The notes under the pieces: model-generated
What the model was told of the DNA's origin: nothing
Database searches by the model: none
What the model saw: only the letters and a program-made list of their open reading frames with translations
NCBI GenBank assembly: GCA_030602715.1
Contig: JAUVZD010000004.1
Coordinates: 1 to 64,000 of the forward strand
Length of the DNA: 64,000 bases
Source of the DNA: Candidatus Coatesiibacteriota bacterium
GTDB taxonomy: Bacteria; RBG-13-66-14; B26-G2; JAUVZD01
Direction of reading: 5' to 3'
In this document: one piece after another, positions 1 through 64,000 of the stretch
Numbering within the stretch: position 1 is the stretch's first letter
Layout: every line of letters begins with the position of its first letter
Position numbers and translations under genes: made by a program

Positions 1-142
1 AGTCGTGAATCTGCCAACCGGTGGGCGGATTGTCTGCTCCTCCCCACCCCGGCGGGTTATCAAACTCCTCGTGGAAGACTACATCACTCATAGCGAAGGG
101 GGATAGCAACAACATTGTGGTTATGAGTATTATCTGTCGCAT
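1..142 (-). CDS. Secreted protein, N-terminal part only
   Basis: The gene enters the window from the left edge on the minus strand; only its first 47 codons are here. It starts with ATG at 142, preceded by AGGAAAGGAG at good spacing. Residues 1-20 form a hydrophobic signal peptide (MRQIILITTMLLLSPFAMS), followed by a mature start rich in Asp, Gly, Pro and Trp (EEFDNPPGWGG). This resembles the beginnings of extracellular beta-sandwich proteins. The rest, including any C-terminal tag like those of other secreted proteins in this window, lies outside, so no function can be given. Confidence 0.7.
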   Translation of the reverse strand, partial: MRQIILITTMLLLSPFAMSDVVFHEEFDNPPGWGGADNPPTGWQIHD

Positions 143-243
143 TATCTTCTCCTTTCCTGATAATTTAGCCTATAAATAGCATAACATAGATTTCAATTCC
201 GCAACCAATTTTATGCTAAAATTAAGGAAAAATTAGGGATTTT

Positions 244-352
244 ATGGAAACTTTTTTCCAGAAATCCATTAAAAAAATGTATAGCCGTATGCTATACTAA
301 CGAGAAAAATGATGGAAACTTTTTTCCAGAAATTCCGCCCTTTTTTCCAGAA
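244..352. repeat. Operator-like inverted repeats around the recX promoter
   Basis: A 22-base sequence occurs identically at 244-265 and 312-333, with a 12-base partial copy at 341-352. Its core is an inverted repeat, TGGAAA-N4-TTTCCA. The two full copies lie 68 bases apart and bracket an extended -10 promoter element (290-298). This fits a pair of regulator binding sites. The regulator is unknown. Confidence 0.6.
269..298 (+). promoter_or_regulatory. Extended -10 promoter for recX operon
   Basis: TATACT at 293-298 is preceded by TGC (extended -10, 290-292). A weak -35 (TTAAAA, 269-274) lies 18 bases upstream. The -10 overlaps a palindrome, TATAGC-N5-GCTATA (280-296). It points to recX at 408, leaving a leader of about 100 bases that holds the second operator-like repeat. 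Confidence 0.5.
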
Positions 353-407
353 CTCGCGATAAAACTACAGTGGTCTGCCACCCCGCCCTTTTATTTGGAA
401 AGAGCAG

Positions 408-1106
408 ATGGCTGGATTCCCCACCAGAAGACGCCGAAAGAAAGATTTTCCCGCCCAGGGAAAGATTAGCGAGTTACGCCCCCTCACCAAGGACCCCTCC
501 CGCATAGGAATCAAGATTGAGGGGGGGTATGTGGGCTCCTTACCGATGGACAAGGTGGACGCGCTGGACCTGAGCGAGGGGAAATACCTCACCCCGGCTT
601 TTATGCGTCAGTTGAGGGACGCCATAGAGGAGGCAGACTGCAGATGGCAGGCGCTCAATCTGCTCTCCTATCGTCCCCGCTCGGTTGCGGAGATACGCCG
701 TCGTTTGAAAGCGAAGGGTTTTAGCAAGTATCTCGTAGAAAGAATTATTGCCTGGTTGCTTGATAAAGGCTACCTCAACGACGCCGAGTTCGCCCGGGCT
801 ATGGTGCGCTCCAAGACCGAGGGGAGTAAACCCCTGGGCAGTTTCGTCCTGCGCAGGAAACTGCTGCAAGCCGGGGTGGACGATGAGAACATAGCGGTCG
901 TTCTCGGCGAGATAGAGAGCGAATACCAGAACTGCCGACGAGCGGGGGAAGATGCCCTCAAACGCTACCGAGACCTGGATAAGAGGAAAGCCCGCCAGAG
1001 GCTCTACGCCTATCTTGCCCGCAGGGGCTTCCCGGTGGACGATATAAAGATGGTACTCTTGGAGCTTGAGCAGCAGTTGGGAAGAGATGAGGCGGAGGAA
1101 GGCTGA
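408..1106 (+). CDS. recX: Regulatory protein RecX
   Basis: RecX binds RecA filaments and modulates recombination and SOS induction in the cytoplasm. The 232-residue product has a basic, poorly conserved N-terminus (about 1-80) and then the helical RecX repeats. Recognisable stretches are ALNLLSYRPRSVAEIRRRL, GYLNDAEFA and LRRKLLQAGV, with a C-terminal repeat of the type YAYLARRGFPVDDI. The length is within the family range. It is the first gene of a probable two-gene unit: its TGA overlaps the ATG of the next gene. The promoter region carries paired inverted repeats, which would suit damage- or stress-responsive control, though that is inference. No recA lies in the window. Confidence 0.9.
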   Translation: MAGFPTRRRRKKDFPAQGKISELRPLTKDPSRIGIKIEGGYVGSLPMDKVDALDLSEGKYLTPAFMRQLRDAIEEADCRWQALNLLSYRPRSVAEIRRRLKAKGFSKYLVERIIAWLLDKGYLNDAEFARAMVRSKTEGSKPLGSFVLRRKLLQAGVDDENIAVVLGEIESEYQNCRRAGEDALKRYRDLDKRKARQRLYAYLARRGFPVDDIKMVLLELEQQLGRDEAEEG

Positions 1107-2758
1107 TGATTGCCCGTCCCCCAAAAAACGACCTGCGATTAGCCACACCCGACGAGACCCGCCCCACCCCCAAAGAGCAGAGGGCAAACCCCCTGGTGCC
1201 CGCCATCATCATCATTGTAGTCTTCATCATCCGCATCCTCACCCGTGCCAAGTATATGTTCTACCTCTCCTCCTTCGCCTTCGCCGTGGGCACAGAGGCA
1301 TACAACCCGGCTCTGCTCCATCCCCAGCCCCCGGGCTACCCCGCCTTCGTGGGACTGACCAAACTGCTTCTTTTTTCCGGCATAGACCACTGCCTGGCTA
1401 TGGAGCTCATCTCCGCACTTGCCAGCGGAGTTGCCTGCGCCTACCTCTTCCTGCTCATCCATAGGCTCTCCACCACCAATCTGGCATTGACCATGACCTC
1501 GGCTTTCGCCTTCAACCCCATCTTCTGGTATTACGGCGCAAATCCCCTCACCTACGCCCTCTCCTCGGCATTTGCCTGCGCCGTCGCCTATCATCTATGG
1601 CTCGCCGGCAGCGAGAAGACCTTTCACTTTCCACTGGCGTGCGCCCTGACCGCAATAGGGGGCGCCTTCCGCCAGGATATCGCTCTGTTTATGCTCCCCT
1701 TGCTAATCTGGGGTGGATGGAGACTGCGCCGCTATGTGAAGACCGTGCTTCTGGGTGGCGTCCTCTTCTTAGCCCTCAATCTCTCCTGGTTCATCCCGGT
1801 CCTCACAGCAAGCGGTGGCTGGGGACCTTACTTCGCCACCAGTTCAAAGATTTTCTCCCGCTTCCTTTCCACCTACTCCGTCTTCTTCGGTGGGGAGCGA
1901 GCCATCTCCATAGTTATGAAAGTCTTCGGCTGGACGGTGGTGGGCGCAATTCTACCTCTGTCCGCCTTACTGATAACCCCCTTCCTCAAAGACCGCTCCA
2001 AGCCCCAAGAGAGAAGACCCCTCCCCCTCTCCTTCATCCTCACCTGGCTCATCCCCCCCCTGGCTTTCTTCTTATTGCTATATATCGCCTCCGCCGGTTA
2101 CCTGCTCATCGTCATCCCCGCCTTCTATCTGCTCTGCGCCCTCGTCTGGCACCGCCGGGGGATGAAGGGGCTTACTGTCCACATCCTGATGACTGCGGGA
2201 GTAATCCTCGGTGCAGGTATCTTTATGGGGGTCAACCCCCAGTCGCTTCAGGCGCCGACGATTGCAGAAAACCTGACCCAACTCAGGTTAAACAAACTGG
2301 TCCTGCAGTTCTCCTACAGCGAGATAAACAAACGGGACTCAACCATCTGTCAGCTGGCGGAGATTTTGGGGGAGGAGAACTATAAAAATCACCTCATCCT
2401 CTGTGACCACATCGGGTGTTATCCAGATTTCGCCTGGCGGGATGTGGTGCAGTGGTATAGTCCCCAAGACACCACTGTCGCCAGCTTCTCCCGCTTCTGG
2501 GACTTTGACCCCCCACTGATTAAAGCCCTGGATGAGAACTACATCCTGCAGGAATACCACGCCGACCACTTTCCCCTGCAACCGCAGCTCTACGGGCACT
2601 ATATCATCATCAGCGACATTCCCTTCCCCCCAGCACACATCTTTGATGTGCAGGAGATACTGAACATCAACCGTTTCGTCTTCCTCTACCGCATTGAGAC
2701 CACCCACAGCCTCTCCATTCTCCTTGACCATCTGGAATACGGCGAGGGAGCGCGGTAA
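1106..2758 (+). CDS. Polytopic membrane protein, GT39-like glycosyltransferase
   Basis: A 550-residue integral membrane protein with about ten hydrophobic segments. The cytoplasmic N-terminus is Pro/Arg-rich, and after the first membrane helix there is a loop containing HPQPPGYPAFVG. That HPPGYP-type motif is typical of the dolichyl/undecaprenyl-phosphate-sugar mannosyltransferase clan (GT39, PMT/ArnT-like). Residues after about 400 form a soluble domain. The start ATG overlaps the recX stop (TGATG), so the two are translationally coupled. Donor and acceptor cannot be told from sequence; transfer of a lipid-linked sugar at the periplasmic face is the family expectation. It lacks the TPR tail of the GT39-like gene at 7502. 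Confidence 0.7.
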   Translation: MIARPPKNDLRLATPDETRPTPKEQRANPLVPAIIIIVVFIIRILTRAKYMFYLSSFAFAVGTEAYNPALLHPQPPGYPAFVGLTKLLLFSGIDHCLAMELISALASGVACAYLFLLIHRLSTTNLALTMTSAFAFNPIFWYYGANPLTYALSSAFACAVAYHLWLAGSEKTFHFPLACALTAIGGAFRQDIALFMLPLLIWGGWRLRRYVKTVLLGGVLFLALNLSWFIPVLTASGGWGPYFATSSKIFSRFLSTYSVFFGGERAISIVMKVFGWTVVGAILPLSALLITPFLKDRSKPQERRPLPLSFILTWLIPPLAFFLLLYIASAGYLLIVIPAFYLLCALVWHRRGMKGLTVHILMTAGVILGAGIFMGVNPQSLQAPTIAENLTQLRLNKLVLQFSYSEINKRDSTICQLAEILGEENYKNHLILCDHIGCYPDFAWRDVVQWYSPQDTTVASFSRFWDFDPPLIKALDENYILQEYHADHFPLQPQLYGHYIIISDIPFPPAHIFDVQEILNINRFVFLYRIETTHSLSILLDHLEYGEGAR

Positions 2759-2765
2759 TTTTCCT

Positions 2766-2794
2766 TTGCAATTCACTCCCCCATCTGATAAAAT
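2766..2794 (+). promoter_or_regulatory. Sigma70-type promoter for alaS
   Basis: TTGCAA (2766-2771), a 17-base spacer, then TAAAAT (2789-2794), about 50 bases before the alaS start. It begins only eight bases after the previous gene stops. Confidence 0.65.
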
Positions 2795-2846
2795 CAACGG
2801 TTAGAAGCCTCTACCTGCCGAAAAACCCGCCCGAGGATTGATTGCC

Positions 2847-5485
<2,639 letters not shown>

Positions 5486-5489
<4 letters not shown>

Positions 5490-6034
5490 TGAACAGGGAA
5501 GAAGCCCTAAAGCGGGTAAAAAAAGAGGTTAAGACCGTAAACCTGGTAAAGCACATGCTTGCGGTGGAGGCTTGCATGCGCGCCCTGGCAGGTAAGCTGG
5601 GTGAGGACCAGGAGCTGTGGGGGCTGGCTGGCATCTTACACGACCTGGACTACGAACACACCAAGGACTCCCCCCAGGAACACGGCAAGCTTACTTGCTG
5701 TATGCTTGCCGATGACGGGCTCCCCCGGGAGTTGCTGGACGCCATCCTGGCTCACAACTATCACAAACCCTGTGAATCCGACATGGAGCTTGCCCTCTTC
5801 GCCGTTGACCCCACCAGCGGGTTTCTGGTTGCCTGCGCCCTTATGCATCCGGAGAAGAAGCTCTCGGCAATAGATATCACCTTCGTCAAGAACCGCTTAA
5901 AGGAGAAGCGCTTCGCCGCCGGCGCCAGCCGGGAGCAGATGGCGGAAGGTGGCAAACTGTGCTCAAGTATGGAGGACTTTTTGGAGACATGCCTTCAGGC
6001 TATGCAGGGGATAAGCAAGGAGCTGGAGCTTTAG
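5486..6034 (+). CDS. HD domain-containing protein
   Basis: A 182-residue cytoplasmic protein of the HD metal-dependent phosphohydrolase superfamily. The metal-binding set is visible: His23 (VKHMLAVE), the HD pair at 52-53 (GILHDLDYEH), and a later HNYH at about 90. Family members hydrolyse nucleotides or other phosphoesters, and the substrate is unknown here. Its start overlaps the alaS stop (ATGATGA), so it is co-translated with alaS. A similar HD protein next to synthetase genes is seen in many bacteria, but no tRNA-related role can be shown. Confidence 0.8.
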
Positions 6035-6136
6035 GCTGGAGATGGGCGTCAAATGGCGAGTTATTCAATCCTTTCACATATAACCTCTCAACAAAGAGAG
6101 CGGTCTTAGAGCAATTTCAAAGAAAAGGAGCGAACA

Positions 6137-6610
6137 TTGAGAAGATTATCTATCCTCATTCTGGTCCTGGCGGTCCTGCTTCCTTCGGTCGCTTCCGCCA
6201 AGACCTTCACCACCCACTTCGCACCGACCTTCGGGATGAGAATCGGCTCATTGCAGGCGGTCTTCGGTGCCAAGGGAGAATGGGTGATTGTGCCCCTGAA
6301 TAACATGATGGGGCTTGAATTTACCACCGAGTTCTCCGTCGGCGAGGGAAATGAAGTCCTAAACTTCGGCTTCCATCCCAAGTTCCGCTATCCAATAGAC
6401 GAATTCACGCCCTATGCCGGTATGGGGTTTTCCATCGTCCATGTCTTCGGTCTCCCCGAGCAGGCGGACGCCACCGACGCCTGTTTTGACATACTGGCTG
6501 GTTTTGAATGGGCTTTCAGCCCCAAAATCTCACTTCTGGGACAGGTGGAGGGACACATTGACGGGGGGGACTTCGTTGACCTGGAGACGGGACTGGTCTT
6601 CCACTTATAG
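6137..6610 (+). CDS. Small outer-membrane beta-barrel-like protein
   Basis: A 157-residue exported protein. It starts with TTG 6137, six bases after AAAGGAG, and has a clear signal peptide (LSILILVLAVLLPSVASA). The mature part alternates polar and hydrophobic/aromatic residues as in amphipathic beta-strands (GMRIGSLQAVFG, LNFGFHPKFRY, YAGMGFSIVHVFG) and ends in aromatic-polar strands finishing LVFHL. The size fits an eight-strand OmpA/OmpW-like barrel. It is the last gene before a strong convergent terminator. A specific function cannot be assigned. Confidence 0.65.
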   Translation: MRRLSILILVLAVLLPSVASAKTFTTHFAPTFGMRIGSLQAVFGAKGEWVIVPLNNMMGLEFTTEFSVGEGNEVLNFGFHPKFRYPIDEFTPYAGMGFSIVHVFGLPEQADATDACFDILAGFEWAFSPKISLLGQVEGHIDGGDFVDLETGLVFHL

Positions 6611-6637
6611 TCAAATAATGAACCGGGACATATTTAC

Positions 6638-6672
6638 AAAAACCCCCCGGGCTGGAAGACCTGGGGGGTTTT
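6638..6672. terminator. Bidirectional rho-independent terminator
   Basis: AAAACCCCCC (6639-6648) pairs with GGGGGGTTTT (6663-6672) to give a ten-base-pair stem with A and T tracts on its two flanks. It sits between the convergent genes ending at 6610 and 6688 and could serve both. Confidence 0.85.
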
Positions 6673-6687
6673 GAATGCAGACGCAAA

Positions 6688-7317
6688 TTACTTAAACAAT
6701 GCCTTAATCTTTCCAAAGCTCTCCGATTGGATGTTGGTATAATCCGAGTAATCAATGTAGAGTTCCGGCCAATAGTCGGGGTAAGAACTGTTATCGGAGG
6801 AGAGATTGTAGCAATATGGATTAGATGGTTCGTCTTCAGCTCTCAGTTGGATCCCGTAATTTTCCAGGACACCATCCACCCATTGTTGCACTAAGTCGGT
6901 GACATCAAAATCCTGCCAACCAGCTCCATCGTAGTTGGTGATTGAATCAGCATCATCGGGGATATCCGGCTTGTTACTCCAGGTTACTACCATCTCCTCC
7001 CAGGACTCCAGATTATGATAGACCCCCCAGGGCTCGTCGCTGGGTGGATTGTACAAGACATAGAAAGACATAACCGCGGAGTTGATGACATAATAACCGG
7101 AGGGGTCAAATTCATCGGTCAAGTCAAACTCCACTATACCTCTAGCGATAACACCAGAACCCCAGTTGTCGGTAATGTAATCATGGGTACCCCAGTTACT
7201 GCTAGGCATCGTGTTCACGACCTGTGAATCCTTATTGGTAACTATGGTCACCTCATCGGCGTAAGACAACACCACCGCAAAAAGGAAAAGAGTGGTAAAA
7301 ATAGCTAGCACTTTCAT
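6688..7317 (-). CDS. Secreted DNRLRE-domain protein with C-terminal LGK-type tag
   Basis: A 209-residue exported protein. ATG 7317 lies eight bases from GGAGGT; a GTG at 7323 is too close to that site. A signal peptide (LAIFTTLFLFAVVLSYA) is followed by a DNRLRE-type beta-sandwich: GVIARGIVEFDLT, an AVMSFYVL strand, WEEMVVTWSNKP, then FDVTDLVQQWVDG and NYGIQLRAE. Such domains occur in extracellular surface proteins of many bacteria. The last residues, ESFGKIKALFK, match the tails of other secreted proteins here (43.0, 57.4 kb) and may be a sorting or anchoring signal. The ligand is unknown. Confidence 0.8.
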   Translation of the reverse strand: MKVLAIFTTLFLFAVVLSYADEVTIVTNKDSQVVNTMPSSNWGTHDYITDNWGSGVIARGIVEFDLTDEFDPSGYYVINSAVMSFYVLYNPPSDEPWGVYHNLESWEEMVVTWSNKPDIPDDADSITNYDGAGWQDFDVTDLVQQWVDGVLENYGIQLRAEDEPSNPYCYNLSSDNSSYPDYWPELYIDYSDYTNIQSESFGKIKALFK

Positions 7318-7452
7318 CCTCACTCACCTCCAAAATGATAGTTTTAAAATGTTTTAATGGAAATACTGTAAATCAATTACTGATATATTAAAAAGCAAAA
7401 CCCTGCACCCATTATAGGAATCCTCCCCCTTTTTATAACCCATTTTTAGTAT

Positions 7453-7461
7453 ATTATATCA
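7453..7461 (-). promoter_or_regulatory. Possible extended -10 promoter for the DNRLRE gene
   Basis: On the minus strand TGATATAAT gives an extended -10 (TG-A-TATAAT; hexamer at 7453-7458). No good -35 was found, and a second TATAAT lies at 7411-7416 with a poor -35. Either could start transcription of the gene beginning at 7317. The 184-base gap holds nothing else I can support. Confidence 0.3.
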
Positions 7462-7501
7462 TATCTTCTTAATAATGGCGCAATAATCGTCAAATATTCT
7501 C

Positions 7502-9562
7502 TTACTCTTTAATTATTTTCTTATCACCCAGTTTCTCCAGATTCAATTTTACCGATTCGTTCTCCGGGTCCAGCATCAGGGCGGTCTCAAACTCCCTTCT
7601 TGCCCCAGAGATATCGCCCAGCTCGGCAAGCACTATGCCCAGGTTGTTGTGCGCCTGGAAGAGACCGGGAGCGATGGCGACTGCGGCTTGCAAAGGCTCC
7701 AGTGCCAGGTCGTAGTATTCAACATCCAGATACGCCGCACCCAGGTTGGTCAGCAGGGCGGGGTTGTTCGGCTCTGCCTGAAGTTGAGTGAGAAATTCGC
7801 CTATCCCGGGGTTTAATGCTAACGCCTCCCGCTCACGGACCACCCTCTCCACAACAGCCAGGTTGTTTTGAGCGAGCTGGTTATCCCCATCCAGTTCCAA
7901 CACCAGAAGAAACTGCTCTCTTGCCCCCTCAATATCCCCCAGCCCGAATTTAGCTATGCCCAGATTCAGATTTGCCTCTATATCGTCGGGATACCGCTCA
8001 AGCACCACCTGAAAGCAGGCTATGGCACCCATATGGTCTCCCTCCTGGTCCAGATAGATTCCCAGATTGCCGTTCGCCTCCGGATAATCGGGGAGGAGGG
8101 CAACCGCCTTCTCATACATCGCCTTGGCTTCAGGGCGACCCTCCTCCATATACTTTACCCCCAGGTTGTAATAGGCGTCGGCGTTGAACTCGGTCGCCAT
8201 CTCTCCCACATTCCAGTTGCAGGCGACCAGCAGAACGGTGAGCAGACCGCAACTGATTACAGCCTTCAACCACCTCCTCTCCCGAAAGAGGCTGACCAGA
8301 GCGAATACTCCATAGACCGCAAGGATGACCAGGAAGGGGAGGATGTTCATGCGGTAGCGGGCGCAGACGAAGAAGAGGATGATTATCAGGATGTGGCTTG
8401 CCGAAAAGAGAAGAATCAGCCAACTACCCTCCTTCTTCCTTGCCAGAGCGAAAACTGCTCCCACCACCGCCAGAGGAAAGAGCAAGCCGTAAGGAAATGC
8501 CAGCCCCCACTTCCAGACCAGGATGGAGAGCAGGAAAGAATACTCCCGGAAGGGATAGAGCTCCTGATTGCGCATTATCTCGTTGCCGTGGGCAAAGAGC
8601 GAGAGCTTCTTTCCCAGCACAGCCAGATAGCCCAGTGGGTCCTTTGCGATTATCTTCATCCCCTTATCAACGAAGTATGCGGACTGCTCGCTGGGCTTCT
8701 CATATCCAGCCTCTATCGGCTCCTGAAGCAGGGCTTGCCACTCATAACCGGGGCGGATGCCCACCTTCTGGTCAAAGTCCTTTCCGCTCCCGATGAAGAA
8801 GTTGATGCCGGCATTGGAGCTGATAAGCACCAGGTCATCGCCCTCCTGCAAGTTACGCAGGGTGACCGGGAAGATGACCGCCATTACCCCCAACAGAAAA
8901 CACAGCCCCATTACCAGCATACGCCTCCAACCGACCGGCTCCTTCCGTCGGCGAAGGCGTAGCAGACCATAGACGAGAACCACCAAAGCGAAGAGGAGTA
9001 TCACCGCCATGGCGATTGCCGAAGCCCCCAAGACCAATCCACTTAGCAGAGCCCGCCACCAGGCGGGTTTATCAAGCGACCACAGCAGGGAGAGGATGAG
9101 TAATAGATTGAGGAAGATTATCAATGCCGGGGCAAGAAGCTCCCCCTCAAAGAACAGCATAGTGCCGTAGATGGAAAGCGCAACCCCGACAGCCACTGCC
9201 ACCCGGGGACCGAAGATGCGTTTTGCCAGAAGATAGGCTAGAAGGACATTGACCACCCCTAAAAGCATCTGCAGGAAGCGTATGGTGAAAAGATTGTGAC
9301 CGAAGAGGTTATACAGAAAACCCAGAAAATATGGGTAAAGTGGGGGCTGAAAAAAAGGACCCTCGGTGGGGTTCTCTCCCTCGGCAATCTTGGTCGCCAT
9401 CACATCATAACTGTCGGAGTCAACGATGGGGTAGTCAAAGAAGGGATTGTCGCCAAGTTGGTTGATATAGACGATGCGTATAAGTATCGCCAGGCTCAAA
9501 ATAAGTAAGATGACCAGCAGAGGTCTTCTTCGGTAAACCGACCCTGTATCCTTCGTCTTCAC
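7502..9562 (-). CDS. GT39-like membrane glycosyltransferase fused to TPR domain
   Basis: A 686-residue protein. The N-terminal two thirds is a polytopic membrane domain of the GT39/ArnT-like clan. An early Asp-rich periplasmic loop (DSDSYDVMATKIAEG) is followed by a QPPLYPYFLGF motif and about ten more helices to about residue 450. The C-terminal third (about 460-680) holds TPR units such as YYNLGVKYMEEGRPEA, PEANGNLGIYLDQEGDHMGA and AHNNLGIVLAELGDISGA. GTG 9562 sits seven bases after AAGGA. Inference: it transfers a lipid-linked sugar at the periplasmic face, with the TPR part binding a protein partner or substrate. Confidence 0.75.
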   Translation of the reverse strand: MKTKDTGSVYRRRPLLVILLILSLAILIRIVYINQLGDNPFFDYPIVDSDSYDVMATKIAEGENPTEGPFFQPPLYPYFLGFLYNLFGHNLFTIRFLQMLLGVVNVLLAYLLAKRIFGPRVAVAVGVALSIYGTMLFFEGELLAPALIIFLNLLLILSLLWSLDKPAWWRALLSGLVLGASAIAMAVILLFALVVLVYGLLRLRRRKEPVGWRRMLVMGLCFLLGVMAVIFPVTLRNLQEGDDLVLISSNAGINFFIGSGKDFDQKVGIRPGYEWQALLQEPIEAGYEKPSEQSAYFVDKGMKIIAKDPLGYLAVLGKKLSLFAHGNEIMRNQELYPFREYSFLLSILVWKWGLAFPYGLLFPLAVVGAVFALARKKEGSWLILLFSASHILIIILFFVCARYRMNILPFLVILAVYGVFALVSLFRERRWLKAVISCGLLTVLLVACNWNVGEMATEFNADAYYNLGVKYMEEGRPEAKAMYEKAVALLPDYPEANGNLGIYLDQEGDHMGAIACFQVVLERYPDDIEANLNLGIAKFGLGDIEGAREQFLLVLELDGDNQLAQNNLAVVERVVREREALALNPGIGEFLTQLQAEPNNPALLTNLGAAYLDVEYYDLALEPLQAAVAIAPGLFQAHNNLGIVLAELGDISGARREFETALMLDPENESVKLNLEKLGDKKIIKE

Positions 9563-9634
9563 CCGCCAATCCTTTTTATTCCGTTATTCTTTTTATTAAA
9601 GCCCTTTATACCCGGTAAACGACACCACACCGGC

Positions 9635-10807
9635 TCAAGCGGAGCTGATAACCGCCTCCTCCTCCATCAAGGTGCACAGGACTCTCACCACCTGAGAGTC
9701 AAACTCAGTTCCCGACTTCTCCTCAATTAGAGTTAAAGCCTCCTCCCTGGACATGGAAGCCCGATAATGGCGCTTGGAGGTGAGGGCATCAAAGACATCA
9801 GCCACCGCTATGATGCGGGCGCCGATGGGAATGTCCTCCCCGGAGAGCCCCTGGGGATAACCGCTTCCATCCAGCCTTTCGTGATGCAAGGCGGCTATTT
9901 GGGGAATATCAACCAACTCCTCCTCAAAGTCAACCCGTTCCAGGATGCGCCTGGTGATGTTTACATGCTCGCGCACCTCATCCATCTCCTCATCGGTCAG
10001 TTTACCCGGTTTGAGCAGAATGGCATCTTTCACCCCAATCTTTCCGTAGTCGTGAAGATAGGCGGCATAGCGCACCACCAGAACTTCGTTTTCCGATAGT
10101 GCCATCGCTTGAGCGATGGCTACAGAATATTCCATCACCTTCTTGGAATGACCGGCGGTTGTGGGGTCGCGCATGTCAATGGTATCCGCCAGGGCTTTCA
10201 GCAGGTTTTCAAACATTTGTCGGCGGGTGTCCATAAAAATGGCGTTCTCCACCGACACCGAAGCCTGGGAAGCTATCACCAGCAGAAGCTCCTCGTCGTC
10301 CTCGGTGAATGCTCCACCAACTCTATTCAACACCTGAAGGACGCCGATAGTCTCCCCTCCCTTGCCCTTCATCGGCACGGTGAGCATAGAGCGGGTGCGA
10401 TAGCCGGTCTTTTTGTCTATCTCCGGGTTGAAACGGGAGTCTTTATAGGCATCGGTGGCGTTAATCACCTGACCGGTCGTAGCCACGCTACCGGCAATGC
10501 CCCGGTCGGCGGGAAAACGGATTTCCCTTGCCTCCCCCTCGCCAAAGATGGACCATAACTCAGAGTTTTTCCTGTCCAGGAGAAATACGATAGCGCGCTC
10601 GGCTTTAAGAAAGGAGCCGGTCTGGTCGGCGATCAGCTGCAGAAGGTGTCTAAGCCCCCCGGCCTCGGAGAGGGAGTGGGAAAGCTTGAGCAGTATCCTA
10701 TGACGCTCCAGTTTGGTCTCCAATCTCTCCATCCTCCGCCCCCCGAAAAACCGCTTCATCAAACCTCGCAGACCACCACTGACCTCCTCAAACTCACCTT
10801 TTCCCAT
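9635..10807 (-). CDS. GAF and HD-GYP domain protein (probable c-di-GMP phosphodiesterase)
   Basis: A 390-residue signalling protein. A short helical N-terminus (1-40) leads to a GAF sensor domain (about 40-195, with DRGIAGSVATTGQVI and LTVPM). An HD-GYP output domain follows (about 200-385), with the HD pair in YLHDYGKIG (about 252) and the diagnostic HHERLDGSGYP (308-318). Family members cleave cyclic-di-GMP to GMP or pGpG. No membrane segment is visible, so it should be cytosolic and sense a small molecule through GAF. It lies directly downstream of the DUF4388 gene, with 17 bases between, which suggests a shared signalling role. Confidence 0.88.
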   Translation of the reverse strand: MGKGEFEEVSGGLRGLMKRFFGGRRMERLETKLERHRILLKLSHSLSEAGGLRHLLQLIADQTGSFLKAERAIVFLLDRKNSELWSIFGEGEAREIRFPADRGIAGSVATTGQVINATDAYKDSRFNPEIDKKTGYRTRSMLTVPMKGKGGETIGVLQVLNRVGGAFTEDDEELLLVIASQASVSVENAIFMDTRRQMFENLLKALADTIDMRDPTTAGHSKKVMEYSVAIAQAMALSENEVLVVRYAAYLHDYGKIGVKDAILLKPGKLTDEEMDEVREHVNITRRILERVDFEEELVDIPQIAALHHERLDGSGYPQGLSGEDIPIGARIIAVADVFDALTSKRHYRASMSREEALTLIEEKSGTEFDSQVVRVLCTLMEEEAVISSA

Positions 10808-10824
10808 TTTTAAGCTCCCGGTTT

Positions 10825-12000
10825 TTAAGTCCCTAGGGCGACTTCCACATCCTCTTTGATGCCCAATCTCTGAAGAATGTTGCGATTTTGGTGGAGGACG
10901 AAGTCCACCACCACTCTTGCTTCTTTGGTGATGCTGTCGCGCTCCTTTTTACCAAACTTCTGCTCAATGACCTCCACAAACCTGCGCACCACACTGGAGA
11001 GCGCCCCCACTACCCTCTCCAATCGGAGGTCAGGGTGAACGGTCAGGGCGTTGGCGGTGAGGATATCGGCGTCCAGTGAACCGTCGGAGGCGAGATTTAC
11101 CCCCTCAAATATGCTCGCTTCCTCACTGGCGACTTCAAGGCAAGCCGACTCCAACAGGTCCCGCACCCTATTCCTGTCAATATCAAAGGCTCTGCGATGG
11201 ATGAAACGCAGAATTTCGTTGAAGAGATGGATGAGCGGCTTTAACTGCATCCGTTCCACAAAGAACTCATCCGTCTGCTCTACCATACCGGAGAGCTCCT
11301 CCTCCACCAAGCCCATGTCTTGCAGGGCGACTATCAATTTGCAGGTGTGCAGGTCTGGGAAAGGAAGCAGGTAACAGAGCTCCTCCACCGTCTTCAATCC
11401 ATCTATCCGGGAGGCGACTATCCACTGTTCATCGCTTATGGTAACTTTCTTTACACCGGAAGGAAGAGAGGGACAAAGCCTGGGAATCCCTTCCATTTCG
11501 GGAATACGGCTCCTGACCCGGCTCCACTCATCGGCGGAGTCGGTCGCCTTAAGAATAATACCCTTCAGGTCAAAACCCACGGATATTCCGCCGGGAAGTG
11601 GAATATCACCCTCAACAAACTCAAAGTTTCCCCCCCACCACTCCAGCAGGCTGAGGATGATACTGTTGACCTGGGCTTTCAGACCCGAGACCAGGTCATC
11701 ATGGCTGATGAGCCCCTTCTCCAAAAAAAGCATCCCCAGACGCTGAGAGGATAGCGAGGACTGCTCCTTGCGAACCTCCAGCAGTTTATCTCTGCTGATA
11801 AGCCCATTGGATTGGAGGACCTCGCCCAGCTTCTCGTTCTCGTTGGTGGAGCTGGCAAATATCAGCCGACCCTTCTTAAAATACAGCTTCTTCTCCTCCA
11901 TCCCCCGCCGCACGGTGAAGATGCCGGTCTTCTGATTCTCAGCTACCATGCCCATAACAACGGGCAGGTCCACAGTCTCCAGATCACCCTTCAGGGTCAC
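10825..12000 (-). CDS. DUF4388 (PatA-like N-terminal) protein
   Basis: A 391-residue cytoplasmic protein starting with GTG 12000, six bases after GGAGGA. Residues 1-170 match the DUF4388 pattern: LKGDLETVDLPVVMGMV, KTGIFTVRRGMEEKKLYFKKGRLIFASS, and EKLGEVLQSNGLISRDKL. The same domain starts gliding and response-regulator proteins (PatA, FrzS neighbourhood). The remainder is helical with repeated Leu-rich segments and no known catalytic motif. Its partner downstream is the GAF/HD-GYP protein, so a role in protein-protein signalling upstream of c-di-GMP turnover is plausible but inferred. Confidence 0.75.
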   Translation of the reverse strand: MTLKGDLETVDLPVVMGMVAENQKTGIFTVRRGMEEKKLYFKKGRLIFASSTNENEKLGEVLQSNGLISRDKLLEVRKEQSSLSSQRLGMLFLEKGLISHDDLVSGLKAQVNSIILSLLEWWGGNFEFVEGDIPLPGGISVGFDLKGIILKATDSADEWSRVRSRIPEMEGIPRLCPSLPSGVKKVTISDEQWIVASRIDGLKTVEELCYLLPFPDLHTCKLIVALQDMGLVEEELSGMVEQTDEFFVERMQLKPLIHLFNEILRFIHRRAFDIDRNRVRDLLESACLEVASEEASIFEGVNLASDGSLDADILTANALTVHPDLRLERVVGALSSVVRRFVEVIEQKFGKKERDSITKEARVVVDFVLHQNRNILQRLGIKEDVEVALGT

Positions 12001-12083
12001 TGCCGTCCTCCTCGGTAACTATTTATACTATCATATCTAAGAAAGACTATATGCAAAGAAATTCACCTCAGTTGGAGTTTTTG

Positions 12084-13097
12084 CTAAAAATCATACTCGT
12101 CCCAGATATCGCCCACTATCTCCTCAATCAAGTCCTCCAAAGTAACCATACCTATCACCTTACCGGAGTGAATCCCCTCGCCCCTCCTTTCAGGTTCATC
12201 CTCCACCACGAACGCCACCCGCAGAAGGTCCCTCCGCAGAAGCTGTAGAACTTCCTGGGAGGAGGTAGCTTTGACCACCACCTGGGGAATCCGTATCAGC
12301 TCAAGGAGTCTCCGCTCACCTGAAACATCCAGCAGGTCGTCGGCGATGACCACCCCGATGATATTATCCTTATCCCGACGATAGATGGGCAGGCGAGTGA
12401 AGCCCCGCTCGGTGATCAACTCCACCGCCTCTCCCACAGTAGCCTCCAGGGGCAGAGAGACCAACTCATCCACCCTTACCATAATTTCCTCAAGTTTCAC
12501 CTCGGAGAAATCAAAGATATGGTCCACCATCAAGCGTATCTGGTGGTGCAGACGAGAGGAATCGGCGGAGGATGAAATCATCATGCGTATCTCTTTGCGA
12601 GATATGTAAGGTATCGCTTTGTCGCTCCTCCACAACCAGCGGATTATCCTCCTGCTTATCGTCTCCGATAACCATATCAAGGGCGCAAACAGAGAGGAGA
12701 AGATGCGCAGGGGATAAGCGGAATTCAGGGCGACAAAACCGCTCCTTCTCAGAGCGAAGGACTTGGGTAGAATCTGTGCCAGCACCAAGACCGCCAGGGT
12801 CATCACTACTGTGCTGAGGACGGTGGACCAGGCTCCGGGCAGGTATCTAACCACCAGCCACTCAGCCAGGGCACATGCCGCTATGATGGAGATGTCGGAG
12901 CCCATCAGGGTGGCGGAGAAGAGCTGTTCCGGTCTGCGCAGAAGGGAAAGAACCTTCTGTGCCCTGCCTTCCCCCCGGCTTGCTTGCTCCGCCATCCTCA
13001 CCCGGTCGCAGGAGATGATCGCCAGCTCCGAGGCCTCAAAGAAACCGGAGGAGAGCAAGCCCAAAAAGATCAGCATTAGCCACAGGGCGATGGTCAC
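12084..13097 (-). CDS. CNNM/CorC-family membrane protein, short form
   Basis: A 337-residue protein. The N-terminal DUF21/CNNM domain has about four membrane helices (residues 1-150, including LLSSGFFEASELA). A CBS pair follows, with VDELVSLPLEATVGEAVELI, FTRLPIYRRDKDNIIGVVIADDLLD and IGMVTLEDLIEEIVGDI. It ends right after the second CBS and lacks the CorC_HlyC C-terminal domain its neighbour has. CNNM/CorC proteins act in Mg2+/Co2+ efflux or homeostasis; the CBS pair binds adenosine nucleotides. Its GTG overlaps the neighbour's TAG by one base, so the two are probably made together as a heteromeric pair. Confidence 0.85.
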   Translation of the reverse strand: MTIALWLMLIFLGLLSSGFFEASELAIISCDRVRMAEQASRGEGRAQKVLSLLRRPEQLFSATLMGSDISIIAACALAEWLVVRYLPGAWSTVLSTVVMTLAVLVLAQILPKSFALRRSGFVALNSAYPLRIFSSLFAPLIWLSETISRRIIRWLWRSDKAIPYISRKEIRMMISSSADSSRLHHQIRLMVDHIFDFSEVKLEEIMVRVDELVSLPLEATVGEAVELITERGFTRLPIYRRDKDNIIGVVIADDLLDVSGERRLLELIRIPQVVVKATSSQEVLQLLRRDLLRVAFVVEDEPERRGEGIHSGKVIGMVTLEDLIEEIVGDIWDEYDF

Positions 13098-14347
13098 TAT
13101 CTGCCACCTACCTTGCGCACATAGAGCCGAACGAGCCGATTGGGGGCGGATTCAAGGACGGTAATATGTAAATTGTCCAGAAGGACATGTTCCCCCTCCT
13201 GAGGAATGCGCCCCAGGCGGGAGATAATCCATCCACCCACCGACTCGGTATACGGGTCATCCAGAGAAAGCCCCAGTAGTTGATTCAGGCGGTCAAGTTC
13301 CAGGGCGGCATATACGATATACTCCGCCGGGGAGACCTGTTGATATTCCTCTCGCCGGACGGTGCGGGGATCTATAATATCCCCGACTACCTCCTCAACT
13401 ATATCCTCCAGGGTGACCATACCGGAAAGGACTCCATACTCGTCCACCACAAAAGCGATATGCCTCGCCTTGACCTGAAACTCCACCATCAGGTTTATTA
13501 TCGGTTTATTCTCCGGGACAAAATAAGGTGCCCGCATTACCCGCTCCAGGCGGACTTCCTCCCCCCGCAGACGCAGAGGGAGAATGTCTTTCAGATAGAG
13601 GATGCCGACTATATTCTCCGCCGCTTCCCGATAGACGGGAATACGGGAGAAACCGCTTTCCTTGAGCAAACCCACCGCACCCTCCATATCCGTCTCAACA
13701 TCCATGGAGACCATCTCCACCCGGGGAACCATTATCTCCCGCACCCGGCGGTTGCCGATAGCCAGTGTGCGCACAAGCATCTCCCGCTCCACCTCACCCA
13801 GCTCCCCGGCACGGTGGCTCATCTCCACCAGGGCGGAGAGCCTCTCCAGAGTCATCCTCTCCCTACGGGAATCAATGTAAGTTCCGGGGGGCAATACCCA
13901 TTCGGAGAATTTCTGCAACGGCACTCGCAGAGGGACGAAGATATAACCACAGGTCTTAATAATGGGGGCTAGAATAAGAGCCATGCGCTCGTTCTGGCGT
14001 GCGGCTACCGATTTGGGGATAATTTCGCCGACTATCACAAAACCGGTGGAGATGACAAGCATCGCCAGGGGAAGATAGACGGCGGAGAAATACTTCAGAA
14101 AAAGGGAGGTGGTCAGGGTGGTGATGAGCACCAACATCACAAAATCACCGATGAGGATAATGGTCAGCAAACGGGCGGGTTTCCGCAGAAGTGCGGCTAG
14201 AGCCGACGAGCCCGTTCTCCCCTCTCGTTCCAGCCGCTCCACCCGCACCGGAGGGAGGGCGAACATCGCCGTCTCCGCTCCGGAGAATATGCCGCTCGCA
14301 AGAAGGAGGACCATGATAACAATGGTGTGAATGAGTAGCAAAATCAT
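13097..14347 (-). CDS. CNNM/CorC-family membrane protein, full length
   Basis: About 416 residues. A DUF21/CNNM transmembrane domain (LLLASGIFSGAETAMFALPP, then hydrophobic helices to about 150) is followed by two CBS motifs (FSRIPVYREAAENIVGILYLKDILP; HIAFVVDEYGVLSGMVTLEDIVEEVVGDI) and a C-terminal CorC_HlyC domain ending near VRLYVRKVGGR. It is expected in the inner membrane, for divalent-cation transport or homeostasis. The start is uncertain: AAGGTG abuts ATG 14347, so TTG 14341, six bases after it, is equally likely, and a TTG at 14380 lacks a ribosome site. It is paired with the shorter paralogue downstream. Confidence 0.85.
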   Translation of the reverse strand: MILLLIHTIVIMVLLLASGIFSGAETAMFALPPVRVERLEREGRTGSSALAALLRKPARLLTIILIGDFVMLVLITTLTTSLFLKYFSAVYLPLAMLVISTGFVIVGEIIPKSVAARQNERMALILAPIIKTCGYIFVPLRVPLQKFSEWVLPPGTYIDSRRERMTLERLSALVEMSHRAGELGEVEREMLVRTLAIGNRRVREIMVPRVEMVSMDVETDMEGAVGLLKESGFSRIPVYREAAENIVGILYLKDILPLRLRGEEVRLERVMRAPYFVPENKPIINLMVEFQVKARHIAFVVDEYGVLSGMVTLEDIVEEVVGDIIDPRTVRREEYQQVSPAEYIVYAALELDRLNQLLGLSLDDPYTESVGGWIISRLGRIPQEGEHVLLDNLHITVLESAPNRLVRLYVRKVGGR

Positions 14348-14487
14348 CACCTTATAGTTGCCCGGCGAAACTGCCCACAAACAGGCGCAGGAGGATGAGA
14401 CACAGTCTCCTTCGCAGTCTGTAGAGCTTCAGCTTGGGCATGGTATATGGATTTCGCAGGAAAAAGTAGAGGATGCCGAGAAAAAGA

Positions 14488-15780
14488 TCAGGGATATATA
14501 CGGGTAAGGGTTCTCGGCCAGGGGACCGCCTCACGGACATGGTGCAGTCCGCAAAGCCAGGCTACCACCCGCGCCAGCCCCATCCCGAAGCCGGAGTGGG
14601 GCACCGAACCGAAGCGCCGCAGGTCATAATACCAGGCTAACGACTCTGCGGGGATGTTATGTAGTTTGCGCATCTCCTCCAGCAGTTTCAGGTCATCCTC
14701 CCGCACCGAAGCGCCGACTATCTCCCCGTAACCCTCGGGGGCAAGCAAATCCGCCGAGAGGGTTAATGATGGATTATCCGAATCCCGCTTCATATAGAAG
14801 GCTTTCTGCTGCATGGGGAAATGGGTGATGAAGAGAGGATTGTCGTATTGCTGGGAGAGCAAGGTCTCCTCCTCGGCGCCCAGACCCTCATCATAGCCCC
14901 GCTCAGACCCTAACCCGGAGAGCTTCTTCATGGCTTCATCGTAGGTCAGGCGGGGAAAGGGCTTCACCACCCCGCTCAGCTTGTTAAGGTCCCGTTTGAG
15001 CACCCCGCAGAGCTCCTCGCCGTGCACCTTAAGCACCTGATCTATGATATGCAGGATTAAATCCTCCTGCAGTTCCATATTAGCTTCCAGGTCGTAGTAA
15101 GCCATCTCCGGTTCCAACATCCAGAACTCTGTAATATGGCGCCGGGTCTTGGACTTCTCGGCACGGAAGGTGGGACCGAAGCAATAGACCTTACCCAGGG
15201 ACATAATCGCCGCCTCATTGTAGAGCTGACCTGACTGGCTGAGGTAGGCGGACTCACCGAAGTAATCGGTCTCAAAGAGGGTGGAGGTCCCCTCGCAGGA
15301 GGTGGGGGTCAGGATGGGCGAATCAATACGCACAAAGCCCCGCTGGTCCAGAAAATCTATGCAGGCTTTGATGATGGTGGCTCGCACCCGAAGTATCACC
15401 CACTGGGACTCACTGCGCAGGTAGAGATGACGGTTGGTGAAGAGGAAGTCCACACCGTGTTCCTTCTTCTGCAGGGGATACTCCTCAGCCATCTGCACCA
15501 CTTCAAGATCGGAGATGGCCAGCTCAAAGCCCATGGGGGAGCGCTTATCCTCCCGCACCACCCCGGTCGCAATTATGGAGGATTCCATGGTCAGACCGTC
15601 AGCCAGCTCAAAGACCTCATCGGGGACCTCGCCCTTGACCACCGTCGCCTGCAGACGACCTCCGCCGTCTCGTATCTGCAAAAAATGTATGGAGCCGGAG
15701 GAGCGCTTATTATACATCCAGGCACGGATGGTTACCTCTTGGTCCACATATCGGCTGATGTCCTTGATCTGCACAATCAA
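14488..15780 (-). CDS. asnS: Asparaginyl-tRNA synthetase
   Basis: A 430-residue class IIb synthetase that charges tRNA-Asn with asparagine. An N-terminal OB-fold (VTIRAWMYNKRSSGSIHFLQIRDG) precedes the catalytic core: PILTPTSCEGTSTLF, LSQSGQLYNEAAIM, FGPTFRAEKSKTRRHITEFWMLEPE (motif 2), and a C-terminal motif 3 with SGFGMGLARVVAW. The spacing and AsnRS-type motifs favour Asn over Asp or Lys. The start is TTG 15780, which overlaps the lgt stop, or GTG 15774; AGGAGG lies inside the end of lgt. A separate AsnRS suggests tRNA-Asn is charged directly rather than by amidation. Confidence 0.92.
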   Translation of the reverse strand: MIVQIKDISRYVDQEVTIRAWMYNKRSSGSIHFLQIRDGGGRLQATVVKGEVPDEVFELADGLTMESSIIATGVVREDKRSPMGFELAISDLEVVQMAEEYPLQKKEHGVDFLFTNRHLYLRSESQWVILRVRATIIKACIDFLDQRGFVRIDSPILTPTSCEGTSTLFETDYFGESAYLSQSGQLYNEAAIMSLGKVYCFGPTFRAEKSKTRRHITEFWMLEPEMAYYDLEANMELQEDLILHIIDQVLKVHGEELCGVLKRDLNKLSGVVKPFPRLTYDEAMKKLSGLGSERGYDEGLGAEEETLLSQQYDNPLFITHFPMQQKAFYMKRDSDNPSLTLSADLLAPEGYGEIVGASVREDDLKLLEEMRKLHNIPAESLAWYYDLRRFGSVPHSGFGMGLARVVAWLCGLHHVREAVPWPRTLTRIYP

Positions 15781-16631
15781 GCTTTCCCAGCCCTCCTAGC
15801 CATATCAATATAGGCGATTATCGCCACCACAAGAAGCAAGATGGAGAGAAACTGCATCCCGGTAAGGTTTAGGAGGATGAGCTCCTTATCTCCCCTGACG
15901 AACTCCACCAGGAAGCGATAGATGGAATAGAGGAAGACGAAGAGCCAGAAGACCTGCCCCTCAAATTTCCGCTTGCGATAGACCAGAAGCAGGATGGCGA
16001 AGATGATGAATCCTGTCGCCATAGCATAAAGCTGAGTGGGATGGATGGGTATGCCCGGATGGTAGTATCCGGCAGCGTTGAAATCGGCGACCGGCTGGGA
16101 GGGGTCAAAGACTCCCATATGCCAGGGGGGACCGCTCATCCCCTCAAAGTTGGGCTTGGGGAAGGCTATCCCCCAGGGAAGGTTTGTGGGCTTTCCGAAA
16201 CAACAACCGTTCAGGAAGCAGCCGATGCGGGTGAGACCGTAGCCCAGGGCGATGCTGATGGAGACTATGTCACACCCGTCCCAGATCTTTATCCTGTTGC
16301 GCTTCAAAAACCAGATGGAGACCACCAGCGCCAGGAGAAAACCGCCGTAGAAGGTCAACCCCCCCTCCCACAAGCGCAGTATCTTCAAAGGCTCGGCGAT
16401 ATACCTGTCCAGATTGAGCAGGATAAATAGCAGTCTGGCTCCCACAATGGAGGAGATCACTATCCAGAAGCCCAGGTCTATGAATTTGTTAAAGGGATAG
16501 CCCCGCCTTTTGCCCAGGTAGGCGGCGAGCAGTATGCCGACGATATAGGCCAGGGCTAACATCAAGCCGTAAGCCCGCACCGCCAGATGGAATCCGCCGA
16601 CATTGCCTATTTCAAGGATAATTGGATGCAA
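15777..16631 (-). CDS. lgt: Prolipoprotein diacylglyceryl transferase
   Basis: Lgt transfers diacylglyceryl from phosphatidylglycerol to the lipobox Cys of prolipoproteins in the inner membrane. The 284-residue product has about seven membrane helices. Lgt hallmarks are ILRLWEGGLTFYGGFL, the signature GYGLTRIGCFLNGCCFG, IHPTQLYAM, and FLVEFVRGD near the C-terminus. The start is TTG 16631, eight bases after AAGGA. Its stop overlaps the asnS start. A lipoprotein with a lipobox at 38.2-38.7 kb is one likely substrate. Confidence 0.96.
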   Translation of the reverse strand: MHPIILEIGNVGGFHLAVRAYGLMLALAYIVGILLAAYLGKRRGYPFNKFIDLGFWIVISSIVGARLLFILLNLDRYIAEPLKILRLWEGGLTFYGGFLLALVVSIWFLKRNRIKIWDGCDIVSISIALGYGLTRIGCFLNGCCFGKPTNLPWGIAFPKPNFEGMSGPPWHMGVFDPSQPVADFNAAGYYHPGIPIHPTQLYAMATGFIIFAILLLVYRKRKFEGQVFWLFVFLYSIYRFLVEFVRGDKELILLNLTGMQFLSILLLVVAIIAYIDMARRAGKA

Positions 16632-16660
16632 AATTCAGTTCCTTTGTCAGTTGTCCCTTG

Positions 16661-17671
16661 CTACTCACCCAGAGGTTCCACTGTAAAGTCATCAAAGAGG
16701 GCTTGGGAGTAATACGCCTCCAAACCGGCGCCTCCGCTGTTGAGGGTGATGTCGGTAAGCTGTAGGAATTTCTGTCCGTTCACTATAAAGCTGAAATCCT
16801 TTCCCTTTGCGGATACCTCTAAATAATACTCATAGTTAACATCAATTTGAGCGGCGAAACTTGAAAGCTCCTCAATCCCGGACTCGGAAATTTTGGAGAT
16901 GGAGATTAAGTCCTTTTCGGGATAGAGCTGGAAGGCGTAGTGAAATGTGGGGCGGCTGGGATTGATGCGCACAATTATCCCCGCCCAACCCTCGCTATGA
17001 GCAACGGAGATAAACTTCAGGCGCACTTTGACCGCATAATCCGTGCCCACATCCTTCACCGCTCGCACCGCACCATTTGCCAGAAGCATCTCTCCCGCCT
17101 GAATCTTCATCTGCCCACCTTCACCAACATAGATATTCTGGAAGGTGGCTGTCTCCATATTATCAAAGGTCTCCCTTATTCCCGCCGGCTCGGCATAGAG
17201 GAAGCGGTCAAACCAGCCCCAATAGTAGCCGACCACTCCGGCTGCGATGATGAGCAGCACCACTCCGACTACGACGAACAATACGATAAGTCCGGTGCGC
17301 TTCTTCTTGGGCTTCCCGGGTTTGGCGGGAGCGGGTTTGGCTTTGGGCGCAGTAGTGCTCGGTTTGCTTTCGGGAACATCCTTGGGAGGAACCACCGGGG
17401 CGGTATCCCCCACCTTGTCTTTTCCCTCCACATCCTTGGGGGCGGCGATGAACTCCGGCTGGGTGGCGGAAATCCCCTCCTCTCGGGGGGGTTCCTTCTT
17501 CTTTTTCGGCTTTTTTGTCTTAGCAGGTTCCCCTTTATCATCTCCCGCCTTGGTTGCTTTCTCCTCGGATGGCGCCCCAGAGGGAGCGTCAACCTTCAAG
17601 GGAGCTCCGCATTCGGTGCAGAAGGAACTTTCGTCCATCACCTTCGCACCGCACTTCTCACACCGCTTCAT
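16661..17671 (-). CDS. Zinc-ribbon, single-pass membrane protein with extracytoplasmic beta domain
   Basis: A 336-residue protein. The N-terminal zinc ribbon (MKRCEKCGAKVMDESSFCTECGAP) has four Cys in two CxxC pairs. A long Lys/Pro/Ala-rich linker (about 30-130, with repeated KKK and PAPAKPGKP) leads to one membrane helix (LIVLFVVVGVVLLIIAAGVVG). The extracytoplasmic domain (about 165-336) resembles LamG or glycoside-hydrolase-associated beta-sandwiches (TFDNMETATFQNIYVGEGG, VKVRLKF, FSFIVNGQKFLQL, GAGLEAYYSQALFDDFTVEPL). The ribbon should be cytosolic and the sandwich periplasmic. Function is not recognisable; carbohydrate or protein binding is a guess. Confidence 0.7.
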   Translation of the reverse strand: MKRCEKCGAKVMDESSFCTECGAPLKVDAPSGAPSEEKATKAGDDKGEPAKTKKPKKKKEPPREEGISATQPEFIAAPKDVEGKDKVGDTAPVVPPKDVPESKPSTTAPKAKPAPAKPGKPKKKRTGLIVLFVVVGVVLLIIAAGVVGYYWGWFDRFLYAEPAGIRETFDNMETATFQNIYVGEGGQMKIQAGEMLLANGAVRAVKDVGTDYAVKVRLKFISVAHSEGWAGIIVRINPSRPTFHYAFQLYPEKDLISISKISESGIEELSSFAAQIDVNYEYYLEVSAKGKDFSFIVNGQKFLQLTDITLNSGGAGLEAYYSQALFDDFTVEPLGE

Positions 17672-17843
17672 CTCATCCTCCCATCAACAGTTGCGGAGAA
17701 GGTTTTTCTCACAATGCCGATTCCCGCACAATAAATCAAGAAACGCTCATCCCTCAACAGAAGAGGGCAATCCGCTTTCCTCAGCAAAAAATATCCGCCC
17801 TTCCCCCATCCTTACCTATTTAAAACGCAAAGGTGCGGAAGAC

Positions 17844-18464
17844 TCAATCTAAAAACTCAATTACCCCCTCTTTGCGTGGTTTGAGCTTGGGCGGCTCTCC
17901 CGCCGGATAGCCCAGGGGAACGAAGGCGGCAAGTCGGTCCGGCGGTTCAATGCCCAAGACCTCTTCCAGCTCACCCTCTGCGACCAGACAACTGGTCATC
18001 CAGCAGGCGCCCAATCCCAATTCGTGGGCTTTGAGCAGTAGGTTCTGGATGGCGGCGGCGACCCCGGATATACCGGCGACGGTGATACCGTTCTTGACAG
18101 GCTCTCCCCGCTTCTTCGCCGATAGAGTAGCCGAAGTTGAGTGGTAAGCGGTAGCTACCACCACGATAAGCACCGGAGCGTCCTCAAATAAAGTATAACC
18201 AAAGATGGAGCCCTCCAGTTTAGCCCGCAGTCGCTCATCGCCGAACTTCTCCACCAGCTCCCGATAGGTGCGCTCTATAATCTGCGCATATCTTTTCAGT
18301 TTGGCTTTATCCCGCACCACCAGGAAACGCCAGTTCTGCTGGTTTCCGCCACTGGGAGCCCAAACGGCTGACTCCAGGACCGAGCGTATCTTCTCCTCCT
18401 CCACCGCCCGCTCCTCAAAATGGCGTACACTGCGCCGACCTTTGATGGCTTCGGAAAGTTCCAT
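17844..18464 (-). CDS. Nitroreductase-family flavoprotein
   Basis: A 206-residue FMN-dependent oxidoreductase. The N-terminus MELSEAIKGRRSVRHFEERAV carries the family's RRSxRxF signature for the FMN phosphate. AVWAPSGGNQQNWRF is the substrate/FMN segment, and LLLKAHELGLGACWM the central helix. Family members reduce nitro compounds, quinones or enones with NAD(P)H; the physiological substrate is unknown. ATG 18464 follows GGGAGA at short spacing; a GTG at 18479 is an alternative. It lies at the downstream end of the envelope gene run. The 172 bases between it and the zinc-ribbon gene hold no feature I can support. Confidence 0.88.
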   Translation of the reverse strand: MELSEAIKGRRSVRHFEERAVEEEKIRSVLESAVWAPSGGNQQNWRFLVVRDKAKLKRYAQIIERTYRELVEKFGDERLRAKLEGSIFGYTLFEDAPVLIVVVATAYHSTSATLSAKKRGEPVKNGITVAGISGVAAAIQNLLLKAHELGLGACWMTSCLVAEGELEEVLGIEPPDRLAAFVPLGYPAGEPPKLKPRKEGVIEFLD

Positions 18465-18494
18465 ACTATCTCCCGCCACCTCCTGCGCTACAGC

Positions 18495-19190
18495 TCACTT
18501 CTTTTTCTTTCTACTCTCTCTCTTCGTCCGCTCGGCGAGTAGATGGGCAAGGCGTGTGGGCTCCGGCAGGCGGTAGCGATGCAGGGTGTTCATAACCACA
18601 TTATACGCTCCCTCCTGGTCAATAAGATGACCGGGGGATACAAATACCGGCTTAGCCCAATCCCGGGTGCGCACCACCCTGCCGACCGTATTCCCCTTAT
18701 AGAGCAGGGGGCGCCAGTCGCCGTAAACGAACTCCGGCTCCTCAAACTCCCCCACCAGCAGTGACTTAGCCACTCCCAGGGTGGGCTTGCCCAATATCAG
18801 TCCCAAGTGACAGCCCAAGCCTATACCTCTGGGATGTGCCAACCCCTGCCCATCAACTATGAAGATATCCGGCTCCACCTCAAGCCCCTTCAGCGCCTCC
18901 AGGATGACCGGAATCTCCCTGAAGGATAGATAACCGGGGACATAGGGGAAGTTTACATCCATCATGGCAACGCTGTTATCCTCTATGGCTAGATTACTTC
19001 CCAACACCATAGCAGCCGCCACCCCTACCCTGGAGCCCTTACTGTAAGCTACATCCACACCACAGATATACCGCCAGTCGCCGTCGTAGGTACAAAACTC
19101 AAGCTCCTTTCGCAACTCCTCCTGCAACTCCTTGGCTTGAGCCACATTCTTCGGCACTTCAAAACTTATCCCGTTCATACCGTTACTCAC
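18495..19190 (-). CDS. nfi: Endonuclease V (deoxyinosine 3' endonuclease)
   Basis: Endonuclease V nicks DNA near deaminated bases, chiefly deoxyinosine. The 231-residue product has the signature blocks: YICGVDVAYSKGS (catalytic Asp), FPYVPGYLSFREIPVI (PYVPGYLSFRE motif with catalytic Glu), VDGQGLAHPRGIGLGCHLG (second Asp), and GVAKSLL. A Lys/Arg-rich tail (RTKRESRKKKK) may aid DNA contact. The start is GTG 19190, overlapping the upstream stop, or ATG 19178. It sits in the envelope run after a small EamA-type gene, a position that suggests only co-transcription, not shared function. Confidence 0.95.
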   Translation of the reverse strand: MSNGMNGISFEVPKNVAQAKELQEELRKELEFCTYDGDWRYICGVDVAYSKGSRVGVAAAMVLGSNLAIEDNSVAMMDVNFPYVPGYLSFREIPVILEALKGLEVEPDIFIVDGQGLAHPRGIGLGCHLGLILGKPTLGVAKSLLVGEFEEPEFVYGDWRPLLYKGNTVGRVVRTRDWAKPVFVSPGHLIDQEGAYNVVMNTLHRYRLPEPTRLAHLLAERTKRESRKKKK

Positions 19191-19611
19191 CGCTCACTTT
19201 CTGCTCAATGGCTGTTTTCTGAGGGGGTTCCTCCTCACCCGCCTTGGGTTCGGTGATCGCCACCAGTATCACTCCGGCGATGATTAGCACCAGTCCCATA
19301 ATGCGGGTTAAGGTTACCTTATCGTGGAAGAACCACCATGAGAAGAAGAAGACCAGGACATATCCCAGGGCGACCATGGGGTAGGCGTAGCTAAGCTCGG
19401 TGCGGGAGAGCACCAGAAGCCAGAAGATTGAGCTGACCGCGTAGCTAAATAACCCCAGGATTACGAAGGGTTTTAATATCAGTTTGAATACCTCCTTATT
19501 GAAACCGACTGCTCCCGCACTCATTACCCCCTGTTTTATTAATATCTGTCCAATCACTCCGAGAGCTACAGAGATAAGAATTAAGATGATAGTCACTTTT
19601 TTTCCTCCCAT
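19183..19611 (-). CDS. Small EamA/SMR-type membrane transporter
   Basis: A 142-residue protein with four membrane helices. The sequence starts MGGKKVTIILILISVALGV; later segments include FVILGLFSYAVSSIFWLLVL, LSYAYPMVALGYVLVFFFSWWFF and IMGLVLIIAGVILVAI. This is the half-size EamA/small-multidrug-resistance layout, also used by the ArnE/ArnF-type flippases. It ends in a soluble acidic tail (about 115-142). Placed directly after lpxL, it could move a lipid-linked sugar for LPS modification, but a drug or metabolite exporter is as likely. The gene overlaps endonuclease V by eight bases. Confidence 0.75.
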   Translation of the reverse strand: MGGKKVTIILILISVALGVIGQILIKQGVMSAGAVGFNKEVFKLILKPFVILGLFSYAVSSIFWLLVLSRTELSYAYPMVALGYVLVFFFSWWFFHDKVTLTRIMGLVLIIAGVILVAITEPKAGEEEPPQKTAIEQKVSGE

Positions 19612-19651
19612 CGCTCACCTCACCTATTGAGCATATTCTACCAGTAGTCCC

Positions 19652-20554
19652 TTAATCTTTCAATCCTTTTTTTGGCAAATAACTCTTCCATCGCCTGTGC
19701 ATCCACAGATACTGCCGGGGATAGCGGCGGACATATTCCTCCAGAAACCCGCTGTAGAGCTCCAGATAGCGAACCACCGCCCTCTCCCTGTCCTTACCTA
19801 ATATATAAGGTTTGGAGATATAAGCCCGATAAGTTCGGTCGGGCGAGCGGACGCAGAAGCCGATTATTATCGGTGTCCCCAGCCTGCTTGCCACAAGCGC
19901 CGGTCCGATGTTGGTGCTGGCATATCTTCCGAAGAAGGGGAACATTCTCCCCTCAGGACCGGCATCCTGGTCCGGTAGCAGGGCTACGAACTCCCCCCGG
20001 CGCAACAGCTGCACCATCTTCCTTCCCGCCTCGCCCAGGGAAATGACGGAGAAGCCATACCCCTGCCGCAACCTGCGCATCAAACCCTCCACCAGAGGGT
20101 TGCTCTGCTCCTGCACCAGAACCGAGACCGGATAACCCATCCCTTTCCTGCCGACCAAAGCACCCACCAGCTCCCAGTTCCCCAGGTGGGCGGAGAGGAG
20201 CAGTCCTCCCTTTCCTAGCTTATACACCTCTTCAAAGGACTCCGTATTGTCAAATTGGACTCTCCCACCAATCCAGCGGGGATTCAAGGAGCCCATCTGT
20301 GCCATCTCCAGCGCAGTGATGACGAGGCTCTTGAAACTTTCCCGGGCGAGCCGTCGGCATCTGGAGACCGGATATCCCAGAGCACGATGGATGTTATCCA
20401 TCGCCGTCTTCCGTCTCATACCCAACAGCAGATAGAGCAGGCTACCTATCACCTCCGCCCTGGCGGGAATTTTCGCCCATCCCCCCTTCCCAGCCCACCA
20501 CAGCACCATCTTCACCAGCCACAGCTCCAGGCGGTAGGAAAGCCTGACCCTCAA
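19652..20554 (-). CDS. lpxL: Lipid A acyltransferase (LpxL/HtrB family)
   Basis: A late-stage enzyme that adds secondary acyl chains to the Kdo-lipid A precursor at the inner membrane. About 300 residues with an N-terminal hydrophobic anchor. The catalytic acyltransferase motif is LLLSAHLGNWELVGAL (HxxxxE-type box, about residue 118), followed by LLPDQDAGPEGRMFPFFG and, near the end, the family's YLWMHRRWK. TTG 20554 is placed well after GGAGGAGA; an ATG at 20575 would lengthen it by seven codons. It overlaps the lpxK stop. Only one LpxL homologue is here, so one or more secondary chains may be added by other genes. Confidence 0.88.
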   Translation of the reverse strand: MRVRLSYRLELWLVKMVLWWAGKGGWAKIPARAEVIGSLLYLLLGMRRKTAMDNIHRALGYPVSRCRRLARESFKSLVITALEMAQMGSLNPRWIGGRVQFDNTESFEEVYKLGKGGLLLSAHLGNWELVGALVGRKGMGYPVSVLVQEQSNPLVEGLMRRLRQGYGFSVISLGEAGRKMVQLLRRGEFVALLPDQDAGPEGRMFPFFGRYASTNIGPALVASRLGTPIIIGFCVRSPDRTYRAYISKPYILGKDRERAVVRYLELYSGFLEEYVRRYPRQYLWMHRRWKSYLPKKGLKD

Positions 20555-21633
20555 ATCTCTCCTCCCTTTGCACATATCCTATCAATCATCGCCCAGAGTT
20601 TCTTCCGGTCGGCAAGAAACTGAGGTCTTGCCACCAGCACCTTGATCTTACTTACATCATAGCCCCGCTCAACCAGCGACACCTCATCCTTCTCGGTGGT
20701 CAGGAGCAGGTCGTAGCTTGGAGCCTGACCCGAAAGGAAAGCCACCTCCTCCGGCAGATAGCGGTGATGGTCGGGAAAGGGGACCGTCCGCACCGATTTG
20801 GCTTTCAGGCTCCTCAGATTCTCGGCGATATCGGTGATGCCGGGCACCATTGAAAAGAGCAGGATGCGGGCATCCTCCACCGCCGAAAGAGCGATTCGTT
20901 CCTCTCCCCCACAGTTGCGCAGATACAATTCTTGCTTTCGCCAGGGGATGATCGGAATCCGGGGAAATTTTTTGGAAAGCTCTTCCGCCCGCTCCTCCCA
21001 GTCCGAACCTCCGGAAGGCGAATTGAGCAGGATGCAATCTGCCATATGGAGCGCCCGCCACCCCTCACGGGCGTTCCCCCGGGGAAATACCTTGGGCAGG
21101 GGGAGAGCGGAATCCACGACAACCAGGTCCAGGTCCCGCTTAAGGGATAGATGTTGAAAGCCGTCGTCAAGGACCGCACAGTCTGCGCCCACCGAGATGC
21201 CCAGTCTGCCCGCCTCCCATCTTCGGGAGCCGACCACAACCACAGCCCCGCTTACCTTCTGAGCGGTCATCACCGCCTCTTCCCCGCAATGCGAGGAGCG
21301 AGCCAGCACCCCACCCATCCCGTCGGAGACCAGTTGGGAGGTATCCACCACCTTGCCGTAACCACGCAAAAGTATCATAGGCAGTCGCCCCCGGGCAGAT
21401 AGATGCTCGGCTATTGCCATAGCTATGGGGGTCTTCCCGCTTCCCCCCAGAACCAGGTTGCCCACGCTTATCACCGGCACCGGAAGTTCCTGCGATTTGA
21501 AGACGCCGTGCCGAAACCCCGACCTGCGAAGCGCTCCCAAACCCCGATAGAGCCAGGAGACGGGCAGAAGGGGGCTTGTCAGGAAGCGCTCCCACAAGGT
21601 GGCTTGTGGTGCACAGATCCTGCGCCAGATCAA
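20551..21633 (-). CDS. lpxK: Tetraacyldisaccharide 4'-kinase
   Basis: LpxK phosphorylates the 4' position of the lipid A disaccharide, a peripheral inner-membrane step. About 360 residues. The Walker A loop is SVGNLVLGGSGKTPIAMAIAEHL; ILLRGYG, CAVLDDGFQHLSLKRDLDLVVVDS and PFPDHHRY are family blocks. I chose TTG 21633 (five bases after AAGGA) because the resulting start, IWRRICAPQATLWERF, lines up with the usual LpxK N-terminus. A GTG at 21654 has its ribosome site too close. It lies between waaA and lpxL with overlapping or touching ends. Confidence 0.93.
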   Translation of the reverse strand: MIWRRICAPQATLWERFLTSPLLPVSWLYRGLGALRRSGFRHGVFKSQELPVPVISVGNLVLGGSGKTPIAMAIAEHLSARGRLPMILLRGYGKVVDTSQLVSDGMGGVLARSSHCGEEAVMTAQKVSGAVVVVGSRRWEAGRLGISVGADCAVLDDGFQHLSLKRDLDLVVVDSALPLPKVFPRGNAREGWRALHMADCILLNSPSGGSDWEERAEELSKKFPRIPIIPWRKQELYLRNCGGEERIALSAVEDARILLFSMVPGITDIAENLRSLKAKSVRTVPFPDHHRYLPEEVAFLSGQAPSYDLLLTTEKDEVSLVERGYDVSKIKVLVARPQFLADRKKLWAMIDRICAKGGEI

Positions 21634-21635
21634 CT

Positions 21636-22898
21636 CTATCCTTTTAAATTCCACCCTCCAAGCTCCTCCATAAACGCCTCTCCCGCCCCGGCAAGCCCCA
21701 AGGCGGTCCGCCGAGCCCGCCTGCCAACCCTCTTTCTATAAGCGGGATTTTTGATGAGTGCACCGAGGACTTCAGCCATCTCCAGGGCGTCGGCGACGAC
21801 GAAGCCCCCACAGCCGTTCAGTTTCTCCGCTTCATATCTAAAAGTGGGCACCTTGGGTCCAAACAACACCGGCACACCCCGTGCCGCCGGCTGCACCATA
21901 TCCTGACCTCCCCGCCCACCGAAGCCACCTCCGACCACAGCCACATCCGCCAGGGTGTAGGCTCGGGACAGCTCCCCCAGAGTATCCAGCACCAACACCT
22001 GCCAGCCCTTCCGGCCCAAGTCCCGCATATCCAATAAATGAGAACGGCGCACGGTGCGCAAGCCCATACTCTGCGCAAGAGTTGCCACTTCACCGCCCCG
22101 GCTGACATAACGAGGAGCCACCACCAACCCCAGCCGGGGAAACTCCTCCAGCAGGCGCAGGTAGGCGGTAAATATCATCCTCTCCTCACCCCGATGGGTG
22201 CTACCGGCGACAATCAACTTACGATTCGCAGACACCCCCAGCTCTCCGGCAAAAGTGGTATCCCTTTTAACCGGGATGGAGGCGATGTCACTATATTTTA
22301 AGTTGCCGATAATCCGAACTTCCACATCCCCTCCAGAAAGGCGGCGAACTAGCGTCGCATCATCTACGAAACGGGCGGTAAGCACATCCATCATACGATA
22401 CATTGCTCCGGTGATTCCTCCGAAAGGGATGAGGCGGTGCAAAGCCCCCTCGGTCATCCGTCCCCCGGCGAGGGCGGTCAACGCCTTTCTCTCCCTCGCC
22501 CACAAGGTCAAAGTGGGCCAGATGTCACTCTCAATCTGGATGAGGGCTCGGGGGCGAAATTTTGCAAGACAGGACCTGATGCAAACTGGAAGGTCATAGG
22601 GGGTGATTAAGACACCATCAAAGAACCCTCCCTGCAACCCCCGCCGAAAACCTGCGTAGGAGAAGGCGCACAGGACCAGATAATAGCCGGCAAAAGCCCG
22701 TCGCAGATAGGGGGCTAACCTCTCCGCCGCTCCCACCTCACCGACCGAGGAGGCGACTATTAATATTCCCTGATTTGGCAGGCGAAATCTGCTAAGACCC
22801 AATCGGTGTAACATCCCCTGCCGAATCCGGGGGACGAAAACCCCCGCCAGAAGGATAAGGGGAAGGATGAGAACCAGCCCCGCCCAGTATAAAGGCAT
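21636..22898 (-). CDS. waaA: 3-deoxy-D-manno-octulosonic acid (Kdo) transferase
   Basis: WaaA/KdtA adds Kdo from CMP-Kdo to the lipid A precursor at the inner membrane. The 420 residues start with a membrane anchor (MPLYWAGLVLILPLILLAG). The N-terminal domain carries the SSVGEVGAAE block with the catalytic Glu. The C-terminal GT-B half has IVAGSTHRGEE, LGLVVAPRY, and VVGGGFGGRGGQDMVQPAARGVPVLFGP. I chose ATG 22898, 13 bases after the msbA stop; upstream in-frame starts would overlap msbA. Whether it adds one or more Kdo units cannot be told from sequence. Confidence 0.92.
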   Translation of the reverse strand: MPLYWAGLVLILPLILLAGVFVPRIRQGMLHRLGLSRFRLPNQGILIVASSVGEVGAAERLAPYLRRAFAGYYLVLCAFSYAGFRRGLQGGFFDGVLITPYDLPVCIRSCLAKFRPRALIQIESDIWPTLTLWARERKALTALAGGRMTEGALHRLIPFGGITGAMYRMMDVLTARFVDDATLVRRLSGGDVEVRIIGNLKYSDIASIPVKRDTTFAGELGVSANRKLIVAGSTHRGEERMIFTAYLRLLEEFPRLGLVVAPRYVSRGGEVATLAQSMGLRTVRRSHLLDMRDLGRKGWQVLVLDTLGELSRAYTLADVAVVGGGFGGRGGQDMVQPAARGVPVLFGPKVPTFRYEAEKLNGCGGFVVADALEMAEVLGALIKNPAYRKRVGRRARRTALGLAGAGEAFMEELGGWNLKG

Positions 22899-22911
22899 AG
22901 CCTGCGGTCGG

Positions 22912-24714
22912 CTAATAAGCCTGGAACTGGGCTTGGCAGAGCTTCTCATACACCCCTCCCAAGGATAGCAGGCTCTCGTGGTCCCCTTCCTCAACTATCC
23001 GCCCCTCGGAAAGAACCAGGATGCGGTCCATCCTCCGCACGGTGGAGAGGCGATGGGCGATGATAAAGGTGGTCCGCGTGCTTATCAGCCGACCTATCGC
23101 CTCCTGAATCAGCTGCTCGGATTCGGTGTCCAAGCTGGAGGTGGCTTCGTCCATGATGAGGATGCGCGGGTCGGAGAGTATCGCCCGAGCTATCGCCAGC
23201 CGCTGGCGCTCCCCGCCGGAGAGCTGAGCCCCCCGTTCACCGATGGAGGTATCGTAACCGTCCGGCAGGCGGGAGATGAATCGGTGGGCGTTAGCCAGAT
23301 GAGCGGCGGATATGATATCCTCCCGGGTGGCATTCAAGCGACCGTAGGCGATATTCTCAGCCACGCTCATGGCAAAGAGCACCGTCTCCTGGGGGACTAT
23401 ACCCACCTGGGAGCGCAGACTTGCCAAGGTGACATCACGCACATCCACACCGTCAACCAGCACCGCTCCGGCGGAGACATCGTAGAAGCGGGGGATGAGG
23501 TTGACCAGGCTGGTCTTTCCCACCCCACTGGGTCCCACCAGAGCCACCACCTCGCCCTCCTCCACCTTCAGGTTGATGTCCCGAAGCACCAGCCTTTTGG
23601 GAATATACTCAAAACTGACATCTTTGAACTCCACGCCCCGGTGTATGCGGGGAAGGACCAGCGCATTCGGCTTCTCCATGATGAGCGGCTTCTCGTCCGT
23701 CAGCTCAAAGACCCGTTCGGCGGCTGCAAAAGCCTTCTGCATCATGGTGCCCACCTGACCGAGTCGTTTTATCGGCTGGTAGAGGATGATAACCAGACCG
23801 GTGAACTCCATCAGCATGCCGGTGGTCATTGAGCCGGAGAGGACCAGATGACAGCCGAACCAGAAGACCGCCACCGTGCCCAAGCCACTACACAACTCCA
23901 TCAGCGGTCTCAGGGTGGCTTCAATGCGCACGGTGCGCATCCAGGCAAGAAAGCCCATCCGATTGACCCTCTCAAAGCGGCGGTCCTCATACTCCTCCCG
24001 GCTGAAGGCTTTTACCAGGCGAATATTGGCAAAAATTTCTTGCAGATAGGCGGAGATCTCCCCCAACCTCTGCTGGAGGTTTCTGCCGGCAGCCCGGTTG
24101 CGCTCCCCCAGAACATTTATCACCTGCACCAGGATGGGGAAGGTGAAGACGGTGAGCAGGCTCAGTTGCCAGTGGCGGATGAACATGACGGTAATGATGA
24201 TGATCACGGTCACCGCCGAATGGAAGAGGTCCTTCAATGAACCGCTGGTGTCCTGCAGGACGGCGACATCGGTCACGATGCGGGAGATGAAATCTCCACT
24301 GCGCCTCTTGTCAAAGAAGGATAGAGAGAGACGCTGGAGACGACCGAATACCTGCTGGCGTATATTAAGGACCGCCCGCTGACCGGCAAGGGAGACCAGA
24401 TAAACCCTGAAGAAGGCGAAGAAGCCCCCCAGAAGGATGACCGCAAGGACATAGGCGGGAAGGATGTTGACCGCCAGACGGAAGGGCTCCTCGGCACCCA
24501 GATTGCGCATGATGTCGGTTACGGTGTTTGCTTTGCCGGATAGGGCGTCAATCACCATACCCACCACCACCGGAAGAGATGTCTCCATTGCCCCGGCGAC
24601 GACGCTGGCTATGGTGCCGAAGAGGAGCAGTCTCCAGTGGGGAAGAAGATACCTGAAAAGCCTCTTGGCTATCCCCTTGCCCACACCCCGCTTCTTTCGG
24701 AAGAGAATCCCCAT
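22912..24714 (-). CDS. msbA: Lipid A export ABC transporter (MsbA-like)
   Basis: A 600-residue ABC half-transporter with a membrane domain of six helices (about 20-320) and an ATPase domain (about 350-590). Walker A is GPSGVGKTSL, the Q-loop region VGIVPQETVLF, the signature LSGGERQRLAIARAIL, and Walker B ILIMDEATSSLD, with the H-loop in FIIAHRLSTV. Its place between lpxB and waaA in a lipid A cluster supports MsbA-type flipping of lipid A-core across the inner membrane, working as a homodimer. Generic multidrug exporters share this layout, so the role comes from context. It begins three bases after lpxB. Confidence 0.9.
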   Translation of the reverse strand: MGILFRKKRGVGKGIAKRLFRYLLPHWRLLLFGTIASVVAGAMETSLPVVVGMVIDALSGKANTVTDIMRNLGAEEPFRLAVNILPAYVLAVILLGGFFAFFRVYLVSLAGQRAVLNIRQQVFGRLQRLSLSFFDKRRSGDFISRIVTDVAVLQDTSGSLKDLFHSAVTVIIIITVMFIRHWQLSLLTVFTFPILVQVINVLGERNRAAGRNLQQRLGEISAYLQEIFANIRLVKAFSREEYEDRRFERVNRMGFLAWMRTVRIEATLRPLMELCSGLGTVAVFWFGCHLVLSGSMTTGMLMEFTGLVIILYQPIKRLGQVGTMMQKAFAAAERVFELTDEKPLIMEKPNALVLPRIHRGVEFKDVSFEYIPKRLVLRDINLKVEEGEVVALVGPSGVGKTSLVNLIPRFYDVSAGAVLVDGVDVRDVTLASLRSQVGIVPQETVLFAMSVAENIAYGRLNATREDIISAAHLANAHRFISRLPDGYDTSIGERGAQLSGGERQRLAIARAILSDPRILIMDEATSSLDTESEQLIQEAIGRLISTRTTFIIAHRLSTVRRMDRILVLSEGRIVEEGDHESLLSLGGVYEKLCQAQFQAY

Positions 24715-24717
24715 CTC

Positions 24718-25833
24718 TCAGTCCGCTCCCGACTGTAAATTCCTCAGAATATCCTCAGCCACCCTCAGGGAGACCGAACCCTCCATCTCCCGCAGGGGGG
24801 CTGTCACCTCTATAAGCTCCTCCTGCATCATCCACCATCTACCCCGGTCGTTTATCAATTGCCATAATTGACGGGCGAGGGAAGCGGCTGTCAATCGGCT
24901 CTGCAGCAGTTCCGGCACAATCATCCGCCCGGCAAGATGATTGGGTAAACCCAGCACCCTTATGCGAGCCACCAGCCGGGCGGCAAGTGCAGTGAGCGGT
25001 GCCGTCCGATAGACTATGACCATCGGCGTTGCCAGAAGAGCGGACTCCAGGGTCGCCGTCCCCGAAGCCACCATGGCCACATAAGCCCGACCCAGAAGGC
25101 GGTGGACATCGTCCTCCACCACTACATCCACTCCCGCCTGAGAGAGGAGACCGTCCACAAGTTCACTATCTATGCTCCTTGCCCTACCCAGCACAAAGCG
25201 CAACTCGGGCATCTTTTCTTTAAGCAACTTTGCCGCCCCCAGCATATCCGGAAGAAGATTCTCCACCTCCATCCGCCGACTGCCGGGTAAAATCGCCACC
25301 AACCCCTCCTCCTTCTCCAATTTTGGTGACAAACTCTCCGCCAGGGGATGACCGAAGCAGAAGGCGCTCACCCCCAATCGCTGTAGGAACTCCGCCTCAA
25401 AGGGAAAGAGGGCATAGACCCGCCGGGCATAGCGGGCAAGCCAGCGCCCCCGAAAAGCTCCCCAAGCCCACACCTTGGGGGGGCTGAAGTAGAAGACCGG
25501 GACGCCCATCCTATGAGCGAAGCGACAGAGGCAATGGTTGAAGCCGAAGTTGTCTATGGCTATCAGAGCCGTCGGCGTCTCCTCCACAAGCGCCGAGCGC
25601 ATCCTCGCCAACATACGCAGATACCGTGGAAGGGCGGAGAGCACCTCAGAAAGCCCCAGCGTGCCGCCGGCGGAGACATCCACTATCAATTCCGCACCGG
25701 CTTCGGCGAGATGACCACCGCCCATAGCCCGAACGGCGATAGTGGGGTGCAACTCCCGCAATGCGTCCGCCAGGGAGGCTCCCAGAATATCGCCGGACTC
25801 CTCACCGACCGCTATGAATATCTTACCCCCCAC
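24718..25833 (-). CDS. lpxB: Lipid-A-disaccharide synthase
   Basis: LpxB joins UDP-2,3-diacylglucosamine and lipid X to form the tetraacyl disaccharide. The 371-residue length is usual. The family start is clear: KIFIAVGEESGDILGASLADAL. Further blocks are FGFNHCLCRFAHRMGVPVFYFSPPKVWAWG, LPGSRRMEVENLLP (GSR loop) and VASGTATLESALLATPMVIVYR near the UDP site. Start is GTG 25833. It follows lpxI, which makes one of its substrates, by six bases and precedes msbA by three. Confidence 0.96.
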   Translation of the reverse strand: MGGKIFIAVGEESGDILGASLADALRELHPTIAVRAMGGGHLAEAGAELIVDVSAGGTLGLSEVLSALPRYLRMLARMRSALVEETPTALIAIDNFGFNHCLCRFAHRMGVPVFYFSPPKVWAWGAFRGRWLARYARRVYALFPFEAEFLQRLGVSAFCFGHPLAESLSPKLEKEEGLVAILPGSRRMEVENLLPDMLGAAKLLKEKMPELRFVLGRARSIDSELVDGLLSQAGVDVVVEDDVHRLLGRAYVAMVASGTATLESALLATPMVIVYRTAPLTALAARLVARIRVLGLPNHLAGRMIVPELLQSRLTAASLARQLWQLINDRGRWWMMQEELIEVTAPLREMEGSVSLRVAEDILRNLQSGAD

Positions 25834-25839
25834 CCGGTT

Positions 25840-26709
25840 CTATCTCTCCTCATCCCTTACCTGGGGCTTTTGGGGAATAGCTCCGTAACCCCAATCCAAT
25901 CCCACCAGGGGCATCTTATGTTCATCGGCAAAAGCCAACATCTCCTCCCGCTCAACCAGTATGGTCACGCCGGCCTCAACCCCCAGCGTTCCTCCCCCCG
26001 ACTCGGCCAGTGTTCGCAGGGTCTCGCATCCCACTGTGGGAAGGTCAAAGCGGGGGTCATAATCATCGCCAGCGACCTTGACCACCACCACATCCCCGCC
26101 GGCAAGTTCTCCCCCCCGGCGTATAGCGACATCGGTGCCCTCCATAGCCTCCACCGCGACTACCGCTCCCCCTTTGACCACCACCGTCTGCCCCACGCCC
26201 TCATCCGCCATCCTTTTTGCCAGCGGAAAGGCGAGCGCAAAGTCCCGCATGATTCGCCTGTTCGGCTTGACCTTGCCCAATACACCCACCTCGGCTACCA
26301 TCCCCTGTAAAAATCGGGTCTGGGGAAGGACCGCCAGTCCCCTCTCCTCCAGTATTTCCACGATTCGGGTCATGATAGCTCGGTCGGAGCGCTCCTTTAA
26401 CTTCACCAGCTCTTTAATAGCCAACCAATCCAGGGAGATGCCCTTGAGCAGAGCGCTCTTCTCCACCTTACCGATAAACAGGACCGAGTCCGCCCCCCAA
26501 TTCTGAAGCAGTCGCATGCAAAACCCCACCTTGCCGAGGGAGAGGCGCTCAGTGGGGAATCCGCTATCTGCGGTTAGCTCTTTCGCCTGGTCGGTCAGGG
26601 CGATGACCAAAACATCAAAGCCCAGCCTGGCGGCGTTTTTCAGGGCGATTCTGGGGAGCCTGCCGTTTCCGGCAAAGACGGCAAGACGCTTTACCTCTCT
26701 CTCATCCAT
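25840..26709 (-). CDS. lpxI: UDP-2,3-diacylglucosamine diphosphatase LpxI
   Basis: LpxI cleaves UDP-2,3-diacylglucosamine to lipid X, replacing the unrelated LpxH. The 289 residues show the DUF1009/LpxI pattern: an N-terminal LAVFAGNGRLPRIALKNAARLGFDVLVIAL, GKVEKSALLKG, and a C-terminal domain with VVVKGGAVVAVEAMEGTDVAIRRG, DPRFDLPTVGCETL and GVEAGVTILVE. It lies between lpxA and lpxB, as in other LpxI genomes. No LpxH-type metallophosphatase was seen in the window, so this should be the only enzyme here for the step. Confidence 0.93.
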   Translation of the reverse strand: MDEREVKRLAVFAGNGRLPRIALKNAARLGFDVLVIALTDQAKELTADSGFPTERLSLGKVGFCMRLLQNWGADSVLFIGKVEKSALLKGISLDWLAIKELVKLKERSDRAIMTRIVEILEERGLAVLPQTRFLQGMVAEVGVLGKVKPNRRIMRDFALAFPLAKRMADEGVGQTVVVKGGAVVAVEAMEGTDVAIRRGGELAGGDVVVVKVAGDDYDPRFDLPTVGCETLRTLAESGGGTLGVEAGVTILVEREEMLAFADEHKMPLVGLDWGYGAIPQKPQVRDEER

Positions 26710-26724
26710 CGGTTAAATGGGCAC

Positions 26725-27498
26725 TCATTTTAAGATCCCCCGCTCGGTTTTGGAGATGAAATCCAGTAGATACTCCACCTCAGGGATTAAATCCACCTCC
26801 TCACGCACCCTGGCAAGCGCCTGAGTGGTGTTCAGTCCACCCTGGAAGATGATGCGGAAGGCTCTTTTCAGATTGGCGATGACATCCTTGGGAAAGTTAC
26901 GGCGGGTGAGTCCCACGATGTTCAAACCATATACCTTTGTTGGAATACCGGCGACCTTGGAATAGGGAGGAACATCTTTATTTATGCGGGAAAGACCCCC
27001 CACTATGGAATGGATTCCGATACGGCAGAACTGGTGTATCGGGGTAAGTCCGCCGACGATGGCAAAATCCTCCACCACAATATGACCGGCCATGGTCACT
27101 GCGTTTGCCAATATGGTATTGTCCCTAATCCGGCAGTCGTGGGCGATATGGGCATAAGCCATTATAAGGTTGCCGTTGCCGACCACCGTGCGCCCAGAGG
27201 CGGTGGTCCCCCGATTGATGGTGGCATACTCACGAATTATATTATTATCCCCTATCACCACCTCGGTCTCCTCGCCCTTATACTTCAGGTCCTGGGGAAT
27301 GGTGCCGACAACCGCACCGGGAAGGAGCTTACAGTCTTTTCCGATGGTCACCTTCCCATCAAGCAATACATTGTTGGCAATCTGACAGCCGGAGCCGACG
27401 GTAGCACCATCACCGATGATACTAAACGGTCCAACGACTACATCGTCGGCAAGCTCCGCCTTTGGAGATACAATCGCACTGGGGTGAATCTCTGCCAT
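26725..27498 (-). CDS. lpxA: UDP-N-acetylglucosamine acyltransferase
   Basis: LpxA starts lipid A synthesis by 3-O-acylation of UDP-GlcNAc using acyl-ACP. The 257 residues form a left-handed beta-helix of hexapeptide repeats (AIVSPKAELADDVVVGPFSIIGDGATVG onward). The catalytic His lies in YAHIAHDCRIRDNTILAN (AHDC motif). A helical C-terminal domain starts near VGLTRRNFPKDVIANL. I chose ATG 27498, with AGGA seven bases upstream; upstream extension would overlap the LpxC-FabZ gene. Chain-length preference cannot be read by eye with confidence. Confidence 0.95.
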   Translation of the reverse strand: MAEIHPSAIVSPKAELADDVVVGPFSIIGDGATVGSGCQIANNVLLDGKVTIGKDCKLLPGAVVGTIPQDLKYKGEETEVVIGDNNIIREYATINRGTTASGRTVVGNGNLIMAYAHIAHDCRIRDNTILANAVTMAGHIVVEDFAIVGGLTPIHQFCRIGIHSIVGGLSRINKDVPPYSKVAGIPTKVYGLNIVGLTRRNFPKDVIANLKRAFRIIFQGGLNTTQALARVREEVDLIPEVEYLLDFISKTERGILK

Positions 27499-27517
27499 AT
27501 CCTTTTCCTGAGTAAAC

Positions 27518-28840
27518 CTACCCGGCTTTATTCCGGGGAACCAACATCGCCTTGAAATAGCCCTCCGCTGCCAGCTCACCGTCCACATAAGCTTCACCAC
27601 GGACATGGGCGATTCGGGATCTCAACCGCAGGGCTCTGGTGACCAGCACCAGACAGTCGCCGGGCACAACCGGTCGGCGAAAGCGAACATCATCTATGCT
27701 CATGAAATAAACGATATTATCCTGGGGATTCTCCGTCGCCGACAGCAGGAGTATCCCCCCGCACTGAGCCATAGCTTCGGCTATCAACACCCCGGGCATA
27801 ATCGGTTTTCCAGGGAAATGACCGGTAAACTGAGGTTCGTTGATGGTCACATTCTTTATGCCTACGACCAGCTTATTCGGCTCCAAATGGGTGATCCTAT
27901 CCACCATCAGGAACGGATAGCGGTGCGGGAGTATTTCCATCAACCGCTCAACATCGTATATGGGTTCGGCTGTCGGGGCTTGGCGAATATATTTCATCTG
28001 CTGATACTTTCTAAGCTCTCCAATCAGCCCGATGTGGGAGCGGTGACCGCTCTTCACCGCCACCACCCTGCCCTTGAGCGGCTGCCCCAGGAGCATGAGG
28101 TCCCCCAAAAGGTCGGATATCTTATGAACCACAAATTCATTGGGGAGGCGCAGATTCTCGTTCATTATGCCCTGTTGGGTGATGACCACCGCATTCTCCA
28201 GGCTTCCACCCTTGATTAGACCCGCCTGGCGCAGTTTTTCCACATCCTCCTCAAACACAAAGGTCCGTGCCGGGGCTACATGCTTCTCGTAGTCATCCGA
28301 AGCCTGTGAATAACTGTAAAACTGGCTCTGCAGATAAGGATGGTTGAAGCTAATGGTGTAGGTGATGGTCAGAGTATCTGCGGGAAGGACAGCCAGGCTC
28401 ACCTCCCCGTCGCAGTAAAATATCGGCTCGGTAACCTCCAGGTATCTCCTGGGGGCTTTCTGCTCCACCACCTTCAGGCTCTGAAGCAATTTGAAGAAGT
28501 CCAACGCCGAGCCGTCCGCCACCAGCACCTCCCCGGCGTCCAGTTCTATCTCCAGATTATCTATGCCCAGACCATTGATTGCGGAGAGAAGATGTTCTAT
28601 GGTGCGGACCTCAACATCGTCGCATCTCAGGGAGGTCCCCCGCTCCATATTGCTGACATTCTCCACCAAAGCCGGAACTCTGGGCTCATCCGCCAGGTCG
28701 GTGCGGATGAATACTACGCCGGTATCCACCTCAGCCGGCTTGAAATTGACACGCACCTTCTCCCCGGTATGGAGACCGATACCCTCCATAGTCCCCGCCC
28801 TGGATATAGTCCGCTGTCTGTCAATATCTGCCGCCATCAT
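27518..28840 (-). CDS. lpxC/fabZ: Bifunctional LpxC deacetylase / FabZ dehydratase fusion
   Basis: One 440-residue protein joins two enzymes. Residues 1-290 are LpxC, the zinc deacetylase that commits UDP-acyl-GlcNAc to lipid A. The zinc ligands are visible: His83 (TIEHLLSAI), His239 and Asp243 (HKISDLLGD), with HRSHIG near 266. Residues 297-440 are FabZ, the 3-hydroxyacyl-ACP dehydratase, with His306 (LPHRYPFLMVDR) and Glu355 in the hot-dog helix (PGVLIAEAMAQ). This fusion is well known from Bacteroidetes-type bacteria. ATG 28840 overlaps the lpxD stop. The fusion ties lipid A and fatty acid supply, which compete for hydroxyacyl-ACP. Confidence 0.96.
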   Translation of the reverse strand: MMAADIDRQRTISRAGTMEGIGLHTGEKVRVNFKPAEVDTGVVFIRTDLADEPRVPALVENVSNMERGTSLRCDDVEVRTIEHLLSAINGLGIDNLEIELDAGEVLVADGSALDFFKLLQSLKVVEQKAPRRYLEVTEPIFYCDGEVSLAVLPADTLTITYTISFNHPYLQSQFYSYSQASDDYEKHVAPARTFVFEEDVEKLRQAGLIKGGSLENAVVITQQGIMNENLRLPNEFVVHKISDLLGDLMLLGQPLKGRVVAVKSGHRSHIGLIGELRKYQQMKYIRQAPTAEPIYDVERLMEILPHRYPFLMVDRITHLEPNKLVVGIKNVTINEPQFTGHFPGKPIMPGVLIAEAMAQCGGILLLSATENPQDNIVYFMSIDDVRFRRPVVPGDCLVLVTRALRLRSRIAHVRGEAYVDGELAAEGYFKAMLVPRNKAG

Positions 28841-29904
28841 CTATCCTTCTTGCCTTTCTTTTTCTTTTCCAGTTCGGCAACCCTCTTCTCAAGCTCCGCG
28901 ACGCGCTTGACGTAGTTATCATACCTACTGAGGAAGGCTTCAATCCTCTTCTGCCTGGCGATGGGGCGAGCCGGATAACCGAACCAGGACTCCCCAGCGG
29001 GGATATCCTTTGATATTCCCGACTGGGCTCCCACCATCACCCCGTCTCCAATCTTCACATGACCGATGATGCCCACCTGTCCGCCCAGGGTGACCTCCTC
29101 GCCGATAACCGTGGAACCGGAGATACCCACTTGAGCCACAATTATTGAGTTTTTGCCGATGACTACATTGTGGGCAATCTGCACCAGATTGTCTATCTTG
29201 GAGCCCTTGCAGATGCGGGTAACCCCCATGGTAGCCCGGTCAATAGCCACATTCGCCCCAATCTCCACATCGTCCTCAATGACTACGATGCCGGTTTGGG
29301 GCACCTTTTGATAACCGTCCTCTGTCTTGGCGTAACCGAAGCCGTCACTGCCCACCACCGTTCCGGAGTGAATTATCACCCGATCGCCTATCTCCGTCCT
29401 CTCACGGACGACGACATTGGGGTGCAGGTAGCAATCCCTGCCCAGGCTCGTCTGGGGAGCGATAAAGCATCCCGCACCGACGGTGGTGGCGTCCCCGACC
29501 AAAACATCATCACAGATGACCGCAAAGGGACCCACCGCTACCCCCTCGCCCAACCGGGCACTTTCGGAAACCAGCGCACGGGAGTCAATGCCCGGGGGAA
29601 TATGGGGTATGGGTGGTGCGAAGTGCTGGAGGATGATGCCGAAAGCCAGATATGGATTCTCGGTGACGATTGCCGGAATGGAACCATGGTCCGTCGTCGG
29701 GTCCACAATTATTGCACTGGCTTTGGTGGTGGTGATGTAGCCGACATACTTGACATTTGCCACGAAGGTGATCTCTCCCTCCCCGGCATCCTCTATTCCA
29801 CAAACTCCCCTGATAACCACCTCTCCGGAACCCTCCAAGCGTCCTCCCACCAGACGGCAGAGTTCAGTCAGGGTGTAGCTCTTTTTTGATTCCTCCTTAG
29901 CCAT
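28837..29904 (-). CDS. lpxD: UDP-3-O-acylglucosamine N-acyltransferase
   Basis: LpxD adds the second primary acyl chain. The 355 residues have an N-terminal UDP-binding domain (YTLTELCRLVGGRLEG), hexapeptide beta-helix repeats (about 110-310), and the catalytic His region KIDNLVQIAHNVVIGKNSIIVAQ. The C-terminal helix (RVAELEKRVAELEKKKKGKK) is a heptad-like coiled coil followed by a Lys run, longer than in many LpxD and likely to help trimerise. ATG 29904 is six bases after AAGGA; the ATG at 29910 abuts it. It overlaps lpxC/fabZ by four bases. Confidence 0.95.
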   Translation of the reverse strand: MAKEESKKSYTLTELCRLVGGRLEGSGEVVIRGVCGIEDAGEGEITFVANVKYVGYITTTKASAIIVDPTTDHGSIPAIVTENPYLAFGIILQHFAPPIPHIPPGIDSRALVSESARLGEGVAVGPFAVICDDVLVGDATTVGAGCFIAPQTSLGRDCYLHPNVVVRERTEIGDRVIIHSGTVVGSDGFGYAKTEDGYQKVPQTGIVVIEDDVEIGANVAIDRATMGVTRICKGSKIDNLVQIAHNVVIGKNSIIVAQVGISGSTVIGEEVTLGGQVGIIGHVKIGDGVMVGAQSGISKDIPAGESWFGYPARPIARQKRIEAFLSRYDNYVKRVAELEKRVAELEKKKKGKKDR

Positions 29905-29922
29905 AACCATTCCTTCAGACCA

Positions 29923-30483
29923 CTACTGTCCCGCACCGGCTTTGGCATTCAGGCTTTCTATCAAATCGCTGGTTATGTCATATTCCTGTTCGCCGAAGAG
30001 CAAACTTGTGCTCTGGTTAAGGACCAGGTCATATTCGTTCTCCTCAGCCATCCTCTGAATCTCCTCATATATGTCGTCATATACCGGCTGATACTGCTCC
30101 TGACGCCAGAGGTCCAACTTGTAGAGTTCATCGTCACGATAGAGAAATGCCTCCTCCATCAACTGATTATACTGCATGCTGATCTCCGCCCTGGCTTCAT
30201 CGGTGAGCATAGGATTGGAGAGCTCAACGATCATCTCATCCATCTTCAAAGTAAATTCATCCAACTTAACCTGGATTGCCTCTTCCTTGGGACCTATCTC
30301 CACATTTATCTTGGCGGTAGTCTCGGCAAAGACCACATACTCCTCAAAGACCCGCTCCATAAGCACATAAGCCACCTTGAGCGGCTCTTCCTCTTCCTGC
30401 GCCCAGGCGGGAGGTGTAAAACCACCCACCAAAAGACCGAAAGCCGTTGCTACCAGCACAAACCTAACCACCAATCTTTTCAT
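29923..30483 (-). CDS. skp: Skp/OmpH-family periplasmic chaperone
   Basis: An exported 186-residue protein. ATG 30483 is seven bases after AAGGAG. A signal peptide (LVVRFVLVATAFGLLVGGFTPPAWA) is followed by a mostly helical body with long amphipathic helices (TAKINVEIGPKEEAIQVKLDEF; YDDIYEEIQRMAEENEYDLVL), ending in the OmpH-like segment YDLVLNQSTSLLFGEQEYDITSDLI. Skp trimers hold unfolded outer-membrane proteins for BamA. Its position between bamA and lpxD is the classic order and supports the call. Confidence 0.9.
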   Translation of the reverse strand: MKRLVVRFVLVATAFGLLVGGFTPPAWAQEEEEPLKVAYVLMERVFEEYVVFAETTAKINVEIGPKEEAIQVKLDEFTLKMDEMIVELSNPMLTDEARAEISMQYNQLMEEAFLYRDDELYKLDLWRQEQYQPVYDDIYEEIQRMAEENEYDLVLNQSTSLLFGEQEYDITSDLIESLNAKAGAGQ

Positions 30484-30573
30484 TCTTCCACTCCTTACAT
30501 CCCGCCCCAGGCGCAAGCGCCGGGCAGGTAAAATGTATTCCCGAATCCTTTTTTTCACACTCTATCACATCAA

Positions 30574-32886
30574 CTAAAACTGGGTGCCGAAATTGAAGTG
30601 TAGAATTCCTCTCTTGGTGCTGAAACCATATCCGTAGTCAAATCCTATAAGCCCCAACATAGGAATATCAAAACGCACCCCACCACCGGCACCACTCTGC
30701 ATATCCCGCAGGTCAAAATCCGAAAACTCACGCCAGCAATATCCTGCATCCCAGAAGGCTAAAAGGTAGATCACATCCCGAACGAGGGGTATCCGATATT
30801 CAAAGTTGGAGAAGAACATCACCTTTCCACCCTCCGGGTTACCATATCGGTCCTTGGGTCCCACCGCCCATTCATCGTAGCCCCGGATAGTGCGGGCTCC
30901 GCCCAGGTAGAAGAGCTCGTAGATGGGCACCTTATCGCTTCTGCCATAGCTGTTTATATAGCCGCCAGCCAACCTCATGGCTAAGACCGTCCTCCAGAAT
31001 ATCTTAAAATACCAGGAGGAGTCCATATTAATTCGGTAGTAGTCCACCGTTCCGCCTAAAAAGTTTCCCGCCAGCTCAAAACCTATACTGGAATCCGAGC
31101 CGGAGCCGGCGAAGAAGATGTTATCCCGGCTGTCCCGCTCCAGGGATACCCGCATCGCAGATGTTGTGGAGGTACCAAGGTATTCCCGTATCCAGGAGGG
31201 AAGGTCTTCGGGGTCCTCATAGCCGGAGACCACATCCACAGATTCGATAACATATTTCAGGCGCACCACTGTATACTCGGTGATAGGTCTGCCGATATAT
31301 ATATCCCCACCGACGCGATTTTCGTCGTAATATGAGCGCACCAGGTGGGTCTTATACACATCAAATCCTAAAAGCAAGGGGCGATTAAACAACCATGGTT
31401 CGGTGAAACCTATCAGAAAATTGGTCCGTCTCCGTCCGAACTCGGTAGAGAAACGCAGTTCCTGACCACCGCCCTTACAGCGCCAGATATAGGGGAGCTT
31501 GGAGGCGTCAAAATTAATCCAGGTCAAATCCAAGGTGCCCACCAGTCCATCCAGCGAGCTATATCCGGCACCGAAGTTGACCCTGGTGGTGCCCGCCCGC
31601 TCGGTGACATCAATGACAACATCCACACTCTTCCCATCGGGAGCGATTAGAATGTTGCGACCGATGTCGGCAAAATATCCCAGATTGTAGATTCTCTGTA
31701 AGGAACGAATTATCTTGTCCTCTTTATATATATCACCGGGCTGGATGCGCATCTCCCGGCGAATGACGATGTCCTTGGTGGCGGTGTTGCCGATTATCTC
31801 CAGCTTGCGAATGCGAGCCGGGTCCCCCTCGGTTATCTTCAGCTCAACGGTAACCTGCCCCAAATCATCGTCAATCTTAACCCGGTCGTCCACATCGGCA
31901 AAGATGTAACCGTTGTTGTAATACTGCCCGATTATTCCAAAAATCCCCTCATCCATCTTCTCCTGAGAGTAACTTCCCCCGTCCTTGAGGTCAATCATCT
32001 CACGTAGTTCCTCTTCCTCAAACTTGGTTACCCCCTCAAAGGCAACCCCCTCAAAACGGTAACGCTTTCCCTCATCTATGGTGATGAGAATATCCACTTG
32101 ATTCTTCTTCGGCAGGTCAATTATCTCCGGCGGGGAGATCTTGACCCGCATATAACCCTTATCCGCATAAGCCTCCTCAATACGGATGATATCCTCTTCC
32201 AAAATCTCCTTGTCCAAAGTCTTGGTGTTGTAAAACTTATCCTCCTTGGTCTCCACAATCTTGTTACGGAGGGTCCACTCACTGAAGACGGTATTACCCG
32301 CAAACTTAATCTTGTGGATGGTTATCTTCTCCCCCTCCGCAATCATATAAACCAGGTCAACCTTGTTCCCCTCCTGATCTATTACCGGTTCCACCTTTAT
32401 GTTGCGATATCCTTTGTCAATATATTTATCCACGATGGCATTAATATCCTCTTGCATAGTGGCTCTATCCAGACGCTCTCCGGGGTCAAGAGCTATCTCC
32501 TTTTTGAGGTCCTTGGTCTTGATATTCCTATTCCCCTCCACCTCCACCGAGCGCAGAATGGGTTTCTCCTCCAGGGTTAATACGATGACCGATTTTTCCT
32601 CACTTGATGGCAATATCTCGCACTGCACCCGGTCAAAGACCCCCAGATTATGCAGACGGAGAAGGTCGGTGCGCACTACCTCACGGAACTTAGTCGGAGA
32701 ATAGACATTCCCCACCTGCATCTTTATGGCGGAGAGAACCACCTCCTCGGAGAAATCCACCAGCCCTTCCACCTCTATCTTCTCTATGATGATGGGCTGG
32801 CTGTCGGAATATTGTGCATAAACCGTCCCCAGCGAGGAGCAAAATAGCAAGGCTACCAACGAGGCTCTAAAAAGAGACCCTCTCAC
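30574..32886 (-). CDS. bamA: Outer-membrane protein assembly factor BamA
   Basis: BamA folds and inserts beta-barrel proteins in the outer membrane. The 770 residues comprise a signal peptide, five POTRA domains (about 30-420, e.g. IEKIEVEGLVDFSEEVVLSAI, LRSVEVEGNRNIKTKDLKKEI, IRKLEIIGNTATKDIVIRREM) and a C-terminal 16-strand barrel. The barrel has VRGYDEWAVG and ends in GILHFNFGTQF with terminal Phe, the usual outer-membrane signal. The start is GTG 32886, four bases after AAGGAG. It leads the lipid A operon behind its own promoter and a leader hairpin. Confidence 0.96.
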   Translation of the reverse strand: MRGSLFRASLVALLFCSSLGTVYAQYSDSQPIIIEKIEVEGLVDFSEEVVLSAIKMQVGNVYSPTKFREVVRTDLLRLHNLGVFDRVQCEILPSSEEKSVIVLTLEEKPILRSVEVEGNRNIKTKDLKKEIALDPGERLDRATMQEDINAIVDKYIDKGYRNIKVEPVIDQEGNKVDLVYMIAEGEKITIHKIKFAGNTVFSEWTLRNKIVETKEDKFYNTKTLDKEILEEDIIRIEEAYADKGYMRVKISPPEIIDLPKKNQVDILITIDEGKRYRFEGVAFEGVTKFEEEELREMIDLKDGGSYSQEKMDEGIFGIIGQYYNNGYIFADVDDRVKIDDDLGQVTVELKITEGDPARIRKLEIIGNTATKDIVIRREMRIQPGDIYKEDKIIRSLQRIYNLGYFADIGRNILIAPDGKSVDVVIDVTERAGTTRVNFGAGYSSLDGLVGTLDLTWINFDASKLPYIWRCKGGGQELRFSTEFGRRRTNFLIGFTEPWLFNRPLLLGFDVYKTHLVRSYYDENRVGGDIYIGRPITEYTVVRLKYVIESVDVVSGYEDPEDLPSWIREYLGTSTTSAMRVSLERDSRDNIFFAGSGSDSSIGFELAGNFLGGTVDYYRINMDSSWYFKIFWRTVLAMRLAGGYINSYGRSDKVPIYELFYLGGARTIRGYDEWAVGPKDRYGNPEGGKVMFFSNFEYRIPLVRDVIYLLAFWDAGYCWREFSDFDLRDMQSGAGGGVRFDIPMLGLIGFDYGYGFSTKRGILHFNFGTQF

Positions 32887-32912
32887 TTTTCTCCTTCAAT
32901 TGGATGATACAA

Positions 32913-32933
32913 ATCCGTGGAATAGCCACGGAT
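32913..32933 (-). promoter_or_regulatory. Leader hairpin upstream of bamA
   Basis: ATCCGTGG and CCACGGAT form a perfect eight-base-pair inverted repeat with a five-base loop, between the promoter and the bamA ribosome site, 26 bases upstream of the start codon. No T-run follows, so it is not a standard terminator. An RNA stem in the mRNA leader or a palindromic protein site would both fit. Confidence 0.55.
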
Positions 32934-32957
32934 GCAACCGACCGAACATAACCTTTA

Positions 32958-32987
32958 TTTATATCATAAACAAAGTAAATAAGTCAA
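32958..32987 (-). promoter_or_regulatory. Promoter for the bamA-lpx operon
   Basis: On the minus strand TTGACT (32982-32987) and TATAAA (32958-32963) are 18 bases apart (17 to the overlapping ATATAA). The region lies between the AsmA-like gene and bamA in AT-rich sequence, about 70 bases before the start. Confidence 0.6.
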
Positions 32988-33008
32988 GTGAATAATCTCC
33001 CAAGCGGG

Positions 33009-34214
33009 CTATATCCTCTGAAAACGAAAGCTGGTCTTGGGAGATGATAAAGTCCCCCCGATAACTATCTCCATCGCCCCCTGACCGACAACATAAAACT
33101 GCCCGGTGCTTGCCCCGCCAACAAGTTTCTTTATCTGGTTGAAGCTCACCAGGGGGGTGGCAAAGCGAAAATATATCTCCCCCGCATTCAGGTCGGCTAT
33201 CAATCCCTCCCCCATCCATTGGGCGCCCCCCCACTGAAAATCACAGGAGAGCATCTGCACGCTCTTCCCATCATAAACCGCCTGCAGGTCAACCGAACTG
33301 AAATCCCCGTCTATCCCCAAGACCCGAACCCGGGGTCCGGAGATAAGGAAATCCAGGTTTCCATCACCGCCTATTGACCAAACGCCCCCTACCTTCGCTC
33401 TGCACTCTCCAAAGTTCACTTTTAATGAGGGAAAAAGCACCCCTTTGAGTTTTTCCGCCGGCAGGTCATGCTGGGGCAAGATCAGGGAACTGGGACTTCC
33501 GCTGATGGTCGCTCTATCCCCCTCAATACCCAGGGGAGAGAAACTGATCTCCGTTTCGGGTCCGAAGACGCCTTCCACATCCGATAGCAGAAGGGTAAAA
33601 CCGCCCCCCTGAGCCAGATACACCTCCCCATTGAAGATGCGCAAGGTGGGATACTCATCATCAGGTGTTGGGCGCTCCGTCGGCTCCTCCTTCCGGGGCA
33701 TCTGCGGGGGGAGTATCGGCTGGGGCACTTTCTGCTCATGAGGGAGCTGGGGGGGTTGTTTCAGGGTCCCCTCCGGCGTCTGTAGTTTTGCGGGCACCTT
33801 GGACGGTGGAGGTTGGGTGGTAGAGCCGGAACCCCCACCCCCGGCGGTAACTTCCGGGGGGTTCAATATAATGATAGGCGAGTGAAACTCCATCTCCAGG
33901 AAGCTGTAGCCTGAGCCGAAGATATAGCGCCACAGGTTGATACTCAGAGCCATTTCAGGAGCTTCAATGCTGGAAATACCCCGCTGAGATATTGCGGAGA
34001 GGGCGAAATCCTCAAATGTGAATGTGGTGGAGAAGGGGGCATAACCGACCGAGGAGTAAGAAAGCGCCATTCCTTTATCGCCGGCAAAGAGGGCAAGCCT
34101 CTCCTCCACCACATCAACCGCCAGATAGGGACCCAACAGTCCGGCAGTTATGATGAGGGCGAGCGGGAAACCCACTATAATGAATAGGGCGATAAAGCGC
34201 TTTCTACCAGTCAT
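33009..34214 (-). CDS. AsmA-like inner-membrane-anchored periplasmic protein
   Basis: A 401-residue protein with one N-terminal membrane anchor (FIALFIIVGFPLALIITAGLLG). Next are a beta-rich segment and a long Pro/Gln-rich low-complexity linker (about 125-185). A second beta-rich domain (about 185-400) follows, with phrases like LRIFNGEVYLAQGGGFTLLLSDVEG and a C-terminal IGGTLSSPKTSFRFQRI. This anchor-plus-beta-taco layout resembles AsmA/DUF748 and GspN-type proteins, some of which support lipid or protein traffic to the outer membrane. Position upstream of bamA agrees with an envelope role. ATG 34214 was preferred over TTG 34226. Confidence 0.6.
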   Translation of the reverse strand: MTGRKRFIALFIIVGFPLALIITAGLLGPYLAVDVVEERLALFAGDKGMALSYSSVGYAPFSTTFTFEDFALSAISQRGISSIEAPEMALSINLWRYIFGSGYSFLEMEFHSPIIILNPPEVTAGGGGSGSTTQPPPSKVPAKLQTPEGTLKQPPQLPHEQKVPQPILPPQMPRKEEPTERPTPDDEYPTLRIFNGEVYLAQGGGFTLLLSDVEGVFGPETEISFSPLGIEGDRATISGSPSSLILPQHDLPAEKLKGVLFPSLKVNFGECRAKVGGVWSIGGDGNLDFLISGPRVRVLGIDGDFSSVDLQAVYDGKSVQMLSCDFQWGGAQWMGEGLIADLNAGEIYFRFATPLVSFNQIKKLVGGASTGQFYVVGQGAMEIVIGGTLSSPKTSFRFQRI

Positions 34215-34232
34215 CTCTCCCACCAATTTGGC

Positions 34233-34261
34233 TTGACAAGCTGTGAGATTGAGTATATAAT
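34233..34261 (+). promoter_or_regulatory. Consensus sigma70 promoter for the 42-codon gene
   Basis: TTGACA (34233-34238), a 17-base spacer, TATAAT (34256-34261): a perfect match to consensus at optimal spacing. It drives the plus-strand small gene at 34306 and its -10 overlaps the -10 of a divergent promoter. Confidence 0.85.
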
Positions 34262-34282
34262 TAAAGCGATTTTTGAAAGCAA
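34254..34282 (-). promoter_or_regulatory. Divergent promoter for the AsmA-like gene
   Basis: On the minus strand TTGCTT (34277-34282), 17 bases, TATATA (34254-34259). Its -10 overlaps the plus-strand -10 at 34256-34261, so polymerase cannot occupy both. Confidence 0.55.
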
Positions 34283-34305
34283 CTGATTAGCAAAAGGAGG
34301 GTGCA

Positions 34306-34434
34306 ATGAGCAGGAAGATCGCCATTGCCATAGTAGTCGCTATCAGCTTGATGGTAGCCTTCGTAGTCCTGGCTACGAATGTCAATCTGGTCCCCAAGTC
34401 GTTGGGTGAAACCAAGGCGATATACGTAGAATAA
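34306..34434 (+). CDS. 42-residue membrane or secreted micro-protein
   Basis: A complete small gene: consensus promoter, AAAGGAGGG six bases before ATG 34306, 42 codons, TAA, and a perfect terminator 32 bases later. Residues 1-3 are basic (SRK), 4-24 are hydrophobic (IAIAIVVAISLMVAFVVLAT), and the tail reads NVNLVPKSLGETKAIYVE. The tail resembles the SLGKVKATFK-type ends of larger secreted proteins here, as if only the signal segment and C-terminal tag remain. It may stay as a one-helix membrane peptide or be secreted. It has no relative I recognise; expression should be high from the signals. Confidence 0.75.
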   Translation: MSRKIAIAIVVAISLMVAFVVLATNVNLVPKSLGETKAIYVE

Positions 34435-34465
34435 GCGAATCTACGCTCATCTCTAGGTTTCTCTT

Positions 34466-34488
34466 CCCCCCTCAATAGGGGGGTTTTT
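34466..34488 (+). terminator. Rho-independent terminator after the micro-protein
   Basis: CCCCCC (34466-34471) and GGGGGG (34478-34483) with a six-base loop, followed by five T and a further T-rich run. It closes the unit starting at the consensus promoter. Confidence 0.88.
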
Positions 34489-34532
34489 GCTTTTTATGGG
34501 AATCGGTATGTTTATAGTATTGATAAATGCGG

Positions 34533-35195
34533 TCATATCAGCACTTCAAACAGACTGGAGATCGCATTCTTGGCAATAATATTCTTTGAAGCATAAATCG
34601 CCGGATTACTGGCGTTAAATTCGGGCTTCAGATTCACCTTAAGATTGAACAGGTCCACCAATCTCCAGGATACCGTCCGCCAATGCCGAGCCTTATTGCT
34701 ATCTTCCTCAATGGCAAATCCCAGCAGTAGATGGCGACCATCATAAATGACTTTTGTCTTTTGAGAGACTTTATAGTTGAAGTTCCTGGCAGACCATTCT
34801 CCGATATTCTCTAGCCGGGATACCTTTACCTCTAAATATGTGATATTGCCCCAACTGTCTCTTATTATCATATCCGGATACCCGGAACCCTTTGGGGGAA
34901 TAATATCCAGCCCTTCCTCCTCCAGATAATCTTTCAGCGCTCTTTCTATAGGCTGGCTTACACCATTCGGTCCATCTTTCACTATGGGATTTACATATAC
35001 CCGATTCATAAGCAAATCCGCAGATCTCTTTATTATCTCCAAAAATTCTTCATCCTCCTCCCTCTCTGTAAACTTTTCAAATTTTGTGTCCGTGGTCATC
35101 TCAATGACCACTGGAAAATCTAAATAGTTAATCGGCTCAAGCAACCTCCTCAATACGCTCCTCAGCTCCACATATTCTTCTTTGCCAGGTTCCAT
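34533..35195 (-). CDS. PD-(D/E)XK nuclease-like protein, copy A
   Basis: A 220-residue cytoplasmic protein that aligns without gaps with copy B next door (153 of 222 positions identical over the longer reading frames, by hand count). The nuclease core reads SGYPDMIIRDSWGNITYLEVKV: PD followed eleven residues later by ExK. This is the metal-binding and catalytic set of many restriction enzymes. ATG 35195 lies seven bases after AAGGTG; an ATG at 35201 is too close to it. Base use is closer to the host than in copy B and the methyltransferase. Probably a restriction endonuclease; no target can be given. Confidence 0.75.
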   Translation of the reverse strand: MEPGKEEYVELRSVLRRLLEPINYLDFPVVIEMTTDTKFEKFTEREEDEEFLEIIKRSADLLMNRVYVNPIVKDGPNGVSQPIERALKDYLEEEGLDIIPPKGSGYPDMIIRDSWGNITYLEVKVSRLENIGEWSARNFNYKVSQKTKVIYDGRHLLLGFAIEEDSNKARHWRTVSWRLVDLFNLKVNLKPEFNASNPAIYASKNIIAKNAISSLFEVLI

Positions 35196-35303
35196 AATCA
35201 TACACCTTTCTGGAAATATCGTAAGATTATTCTTTTTACGTCATAGATTAATTTTTTATCTAAAGAGGAGCAATACACATTAAAATTAAAGCTATAAATA
35301 TGG

Positions 35304-35966
35304 TCACATTAGTTTTTTATATGAACTAGAAATCGCATTCTTGGCAATAATATTCTTTGGAGAATAAATTTCAGTATTATCTGCGTTAAATTCTGGCTTT
35401 AAGTTAACCTTGAGTTTATATAGGTCCACCAGCTTCCAAAAAACAGTCCTCCAATGTCTAACCTCTCTACTATCCTCCTCAATGGCAAATCCTAAAAGTA
35501 GATGGCGACCGTCATAAATAACTCTTGTATTTTTGGATATTTTATAGAAAAAATTTCTCGCCGAAGCTTTCCGAATATTCTCTATCCTAGATACTTTTAC
35601 TTCTAAATAGGTTATACGACCATATTTATCTTTTAATATCATATCGGGATATCCAAAACCTTTTGGAGGCACAATCTCAAGTCCCTCCTCCTCAAGATAA
35701 TTTTTTAACGCCTTTTCTATAGGTTGACTCACATCATTTGGTCTGTTTCCAAATTTGGGATTTTTATATATTTGATTCATTAACAAATCCGCAGATTCCC
35801 TTATTATATCTAATAATTCCTTATCTCTCCTGCTTTTGGTAATCTTTTTAAACTTAGTATCAGTCGTCATTTCAATGACAACAGAAAAATCCAAATCTTC
35901 AATCGGTTCAAGAAGCCTCTTCAGAGTGTTTTTTAACTTGATATATCTTTCTTTACTTATTTCCAC
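35304..35966 (-). CDS. PD-(D/E)XK nuclease-like protein, copy B
   Basis: Paralogue of copy A with the same length and core (FGYPDMILKDKYGRITYLEVKV, PD...ExK at residues 107-125). Conserved segments outside the core include VVIEMTTDTKF, SADLLMN, VSQPIE, YLEEEGL, VIYDGRHLLLGFAIEEDS and KNIIAKNAISS, probably the specificity fold. GTG 35966 is six bases after GGAGG; the ATG at 35972 abuts that site. It starts right after the methyltransferase stop, so methylase and nuclease are in one operon. It is AT-rich, pointing to recent transfer. Why two nucleases persist is open. Confidence 0.75.
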   Translation of the reverse strand: MEISKERYIKLKNTLKRLLEPIEDLDFSVVIEMTTDTKFKKITKSRRDKELLDIIRESADLLMNQIYKNPKFGNRPNDVSQPIEKALKNYLEEEGLEIVPPKGFGYPDMILKDKYGRITYLEVKVSRIENIRKASARNFFYKISKNTRVIYDGRHLLLGFAIEEDSREVRHWRTVFWKLVDLYKLKVNLKPEFNADNTEIYSPKNIIAKNAISSSYKKLM

Positions 35967-35968
35967 TA

Positions 35969-37204
35969 TCATCCTCCTTTCTGAAATACTAGAATATACT
36001 CTCTTTGCATAACATTGTATAGCCCGAAGATAATCTTATCAATTGAATCAATTAATTTAAACCCTATATTCTCACATTGCTCAGTCGCAATATTTACTGT
36101 CGGCACCTCTTTACCTTCAAAAACCACATTTCCTAGGATAACAACACAATATCCTCCATTTTTTAAAACTCGCCACATCTCTTTATAACACTTATACATA
36201 TCTTCATTATACATCTTAAATTTTTCCTCTCCTCTCCCTCTAAGTCCAATAAAATCATTAAAGGCACTACTTATATCCACTCCCATAGCTTCCAAAGCAT
36301 GTTTATCGTTCAGCACATAATTTAGCGCGATTGAATATGGAGGAGAGGTAATAATTCCATCAATTGATGAGTCAGGTATATTTAGTTCTCTACTATCTCC
36401 CATTTCAATTTTTGAAGACGGTACTTTTTTTATAAACTTATCGACTACCTCATATAGGTCTTTAATAGACAAAAACATCTTCTCTATATTACTCAAAAAA
36501 GCGTTTTTATAATTCTTTCTTCTCCTTGCACTATCACTTTTTGCTATCATGTCGGCAATTTCAAAGAAACTACTTACATCTTTATCTTCTATTGCTTTGT
36601 AATCAATCTCCTCATATTGTACAGCTTTTTTTAACTCTTTAATTTTTCCAATATGTTTATACGAATTTACCTTCACCTTCGAAAGCAAAACACACAAAGG
36701 AGAGACATCAACTCCGACAAAATCAATTCCCTGAAGAAACGCCTCAACTGCTGATGTCCCACTCCCAACAAATGGATCAAGAAGAGTCTCACCCTCATTC
36801 AATCCAATAATGTTAATGACCGCCCTTATCATCTGAGGGTGGAACTTCCCCTTATAAGGGTAAAACCAATGTGTCAAATATTGATTAAAAGACCTAGTTC
36901 TATTATATTTTATAATAGCTGAATAGTCAGTCTTTATACCATCTATTACCTTAAAATACCCACTTCGCCTGGCAATTGCTTCAGTATCACTATGGTTTAA
37001 AATCTCAAAGCTCCTATAATCTTTGCAGGGAATAATCTCAACACCAAAGGACTCCAGCTCCAAAATACCTAGAATTAACTCGTAGATAAATTGAATATTA
37101 TCAAAAAAAACCGCCCGGTTTTTGTTATCTACGATATCAGAAACATCATTTCCCCTCTTTTTGGGAAAACCACTAAACAAACCATGTTGCCCCCCCCCGC
37201 TCAT
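35969..37204 (-). CDS. DNA methyltransferase (TSPPY type)
   Basis: A 411-residue amino-methyltransferase. The AdoMet-binding motif I is LLDPFVGSGTSAVEAF (143-150) and the catalytic motif IV is ITSPPYS (286-290); motif I precedes motif IV. TSPPY suggests N4-cytosine or N6-adenine methylation. A G9 run lies right after the start (codons 3-5), so a change of one G would shift the frame near residue 5; this looks phase-variable. Strongly AT-rich apart from that tract. ATG 37204 overlaps the stop of the upstream secreted-protein gene and is followed by the two nuclease-like genes. Confidence 0.85.
   Translation of the reverse strand: MSGGGQHGLFSGFPKKRGNDVSDIVDNKNRAVFFDNIQFIYELILGILELESFGVEIIPCKDYRSFEILNHSDTEAIARRSGYFKVIDGIKTDYSAIIKYNRTRSFNQYLTHWFYPYKGKFHPQMIRAVINIIGLNEGETLLDPFVGSGTSAVEAFLQGIDFVGVDVSPLCVLLSKVKVNSYKHIGKIKELKKAVQYEEIDYKAIEDKDVSSFFEIADMIAKSDSARRRKNYKNAFLSNIEKMFLSIKDLYEVVDKFIKKVPSSKIEMGDSRELNIPDSSIDGIITSPPYSIALNYVLNDKHALEAMGVDISSAFNDFIGLRGRGEEKFKMYNEDMYKCYKEMWRVLKNGGYCVVILGNVVFEGKEVPTVNIATEQCENIGFKLIDSIDKIIFGLYNVMQREYILVFQKGG
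37190..37198 (-). repeat. G9 homopolymer tract in methyltransferase start
   Basis: Nine consecutive C on the plus strand (G on the coding strand) at codons 3-5 of the methyltransferase. It is the longest homopolymer of G or C that I saw in the window. Such tracts are known slippage sites in phase-variable methyltransferases. Confidence 0.8.
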
Positions 37205-37638
37205 TCCCTCACCTCCACCTCGCTCTCCGCCTCCAGCTGGTAACCCCGCACCACCACCCGATAGACACCCGGCTCATCCACCATGACTGTAACTTCATCC
37301 ACCACCGGCACAATTACCATCACCGCCTGAACCCCCTCGGGCAGTTTCAATTTTTTACACTTTGCGGAAATGATGATATCAAAATCCTCCACCTGCACAG
37401 AACAACCCTCATACCCCCACGAGGGGTCGGGCATAGCCCCATATATGGTCACGGTGATACCGGAAGCCAGCTCCGCCCTCGGGGGTATCATCACCTCATC
37501 TATATAGATGAGCCGCTCTTCACCTTGAGTGGTCTCCCCTTCCCCCTCCGCCCAATCCTGCGCCCAAAGGCAACTCCCGGCCACAAAGAGCGACAGTGCA
37601 GTAAAAATTACCAGAAAAAAGAACCTTAAATGTATCAT
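37201..37638 (-). CDS. Secreted protein of unknown function
   Basis: A 145-residue exported protein with signal peptide FFFLVIFTALSLFVAGSCLWA. The mature part starts with an acidic stretch (EGEGETTQGEE) and continues as a beta-rich domain: GITVTIYGAMPDPSWGYEGCSVQVEDFDIIISAKCKKL, then VDEPGVYRVVVRGYQLEAESEVEV. Two Cys (about residues 89, 103) could form a disulfide. It resembles Ig-like periplasmic domains of the kind in the lipoprotein two genes upstream. Its stop overlaps the methyltransferase ATG, so the methylase island was joined exactly at the end of this gene. Confidence 0.6.
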   Translation of the reverse strand: MIHLRFFFLVIFTALSLFVAGSCLWAQDWAEGEGETTQGEERLIYIDEVMIPPRAELASGITVTIYGAMPDPSWGYEGCSVQVEDFDIIISAKCKKLKLPEGVQAVMVIVPVVDEVTVMVDEPGVYRVVVRGYQLEAESEVEVRE

Positions 37639-37712
37639 CCTATCTCCACCCTCCTCATCCCTGACCTCAGAGTTTCGCTAACAATGATAGCTTTTTCTGA
37701 CCACCAGGACAG

Positions 37713-38201
37713 CTACAATCGCCTTACCATATACACCTGGCTGGCGAGCTCCTCAAAGCCCTCCCGCTTATACCACTTATACGCCCGCTCATTGCGGTTA
37801 TTCACATCCAGAAGAATCTGGGTTTTGCCCAGCATCCTGGCAGTGCTATAGACCTTCTTCATTATCTCCTTACCCACACCCTTTCTCTGTGCTCCCTCGC
37901 TAACAACTATGGCATACAGATAAAGGGTATCGTCGGCGTTGAAGGTATCCTCAAACCACTCCTTGAGCCTGGCAGGGTCGCTCACCACCAGGGCTATCCC
38001 CACCAGATTACGGTCCTCGTCCTCAAAAGCCATGCCGGTAAGACCTGCGTCCTCATCCGCCTTGAGGAACATCTCTATTTCTTTGGCAGAGAGTTCCTGC
38101 CGTTCAACCGTATTTTGAGCCGAAAGCAGTTTGTTAAACTCGGTCAACGCCCTCTGGTCATCGGAGGTGAGGGAGCGCATGGTAATGTTGAACTCCACCA
38201 T
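37713..38201 (-). CDS. GNAT-family N-acetyltransferase
   Basis: A 162-residue acetyl-CoA-dependent transferase. The GNAT core shows LYLYAIVVSEGAQRKGVGKEIMKKV, with the Q/RxxGxG/A pyrophosphate loop as QRKGVGKE, and ILLDVNNRNERAYKWYKREGFEE, the usual motif B (N...A...Y...GF). The N-terminal 70 residues vary in the family. The substrate may be a protein N-terminus, amine or antibiotic; sequence does not say. ATG 38201 lies eight bases after AAGGTGG; a GTG at 38213 is possible. It lies in a three-gene minus-strand run with a lipoprotein and a secreted protein. Confidence 0.85.
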   Translation of the reverse strand: MVEFNITMRSLTSDDQRALTEFNKLLSAQNTVERQELSAKEIEMFLKADEDAGLTGMAFEDEDRNLVGIALVVSDPARLKEWFEDTFNADDTLYLYAIVVSEGAQRKGVGKEIMKKVYSTARMLGKTQILLDVNNRNERAYKWYKREGFEELASQVYMVRRL

Positions 38202-38214
38202 AGCTGTGACCACC

Positions 38215-38676
38215 TTATTCGGTCACCACCACCGCCTTGATGACCATTCCCATCTCCCCCGGGGCGGAGACCCGCCAGTTGCCGGCGGTGGGAAATTGTA
38301 TGGAGACCGTGGATTCAAAGGGGGCTTCTCCACCGCTTATGTCGGTCAACTCTGCCGGCTTTACCCCCTGCGGACTGACCTCCACCAACTTCTTATCCTC
38401 TTTTATAGACACCTCCAACCGTTCCAAGGTTATTCCCTCCTCGGGGAAATACCCCTCCACCTTAACCTCCAGCTCCTCGCCCACCCCAACCGTGGGCTCA
38501 TGGTAGATACCGGTCACCGTCCCCGGGACATACTCCGGAAGACTTTCCGCCACGGTGGGGGTGGTCAGAGCGCCCTCCCCCTGGACTTCTTCATCCCCCT
38601 CCACCCGCTTCTTACAGCCGGCAAAGGAGAGAGCCAGAAGCAGGGCAATAAATATAGAGACTATCTTCCCCGGCAT
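38215..38676 (-). CDS. Lipoprotein with beta-rich domain
   Basis: A 153-residue exported lipoprotein. The signal peptide MPGKIVSIFIALLLALSFAGC ends in a lipobox (FAGC), so Lgt (15.8 kb) should modify the Cys. A charged linker (KKRVEGDEEVQGEG) leads to a beta-rich domain (PGTVTGIYHEPTVGVGEELEVKVEGYFPEEGI...) ending in VSAPGEMGMVIKAVVVTE. The pattern resembles surface or periplasmic Ig-like domains. ATG 38676 is five bases after GGGAGG. It starts the run that includes the acetyltransferase. No enzyme motif was found. Confidence 0.75.
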   Translation of the reverse strand: MPGKIVSIFIALLLALSFAGCKKRVEGDEEVQGEGALTTPTVAESLPEYVPGTVTGIYHEPTVGVGEELEVKVEGYFPEEGITLERLEVSIKEDKKLVEVSPQGVKPAELTDISGGEAPFESTVSIQFPTAGNWRVSAPGEMGMVIKAVVVTE

Positions 38677-38745
38677 AACCACCTCCCATAAAGGGGTCAA
38701 CGGTAACTATGACAATATTACCCCACGATCAAAGAAAGGTCAAAT

Positions 38746-38772
38746 AAAAACCCCCGCATTCAATTTGGGGGT
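38746..38772 (-). terminator. Terminator downstream of tRNA-Gln
   Basis: On the minus strand ACCCCC (38767-38772) and GGGGGT (38750-38755) form a six-base-pair stem followed by a T run (38746-38750). It lies just past the tRNA 3' end. Confidence 0.75.
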
Positions 38773-38779
38773 AAAGGTG

Positions 38780-38853
38780 TGGCTGGGGAGAGAGGATTCG
38801 AACCCCTATCCGCGGAGCCAGAGTCCGCTGTCTTGCCATTGGACGACTCCCCA
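38780..38853 (-). tRNA. tRNA-Gln (CTG anticodon), CCA encoded
   Basis: A 74-base cloverleaf on the minus strand. The acceptor stem TGGGGAG pairs with CTCCCCA, then G73 and an encoded CCA (38780-38782). The anticodon stem GCGGA/TCCGC holds loop CTCTGGC, so the anticodon is CTG, reading CAG (Gln). The T-arm has TTCGAAT and one G-T pair; the D-arm is short (GTC/GAC). A promoter and a terminator flank it. gltX lies directly upstream and no glutaminyl-tRNA synthetase was seen, so amidation of Glu-tRNA-Gln is possible. Confidence 0.93.
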
Positions 38854-38883
38854 GCAGTAAGCTTTCTCCATAATCTGCTGTGT

Positions 38884-38912
38884 AACATATCACATATCCC
38901 CCCCAAATACAA
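38884..38912 (-). promoter_or_regulatory. Promoter for tRNA-Gln
   Basis: On the minus strand TTGTAT (38907-38912), 17-base spacer, TATGTT (38884-38889), ending 30 bases before the tRNA 5' end. No gene lies between the promoter and tRNA. Confidence 0.6.
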
Positions 38913-38919
38913 GGTCATT

Positions 38920-40374
38920 CTAACCCCCGAACCTCTTATGCGTTTCATCTATCCTCGCCAGACAGCGCTCCTTCCCCAGAAGCTCCATCATCTCAAAGAG
39001 CCCGGGTCCGGAGGTGCGCCCGGAGAGAGCCGCCCTTAAAGGATGGATGACCTTCCCCGCCGACACCCCTCTTGCCTCCGCCACAGCCCGCACATACCCC
39101 TCCAGAGCCGAGAGGTCAAACCGCTCAAGCCCGGACAGTCCCTCCCGCACCTCTCGCAGGAGCGGGGCGTTCTTTCCCCCTTCCAGATGTTTGCTCACCG
39201 CCTTATCCTCGTATTCCAGCTCATCGCCGAAGAAGAAGCTGGTCAGTGGCACGATGTCGCTCACGAGCTTCATCTTCTCCTTCTCTATGAGCGCAACCCG
39301 CCTTCCCCAATCGCTCTCCAACACGTCCCCCTCCACCCCGGATGCCAATAGCCTCTCCCTTGCCAATTCCAGAAAGCGCTCCTCCTCCATCTCCCGAATA
39401 TAGTTGCCGTTCATCCAGGTCAGCTTCTCCAAATCAAATACCGACCCCGCCTTTCCCACCGCAGCTATATCAAAAAGCCCCACCAGCTCCTCCCTGCTGA
39501 AAAGCTCCCGGTCTTCGCCACTGCTCCAGCCCAGAAGCGCCAGGAAGTTGAACATCGCCTCCGGCAGATAGCCCTCCTTGCGATACTCATCCATTGATGT
39601 AGCTCCGTGGCGCTTGGAGAGGCGGGACTTGTCCTTGCCCAGCACCAGTGGAATGTGAGCGAAGTTGGGAATGGGAGCGCCCAGCGCCTCATAGACCTGA
39701 ATCTGCTTGGGGGTGTTGGAGATGTGGTCTTCACCACGGATGACATCGGTTATAGCCATCTCCACATCGTCCACCACCACCACAAAGTTATATGTGGGAG
39801 AGCCGTCGGAGCGAGCCACGATAAAATCATCCAGCTCCCGGTTGACGAAGGTCACCCGACCCCGCACCAGGTCATCAAAGGCGGTCTCCCCCTCGGTGGG
39901 GATAGCCAGGCGCCAGGTGTGGGGCTTCCCCCCGGATACTTTCCGCTCAACCTCCTGCGCAGACAGAGCCCGACAGCGTCGGTCGTAGTGCGGGGGCTTT
40001 CCCGCCTCCATCTGCTCCTTTCTGCGGGCTTCCAGCTCATCCGGGGTGCAGAAACAGGGATAGACCGCGTTTCTTTCCTTCAGCTTTTCAAGCGCCTGCG
40101 AGTAGAGATCACCCCGCTGGGACTGGAAGTAGGGTGCGTGGTCTCCGCCCACCTCCGGTCCCTCATCCCAGAAAAGACCCAACCAGCGCAAAGAGTCAAG
40201 TATCACCTCGGTCAGCTGGGGGTCGCTCCTGGCTCTATCGGTGTCCTCAATGCGCAGGATGAATCTGCCCTGATGGTGGCGGGCATATAGCCAGTTGAAA
40301 AGAGCGGTGCGCGCCCCTCCCACATGGAGGTGACCGGTGGGGCTGGGAGCAAAACGGACTCTAACTTTAAGCAT
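38920..40374 (-). CDS. gltX: Glutamyl-tRNA synthetase
   Basis: Class I synthetase that charges tRNA-Glu, and in many bacteria also tRNA-Gln before amidation. The 484 residues have the HIGH-type motif (FAPSPTGHLHVGGARTALF), the ILRIEDTD stretch, a catalytic core with PTYNFVVVVDDVEMAITDVIRGEDH, and the KMSKS-type LSKRHGATSM. The C-terminal third is the helical anticodon-binding domain. ATG 40374 is eight bases after GGGAG, part of a possible hairpin. The gene precedes tRNA-Gln, and no glnS was seen, consistent with a non-discriminating enzyme, though discrimination cannot be judged by eye. Confidence 0.96.
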   Translation of the reverse strand: MLKVRVRFAPSPTGHLHVGGARTALFNWLYARHHQGRFILRIEDTDRARSDPQLTEVILDSLRWLGLFWDEGPEVGGDHAPYFQSQRGDLYSQALEKLKERNAVYPCFCTPDELEARRKEQMEAGKPPHYDRRCRALSAQEVERKVSGGKPHTWRLAIPTEGETAFDDLVRGRVTFVNRELDDFIVARSDGSPTYNFVVVVDDVEMAITDVIRGEDHISNTPKQIQVYEALGAPIPNFAHIPLVLGKDKSRLSKRHGATSMDEYRKEGYLPEAMFNFLALLGWSSGEDRELFSREELVGLFDIAAVGKAGSVFDLEKLTWMNGNYIREMEEERFLELARERLLASGVEGDVLESDWGRRVALIEKEKMKLVSDIVPLTSFFFGDELEYEDKAVSKHLEGGKNAPLLREVREGLSGLERFDLSALEGYVRAVAEARGVSAGKVIHPLRAALSGRTSGPGLFEMMELLGKERCLARIDETHKRFGG

Positions 40375-40382
40375 AGCAAAAT

Positions 40383-40403
40383 CTCCCGATTAGCATATCG
40401 GAG
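40383..40403 (-). promoter_or_regulatory. Hairpin overlapping the gltX ribosome site
   Basis: On the minus strand CTCCGAT (40397-40403) and ATCGGGAG (40383-40390) pair with one bulged G and a six-base loop. The 3' arm contains GGGAG, the ribosome site for gltX (ATG at 40372-40374). A folded leader would hide the site. Confidence 0.45.
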
Positions 40404-40449
40404 CTTCTAGTACAAAGAACTATGCAAAAAAAGTAAACAACAAAGTGCT

Positions 40450-40710
40450 TTAATTTACACCCAAACTACTCTTTAGTTCCTTTAGTTTACTCAAATTGCT
40501 TTGAATTTCTCCAACAACATCAATGTCATTTTTCTCCATAAGATAATCTGTGAGTACTTGGTCATTTGACTTTTGCTTATCTTGATTGATTATCCGAATG
40601 AGCAATTCATAATCCTTTATCCGTGTTTCAATTATCACCCTAAGCCCTTCAAGAATTTCCTCGTTTTGCTTCCTTTGTTCGGATATGAACTCCTGAAAAC
40701 CCCCATTCAT
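40450..40710 (-). CDS. Small helical protein of unknown function
   Basis: An 86-residue protein, ATG 40710 six bases after AAGGAG. No signal peptide. It is rich in charged residues and predicted helical (FISEQRKQNEEILEGLRVIIETRIKDYELLIRII), with heptad-like spacing. The C-terminus, SNLSKLKELKSSLGVN, resembles the end of the next upstream protein (SNISSLRSLKSSLTFY). AT-rich compared with neighbours. It has no family I recognise; a small coiled-coil adaptor is a guess. Confidence 0.6.
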   Translation of the reverse strand: MNGGFQEFISEQRKQNEEILEGLRVIIETRIKDYELLIRIINQDKQKSNDQVLTDYLMEKNDIDVVGEIQSNLSKLKELKSSLGVN

Positions 40711-40790
40711 TTTCTTCTCCTTTTTAATTTTTTGATGAAAGCAACTACTTGAAAAAATAATTATAACACTGTGTTTGATTAAAGAAACCT

Positions 40791-41183
40791 CTAATAAAAG
40801 GTCAAGGAACTCTTCAAGGATCTTAATGAGGAGATATTAGACTTACTGCCACTCTTAATTCCACTTAGATTCATTTCCATAAAAGTAATCTCCCTAAGCG
40901 CCTCGTCGTCTCCCTGGGCTTCCAGATGAATCTCTAAGGCGCAAAGCGCGCTGTCGCATTCTTCCACAAGTTCAACCAGAAGCTCGTTTTCCTCTATCTG
41001 CACTTCGGCCATCCCCCTCACCGCCTCGCATATATCCTCGTTGAACTCCTCCTGTTCATTAACGAAATCCTTCAATTCCTCCTTGAAATCCTGCATCTCC
41101 CTCCACTCGCTTTCCGAAATAGCCCCCAAACCGACAAACAATAAGAGAGTTACTCCCACGCCGATGACTATCCCTTTTTTCAT
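40791..41183 (-). CDS. Small secreted or membrane-anchored helical protein
   Basis: A 130-residue protein with an N-terminal signal or anchor (MKKGIVIGVGVTLLLFVGLGA) and then a very acidic, probably helical body (FKEELKDFVNEQEEFNEDICEAV; IEENELLVELVEECDSALCALEI) with three Cys. The last 16 residues, SNISSLRSLKSSLTFY, resemble the tail of the next gene, which lacks a signal. The gene is divergent from a small membrane protein gene. Unknown function; the shared tail suggests the two proteins are related or bind a common partner. Confidence 0.6.
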   Translation of the reverse strand: MKKGIVIGVGVTLLLFVGLGAISESEWREMQDFKEELKDFVNEQEEFNEDICEAVRGMAEVQIEENELLVELVEECDSALCALEIHLEAQGDDEALREITFMEMNLSGIKSGSKSNISSLRSLKSSLTFY

Positions 41184-41210
41184 CGTTCCTCCTTACTTGC
41201 ACGGTAATTG

Positions 41211-41239
41211 TTGCTTAAATGATTCTTTTCTGCTATGTT
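41211..41239 (+). promoter_or_regulatory. Promoter for the 76-residue membrane protein
   Basis: TTGCTT (41211-41216), 17-base spacer ending TGC, TATGTT (41234-41239). It lies between divergent genes and 48 bases before ATG 41288. Confidence 0.55.
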
Positions 41240-41287
41240 AGAGAAAAATCACTGCCTAACTTCCAAACCCTAAAAAAGGAGCACATA

Positions 41288-41518
41288 ATGCCTTCATTAC
41301 TCGCCTGGTGCCCCACCATAATTCTCATCCTGGGGGCTTTTATTCTCTTCGCCCTCTACATCTTCGTCCGCTGGAAGTTTATCAACAACCCCAATCTGAC
41401 CGACGAAGCCCGCACCAAGTATACCCTGTGGGCTCGCATCTTCGTGCTACTGGCGATCATCTCCCTGCTGTTGGCGCTGATAATCGGCATCTCCTGCAAC
41501 TGCTCCTGTGGAGGCTAG
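41288..41518 (+). CDS. Small two-helix membrane protein
   Basis: A 76-residue integral membrane protein. ATG 41288 is seven bases after AAAGGAG; an earlier in-frame start would cross the promoter. Two membrane helices (ILILGAFILFALYIFV and IFVLLAIISLLLALIIGI) flank a short charged loop (WKFINNPNLTDEARTKYTLW). It ends with a Cys-rich CNCSCGG tail. Its own promoter and a downstream hairpin suggest a single-gene unit. The three clustered Cys may bind metal or be modified; no family is recognised. Confidence 0.6.
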   Translation: MPSLLAWCPTIILILGAFILFALYIFVRWKFINNPNLTDEARTKYTLWARIFVLLAIISLLLALIIGISCNCSCGG

Positions 41519-41576
41519 CGCCACCACCGACCGGGATGCCCCTAACTACCTTTTCCCAAAGAAATACTGAAAACCT

Positions 41577-41619
41577 GACCCACCAATCCCTGAAAGGGGG
41601 AAGTTGGGTCTTCATTTTT
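41577..41619 (+). terminator. Probable terminator after the 76-residue protein gene
   Basis: GACCCA (41577-41582) pairs with TGGGTC (41605-41610), followed by TTCATTTTT. The stem is six base pairs with a large loop, so the call is moderate. The 225-base gap holds this and the porin promoter only. Confidence 0.5.
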
Positions 41620-41677
41620 GGATTGTAATATCAAAAAAAGTTCAGGTAAAGGGGAAATCACCACCGTTAAACCCAGC

Positions 41678-41706
41678 TTGATAGTGATTTGGAATATAGT
41701 TTATAA
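41678..41706 (+). promoter_or_regulatory. Promoter for the porin gene
   Basis: TTGATA (41678-41683), 17-base spacer, TTATAA (41701-41706), about 40 bases before the porin start, which has AAGGAGG before ATG 41744. Confidence 0.55.
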
Positions 41707-41743
41707 ATGGTAAAAACTATCCATCAATAAAAGGAGGGATCAA

Positions 41744-42820
41744 ATGTCCACCACCAAACTCACAAGCAAAGCACTACTCATCTGTAGCCTCCTCTCATTA
41801 ACTATACTATCGCTACCTATTATAGCCTCGGCTGGGGCGACGGTGGAGACCCCCCACGGCACCTTCTCACTCAACGCTTGCATTCAGGGTAGATACACGC
41901 ACTACTTTGAAGAAGGTCAACTGGACGCCTTCAACATTCAGAACGCCTTTCTCCAATTTGGAGGTGAGTTCCTGGATGGTTATTTTCATGGGTTTTTAAA
42001 TATAAATGTTGCACAAAGGGAGAACTACCTCCTTGACGCCTACATTGACGCCTATCTCATCAAAGACACCCTCTTCTTACGCCTGGGGCAATACCGGGTG
42101 CCCTTCGGTATGGAGATGATGATGCCCAGCTCCAAGCTGTTCTTCATTGAGCGCTCCCTGGTAAACAATGCCATCGTCCCCAACCGCGATATGGGTTTAA
42201 CGGGCACCTACAAGACCACCTTCCCCAATCCCAATATGTGGCTTGAGTTTGATGCCGGCGTCTTCAACGGCGCAGGCAGAAACACCTTGGACAACAATGA
42301 CGAGAAGGATTTCGCGGTCAGCGTCAGCGCCAACCCCTTCCCCGTAGACCTGTTCTCCGGCTTTGAGCTACGCTTCAACTATTATTTAGGTTCTGAGGAT
42401 TACGACGGAGATGGGAATGTAGACGAGAAACGCAAGCTACTCGGTGGAGGGGCGGGATTTGACCATCCAATGTTCTTCTTCCAGGGTGAATATTTGCAGG
42501 GCGAATACGAAGAAGCCCACCTGCACCCCAACCCCTTTGAGCAGAGAGCGGAAGAGACCTTCGGCTACTATACCTATGGTGGCTTCCGCTGGAATTTGGA
42601 CAAATTTAGGATTGAGACCATTGAGCCGGTGGTGCGCTACCAGCTCTACGAGCCGGACAAATCCACCGACGACGACCGCACCACGGTGGTAACCGGTGGG
42701 GCAAACTTCTACTTTGACGGTCACTATGCCAAGTTAATGCTCAATTATGACCATGTAATGGAGGAAGGGACCGCAGTTGAAAATGATGTCTTCACCGCCC
42801 AGATGCAGTTGATGTATTAG
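41744..42820 (+). CDS. Outer-membrane porin (phosphate-selective porin O/P-like)
   Basis: A 358-residue outer-membrane beta-barrel. The signal peptide (ALLICSLLSLTILSLPIIASA) is followed by amphipathic strands. The OprO/OprP-type block GQYRVPFGMEMMMPSSKLFFIERS, then a VPNRDMGLTGTY segment, is the family's best-known stretch. It ends MLNYDHVMEEG...VFTAQMQLMY with aromatic terminal strands. The OprO/P family takes up phosphate or pyrophosphate, but many relatives are general, so selectivity is not claimed. Own promoter and terminator indicate one-gene expression. Confidence 0.85.
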   Translation: MSTTKLTSKALLICSLLSLTILSLPIIASAGATVETPHGTFSLNACIQGRYTHYFEEGQLDAFNIQNAFLQFGGEFLDGYFHGFLNINVAQRENYLLDAYIDAYLIKDTLFLRLGQYRVPFGMEMMMPSSKLFFIERSLVNNAIVPNRDMGLTGTYKTTFPNPNMWLEFDAGVFNGAGRNTLDNNDEKDFAVSVSANPFPVDLFSGFELRFNYYLGSEDYDGDGNVDEKRKLLGGGAGFDHPMFFFQGEYLQGEYEEAHLHPNPFEQRAEETFGYYTYGGFRWNLDKFRIETIEPVVRYQLYEPDKSTDDDRTTVVTGGANFYFDGHYAKLMLNYDHVMEEGTAVENDVFTAQMQLMY

Positions 42821-42880
42821 GGAAATCAACACTATAAATTGCAAACCAGGCATAAACCCCCACCTGCGTAGAAATGGATG

Positions 42881-42908
42881 AAAAGGGCGGCTCAATCTCC
42901 GCCCTTTT
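42881..42908. terminator. Terminator between porin and convergent secreted-protein gene
   Basis: AAAAGGGCGG (42881-42890) pairs perfectly with CCGCCCTTTT (42899-42908), with an eight-base loop. A and T tracts flank it, so it can act on both strands. Confidence 0.85.
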
Positions 42909-42976
42909 CATATTCTCTTTACCTTCCGTCAGCTTAACCGAGAGGAAAAGAAATTAGTGTTGATGGCTAAAGCGCT

Positions 42977-43603
42977 TTACTTGAAAGTAGCCTTAACCTT
43001 ACCCAGGCTAGTAGGCTGGACAGCCACACTAATGTAATTGCCCTTAACCTGATGAAGTGAGGTAATACCATAAGGAGTGTCGGAATCCCACGCACCGCTC
43101 CACCACGACCAGGTCCCTACGCCGGTATAGTCGGTCAAACCAGCACATCCAGGGTTTTCATAACCGAAGCATAGGAAATCACCATCGGCTATGACTATCC
43201 CCTCACCAGATACATCTACGTAGCTATATACTGTGGGTAAGTGTTCACTACCATCGGTATCTGCCGGTGTGAAGGAATCTGTATAGTCAGCGGTGTTCCA
43301 GTCGCCCGAAGGTGGATTAAGTCCGCCTACATCAACCCAAACATACCAATTAGAACTGGGACCAGCGATGGGCCAGGCGAGTTCAGTCAGCTCCACATCG
43401 TATCCTTCATTGTTCTGGACGGTGGTGATTAGGTGAGTTCCCCAACCGCTAGGTGTACCATAACCACTCGCCGGGGCCTCCATGGAAAGACCACTGTTCC
43501 ACTCCCAATCTTCGGGGAACGCAAACCGCTGTTCCACCTCTGCAGCGAATGTGAAACTAACCAACAAAAGAATAGCTGATAAACCGAATAACACGCTTCT
43601 CAT
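42977..43603 (-). CDS. Secreted protein with C-terminal LGKVKATFK tag
   Basis: A 208-residue exported protein with signal peptide LFGLSAILLLVSFTFAA and ATG 43603 after AAGGAGG. The mature part is rich in Gly, Trp, Tyr and Asp with a beta-sandwich look (GYDVELTELAWPIAGPSSNWYVWVDVGG; VSGEGIVIADGDFLCFGYENPG). Two Cys (about residues 146, 153) may form a disulfide. The tail TSLGKVKATFK matches the motif at the ends of the proteins encoded at 6.7 and 57.4 kb. It is transcribed from a perfect consensus promoter. No domain family is named with confidence; an extracellular adhesion- or envelope-type role is a guess. Confidence 0.7.
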   Translation of the reverse strand: MRSVLFGLSAILLLVSFTFAAEVEQRFAFPEDWEWNSGLSMEAPASGYGTPSGWGTHLITTVQNNEGYDVELTELAWPIAGPSSNWYVWVDVGGLNPPSGDWNTADYTDSFTPADTDGSEHLPTVYSYVDVSGEGIVIADGDFLCFGYENPGCAGLTDYTGVGTWSWWSGAWDSDTPYGITSLHQVKGNYISVAVQPTSLGKVKATFK

Positions 43604-43684
43604 CTTTTCCTCCTTACAATTCTTTGGATTTGATTAGTTAACCAACTGCCCTTACTGAACATTCTTTACACAAAACATATGTGA

Positions 43685-43713
43685 ATTATAACTATGAAAT
43701 TTATGGATGTCAA
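43685..43713 (-). promoter_or_regulatory. Consensus promoter for the 43.0 kb secreted protein
   Basis: On the minus strand TTGACA (43708-43713), 17 bases, TATAAT (43685-43690): perfect consensus at optimal spacing, leaving a leader of about 75 bases to ATG 43603. Confidence 0.85.
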
Positions 43714-43759
43714 CCCTAAAAAACAATCTTTTCTCAACCTAATCATTTAACCGTTGCAT

Positions 43760-44560
43760 TTACTTCTCCCCATAAGCCTCCCTTGCCTCCTTCAAGAAGC
43801 GCTCCGACCTAATATTTACCCCCAGATGATAGTTGGTATGGAAGCCAAGCAGGCGCCCCGCCTCCGACAACAACCCCCCGCCCGGAGTTTTCCCGCCAAA
43901 TGAGACTATATCCCCTTTGGACAATTGATTGAGTAAGGCTATCACCTCCCGCCGAACCCTGAGCGCCCTCTCCCCCAGCCTTTCGGTCATCCTCCCCTCT
44001 CGCCAGGGAGGAGGACACTCCTCGCAGATGAATCCCCCCTGGCTGGGGAAGAATATGTTCACCCTGGAGGTCAGTTTCTTGCCACAGGTGATACAGCCCT
44101 CCAGACGGGGGGCTATACCCAGAAGATGGAGCAGTTTCACCCGAAAGGCGAGCAGGACGAACCTCTCGTTGACCGCCCCCTCATCCAGCAATCTCAGAGA
44201 TTCCACCAACAGCTCATAGATTTGCGGGGAGGGGTCTTCGGGGGGAAGCAGACGCAGGACGTGCTCTACAATCACCAAACTGTGTGCCAGCCTTAGGGGG
44301 TTGGAGCGCAGTTGGTGAAAGGGGTTAAGCTCCGAGGATTTGGAGATGAGATGAAGGTCCCGGTCGGTATAGTAATATAACACCAACTCCACTTCGGTGA
44401 GCGGCTCCAGAAAGCGTGCCAGGCGGGAACTCTGCTGTCTTACCCCCTTGGCTACGCCTCTCAGCAGACCGAAATCCCGGGAAAGGAGGGTGATTATCCG
44501 GCTGGTCTCCCCGAAAGGGGTCTGCTTGAGAATGACAACATCTGTGGTCTCAATGCTCAA
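43760..44560 (-). CDS. recO: DNA repair protein RecO
   Basis: RecO helps RecR load RecA onto SSB-coated DNA and anneals strands. The 266 residues show the N-terminal OB-fold (IETTDVVILKQTPFGETSRIITLLSRDFGLLRGVAKGVR), a helical domain, and the zinc site CITCGKK...FICEECPPP (Cys pairs at about 156/159 and 179/182). The start at 44560 gives the usual length. It lies directly downstream of dnaE on the same strand, so two DNA maintenance genes are expressed together. Confidence 0.94.
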   Translation of the reverse strand: MSIETTDVVILKQTPFGETSRIITLLSRDFGLLRGVAKGVRQQSSRLARFLEPLTEVELVLYYYTDRDLHLISKSSELNPFHQLRSNPLRLAHSLVIVEHVLRLLPPEDPSPQIYELLVESLRLLDEGAVNERFVLLAFRVKLLHLLGIAPRLEGCITCGKKLTSRVNIFFPSQGGFICEECPPPWREGRMTERLGERALRVRREVIALLNQLSKGDIVSFGGKTPGGGLLSEAGRLLGFHTNYHLGVNIRSERFLKEAREAYGEK

Positions 44561-44588
44561 TCAACCCATCGCCCTTCTTCAGCCGTTC

Positions 44589-47500
44589 TCACTCAGTCGC
44601 TTCGGTCCACACCTCCGCCGATTCCTCATCACCCAAAAGGGTACCCAACTCACCGATGAGTTCCTTGCTGGGCAAAAGGCGCATGCGCATGGAAAGCCGG
44701 GCTATCGTCTCCTCCTCACCATCCACTGAGGGCAGATGGAGATAGACCAGACATCCCTCCATATTTACATGTTTGCCGATAAGTTCGTAAAGCTCGTTCA
44801 TCCGTGTGTCGTCAGCCATCATCTTGCGTGAAACCCGCATATGGATGCTCTTCGCCAAGCGAAGAGGTGCCTCTTCAATGGGATAGACCTTATTGGCTAG
44901 AATCTTCACCCCCTGCTCCTCAAGTTGCAGTTTGCCCAAAACCGCCACCACCGTGCCTTTGAAGAGGATGAATTCAGTCTTGGCGAAGGCATCGGCGAAG
45001 ACCACCACCTCCACCTGCCCGCTCTGGTCCTCCAGAGTGACGAAAGCCATATCCCGCTCCCGACGGTCCTGTATCTGCCGCATTGCCACTATCAGACCGG
45101 CTACTATCTGACTGCTTCCGTTGGGGCACCCCGCCAGCTCGGCGATGGACACCGGACCCAAACTCGCAAGCTCCCGCTCATAGTGGGCTAGAGGATGGCT
45201 GGAGAGATAGAAGCCCAGGAGCTCCTTTTCAAACCCCAGCATCTCCTCGTCGTTCCACTCCGCACAGTCATCAAGTATGTCCGGCAGATACTCCTCTTCC
45301 ATCCCGCCGAGGAGGGACAGTTGTGCGGAATTGCGCTGCCTGGCTACCTTGGCTCCCAGCTCCAGAGCCTTATCTGTTGCCTCAAAGAGACGCCGCCTGC
45401 CGAAGCCCAGGCTGTCAAAGGCGCCGGCTTTGATGAGTGATTCTATCACCCGCCGGTTGCACTGCCTGATATCCACCCGGGTGGTAAAATCCTGCAAGCT
45501 CTTGAAAGCTCCCCCCTCCTTCCGCTCAGCTACGGTGGACTCAATTGCCCCCACCCCCACATTCTTTATCGCCGCCAGACCGAAGCGGATGGCACCGTCC
45601 TCGGTGGAGAAGGGCGCCAAGCCGGCGTTGATGTCCGGCGCAAGAACGGTGATATCCATTCGCCGACACTCCTCCACATAGGCGGCGACCTTATCGCTGT
45701 TACCCGACTCCACAGTCAAAAGCGCAGCCATAAACTCCAGCGGGTAGTTGGCTTTTAGATAAGCGGTATGGTAAGCCAGAAGGGCATAACAGGTGGTATG
45801 GGGCTTGTTGAAGCCATACTGGGCGAAGGGGGCTATCTGGTCAAATATCTTTCCCGCCACCTCGGGGTTGATGCGGTTTTGCTTCGCCCCCTCAACGAAA
45901 GCGTGGCGCTGTTCATCTATCAACCGGGGGGAAGCGTCCTTCTTGGATATAGCCTTGCGCAGGATGTCAGCCTGAGCCATGGAGAAGCCGCCCAGCTGGC
46001 TCACTATCTGCATCACCTGTTCCTGATAGACGATAACCCCAAAGGTCTCCTCAAGAATGGGTTTCAGTTTAGGATGTAGATAGCTCACCTCCTCCTTGCC
46101 GTGCTTGCGCTTTATGAAAGCCTCGGTCATCCCCGAACCGAGCGGACCCGGTCGGAAGAGACCCACTATGGGGATAAGCTCACGGAAGTCTTCAGGAGTC
46201 ACCCGAATGCATAAGTCCTTCATCCCCGAGCTCTCCAACTGGAAGACCCCGTCGCAGTGACCCCTGCTGATAAGCTCGTATGTCGGCTCGTCGGAGAGCG
46301 CCACCGTAGCCATATCCAGTTTCACACCGTGGTTCTCCTCTATCAGCTTGACCGCCCGCTCAATGAGCGATAGGGTGGTCAAACCGAGGATATCCATCTT
46401 GAGCAGACCGAACTCCTCCACTATATCCTTGTCGTATTGGGTTGCCACCTCATCCTTGCTCGTCTTCATCAGGGGGACATAGTCATAGAGGCGACCGGGG
46501 GCGATGACCACTCCCGCAGCGTGCACCGAGGCGTGGCGGGTCAACCCCTCCAACCTGCGAGCCAAATCCAGAAGCCGGCGCACCTGCTTATCCTCGGCAT
46601 ACATTTCCTTCATCTCCGGGATATTTTCTATAGCCTCATCAAGGGCAACCGGGGGATAGACAGGTATAAGTTTGGCAAGGCGGTCAACGGTATTGTAGGG
46701 CATTCCCAGAACCCGCCCCACATCACGCACCACCGCCCGGGCTTTGAGCACCGAGAAGGTGGCTATCTGGGAGACGGACTCCTCCCCGTAGCGGTTGGTT
46801 ATATACCTGATAATCTCCCCCCTGCCGGTATCGGCAAAATCTATATCGTAGTCCGGCAGACCCATCCGCTCCGGGTTGAGGAAGCGCTCAAAGATCAAAC
46901 CGTATTCCAGGGGGTCTATGTCGGTGATATACAGGCAGTAGCCCACCAGGCTGGATGCGGCGGAGCCCCGCCCGGGACCCACAGGAATGCTCTGAGTGCG
47001 GGCGAAGGCGACGATATCGGCGACGATGAGAAAGTAACCCACGAAGCCCAACTGCTCTATTACCCCAAGCTCATAATCCAGACGTTCCTTAATCTGTGTG
47101 CTCAACTCGCCGAATCGCCCTCGGGCGCCCTCATAGACCTGCTCGCGAAGATACTGCTGTGGGGTGTAACCCTCGGGGACCGGGCAGGTGGGAAGATAAT
47201 ATCTATCCTGCGGGAACTGCAAATCGCAGGACTGTGCCACCTTGAGGGTATTCGTTACCGCTTCGGGGAGGTCTTTGAAAATCTCCCGCATCTGTGAGCC
47301 GGTTTTGAAGAACAACTGGTCGGTCTTGAAGCGCAGACGGTTGGGGTCGTTGACATCGTGGTTGGTCTGGATGCACAGGAGGATGTCGTGAGCCTCATAG
47401 TCGTCCTTCTCCAGATAGTGGACATCGTTGGTGGCGACCAGGGGAAGGCCCAGCTCCTGACCCAGCTGAAACAGACCACGATTGACTTTGCGCTGTTCGG

Positions 47501-48056
47501 GGATGCCGTGCTCCTGCACCTCCAGAAATACATTATCAGAACCGAAAATATCCACATAGCGCTCAAGCACCGCCTTTGCGCCCTCATCATCACCGGCAAG
47601 AAGCGCCCGGGGAATCTCGCCTTTGGTGCAGGCGGTAAGACAGATCAACCCCTCGCTGTATCTGGAGAGAATCTCATAATCTACACGGGGTCTGTAATAA
47701 AAACCCTCCAGAAAAGCCAGGGAGGAGAGACGAACCAGGTTCTTGTAACCGGTGTAATCCTTTACCAGCAGAATGATGTGGTTTGCCCCCTTGGCGGACT
47801 GCTTGGCACTGCGGTCGGTGCGGGAGCCCCTGGTGATGTATGCCTCCATGCCCAGGAGGGGCTTAATGCCTGCGCTCACCGCCAGGCGATAAAACTTCGC
47901 CGCCCCATAGAGGTTCCCGTGGTCGGTAAGGGCAAGGGCGGGCATACCCAGCTGAAGGGCTTTTTCCACCGCCTCCTCCAGTCGGCACATGCCGTCCAGC
48001 AGGCTGTAGTCGGAGTGAAGGTGAAGATGAACGAAATCGGAGTCGGTCATATCCAT
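44589..48056 (-). CDS. dnaE: DNA polymerase III alpha subunit
   Basis: The replicative polymerase catalytic subunit, about 1155 residues, normal for DnaE1. The N-terminal PHP domain has FVHLHLHSDYSLLDG. The polymerase core contains PDYDIDFAD (catalytic Asp pair) and the conserved YGFNKPHTTCYALLAYHTAYLKANYP. The C-terminal OB-fold starts near IVAGLIVAMRQIQDR, and the tail carries tau-binding helices. The PHP motifs look intact, so it may have proofreading activity. Start choice among ATG 48056, TTG 48059 and ATG 48050 is uncertain because no strong ribosome site is seen. It has a good promoter of its own. Confidence 0.96.
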   Translation of the reverse strand: MDMTDSDFVHLHLHSDYSLLDGMCRLEEAVEKALQLGMPALALTDHGNLYGAAKFYRLAVSAGIKPLLGMEAYITRGSRTDRSAKQSAKGANHIILLVKDYTGYKNLVRLSSLAFLEGFYYRPRVDYEILSRYSEGLICLTACTKGEIPRALLAGDDEGAKAVLERYVDIFGSDNVFLEVQEHGIPEQRKVNRGLFQLGQELGLPLVATNDVHYLEKDDYEAHDILLCIQTNHDVNDPNRLRFKTDQLFFKTGSQMREIFKDLPEAVTNTLKVAQSCDLQFPQDRYYLPTCPVPEGYTPQQYLREQVYEGARGRFGELSTQIKERLDYELGVIEQLGFVGYFLIVADIVAFARTQSIPVGPGRGSAASSLVGYCLYITDIDPLEYGLIFERFLNPERMGLPDYDIDFADTGRGEIIRYITNRYGEESVSQIATFSVLKARAVVRDVGRVLGMPYNTVDRLAKLIPVYPPVALDEAIENIPEMKEMYAEDKQVRRLLDLARRLEGLTRHASVHAAGVVIAPGRLYDYVPLMKTSKDEVATQYDKDIVEEFGLLKMDILGLTTLSLIERAVKLIEENHGVKLDMATVALSDEPTYELISRGHCDGVFQLESSGMKDLCIRVTPEDFRELIPIVGLFRPGPLGSGMTEAFIKRKHGKEEVSYLHPKLKPILEETFGVIVYQEQVMQIVSQLGGFSMAQADILRKAISKKDASPRLIDEQRHAFVEGAKQNRINPEVAGKIFDQIAPFAQYGFNKPHTTCYALLAYHTAYLKANYPLEFMAALLTVESGNSDKVAAYVEECRRMDITVLAPDINAGLAPFSTEDGAIRFGLAAIKNVGVGAIESTVAERKEGGAFKSLQDFTTRVDIRQCNRRVIESLIKAGAFDSLGFGRRRLFEATDKALELGAKVARQRNSAQLSLLGGMEEEYLPDILDDCAEWNDEEMLGFEKELLGFYLSSHPLAHYERELASLGPVSIAELAGCPNGSSQIVAGLIVAMRQIQDRRERDMAFVTLEDQSGQVEVVVFADAFAKTEFILFKGTVVAVLGKLQLEEQGVKILANKVYPIEEAPLRLAKSIHMRVSRKMMADDTRMNELYELIGKHVNMEGCLVYLHLPSVDGEEETIARLSMRMRLLPSKELIGELGTLLGDEESAEVWTEATE

Positions 48057-48091
48057 CAATTGAAGCTGTTCAATGTTCAGGTTCCGCCCAC

Positions 48092-48120
48092 AGAATAGCA
48101 GAGGCGATGGGGGAAGTCAA
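48092..48120 (-). promoter_or_regulatory. Promoter for dnaE
   Basis: On the minus strand TTGACT (48115-48120), 17-base spacer ending TGC, TATTCT (48092-48097). It is one base off consensus in the -35 box and lies about 36 bases from the dnaE start. Confidence 0.7.
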
Positions 48121-48185
48121 GGAATACGATGTGCCTGCAACTAAAATTTGAAAAATATCGCCTCATGTTCCCCCACATAAAAATC

Positions 48186-48214
48186 TTGACCCTCCTCCGA
48201 GATTATGATAGATT
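48186..48214 (+). promoter_or_regulatory. Promoter for the nuoA gene cluster
   Basis: TTGACC (48186-48191), 17-base spacer, TAGATT (48209-48214), about 40 bases before nuoA, pointing away from dnaE. Confidence 0.55.
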
Positions 48215-48252
48215 TCCAAGAACGACCTTTCCATTGTTAGTTCGGGGGAATT

Positions 48253-48609
48253 ATGTTCAGCGATTACGCCGTCGTGGGAATCACCATCATCGTATCCCTG
48301 GGCTTCGTTGCCGTGGCTATCGTCTCCGCCTGGCTCGTCCGCCCCAAGCGCCCCAGCAAGTTGAAACAATCCACCTACGAGTGCGGGGAGAAGCCGGTGG
48401 GTAGCGGGTGGGTGCAGTATAATGTCCGCTTCTACCTCTTTGCCCTGGCGTTCGTGGTCTTTGATGTGGAGATTATCTTCCTCTTCGCCTGGGCGGTGGT
48501 CTTTAAAGACCTGGGCATCTTCGGTCTAATTGAGATGGCTGTCTTCATCTTCATCCTCCTCTTCGGGCTCATCTGGGCTTGGCGGAAGGGGGCGCTGAAA
48601 TGGGTGTAG
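48253..48609 (+). CDS. nuoA: NADH-quinone oxidoreductase subunit A
   Basis: Membrane subunit of complex I. The 118 residues have three hydrophobic helices and the NuoA core [45 protein letters not shown], including the conserved ExxFxxxG-like Cys-Gly and the acidic FDVE helix. It leads the plus-strand complex I cluster from its own promoter, and overlaps nuoB by ten bases. It contacts NuoB/C/D/H near the quinone site in the assembled enzyme. Confidence 0.95.
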
Positions 48610-49163
48610 CCGCAAAGGGCGCAGAGATAGCGGAGCGCTTCCCCGGCGGAAAGATCGCCGTCGGGACTGTGGATAGAATCCTCAACTGGTCACGGGCTTC
48701 CAGCCTGTGGTATTTCCTCTTCGGACTCGCCTGCTGTGCGGTGGAACTTATGTGCACCGGCGCCTCCCGCTACGACTTTGACCGCCTGGGGATGATCTTC
48801 CGTGCCAGCCCCCGCCAGGTGGATCTGATGATAGTCGCCGGCACGGTAACCTACAAGATGGCGGAGCGCATCAAAGTGCTCTACGAGCAGATGGCTGAGC
48901 CCCGCTATGTCATCGCCATGGGCTCCTGCGCCATATCCGGCGGGGGCTTCGCCTACGACAACTACAGCGTGCTCAGAGGGGTGGATAAGATAATCCCCGT
49001 GGATGTCTATATCCCCGGCTGTCCGCCCCGCCCGGAGTCGCTGATGCACGGCTGTCTGATGGTGCACAAGCTCATCCGCACCGAAAAGATAAAGGAATGG
49101 TCGGCGGGGAAGATGAGCGAGGTGGACCTGGGCGAGAAGCCCTACCCCGCGCATATGAAATGA
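48600..49163 (+). CDS. nuoB: NADH-quinone oxidoreductase subunit B
   Basis: Peripheral-arm subunit carrying the terminal 4Fe-4S cluster N2. The 187 residues have the ligand set: the CC pair in [19 protein letters not shown], and the late [14 protein letters not shown] 48600 (GGAAGGGGG upstream) was chosen over a TTG at 48579. It overlaps the nuoA end. The next gene is not nuoC but a radical SAM gene. Confidence 0.96.
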
Positions 49164-49284
49164 GGAAAAAACTGTCGCCTGAAATTAATTAACCCAAAAG
49201 GACATTATCGCCAGAGGACGATTATTTTACCGGCATTATCTTACTAAAACACCTTTACTCAAATTGATTCTGGAGGATGAGACC

Positions 49285-50757
49285 ATGTTTATCTCCCTGG
49301 TGGAACCGAAACCACCCTCTTCAAATTATTTCAAATACTTCAAGTTCCCCCGTCTGGGCTTGCCCCTTCTGGGAACCATACTCTCCCAACACGGTCATCA
49401 GGTCACTATCTACAGCCATATCGTTGAGAAAATATCCCCCCGGGACTATATAAATATATTCAACTCTCAGTTGGTGGGCATATCCCTGACCACCTCCACC
49501 GCCAACGCCGGCTATCGCCTGGCTTCCGCCATGCGTGTGGCAAAGGTGCCGGTGGTCTTCGGCGGCACCCACCCCACCTTCTTCCCCGAGGAGGCGCTCA
49601 ACTACGGCGACTACGTTCTGCGAGGAGAGGCGGAGCGGAGTATCCTCCAGCTGATAAAAGCCCTAGAGGGAGAACTCCCTCTGGATGCGGTGGAGGGACT
49701 GAGCTTCAAGCGAGAGGGAGAGGTCATCCACAATCCCATGGGCGAAAGGCCCAAGAACCTGGACGAACTGCCCATTCCCGACTTCAGCCTGATGCGCGGT
49801 CAGCACCGCATGCACATCATCCCCATGGCTACCTCTCGCGGCTGCCCCTATCACTGCAACTTCTGCTCGGTCACCGATATGTTCGGTCACCGCTATCGTT
49901 TTCAATCCGTGGAGAGGATACTTGAGGAGCTCAAACTATACCGCGGGCGGGGGGTCTTCTTCTACGACGACAACTTCACCGCCAATGTGGCTCACACCAA
50001 GGAACTGCTGAACGAGATTTCCAGGCAAAACATGCAGATAACCTGGTCGGCGCAGGTTCGTGCCGATGTAGCCAGGGACAGAGAGCTGTTGGATTTGATG
50101 AAGCACTCCGGCTGTCTTGCTCTGTTCATAGGATTTGAGTCGGTAAATCCCGAGACCCTGCAAGAATATAACAAGGCTCAGGAGCTTGCGGACATCGCCC
50201 TCTGCATCACGGAGCTAAATCGCCGAAAGATTCGCATCCACGGCATGTTCGTCCTGGGCTCCGATGCCGACGACCTGAACACTATCCGGCAGACCGTGGA
50301 ATTCGCCAAGCAAACCGACATCGGCACCATCCAGTTCTCAGCCCTCACCCCCCTGCCGGGCACCAAATTCTACCACCAGCTGGAGGAGGAGAACCGAATA
50401 TTCACCAAGGATTGGGACCTCTACGACGGTCAACATGTGGTCTTTGAGCCCAAAAAGATGAGCCCCATAGAGCTACAGCAGGGGATACTTCAAGCTACGG
50501 CTAATTTCTATTCCTACTGGCGCATCTTCGTCGCCCTGCGCAAACGCAAACTGGCTACCGCCGTCTTCCGATACTGGGGTCACCTCATCATCAAAAAATG
50601 GACCCGCCAGAGGAAGGAATTCCTGGGAATGCTGACCAAGAGAAGCGCCCAGCTCAAGGATTGGTCCAAATTGAAGAGACCGCGCAAACATAAAACATCG
50701 CGCCCCCCGCGCACCCTCTGGAAGTTTTTGCAACGGCTGGGCACCGCCTTCAAGTAA
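49285..50757 (+). CDS. B12-binding-type radical SAM protein
   Basis: A 490-residue iron-sulfur enzyme. ATG 49285 is nine bases after GGAGG. The N-terminal Rossmann-like B12-binding domain (1-140: LGLPLLGTILSQHGHQVTIY, VGISLTTSTANAGYRLA, VPVVFGGTHPTFFPEEAL) lacks an obvious DxHxxG motif. The radical SAM domain has CPYHCNFC (CxxxCxxC) at about 190-197, GGTHPT-type loops upstream and FIGFESVNPETL downstream. The C-terminus is basic. Family members act on lipids, tetrapyrroles or nucleotides. It sits between nuoB and nuoC, so it is co-transcribed with complex I, but no direct link is known. Confidence 0.85.
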   Translation: MFISLVEPKPPSSNYFKYFKFPRLGLPLLGTILSQHGHQVTIYSHIVEKISPRDYINIFNSQLVGISLTTSTANAGYRLASAMRVAKVPVVFGGTHPTFFPEEALNYGDYVLRGEAERSILQLIKALEGELPLDAVEGLSFKREGEVIHNPMGERPKNLDELPIPDFSLMRGQHRMHIIPMATSRGCPYHCNFCSVTDMFGHRYRFQSVERILEELKLYRGRGVFFYDDNFTANVAHTKELLNEISRQNMQITWSAQVRADVARDRELLDLMKHSGCLALFIGFESVNPETLQEYNKAQELADIALCITELNRRKIRIHGMFVLGSDADDLNTIRQTVEFAKQTDIGTIQFSALTPLPGTKFYHQLEEENRIFTKDWDLYDGQHVVFEPKKMSPIELQQGILQATANFYSYWRIFVALRKRKLATAVFRYWGHLIIKKWTRQRKEFLGMLTKRSAQLKDWSKLKRPRKHKTSRPPRTLWKFLQRLGTAFK

Positions 50758-50781
50758 TGTAAGTTAAGCAAGAATTCTCAT

Positions 50782-51348
50782 ATGTTCGGGAGACTTCTGG
50801 GTATGGAAGCAAGCAAGCTGATAGGGAAAGCACAGGAACTGCTAAAGGACAAGGTCCTGGAATCAAGCGCCGAGGGCGATATCCCTTATATTAGGGTGGA
50901 GGCGAAGAGGATTAAAAGCGTCCTCTCCGCCCTCAAGGAAGATAAAGAACTGGACCTCAACTGGCTGGAGTTCCTCACCTTCAGCGACTACCCCCAGGAG
51001 AATAAGCTGGAGGGGCTCTATCTTCTCTACTCCCTCAAGAAGCGTCACAAGCTGGGGGTGAAGATAGATGTTGAGCGGGATAAGTCGGAGGTTTCCTCCA
51101 TCGCCGAGCTATGGGAGGGGGCGGCCTGGCACGAGAACGAGGCATACGACCTCTTCGGGATAACCTTCAAGGGTCACCCCGACCCCCGGCGCATCTTAAC
51201 CGCCGAGGGCTTTGAGGGCTATCCCCTGCGCAAGGACTTCACCCACCCGGATATGCTCTCCCCCGCCTGTGGCGGGGAGGAGGAATACAAGAGGGGGAAG
51301 CCCACACCTAAGGCGGACAGTGCCATGAGGAGGAAGAAGACAAATTAG
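50782..51348 (+). CDS. nuoC: NADH-quinone oxidoreductase subunit C
   Basis: Peripheral-arm subunit of complex I. The 188 residues contain the NuoC signature [46 protein letters not shown]. The C-terminal tail after KDFTHP is Lys/Arg rich. The listed ATG has no clear ribosome site; ATG 50803, with GGGAG ten bases upstream, may be used instead, which would remove seven residues. It is followed by a non-Nuo gene before nuoD. Confidence 0.94.
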
Positions 51349-51423
51349 AAGGGCTTTATAACCCGTTATTAACTGTGCGATAGCAACAAACATAGATGTA
51401 ACAAGTAACAGGAGGTGACTACA

Positions 51424-52134
51424 ATGAAGAAGTGCATTTCCATAACCATTGCCCTGACCATACTATTTTCATTCACCTTTGGGAGGAGTTGGGCGAATAT
51501 GGAAATTGTTCCCTACTATCCGTCGGAAGGCCGTCCTTGGGAAGAAATGTCCAAATATGTGATTCCCATCGCCGTCATCGGTGCAGGTGTGGCTTTGGGG
51601 GTTGGCTTGTATTATCACTTCACCAAACCGAGCCCGGTTGAATTCCAGCGAGAGAATGTGAGCATAAACTTATTTCAGGACTACGTCCAGGTGGAGGGAA
51701 CTTACACCCTAGCCAACCCCAGCTTTGAAACGGAGAAGATAAAGGTTAAATTCCCGATGGTTATTGACCACCAAATTGGAGAGCCGTATTCTATATCCCT
51801 CCTGGATGATACGGGAGATGAGATACCCTACCGGGAGATTGACGAGGGCATTCAATTTGAGTATGAAATGCCCCCGGGAGAACACCAAGATATACACATC
51901 ACCTACAAACAGCCCTACTACTCCAACGAATACACCTACATCTTGACCTCTACTCAGAGCTGGGGTAAGCCGTTAGAAGTAGCTCGTTTCACCGTAAATA
52001 CCGCCGGCTCTTTGGGCGAGCTAAACTCAAATTATCCCTTCACCAAGGTCTCGGAGAACGAGCTATTCTCGCAGTATTTCTACCAGACGCAGGATTTCTA
52101 CCCGGACCGGGAGCTGGAGCTTAGCTGGGAGTGA
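51424..52134 (+). CDS. Exported membrane-anchored beta-rich protein between nuoC and nuoD
   Basis: A 236-residue protein. ATG 51424 lies eight bases after GGAGGTGA. Residues 1-25 are a signal segment (ISITIALTILFSFTFG), followed by a second hydrophobic helix (YVIPIAVIGAGVALGVGLYYHF) and a beta-rich extracytoplasmic domain (VQVEGTYTLANPSFETEKIKVKFPMVIDHQIG; FEYEMPPGEHQDIHITYKQPYY). The tail is DFYPDRELELSWE. After its TGA the same frame continues for another 20 codons to a TAA at 52197. No family is recognised; adjacency to nuo genes is the only context. Confidence 0.6.
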   Translation: MKKCISITIALTILFSFTFGRSWANMEIVPYYPSEGRPWEEMSKYVIPIAVIGAGVALGVGLYYHFTKPSPVEFQRENVSINLFQDYVQVEGTYTLANPSFETEKIKVKFPMVIDHQIGEPYSISLLDDTGDEIPYREIDEGIQFEYEMPPGEHQDIHITYKQPYYSNEYTYILTSTQSWGKPLEVARFTVNTAGSLGELNSNYPFTKVSENELFSQYFYQTQDFYPDRELELSWE

Positions 52135-52227
52135 GCAGTTAAAGTCTTCGCCAATATAATCGCCGAAGTCAAAAAGTTTGAAGAGGAAACTAAATAATCA
52201 TCCTTTTCCACCCCACCAAGGAAACAG

Positions 52228-53391
52228 ATGCCCCCGGATGAAACCAAAGCCACTGTAGAACAAGAGACCGACGACGCACCCGAACTGCACACCGAGGAGT
52301 TTATGGTCAACATGGGTCCCCAGCACCCCTCCACCCATGGGGTTCTGCGCCTGCAGTTGACCATGGACGGCGAGGTCATCGTATCCGCCATCCCCCACAT
52401 CGGCTACCTGCATCGGGGTATGGAGAAGATGGCTGAGTTTCGCACCTATCCCCAGTATCTGCCCATGATAGACCGGGTGGAGTATGTCTCGGTAATCATC
52501 AATGAGCTCTCCTTCTGCATGGCTGTGGAGAAACTCCTGGGAGTGGAGATACCCATCCGGGCACAGTATCTGCGCACCCTGGGCTGTGAATTGCAGCGCA
52601 TCGCCAGCCACCTGGTCTGGCTGGGGGTAAACTCCCTGGACCTGGGCGCCCTGACCCCCTTCCTCTATTGCTTCCGGGAGCGGGAGCTGGTGATGGACCT
52701 CCTGGAGGCGCTCAGCGGACAGCGCATGACCTGCAACTACCTGCGCATCGGCGGGGTGGTGGCTGACCTGCCCGAGGGTTTTATGGAGAAAGCACGCGAA
52801 TTCTGCAAGATATTCCCCAAAAGAGTGGAGGAATACGAGCGCATTCTCACCTACAACGAGATATTCATGGGCAGAATGGTGGATGTGGGCGTCCTGCCTT
52901 TGGAAACTGCAATAGCCTGCGGCGTCTCCGGTCCCAATCTGCGCGCCTGCGGTCTCGCCTACGACATCCGCAAGGTGGAGCCCTACGCGGTTTACCACCG
53001 GCTCAAGTTTGACATCCCCACCGGCAAGCAGGGCGACTCCTGGGACCGCTTCGTGGTGCGGGTGGAGGAGTTTCGCCAGTCGCTTCGCATCATAACCCAG
53101 TGCCTGGACTGGCTGGAGAAGAACCCCGACGGTGCGGTCATCTCCGACGAGGTGAAGCTGGTGGTCAAAACCTCGCCAGGGGAGGCTTACGGCAGGGTGG
53201 AGTCCTCCCGGGGCGTTTACGGCACCTACATCAGAAGCGACGGCTCCACCAAGCCCTATCGGATGAAACTGCGCTCCCCCAGCTTCTCCAACCTCTCCGC
53301 ATTCCCCAAGATGGTAGAGGGGATGTTCATCGCCGACCTGGTCGCAACCTTCTGCAGTCTGGACATCATCCTGCCCGACTGCGACCGATGA
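52228..53391 (+). CDS. nuoD: NADH-quinone oxidoreductase subunit D
   Basis: Quinone-site subunit of complex I, related to [NiFe] hydrogenase large subunits. The 387 residues contain GPQHPSTHGVLRLQLTMDGE, IGYLHRGMEKMAE, and RTLGCELQRIASHLVWLGV, and end LATFCSLDIILPDCDR as in typical NuoD. A hydrophilic N-terminal extension (about 1-25) is acidic. ATG 52228 follows AAGGAAACAG. The Tyr and His residues near the quinone head are present in the HIGYLHRG block. It precedes a long hairpin and the TPR genes. Confidence 0.97.
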   Translation: MPPDETKATVEQETDDAPELHTEEFMVNMGPQHPSTHGVLRLQLTMDGEVIVSAIPHIGYLHRGMEKMAEFRTYPQYLPMIDRVEYVSVIINELSFCMAVEKLLGVEIPIRAQYLRTLGCELQRIASHLVWLGVNSLDLGALTPFLYCFRERELVMDLLEALSGQRMTCNYLRIGGVVADLPEGFMEKAREFCKIFPKRVEEYERILTYNEIFMGRMVDVGVLPLETAIACGVSGPNLRACGLAYDIRKVEPYAVYHRLKFDIPTGKQGDSWDRFVVRVEEFRQSLRIITQCLDWLEKNPDGAVISDEVKLVVKTSPGEAYGRVESSRGVYGTYIRSDGSTKPYRMKLRSPSFSNLSAFPKMVEGMFIADLVATFCSLDIILPDCDR

Positions 53392-53396
53392 GCATA

Positions 53397-53468
53397 TTTG
53401 AAAAACAGGGATATCAGGGGTGGATAATGGCTCTCTTAAAAGATAAAGCTCCTCCACCCCTTTTCAAA
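53397..53468 (+). repeat. Composite stem between nuoD and the TPR genes
   Basis: Two nested arm pairs: TTTGAAAA (53397-53404) with TTTTCAAA (53461-53468), and GGGGTGGA (53417-53424) with TCCACCCC (53453-53460). Together they make a stem of about 16 base pairs with a 12-base bulge on the 5' side and a 28-base loop. It could act as a terminator-like or RNA-stabilising element at the end of nuoD, though the T-run is only four. Confidence 0.5.
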
Positions 53469-53485
53469 TGTTTACAGGTGCTCAA

Positions 53486-54277
53486 ATGAAGACCCCCCAG
53501 GGAGCCCTTCCCATCCTTATTGCTTTATTCGCCATCTCCGCGTCCACTATAGCCGGCTCATCCCCCGCCCGGGCACAGAGCCTCCAGCTGTTCTATGAAC
53601 AGGGCGTTGAAATCCTTGAGGGGGGGATGCCGGAGGAGGCGTTGGGCGTCTTTGAAGACATACTGGACATTGACCCGGAGCACAAGATGGCTTGGTATCA
53701 GAAGTCCATCTGCCTCTTTCGTCTGGAGGAGTATGAATCGGCTCTGGAAGCCGCCGAGAGGACCCTGGTGATGGATGCCTCCTTCACCTTCGGCTGGAAC
53801 ATCAAGGGCAACATCCTGGAGGCGCTGGAGCGCCCCCAGGAGGCGCTTGCCTGCTACGACATCGCCCTGGACACCAACCCCTGGCTGAAGGCGGTGTGGC
53901 TCAATCGGGGGATACTGTTAAACAAGCAGGGTCTATACCTTGAAGCCGAGGAGAGCATAGGGCGGGCAATCCAGCTGGGCGAACATTCAGCCAGAGCCTA
54001 TATGGAGCTGGGTTACGCCCGGACCATGCTTCAGGATTACCTGAAGGCTCAGGACAATATGGCGAAAGCTCTCATTCTGGAACCCGGGAGCGCCGATGCC
54101 CACTACTACCAAGCCTGCCTGGAGGCAAAGACCGGGGAGAAGGAGAGCATGTTGAAGTATCTATCGCAGGCGTTACAGCTGGACCCGGAACTTGCCCGGC
54201 GAGCCTTTCTGGACGAAGCCTTCTTCCAGTTCTGGGAGGACGAGGATTTTGACAGTCTGGTGCGGGAGGCGGAGTAG
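53486..54277 (+). CDS. Secreted TPR protein 1
   Basis: A 263-residue exported protein of tetratricopeptide repeats. ATG 53486 (AGGTG six bases upstream) is followed by a signal peptide (LPILIALFAISASTIAGSSPARA) and about six TPR units (LFYEQGVEILEGGMPEEALGVFEDILDIDPEHKMAW; SICLFRLEEYESALEAAERTL; GNILEALERPQEALACYDIAL). The tail has AFLDEAFFQFWEDEDFDSLV, a form seen at the end of gene 3. TPRs bind proteins or peptidoglycan-related partners. It is the first of four tandem genes. Confidence 0.8.
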   Translation: MKTPQGALPILIALFAISASTIAGSSPARAQSLQLFYEQGVEILEGGMPEEALGVFEDILDIDPEHKMAWYQKSICLFRLEEYESALEAAERTLVMDASFTFGWNIKGNILEALERPQEALACYDIALDTNPWLKAVWLNRGILLNKQGLYLEAEESIGRAIQLGEHSARAYMELGYARTMLQDYLKAQDNMAKALILEPGSADAHYYQACLEAKTGEKESMLKYLSQALQLDPELARRAFLDEAFFQFWEDEDFDSLVREAE

Positions 54278-54318
54278 CGGATACTCAGAATATCCACCAT
54301 ATGTAAGGTGAAAAATTT

Positions 54319-55140
54319 ATGCCCGAACCAAAAGCCCATATACGCCTCCTGATTCCAGCAATCTTCCTTCTGGCGTTCTCCCCGGGCACCACTTTTGCAG
54401 ACACCGCCGAGGAACAGCCGGCTGAGACCATTGCCGAAGCGGAAATATTATACGACCTGGGAGACTACGAGGGCGCTCTGCTACTGCTGGACGAATACCT
54501 CCTGAACTATCCCGCCTCGGCGGAAGCTTTGAACTTGAAGGGAGCCACCCTGTGGAAGATGGGGGCTTTTGAGGAAGCTGAGGGGGCTTTCCTGTCTGCG
54601 ACCGCCGCCGACCCGGATTTTGTGGAGGGCTTTCGCAACCTGGGACACCTATATCTTGAGGAGGGACGGTATCACCTGGCTAAAGACTTTTTTGGCGAAG
54701 CGGCGCGCCTGAAACCGGACGTATATGAACTATGGTATTATCTGGGATACTCCTGCTATCATCTTGGGGAATACCAGGAGGCAATAGAACACCTGCAGGA
54801 GGCTATCGCCATCCAGCCGGAGAACTTCAATCCCTGGCATCTGCAGGCGAAGGCTTTTGCGGAGTTGGGCTCTTACCAACAAGCTCTGGACTGCTGGCTC
54901 TTCGTCTGCGACCTCTATCCCACCCACTGGGAGCCCTGGTTCAGCTCGGCGGAGGTCCTAGCCCTGCTGGGTGTGGAAGAGCTGGCTCTAGACCACCTGC
55001 AAAAAGCCCTGGAGCTCTTCCCCACCCTGGGTTGGCGGGCGGACGAGCTGGATGCGTTCGCCCCGTATGCTCAAAACCCCAGGTTCCGGGAGATGGTGGA
55101 CGGCGCAAAAGGAATCGGGGCAAAAAACCCGGGAGACTAA
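54319..55140 (+). CDS. Secreted TPR protein 2
   Basis: A 273-residue exported protein. ATG 54319 follows AAGGTG by nine bases. Signal peptide LLIPAIFLLAFSPGTTFA, then TPR units with strong aromatic content (EILYDLGDYEGALLLLDEYLLNYPASAEAL; LYLEEGRYHLAKDFFGEAARLKPDVYELWYY; CYHLGEYQEAIEHLQEAIAIQPENFNPWHL). The tail reads LDAFAPYAQNPRFREMVDGAKG. It is 41 bases after gene 1. The repeats differ enough from gene 1 to be separate proteins; probably a shared interaction partner in the periplasm or on the surface. Confidence 0.8.
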   Translation: MPEPKAHIRLLIPAIFLLAFSPGTTFADTAEEQPAETIAEAEILYDLGDYEGALLLLDEYLLNYPASAEALNLKGATLWKMGAFEEAEGAFLSATAADPDFVEGFRNLGHLYLEEGRYHLAKDFFGEAARLKPDVYELWYYLGYSCYHLGEYQEAIEHLQEAIAIQPENFNPWHLQAKAFAELGSYQQALDCWLFVCDLYPTHWEPWFSSAEVLALLGVEELALDHLQKALELFPTLGWRADELDAFAPYAQNPRFREMVDGAKGIGAKNPGD

Positions 55141-55142
55141 CT

Positions 55143-55823
55143 ATGAAAGAGATTATGGTCGTAACCACCCTCCTGATGGCTCCCCTCATGCATCCCACCA
55201 CCTTAGCCGGGTCGCTCTCCGACGAAGCCATCGCCTGGTATAACTCCGGCAACGACAGCTTCGTAATAGGACATTACGACCAGGCGGTAAAATACTATCT
55301 GAACTCCCTCTCCTTTGACAACGGTTTTCTTTCCGCCTGGACCAACCTGGGAGCCGCCTATCAACAGCTGGGACGATACCAGGACGCCCTGGAGGCTCTG
55401 GACACCGCTCTATCCATAGACCCCGGCGATTCCCTGGCTTGGAACAACAAGGGTCTGGTCCAGACCGACCTGGAGCAATATGAGGATGCCCTGTTCTGCT
55501 TTGAGATGGCATTAAAGGTAAACTCCCTGCAGAAGGAGAGTTGGGTGAACATGGGGGTCTGTCTGATCAACCTGGACCGGCTTGATGAGGCCGGCAAGGC
55601 GCTACAGACCGCTTTGGAGCTTGACCCCGACTACGACCTGGCTATGTTCAATTCAGCCATCCTGTCCGGGCGCCTTTCGGATAAGGAGGCTATGCTGGAG
55701 TGGCTGGGCAAAGCCATCCAGGAAAACCCCCGCTACGCCAAGGAGGCCAGGGAGGCTCGCTATTTCTCCCCCTGGTGGGACGACCCCCAATTCATTGAGT
55801 TGTTAAACCAAACCAAGGACTAG
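55143..55823 (+). CDS. Secreted TPR protein 3
   Basis: A 226-residue exported protein starting at ATG 55143, two bases after the previous stop, with GGGAG seven to eight bases upstream. A weak signal peptide (EIMVVTTLLMAPLMHPTTLAG) precedes repeats such as YNSGNDSFVIGHYDQAVKYYLNSLSFDNGFLSAW, TNLGAAYQQLGRYQDALEALDTALSIDPGDSLAW and NNKGLVQTDLEQYEDALFCFEMALKVN. The tail REARYFSPWWDDPQFIELL echoes gene 1. Each TPR gene has its own ribosome site, so they are not a split single gene. Confidence 0.78.
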   Translation: MKEIMVVTTLLMAPLMHPTTLAGSLSDEAIAWYNSGNDSFVIGHYDQAVKYYLNSLSFDNGFLSAWTNLGAAYQQLGRYQDALEALDTALSIDPGDSLAWNNKGLVQTDLEQYEDALFCFEMALKVNSLQKESWVNMGVCLINLDRLDEAGKALQTALELDPDYDLAMFNSAILSGRLSDKEAMLEWLGKAIQENPRYAKEAREARYFSPWWDDPQFIELLNQTKD

Positions 55824-55865
55824 TATCCTTCTTGCGGAGGATTTCAGTCTTATGGAGGAAGACCC

Positions 55866-56729
55866 GTGACCCGAACCCTCATTCTCACAACCACCCTCTT
55901 GTTGACAATCCTCTCCCTTACCGCATCGGCTGAGGACATAACCAGCCTGCTGGAGGAGGGGCTGGTGGCTATAGACGAAGAGCGATACGACGACGCCATC
56001 TCCATAGCCCAGGAGGTGCTGGAAATTGATGCGGACAACGCCCGTGCCTACCTCATCTGGGGCGACGCTCTGGGCTGGCAGGGCTACTTCGCCGAGTCCC
56101 TGGAGAAGATTGAGCGCTCGGCTGAGCTTGACCCCAACTCCGCCCAAACTTATGTCGTCTGGGGTGAGGTGCTCTCCGCCCACGGCGACGACGACCCCGC
56201 CATCAAGAAATTCAAGCAGGCGCTGGACCTGGACCCCCAGAACGCCCGGGCTTACCTGGGCTGGGGCATCTCCCTCTCCTACAAAGACGAAAGTAAGAAG
56301 GCTTGCGAGAAATACCGGCAGGCGCTGGAGATCAGACCCCACTACCCCGACGCCCTGTTCAACTGGGGGCTGGACCTCTACTTCCTGGAGGAGTATGAGC
56401 AAGCAATTGAGAAGTTTGAGGAGTGTCTTTCCCAGGAGGAGGACTATGTTAACGCCTACATCCAGTGGGGAGATGTCCTCTGCGATATGGGGATGTTTGT
56501 TGAGGCGATAGAGAAATTCAAGCAAGCGCTCTACTACGACCCCTATAGCGCCGGCGCATATAATGACTGGGGCTGGGCGCTGGAGAATATGGAGCAGTAT
56601 GAGGAAGCCCTGGATATGTATGCGAAGGCTCTTCAGCTGAACCCCGATCTAAGCATGGCCCAGGCAAACTACGACTATGTATCTGACCTTCTAAAGGAGA
56701 TAAAGAAGAAGGTACAGGAAGAAGATTGA
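55866..56729 (+). CDS. Secreted TPR protein 4
   Basis: A 287-residue exported protein starting with GTG 55866, seven bases after GGAGG. Signal peptide LILTTTLLLTILSLTASA, then about seven TPR units with many Trp-Gly pairs (AYLIWGDALGWQGYFAESLEKIERSAELDPNSAQTYVVWGEVL; ARAYLGWGISLSYKDESKKACEKYRQAL; NAYIQWGDVLCDMGMFVEAIEKFKQAL). It ends in a Lys/Glu helix (LLKEIKKKVQEED). Only gene 4 shows this WG periodicity so clearly, and it lacks the conserved tail of 1 and 3. Role unknown. Confidence 0.8.
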   Translation: MTRTLILTTTLLLTILSLTASAEDITSLLEEGLVAIDEERYDDAISIAQEVLEIDADNARAYLIWGDALGWQGYFAESLEKIERSAELDPNSAQTYVVWGEVLSAHGDDDPAIKKFKQALDLDPQNARAYLGWGISLSYKDESKKACEKYRQALEIRPHYPDALFNWGLDLYFLEEYEQAIEKFEECLSQEEDYVNAYIQWGDVLCDMGMFVEAIEKFKQALYYDPYSAGAYNDWGWALENMEQYEEALDMYAKALQLNPDLSMAQANYDYVSDLLKEIKKKVQEED

Positions 56730-56781
56730 GTAGGGGGAAAAGCCTTTTTCTACGAATCAACCTTATGCCCAGGAGACAAAG

Positions 56782-57417
56782 ATGAAGAGGTTCTTGCTCT
56801 GCGCCGCCTTCACCTCGCTTTTGGCGACAAGCACCGTCGTTGCCGACGAGGTAATCATAGGCGACCAGGAGATGTCCTTTGATTCTCCGTTCTGCGGGAG
56901 TTGAGTGAGCTCCTATCGGGTACAGGAGCTTGTACTCGCAGAAGAGATTGACCTTGTGGGAACTATCAGCGACATCGCTTTTGATTTAGTTGACGGTCCC
57001 TACTACGACGCCCTGTTTTATTATTTTGAACTATACTTCTGCCACACCTCCCTTGACGAACTCACAGAGAATTTCAGCGACAACTATGACGGCAACACAC
57101 CTATTCTGGTCTCAGAGGCTGACCCCCTGAACATAACTCTCGCAGAGGACGGCTGGTTCTCCTTCCCCGACCCGGCGCCCTTTGAGTATGACGGCGAGAA
57201 CAACCTGATAGTTGAACTTCGCTGGATGGAAGACAATGGGTCGGATGTCTATAATTGGGGATTTGACTGCGGAAGCTATCGTGTTCTGGCGACGAAGTTC
57301 TACGACGGCGATACCGGCTTTCTAAGCACCAAAATGAACCGCATGCGCCTTATACTAGAGACGGATACCACCCTCCAGCCGGCTAGTCTGGGGAAAGTGA
57401 GGGGGAGGTATCGTTAG
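56782..57417 (+). pseudogene. Secreted C-terminal-tagged protein interrupted by in-frame TGA
   Basis: ATG 56782 with AGGAG six bases upstream opens a signal peptide (FLLCAAFTSLLATSTVVA) and the start of a beta domain (DEVIIGDQEMSFDSPFCGS). TGA (56902-56904) then stops the frame, and the same frame continues without another stop for 170 codons to a tail ASLGKVRGRYR. The downstream part is a beta-rich domain (ELVLAEEIDLVGTISDIAFDLVDGPYYDALFYYFELYF). So this is one gene split by one stop codon: a nonsense mutation, sequencing error, or recoding. A hairpin (7 base pairs plus wobbles) lies four bases after the TGA. Confidence 0.75.
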
Positions 57418-57483
57418 AATATATAAGAATTAAAAAACACTCAAAAAAATAGTTACAAGTAAAAATTAGCAGGTGGTGACAAC

Positions 57484-58770
57484 ATGCAAAAGCAAAATTT
57501 ACTAGTTTTACTAGGTGCTGGAAGTGGCATTGAAATAGGAATGCCATCTACAAGCGAGATTACAGAAAAAACAAGCCAGTTAGAAAATCCGGTGATTGAA
57601 ATAACTCCTGGGTATGAAATAAATGGTTTAGAAATTAATGGTGATAAAATGTCTCTAATAAAATACTTATGGAATCACATGAAGGGATACTACAAAAATC
57701 CTGATTTTGAGCGCTTAATTCATACTTTAGAATCACTCAATTCCTTAATGCGTTCATCAGACTCAAGGACTCATGATAATTACAAGATTAGCCTGGGTCC
57801 TTTTATCTCAATACCAGCAAAAACATTTCCAACATTAAGTAGTTCAATAAGATTTTCATTAGATGAAATTTATAGAACTATTTTTTCCATGATATATGAA
57901 AAATGCTCCAACTTATCACAAAATTTAAATAATGATTTTATATGGTATAAAGATTTTTGGAATAAAATTAACTCAATATCAACTCCAAAAATTGTTACTA
58001 TAAACTATGATGAATGCATTCGAAAAGTACTCCCTGATTTGGATAATGGTTATGAAGAGATAGACAATTTACATGGTTTATTCCGTTTTAACCCGAAATC
58101 CTTTATTGAATATTTACAAAAAAAGCCATTGGTTATAAATCTGCATGGGTCAATACATTTAGGTTATTTCCCAAATAAATATCGAGGGAAAAAGGTCGCT
58201 AAACCAAAAGAATTTATAATGGAAAATTTATGGGACGACTTATATTATTTTGAAAAGCCCGATGAAGCATTAAAAACTTGGGAACAAGGAGGAAGAAGCC
58301 ATCATACAAACCAGGCAGGTGAAGATGCAAGGATAGGTCCTATTATTACTGGTCTTCATAAAACAGATAAACTTGTCGCTTTACCCTATAGCTTCTATTA
58401 CAGTGGTATTTACAACCTATTATTTGAATGTGATAAAATAATTATCATTGGTTATAGTTTTAGCGACATACACATAAATAGCTGGTTATCTAGAATAACG
58501 CAAATGAAAGGGAATAAAAGAAAAATAATGTACATTACGAAATCTAATGGATCAGATTATTTATACCCAAGATATAAATTAATGGAAATCAACGATAATT
58601 TTCAAACAATAATAACTTTGGGATATGGATGGGATAATTTAAACGATCCTACAAAACAAGGACCTTTTGCTTTTTCAGATGATAATTGTTGCGCCATTTG
58701 GTTTGACGGCTTTAAGTCTTTCGCTGAACTTGGTTTTGAACAAGTTTTAAAATTCTTAAAATTAGATTAG
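57484..58770 (+). CDS. SIR2-like domain protein
   Basis: A 428-residue SIR2-fold protein. Motifs: LLVLLGAGSGIEIGMP (NAD-binding GAG...G loop, 11-20), TINYDE (NYD at 174-176), LHGSI (HG at 221-222) and GYSFSDIHIN (323-332). These define the SIR2 fold used by many anti-phage effectors, which deplete NAD when triggered. No other domain is visible. It is far richer in A and T than the flanking genes and stands alone inside the complex I region. ATG 57484 follows AGGTGG. Defence function is inferred from family; no partner gene (STAND, Argonaute or nuclease) lies next to it. Confidence 0.85.
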   Translation: MQKQNLLVLLGAGSGIEIGMPSTSEITEKTSQLENPVIEITPGYEINGLEINGDKMSLIKYLWNHMKGYYKNPDFERLIHTLESLNSLMRSSDSRTHDNYKISLGPFISIPAKTFPTLSSSIRFSLDEIYRTIFSMIYEKCSNLSQNLNNDFIWYKDFWNKINSISTPKIVTINYDECIRKVLPDLDNGYEEIDNLHGLFRFNPKSFIEYLQKKPLVINLHGSIHLGYFPNKYRGKKVAKPKEFIMENLWDDLYYFEKPDEALKTWEQGGRSHHTNQAGEDARIGPIITGLHKTDKLVALPYSFYYSGIYNLLFECDKIIIIGYSFSDIHINSWLSRITQMKGNKRKIMYITKSNGSDYLYPRYKLMEINDNFQTIITLGYGWDNLNDPTKQGPFAFSDDNCCAIWFDGFKSFAELGFEQVLKFLKLD

Positions 58771-58838
58771 CTTTATTGGCTTTCCTATTCATAAAATTTA
58801 GTGCTAAATTTAAATGTTTTATACTATCCACCACCACC

Positions 58839-59480
58839 ATGCCCAAACACCTCCAAATCGCCCTCCTCATCTTGGGCACCTTCTCACTGTCAGCCAGCGC
58901 CTTCATCACCGCCCTGGCAAACATCCTGCCCATGGTCGCCTGGCTTCCCTTGCTGATGGCGCCGGGGCTTGAGCTTGCCGCCTTTCCCGCATATGCCCTC
59001 CTCGCCCTCCACGGGCGGGGCTTGTTCTTGCTCCTCTTCACCATCTGCGCCTGCGCCCTCCTGGCAGGGCTCATCTTCCAGAGCCTCAACATGGATAGTG
59101 ATATGCTCCCCACCACAAGGGAGGCGCTGGGCTTGATAAACAGGGGTGGTCTCCTCCTGCCCCAGGACACAGAACTCCACCTATCCCAGCCCCAGCAAGT
59201 TATGCTTCTCATCAAATCCATCGCCTATCTATCTCTAGCCCTGGCCCTCCTCCCCCGCCGCCCGATAGAGAGATATTTGCGCGGCTCATTGGTCGCTTAC
59301 TCCATATTTGCCATCTGCGGTCTGTTTCTCTATCGGCTGGGGCTTATCCGTTATGGTCTGTCCCTGTGCCTTCTGTGGGGCGGTGCTGCCTGGTTGGTGT
59401 TGGCGGTGGTGGCTATGCCGGCTTTTATGGAGCAGGCTGATGAACTGATGCTAGAGCTGAGAGGCATGAAGAGGGATTGA
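58839..59480 (+). CDS. Polytopic membrane protein, unknown
   Basis: A 213-residue inner-membrane protein with about five to six hydrophobic helices (ALLILGTFSLSASAFITALANILPMVAWLPLLMA; LFLLLFTICACALLAGLIF; YLSLALALLPRRPIERYLRG; FLYRLGLIRYGLSLCLLWGGAAWLVLAVVAMPAF). The chosen ATG 58839 lacks a clear ribosome site; a TTG at 58776 would add 21 residues that are AT-rich and unlike the rest. The composition is host-like, so it is probably a native gene next to the inserted SIR2 gene. No family recognised. Confidence 0.55.
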   Translation: MPKHLQIALLILGTFSLSASAFITALANILPMVAWLPLLMAPGLELAAFPAYALLALHGRGLFLLLFTICACALLAGLIFQSLNMDSDMLPTTREALGLINRGGLLLPQDTELHLSQPQQVMLLIKSIAYLSLALALLPRRPIERYLRGSLVAYSIFAICGLFLYRLGLIRYGLSLCLLWGGAAWLVLAVVAMPAFMEQADELMLELRGMKRD

Positions 59481-59483
59481 TAA

Positions 59484-59510
59484 TAGGGGCGCGCCCGAAG
59501 GCGGCCCCTA
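59484..59510. repeat. REP-like GC-rich palindrome
   Basis: TAGGGGC (59484-59490) pairs with GCCCCTA (59504-59510) and CGCC (59492-59495) with GGCG (59500-59503), giving an 11-base-pair stem with a GAA-containing loop. No T-run follows. It looks like a dispersed REP-type hairpin of the kind found between genes. Confidence 0.5.
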
Positions 59511-59573
59511 CATAAGACATAATGCTACTAATACAAAAAATAGTTCACACCCTCAAAAAACTCCAATAAAAAC

Positions 59574-59602
59574 TTGCATTTTTGCGCCAGTGCTTTTATA
59601 AT
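59574..59602 (+). promoter_or_regulatory. Strong promoter for nuoH and downstream
   Basis: TTGCAT (59574-59579), 17-base spacer, TATAAT (59597-59602). It lies 101 bases before nuoH and suggests that the nuoH-pit-nuoK part is transcribed on its own. A 10-base stem is in the leader. Confidence 0.75.
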
Positions 59603-59611
59603 CAAGCTAAT

Positions 59612-59653
59612 ATCTCCCGCTAAAAAATGCACAAACTTTTGCGAGTGGGAGAT
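59612..59653 (+). promoter_or_regulatory. Leader hairpin upstream of nuoH
   Basis: ATCTCCCGCT (59612-59621) pairs with AGTGGGAGAT (59644-59653) with one G-T, around a 22-base loop. It is within the transcript leader, between promoter and the AAGGAGG ribosome site of nuoH. Function unknown. Confidence 0.45.
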
Positions 59654-59702
59654 GGGGTTCAGTTAAGGACTCATTTTACGCATCCCATAAGGAGGCAGGA
59701 AG

Positions 59703-60734
59703 TTGCGACTGGCCGACTATGTGGTGGACACCTACCGGGCGATATATGATTGGTGGGTGGGGATGGGGCTGGACCCATTATTCCTGGAGATAATAAAATA
59801 CCTCGCTCAGTCGGTCTGGATTCTGGCATTGGTGGTCATAATCGTCCTCTTCCTGGTCTGGTGGGAGCGCAAGATAGGCGGGCACTTCCAGTCCCGCATG
59901 GGACCTATGCGCACCGGGGGATGGCACGGCTGGTCGCAGACCATCGCCGACGCCCTGAAAATTTTACAGAAAGAGGACATCGTCCCCGCAAAAGCCGACA
60001 GGTGGGTCTTCAACCTAGCCCCCTTGCTCATCTTCGTCCCGGTCCTGCTGACTCTGATCGTAATCCCCATGGGCGACGGCATACTGGTCAAGGACCTCAA
60101 TGTGGGCATCCTCTATGTCTTTGCGGTCGGGGGCATCACCGTCATCTCCATCCTGATGGCGGGGTGGGGTTCCAACAACAAATACAGTCTGCTGGGGGCT
60201 CTGCGCACCGTCTCCCAGATGGTCTCCTACGAACTTCCCCTGATATTGTCCATCATCGGTGTGGTCATGGTCGCCGGCACTATGTCCATGGGGGGCATCG
60301 TCTCCGCCCAGAGGAACCTGTGGTTCATAGTGATTCAACCGCTGGGTTTCATCGTCTATATCATCGCCGCCACCGCTGAGGCAAACCGCACCCCCTTTGA
60401 CCTGCCGGAAGCCGAGCAGGAGATAGTCGCCGGCTTCAATGTGGAATACTCCGGTATGAAGTTCGCCATGTTCTTCCTGGCCGAGTTCGCCAACGCCTTC
60501 ATAGTAAGCGCCATAGCGGTAACCCTGTTCCTCGGCGGTTGGCAGGGACCCCTGTTCCCCTCCTGGGTGTGGTTCCCCCTAAAGACCTTCGCCGTCGTCT
60601 TCCTGCTTATGTGGTTCCGCTGGACTTTCCCCCGTTTTCGGGTGGACCAACTGATGGATCTGGGATGGAAGGTGCTTCTGCCCCTAGCCTTTCTGAATAT
60701 TCTGGTAACCGGCTTGTTCATGCTATATCTGTGA
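59703..60734 (+). CDS. nuoH: NADH-quinone oxidoreductase subunit H
   Basis: Membrane subunit forming the quinone tunnel with NuoB and D. The 343 residues have about eight helices. Hallmarks: WWERKIGGHFQSRMGPMRTGGWHGWSQTIADALKIL (amphipathic quinone-entry helix) and EANRTPFDLPEAEQEIVAGFNVEYSGMKF. Start is TTG 59703, seven bases after AAGGAGG. Its own promoter separates it from the SIR2 region, and it is followed by phosphate-transport genes rather than nuoI. Confidence 0.96.
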   Translation: MRLADYVVDTYRAIYDWWVGMGLDPLFLEIIKYLAQSVWILALVVIIVLFLVWWERKIGGHFQSRMGPMRTGGWHGWSQTIADALKILQKEDIVPAKADRWVFNLAPLLIFVPVLLTLIVIPMGDGILVKDLNVGILYVFAVGGITVISILMAGWGSNNKYSLLGALRTVSQMVSYELPLILSIIGVVMVAGTMSMGGIVSAQRNLWFIVIQPLGFIVYIIAATAEANRTPFDLPEAEQEIVAGFNVEYSGMKFAMFFLAEFANAFIVSAIAVTLFLGGWQGPLFPSWVWFPLKTFAVVFLLMWFRWTFPRFRVDQLMDLGWKVLLPLAFLNILVTGLFMLYL

Positions 60735-60787
60735 ACGGGCTGTTTTTTTAGACGCTTTCAACAGACTATAAAAAAAGTGGTGGAAAA

Positions 60788-61405
60788 ATGCGCTTCAGAC
60801 TACTTCCCAAAGAGGAAAAATTCTTTGACCTGTTCATCATACTCTCAGAGAAGACGACGGTCGCCGCCGGACTTCTGCGGGAGCTCTTCTCAAATGTAGA
60901 TAGGTCCAAGGAACTCTCGCAAAAGATAAAGGTGGTGGAAAAGGAAGCCGACGAGCTGGTTGAACAGATAATTGACAAGCTAAACCGCTCCTTCGTAACC
61001 CCCATAGACAGGGGCGACATTCACTCTTTAACCACCGGCTTGGATAAGCTGATTGACCGCATGGAACACATCGCTGCCAAGATCTACATTTACAATATAA
61101 CGGAAATATCCGAGCCGGCTCATGAGCTGTCCCAGCTCATCGTGGAAGCCTGTAACGAGGTGAATTCAGCGGTAAACTCCCTGGAAAAGCTGGACAAACT
61201 GATGCCCCACTGTGAGGAACTGCATCAATACGAGGACAAAGCCGACATCATCTGTAGAAGGGGAATTCAAAGCCTGTTCAAAAATCCGCCTGACCCTATT
61301 GAGATGATGAAGCACAAGGAGCTGATTGAGGATTTGGAGGATACCGCAGACGAATGTGAGAACATCGCCGTGATTATTGAGGGAGTAGTCGTTAAAAATG
61401 CCTAG
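60788..61405 (+). CDS. PhoU-like DUF47 protein
   Basis: A 205-residue all-helical cytoplasmic protein of the DUF47/PhoU-like family. It starts MRFRLLPKEEKFFDLFIILSEKTTVAAGLL and has heptad-like acidic helices with EADELVEQIIDKLNRSFVTPIDRGDI, the family's most conserved stretch. These proteins pair with low-affinity phosphate transporters of the Pit family and probably regulate them. Here it overlaps the pit gene by eight bases, giving firm context. Its place inside the complex I cluster is unusual. Confidence 0.88.
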   Translation: MRFRLLPKEEKFFDLFIILSEKTTVAAGLLRELFSNVDRSKELSQKIKVVEKEADELVEQIIDKLNRSFVTPIDRGDIHSLTTGLDKLIDRMEHIAAKIYIYNITEISEPAHELSQLIVEACNEVNSAVNSLEKLDKLMPHCEELHQYEDKADIICRRGIQSLFKNPPDPIEMMKHKELIEDLEDTADECENIAVIIEGVVVKNA

Positions 61406-62393
61406 TAGCGCCCTGATCTACACCGTCATCGGTGCCGCTCTGATCTTTGACTACATAAACGGCTTCCACGACACAGCCAACGCCATCGCCACCTCGGTGT
61501 TGACCCGAGCCCTGTCCATACCGATGGCTATCCTGATGGCTTCGGGGCTTAACTTCCTGGGAGCCATACTCTCCACAGCGGTAGCCCACACCATCGGTAA
61601 GGGCATCGTAGCCCCGGAGACGGTCACCGAAACGGTAATCCTGGCGGCTATAGTCGGTGCTATCGGCTGGAATCTCCTCACCTGGTGGAGGGGGTTGCCC
61701 TCCAGCTCAAGCCATGCACTGATAGGCGGAGTTATCGGTGCGGTGGTCGCCTTCAAGGGATTTTCCGCCCTCAATTACCAGGGGCTTATCAAAATTTTCT
61801 CTGCACTGATAATCTCCCCGATAATGGGGTTAATCGTCGGTTACTTCTTCATGGTGGGTGTATATTGGCTGTTCAGGAAGTCTCGTCCCGATAAGTTGAA
61901 TCGCTGGTTCAAGCGGATACAGGTGGTATCTGCCGGTTTTATGGCTCTGACCCACGGCTCCAACGACGCCCAGAAGACTATGGGCATCATCACCCTCACT
62001 CTGGTTGCCGGCGGAATGTTGGACACATTCGTGGTTCCCCTCTGGGTGATAATCGCCTGCGCCACAGCAATGGCTCTGGGAACCGCCGCCGGGGGCTGGC
62101 GAATTATTCGCACCGTGGGCAAGAAGATTATGGGGCTTAGACCGGTGCACGGCTTCGCCAGCGAGACCACCGCTGCCATAATAATCAGCACCGCCACCGC
62201 CCTGGGAGCTCCGGTCTCCACCACCCATGTCATCAGCTCTAGCATCATGGGTGTGGGCTCAAGCCAGAATATACACGCCATCCGCTGGGGAGTGGCTCGC
62301 AACATCGGTCTGGCATGGATTTTCACCCTCCCCTGCTCGGCGATAATGGCCGGCATATCCTATCTGGGACTGAGGATGGTCTTCGGTAACTAG
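61398..62393 (+). CDS. pit: Pit-family inorganic phosphate transporter
   Basis: A 331-residue inner-membrane symporter of phosphate (with H+ or Na+ or divalent metal). Both Pit signatures are present: FDYINGFHDTANAIATSVLTRALS near residue 13-36 and GFMALTHGSNDAQKTMGIITL in the second half. There are about ten helices, with a cytoplasmic loop around residues 150-170. ATG 61398 overlaps the PhoU-like gene's end. The cation coupled is not resolvable by sequence. It follows nuoH and precedes nuoI. Confidence 0.94.
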   Translation: MPSSALIYTVIGAALIFDYINGFHDTANAIATSVLTRALSIPMAILMASGLNFLGAILSTAVAHTIGKGIVAPETVTETVILAAIVGAIGWNLLTWWRGLPSSSSHALIGGVIGAVVAFKGFSALNYQGLIKIFSALIISPIMGLIVGYFFMVGVYWLFRKSRPDKLNRWFKRIQVVSAGFMALTHGSNDAQKTMGIITLTLVAGGMLDTFVVPLWVIIACATAMALGTAAGGWRIIRTVGKKIMGLRPVHGFASETTAAIIISTATALGAPVSTTHVISSSIMGVGSSQNIHAIRWGVARNIGLAWIFTLPCSAIMAGISYLGLRMVFGN

Positions 62394-62445
62394 TCTTTTA
62401 CGCAGTAGAAATTACTCGCAACCACATCTAAAAGTAAGGCTTGCT

Positions 62446-62958
62446 ATGAAGAAATATCGTGACATGACCAAACGGGGCTACTTCTACCGCATCTTCATCG
62501 GCTTCTACAGTCTGCTGGTGGGTATGTTCACCACCATCAAATACCTACTCCGCCCCGCAGTAACCTTACAATATCCCAGGGAACGCTGGAAGATGCCCGA
62601 GCGCAGTCGTGGGCGCATCGGAATGGTCAAAGACCCCGAAACCGGGGAATCGCTGTGCAACGCCTGCATGATCTGCGTCAAGAACTGCCCGGCATACTGC
62701 ATCTGGGTTTTGGGGGAAACTGTGCAGGTTCCCAACCCGGAGGATGCGGACAAACCGAAGAAGAAGCGGGTGATGAGCGACTACATCCTTGATTTCCGCC
62801 TGTGTATCTTCTGCGGTAACTGTATAAGCGTCTGCCCTCAGGGCGCCCTCTGCCCGGTGCCCGAGGAATATGAATGGGCTCAATTTGACCCGGATGACCT
62901 CATCTTTGACGCTGAGATGCTTATGCAGTCGGCAAAAGAGCCGGAGATTAAAAGATAA
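62446..62958 (+). CDS. nuoI: NADH-quinone oxidoreductase subunit I
   Basis: A 170-residue ferredoxin-like subunit with two 4Fe-4S clusters (N6a, N6b). Cluster ligands are CNACMICVKNCPAYC and CIFCGNCISVCPQGALCP. It has an N-terminal amphipathic helix that docks to the membrane arm, and a short linker with a KPKKKR run between the two motifs. ATG 62446 follows AAGG by six bases. It resumes the complex I genes after the pit gene. Confidence 0.96.
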   Translation: MKKYRDMTKRGYFYRIFIGFYSLLVGMFTTIKYLLRPAVTLQYPRERWKMPERSRGRIGMVKDPETGESLCNACMICVKNCPAYCIWVLGETVQVPNPEDADKPKKKRVMSDYILDFRLCIFCGNCISVCPQGALCPVPEEYEWAQFDPDDLIFDAEMLMQSAKEPEIKR

Positions 62959-62989
62959 TCATTTTTTTTCATAGACAAAGGGTCTTCAA

Positions 62990-63538
62990 ATGTCTTATTC
63001 GCTTTCAGAACTGGTGCGACCTCTCATCTTCTATCTTCTGTCATTCATTACCTTGGGCTCGGCAATCATGGTGGTGGTCAAGCGCAACATATTCCACTCC
63101 GCCCTCTTCCTGATACTCTCCTTCTTCGGTGTTGCCGCCCTCTTCATCACCCTGGACGCCGAATTTCTAGCGGCGGTGCAGGTGCTGGTCTATATCGGTG
63201 CCATCGCCATCCTGATACTCTTCGCCATAATGCTCACCCGAAGAATCTCCGACCCCCTGGTGCGCCAGACCACCCGCTCCTATATCCTGGGGGCTTTTGT
63301 GGGCGCCCTGCTCCTCTTCTTCCTCATCTTCGCCCTCCTGCAACTCTCCCCGACCACACCTTATGCCCCCCAGACCGTGCAGGGGGGAGATGCCACCTAC
63401 CCCCTGGGCGAGCTACTCATGACCAACTACCTCATCCCCTTTGAGGTGATCTCCGTGCTTCTGGTAGCCGCCCTGATAGGCGCTATCATCCTTGCCCGCC
63501 GGGAAAAAAGGACCGGGAAAAGGGGGGAGAAACGGTGA
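62990..63538 (+). CDS. nuoJ: NADH-quinone oxidoreductase subunit J
   Basis: A 182-residue membrane subunit with five helices. The family core is visible: VVVKRNIFHSALFLILSFFGVAALFITLDAEFLAAVQVLVYIGAIAILILFAIML, including the conserved Gly-rich helix. The C-terminus is basic (KRTGKRGEKR) and overlaps the nuoK start by four bases. It helps couple quinone reduction to proton pumping. Confidence 0.95.
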   Translation: MSYSLSELVRPLIFYLLSFITLGSAIMVVVKRNIFHSALFLILSFFGVAALFITLDAEFLAAVQVLVYIGAIAILILFAIMLTRRISDPLVRQTTRSYILGAFVGALLLFFLIFALLQLSPTTPYAPQTVQGGDATYPLGELLMTNYLIPFEVISVLLVAALIGAIILARREKRTGKRGEKR

Positions 63539-63879
63539 GCTCGCCGACTGAATTCCTGGACACACTACTCAATATAACCCCTACCCACTATCTGGTGGTA
63601 GCCTTTGCCCTCTTCGCCATCGGCTTGGCAGGCGTGTTGATCAGAAGAAACGCCATCCTCATCTTAATGGGCATTGAACTTATGCTCAACTCTTCCAACA
63701 TCGTCCTATTAGCCGCCGGTCGCTCCTTCGGGTTGCAGGAACAGAGCGCCGGGGTTTTCGTGGTCTTCGTCATCACCATCGCCGCCGCGGAAGCCATAGT
63801 GGGGTTGGCACTCATACTTGCCTGCTACCGTAAGTGGCGGGATGTGAGCGCAGACCGTTTCAACCTGATGAAATGGTAG
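63535..63879 (+). CDS. nuoK: NADH-quinone oxidoreductase subunit K
   Basis: A 114-residue membrane subunit with three helices. Family core: AIGLAGVLIRRNAILILMGIELMLNSSNIVLLA, with the Glu of the ELMLN helix, and AAEAIVGLALILACYR with the second conserved Glu. Start is GTG 63535 after AGGGGGGAG, overlapping nuoJ. The gene that follows is not nuoL. Confidence 0.95.
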   Translation: MSSPTEFLDTLLNITPTHYLVVAFALFAIGLAGVLIRRNAILILMGIELMLNSSNIVLLAAGRSFGLQEQSAGVFVVFVITIAAAEAIVGLALILACYRKWRDVSADRFNLMKW

Positions 63880-63897
63880 TCTCAAAATTTAGCGAAT

Positions 63898-64000
63898 ATG
63901 CCCTCTACTACCAAAATCAAAGACACCTTTAAGAAAAGTTGGTTGCCGGTCGGCTTAGTAACCATACTCATCATGGTTATTGCCACCCGATTTATATGCC
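63898..64000 (+). CDS. N-terminus of an unknown membrane protein, cut by window edge
   Basis: ATG 63898 opens a frame that runs off the right edge after 34 codons. It reads a short basic leader (TKIKDTFKKSW) and a hydrophobic segment (LPVGLVTILIMVIATRFI). It is 18 bases after nuoK. The sequence does not resemble the start of nuoL; a polytopic or single-pass membrane protein is likely. No ribosome site is clear. Confidence 0.4.
   Translation, partial: MPSTTKIKDTFKKSWLPVGLVTILIMVIATRFIC

Follow-up and report, generated by a model that had tools for sequence, protein, structure and literature searches.

The window analysed here, a 64,000-nucleotide stretch of a Candidatus Coatesiibacteriota genome, encodes on its forward strand a 42-codon microprotein (34306-34434, TAA stop included) with the sequence MSRKIAIAIVVAISLMVAFVVLATNVNLVPKSLGETKAIYVE, the gene for which is present in one copy in this genome. 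It lies within a unit (34233-34488) that begins with a sigma-70 promoter matching the consensus at 12 of 12 positions (TTGACA at 34233-34238, a 17-nucleotide spacer and TATAAT at 34256-34261), continues with a Shine-Dalgarno sequence, AAAGGAGGG (34293-34301), four bases 5' of the ATG at 34306, and ends in an intrinsic terminator, CCCCCCT-CAAT-AGGGGGG, with a 7-bp stem and five T residues (34466-34488). These are the elements that the initial annotation had listed as a perfect promoter, a strong ribosome site, 42 codons, TAA and a terminator, and as signals suited to high expression; all of them are found. By a simple estimate, about 0.02 sites with 12/12 matches and 16-18 bp spacing would be expected by chance per 64 kb on both strands, and the promoter at 34233-34261 is the sole such site in a scan covering 10 kb. 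No structure surrounds the ribosome site in the leader of the window's copy. No Pfam or NCBIfam model matches the microprotein above its cut-off; this is a real gene that standard models miss, as had been expected of it.

The gene is conserved throughout most of the phylum. The first relative found was a 42-residue frame of the same layout and 38% identity in genome G006; profiles from this pair recovered full-length copies in G002-G005 and G009, and then in G007, G008 and G010-G013. A 13-row profile finds a single full-length copy in 13 of the 14 genomes of the phylum (three named records, of Candidatus Coatesbacteria, are within this set), with E values of 1e-20 to 3e-15. The orthologues are 41-43 residues long (exactly 42 in five relatives of the same class and in G009), and the residues fixed across them are M1, A23 and, within the tail motif, G and K. 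The genome without a detectable copy, G001 (91% complete, in 200 contigs), possesses the C-terminal tags described below. Among 372 genomes outside the phylum no full-length microprotein was found, and the weak partial matches there fall within long frames; a single Bacteroidales pattern match (L053) is a 20-codon frame and was taken as chance. In the G002/G003 pair dN is 0.09 and dS is 0.82, which shows purifying selection on the protein sequence of these close orthologues; remoter pairs of the class point in the same direction, and very close pairs within one genus have dN/dS near 1. The initial annotation had named loss of the reading frame in relatives, or conservation of RNA instead of codons, as observations that would speak against it; the frame is kept in 13 of 14 genomes, and dN and dS show the protein to be kept.

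On one side of the gene the window encodes BamA (POTRA and Omp85 domains), OmpH/Skp and LpxD, and on the other a methylase island. The asmA-like and bamA neighbours named by the initial annotation are thus correct within the window, the AsmA-like assignment weakly so (a DUF748 match below cut-off), but this synteny is ruled out as a conserved feature by the differing neighbours in relatives: in G002-G006 the gene is flanked by a glycosyltransferase and a TPR/DUF3857/transglutaminase protein, and in the other family NusB and an M28 peptidase are nearby. Given the differing neighbours and its own Shine-Dalgarno sequence and signals, the gene behaves as its own transcription unit. A purine-rich Shine-Dalgarno sequence occupies a comparable position in all 13 orthologues, and clear terminators follow the gene in the window's genome and in G002-G006. 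Relatives have promoter-like sites of 8-10/12 in a similar place, most of the 8/12 scores being at chance level when taken alone, and a perfect 12/12 site occurs only in the window's genome. In four relatives (L042, L043, L044, L046) a hairpin, CCGAG...CTCGG, with a constant stem and a variable loop overlaps the Shine-Dalgarno sequence, where it could possibly exert translational control; it is absent from the window's copy. Adjoining the microprotein gene, the low-GC island (0.40-0.42; 34533-37204) encodes an N6/N4 DNA methylase along with two similar 222-residue proteins that match no Pfam family, and is probably a restriction-modification unit.

The initial annotation likened the tail of the microprotein to a C-terminal tag of larger secreted proteins, and three proteins of the window do end in such a tag: a 208-residue secreted protein (42977-43603, reverse strand) ending in ...AVQPTSLGKVKATFK (VAVQPTSLGKVKATFK) at the stop and a 211-residue DNRLRE/CBM96 protein (6688-7323, reverse strand) ending in SESFGKIKALFK, both recognized by profile match, and a 170-residue protein (56905-57417, forward strand) with a divergent tag, LQPASLGKVRGRYR, matched weakly (E 0.13). 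None of the three has the T that precedes K in the microprotein, so that a pattern with exactly this T finds none of them and a profile finds all three. The tag is a stretch of about 15 residues with the consensus, roughly, VxPxS(L/W)GxIKAx(F/Y)R-stop, carried by unrelated secreted proteins. The window's genome contains 24 matches with E < 0.001, the microprotein included; almost every one that was read ends at the stop, and the tagged proteins start with signal peptides. At the same cut, G002, G003, G004 and G006 contain from 113 to at least 150 matches each, and G005 contains 37. The motif occurs 210 times in 118 stretches taken from named genomes, and 206 of these occurrences lie within three residues of a stop, a ratio that is biased by the choice of stretches with a pattern containing the stop; the result for the window's own genome is unbiased. 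A signal peptide, crudely defined, is present in 113 of 155 tagged frames of at least 100 residues, versus 158 of 1042 untagged frames. Among the carriers are CBM96/DNRLRE, DUF6923, MAM-like and Ig-like proteins, and this variety indicates that the tag is a suffix rather than a family trait. Named records bearing it comprise three of Candidatus Coatesbacteria and two labelled Zixiibacteriota, and no Pfam or NCBIfam model and no publication describing it was found in the literature searched.

Some tags stand apart from any long frame. In L112 and L135 (and similarly in L088 and L125) the frame before the tag closes with an in-frame stop, or the tag makes up a very short frame by itself, as though a stop mutation had severed it or only read-through could reach it. 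Tag frames of 36-38 codons without a larger protein, resembling one another in DNA sequence, occur in L063 (in two places), L092 and L110, as though the tag were duplicated in the form of a DNA cassette; in L063 this arrangement is found 130 bases from another tag and directly before the next tagged gene.

Residues 24-42 of the microprotein, TNVNLVPKSLGETKAIYVE (34375-34431), score 16.2 bits against a tag profile built from cargo only, and none of 2000 shuffles equals this score. The profiles, one per lineage, were made from large tagged proteins with the microproteins left out, and for each of the 13 microprotein tails, scored with the better of the two lineage profiles, only 0-1 of 2000 shuffles are as good. 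In the second family all seven tails score better with the profile of their own lineage, as do three of the six tails of the first class. The cargo tag of the second family is mostly SWGxIK, with SWG or TWG in its microproteins; S(L,V,I,M)G is the form of tag and microprotein alike in the first class, a single PIG being the exception. The change from L to W that separates the tags of the two lineages is therefore also present in the microprotein, a co-variation that may represent a single evolutionary event. By these sequence comparisons the tail and the C-terminal tag are the same motif. They differ in what follows the motif Lys: five to eight residues in the microprotein, versus four (or five) in cargo of the window's genome and mostly three to five in cargo of the other family. 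A longer stretch would be expected of a protein that is recognized yet not handled as cargo.

The remainder of the microprotein is a short basic N-terminus and one hydrophobic segment (residues 5-23; 34318-34374) that could be either a membrane anchor or a signal peptide. Structure prediction gives a helix over residues 2-27, confident over the hydrophobic segment, and a tail of low confidence. The 19-residue Kyte-Doolittle hydrophobicity, used here as a proxy and not as a signal-peptide predictor, is 3.00 for the microprotein segments and 2.16 for cargo signal peptides (p 2e-6); the microprotein segment exceeds all 20 of the cargo signal peptides compared, and the groups do not overlap. The moderately hydrophobic h-region and polar c-region of the genome's own signal peptides are not found in the microprotein, and its greater hydrophobicity favours a membrane anchor. 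Cleavage is favoured by the small residues at positions 21 and 23, Ala23 being present in 13 of 13 orthologues and V, T or A at position 21 in all, in agreement with the -3/-1 rule. We weigh the anchor higher; with either fate, the tail should be exported.

On balance, the gene probably encodes a membrane-anchored microprotein, consisting of little but the tag, that binds the receptor or processing enzyme of tagged cargo as a docking partner or competitor. The tags on dozens of Sec-exported proteins are presumably read by a receptor or processing enzyme in the periplasm or outer membrane. The microprotein, which we infer to be made abundantly, would most likely be kept in the inner membrane with its N-terminus inside and its C-terminus outside, or else be cut by signal peptidase to free a tag peptide; its tail of about 19 residues, a copy of the sorting tag, would face the periplasm and engage the same receptor or enzyme as docking partner, placeholder or competitor, such that cargo would have to displace it. 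What the sequences establish is the gene, its conservation, the motif common to tail and tag, and their co-variation by lineage; the model goes beyond this in abundance, topology, receptor binding and role. It leaves room for the suggestion of the initial annotation that the peptide might be a decoy, regulator or reporter. Counted in favour of an anchored docking partner are the single copy in 13 of 14 genomes and in none of the 372 others, the near-fixed length, the free-standing gene, the selection at the protein level, the match of the tail to the tag profiles, the lineage forms that tail and tag share, the longer stretch after the motif Lys and the hydrophobic segment. Counted against it are the lack of the microprotein in G001, the presence of tags in G079 and G082 (below), which lie outside the phylum and in whose directly read parts no microprotein was found, the possibility that the change from L to W was one event, and the dN/dS near 1 within one genus.

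The strongest competing explanation, to which we give roughly one chance in five, accepts the motif and differs in the fate of the protein: signal peptidase I would cut after Ala23 and release a tag peptide of 18-20 residues, which would serve as sensor or signal or would itself be incorporated at the surface. The residues at positions 21 and 23 fit this explanation, as does the fact that from residue 24 on there is only tag, but the 19-residue segment is far more hydrophobic than cargo signal peptides and has no polar c-region. Considerably less probable is that the microprotein is simply the smallest cargo, a signal peptide plus a tag without a special role; such a minimal layout matches its signal-like N-terminus, and tags do occur on very diverse proteins, but cargo sets range from dozens to more than 100 proteins per genome whereas the microprotein is a near-fixed-length single copy in 13 of 14 genomes, and its tag is consistently different in length after the Lys. 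It is more improbable still that the gene encodes a small membrane protein belonging to some unrelated complex, with a tail that resembles the tag by chance: short single-span proteins are often accessory subunits, but 13 of 13 tails match independently built tag profiles and the switch from L to W is common to both. A small RNA gene with an incidental reading frame can practically be dismissed, for despite the compactness of the unit, about 250 bp from promoter to terminator, and the conserved leader hairpin in four relatives, it is contradicted by a protein kept phylum-wide while the DNA, leader and terminator sequences vary, by dN far below dS in G002/G003, by the lack of any Rfam match and by leaders that fold no better than shuffled sequences.

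The tag extends beyond the phylum. A variant, [ST]WGxxKx[LM][YF][RK] followed directly by the stop, was found in two non-phylum genomes: in G079, where 0.8 Mb contain nine proteins with C-termini like PASWGRVKALYR (L318, L303, L308, L311, L300, L322, L325 and L326 among the loci), and in G082, with five in the 0.4 Mb read (L285, L346, L354, L355 and L359), with beta-helix and NHL proteins among the carriers. In G079 the density of the motif in the last 12 residues is about 45 times that in the rest of the same frames. The microprotein was not found in the parts of G079 and G082 that were read directly, about 30% and 18% of the genome, respectively.

Like the signals of the type IX secretion system (T9SS) of Bacteroidota and relatives (TIGR04183), the tag marks the C-termini of many Sec-exported proteins within a single genome. 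T9SS type A signals fold into a domain of about 70-80 residues; the tag, in contrast, is about 15 residues long, matches no T9SS model and is found in genomes that also encode canonical T9SS signals. The SprA/Sov translocon (PF14349) is encoded in 11 of the 14 phylum genomes, including the window's own (L266, 13690-18354 on contig C3; TIGR04189, 260 bits against a cut-off of 200), and canonical type A signals (TIGR04183) are present in all 14, with 24-70 each and 36 in the window's genome, which weakens the notion that the tag is the phylum's T9SS signal. No match to TIGR04183 or the Por secretion tail was found in the three tagged window proteins or two microproteins (NCBIfam), in ten tagged proteins of the same genome (Pfam) or in six tagged G079 proteins (NCBIfam). 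Short T9SS signals of 43-55 residues with motifs B, D and E are known from Prevotella intermedia (PMC11969387), and even these greatly exceed the tag in length. The tag may be an additional T9SS signal and its cargo may be exported by T9SS, or it may be part of another machine.

Another class of C-terminal signals, LPXTG, PEP-CTERM and GlyGly-CTERM, consists of a motif, a transmembrane helix and a basic cluster and is served by sortase, exosortase and rhombosortase (PMC3237569). The tag shares with these the recurrence of a short signal on unrelated exported proteins, many to one with a presumed machine (PMC3237569, PMC1569441). Unlike them, tagged cargo has no C-terminal helix, the tag ending a few residues before the stop with no hydrophobic stretch or basic cluster beyond it, and the microprotein has its helix ahead of the motif. 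The microprotein itself resembles small bitopic membrane regulators and subunits in its length of about 40 residues, single hydrophobic segment, strong expression signals and tendency to escape annotation; none of these is known to bear a copy of a sorting tag used throughout a genome. We consider it possible, at somewhat less than an even chance, that there is a sorting system apart from T9SS and the sortases, spread over at least three lineages and based on a tag of about 15 residues without a helix or folded domain, which one phylum pairs with a single-copy membrane microprotein that copies the tag and gates or docks at its receptor.

The tag is previously undescribed and points to an uncharacterized protein-sorting system with a built-in mimic. 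More than once a short C-terminal tag has been the route to a new sorting enzyme, as with sortase, exosortase and rhombosortase. With up to about 150 tagged proteins per genome of 2-3 Mb, much of the surface or secreted proteome of these uncultured bacteria may need a machine that has yet to be named. The microprotein offers a single-copy handle on this machine: a pull-down with it would be expected to retrieve the tag receptor, and its distribution across the phylum provides a profile for locating co-distributed genes.
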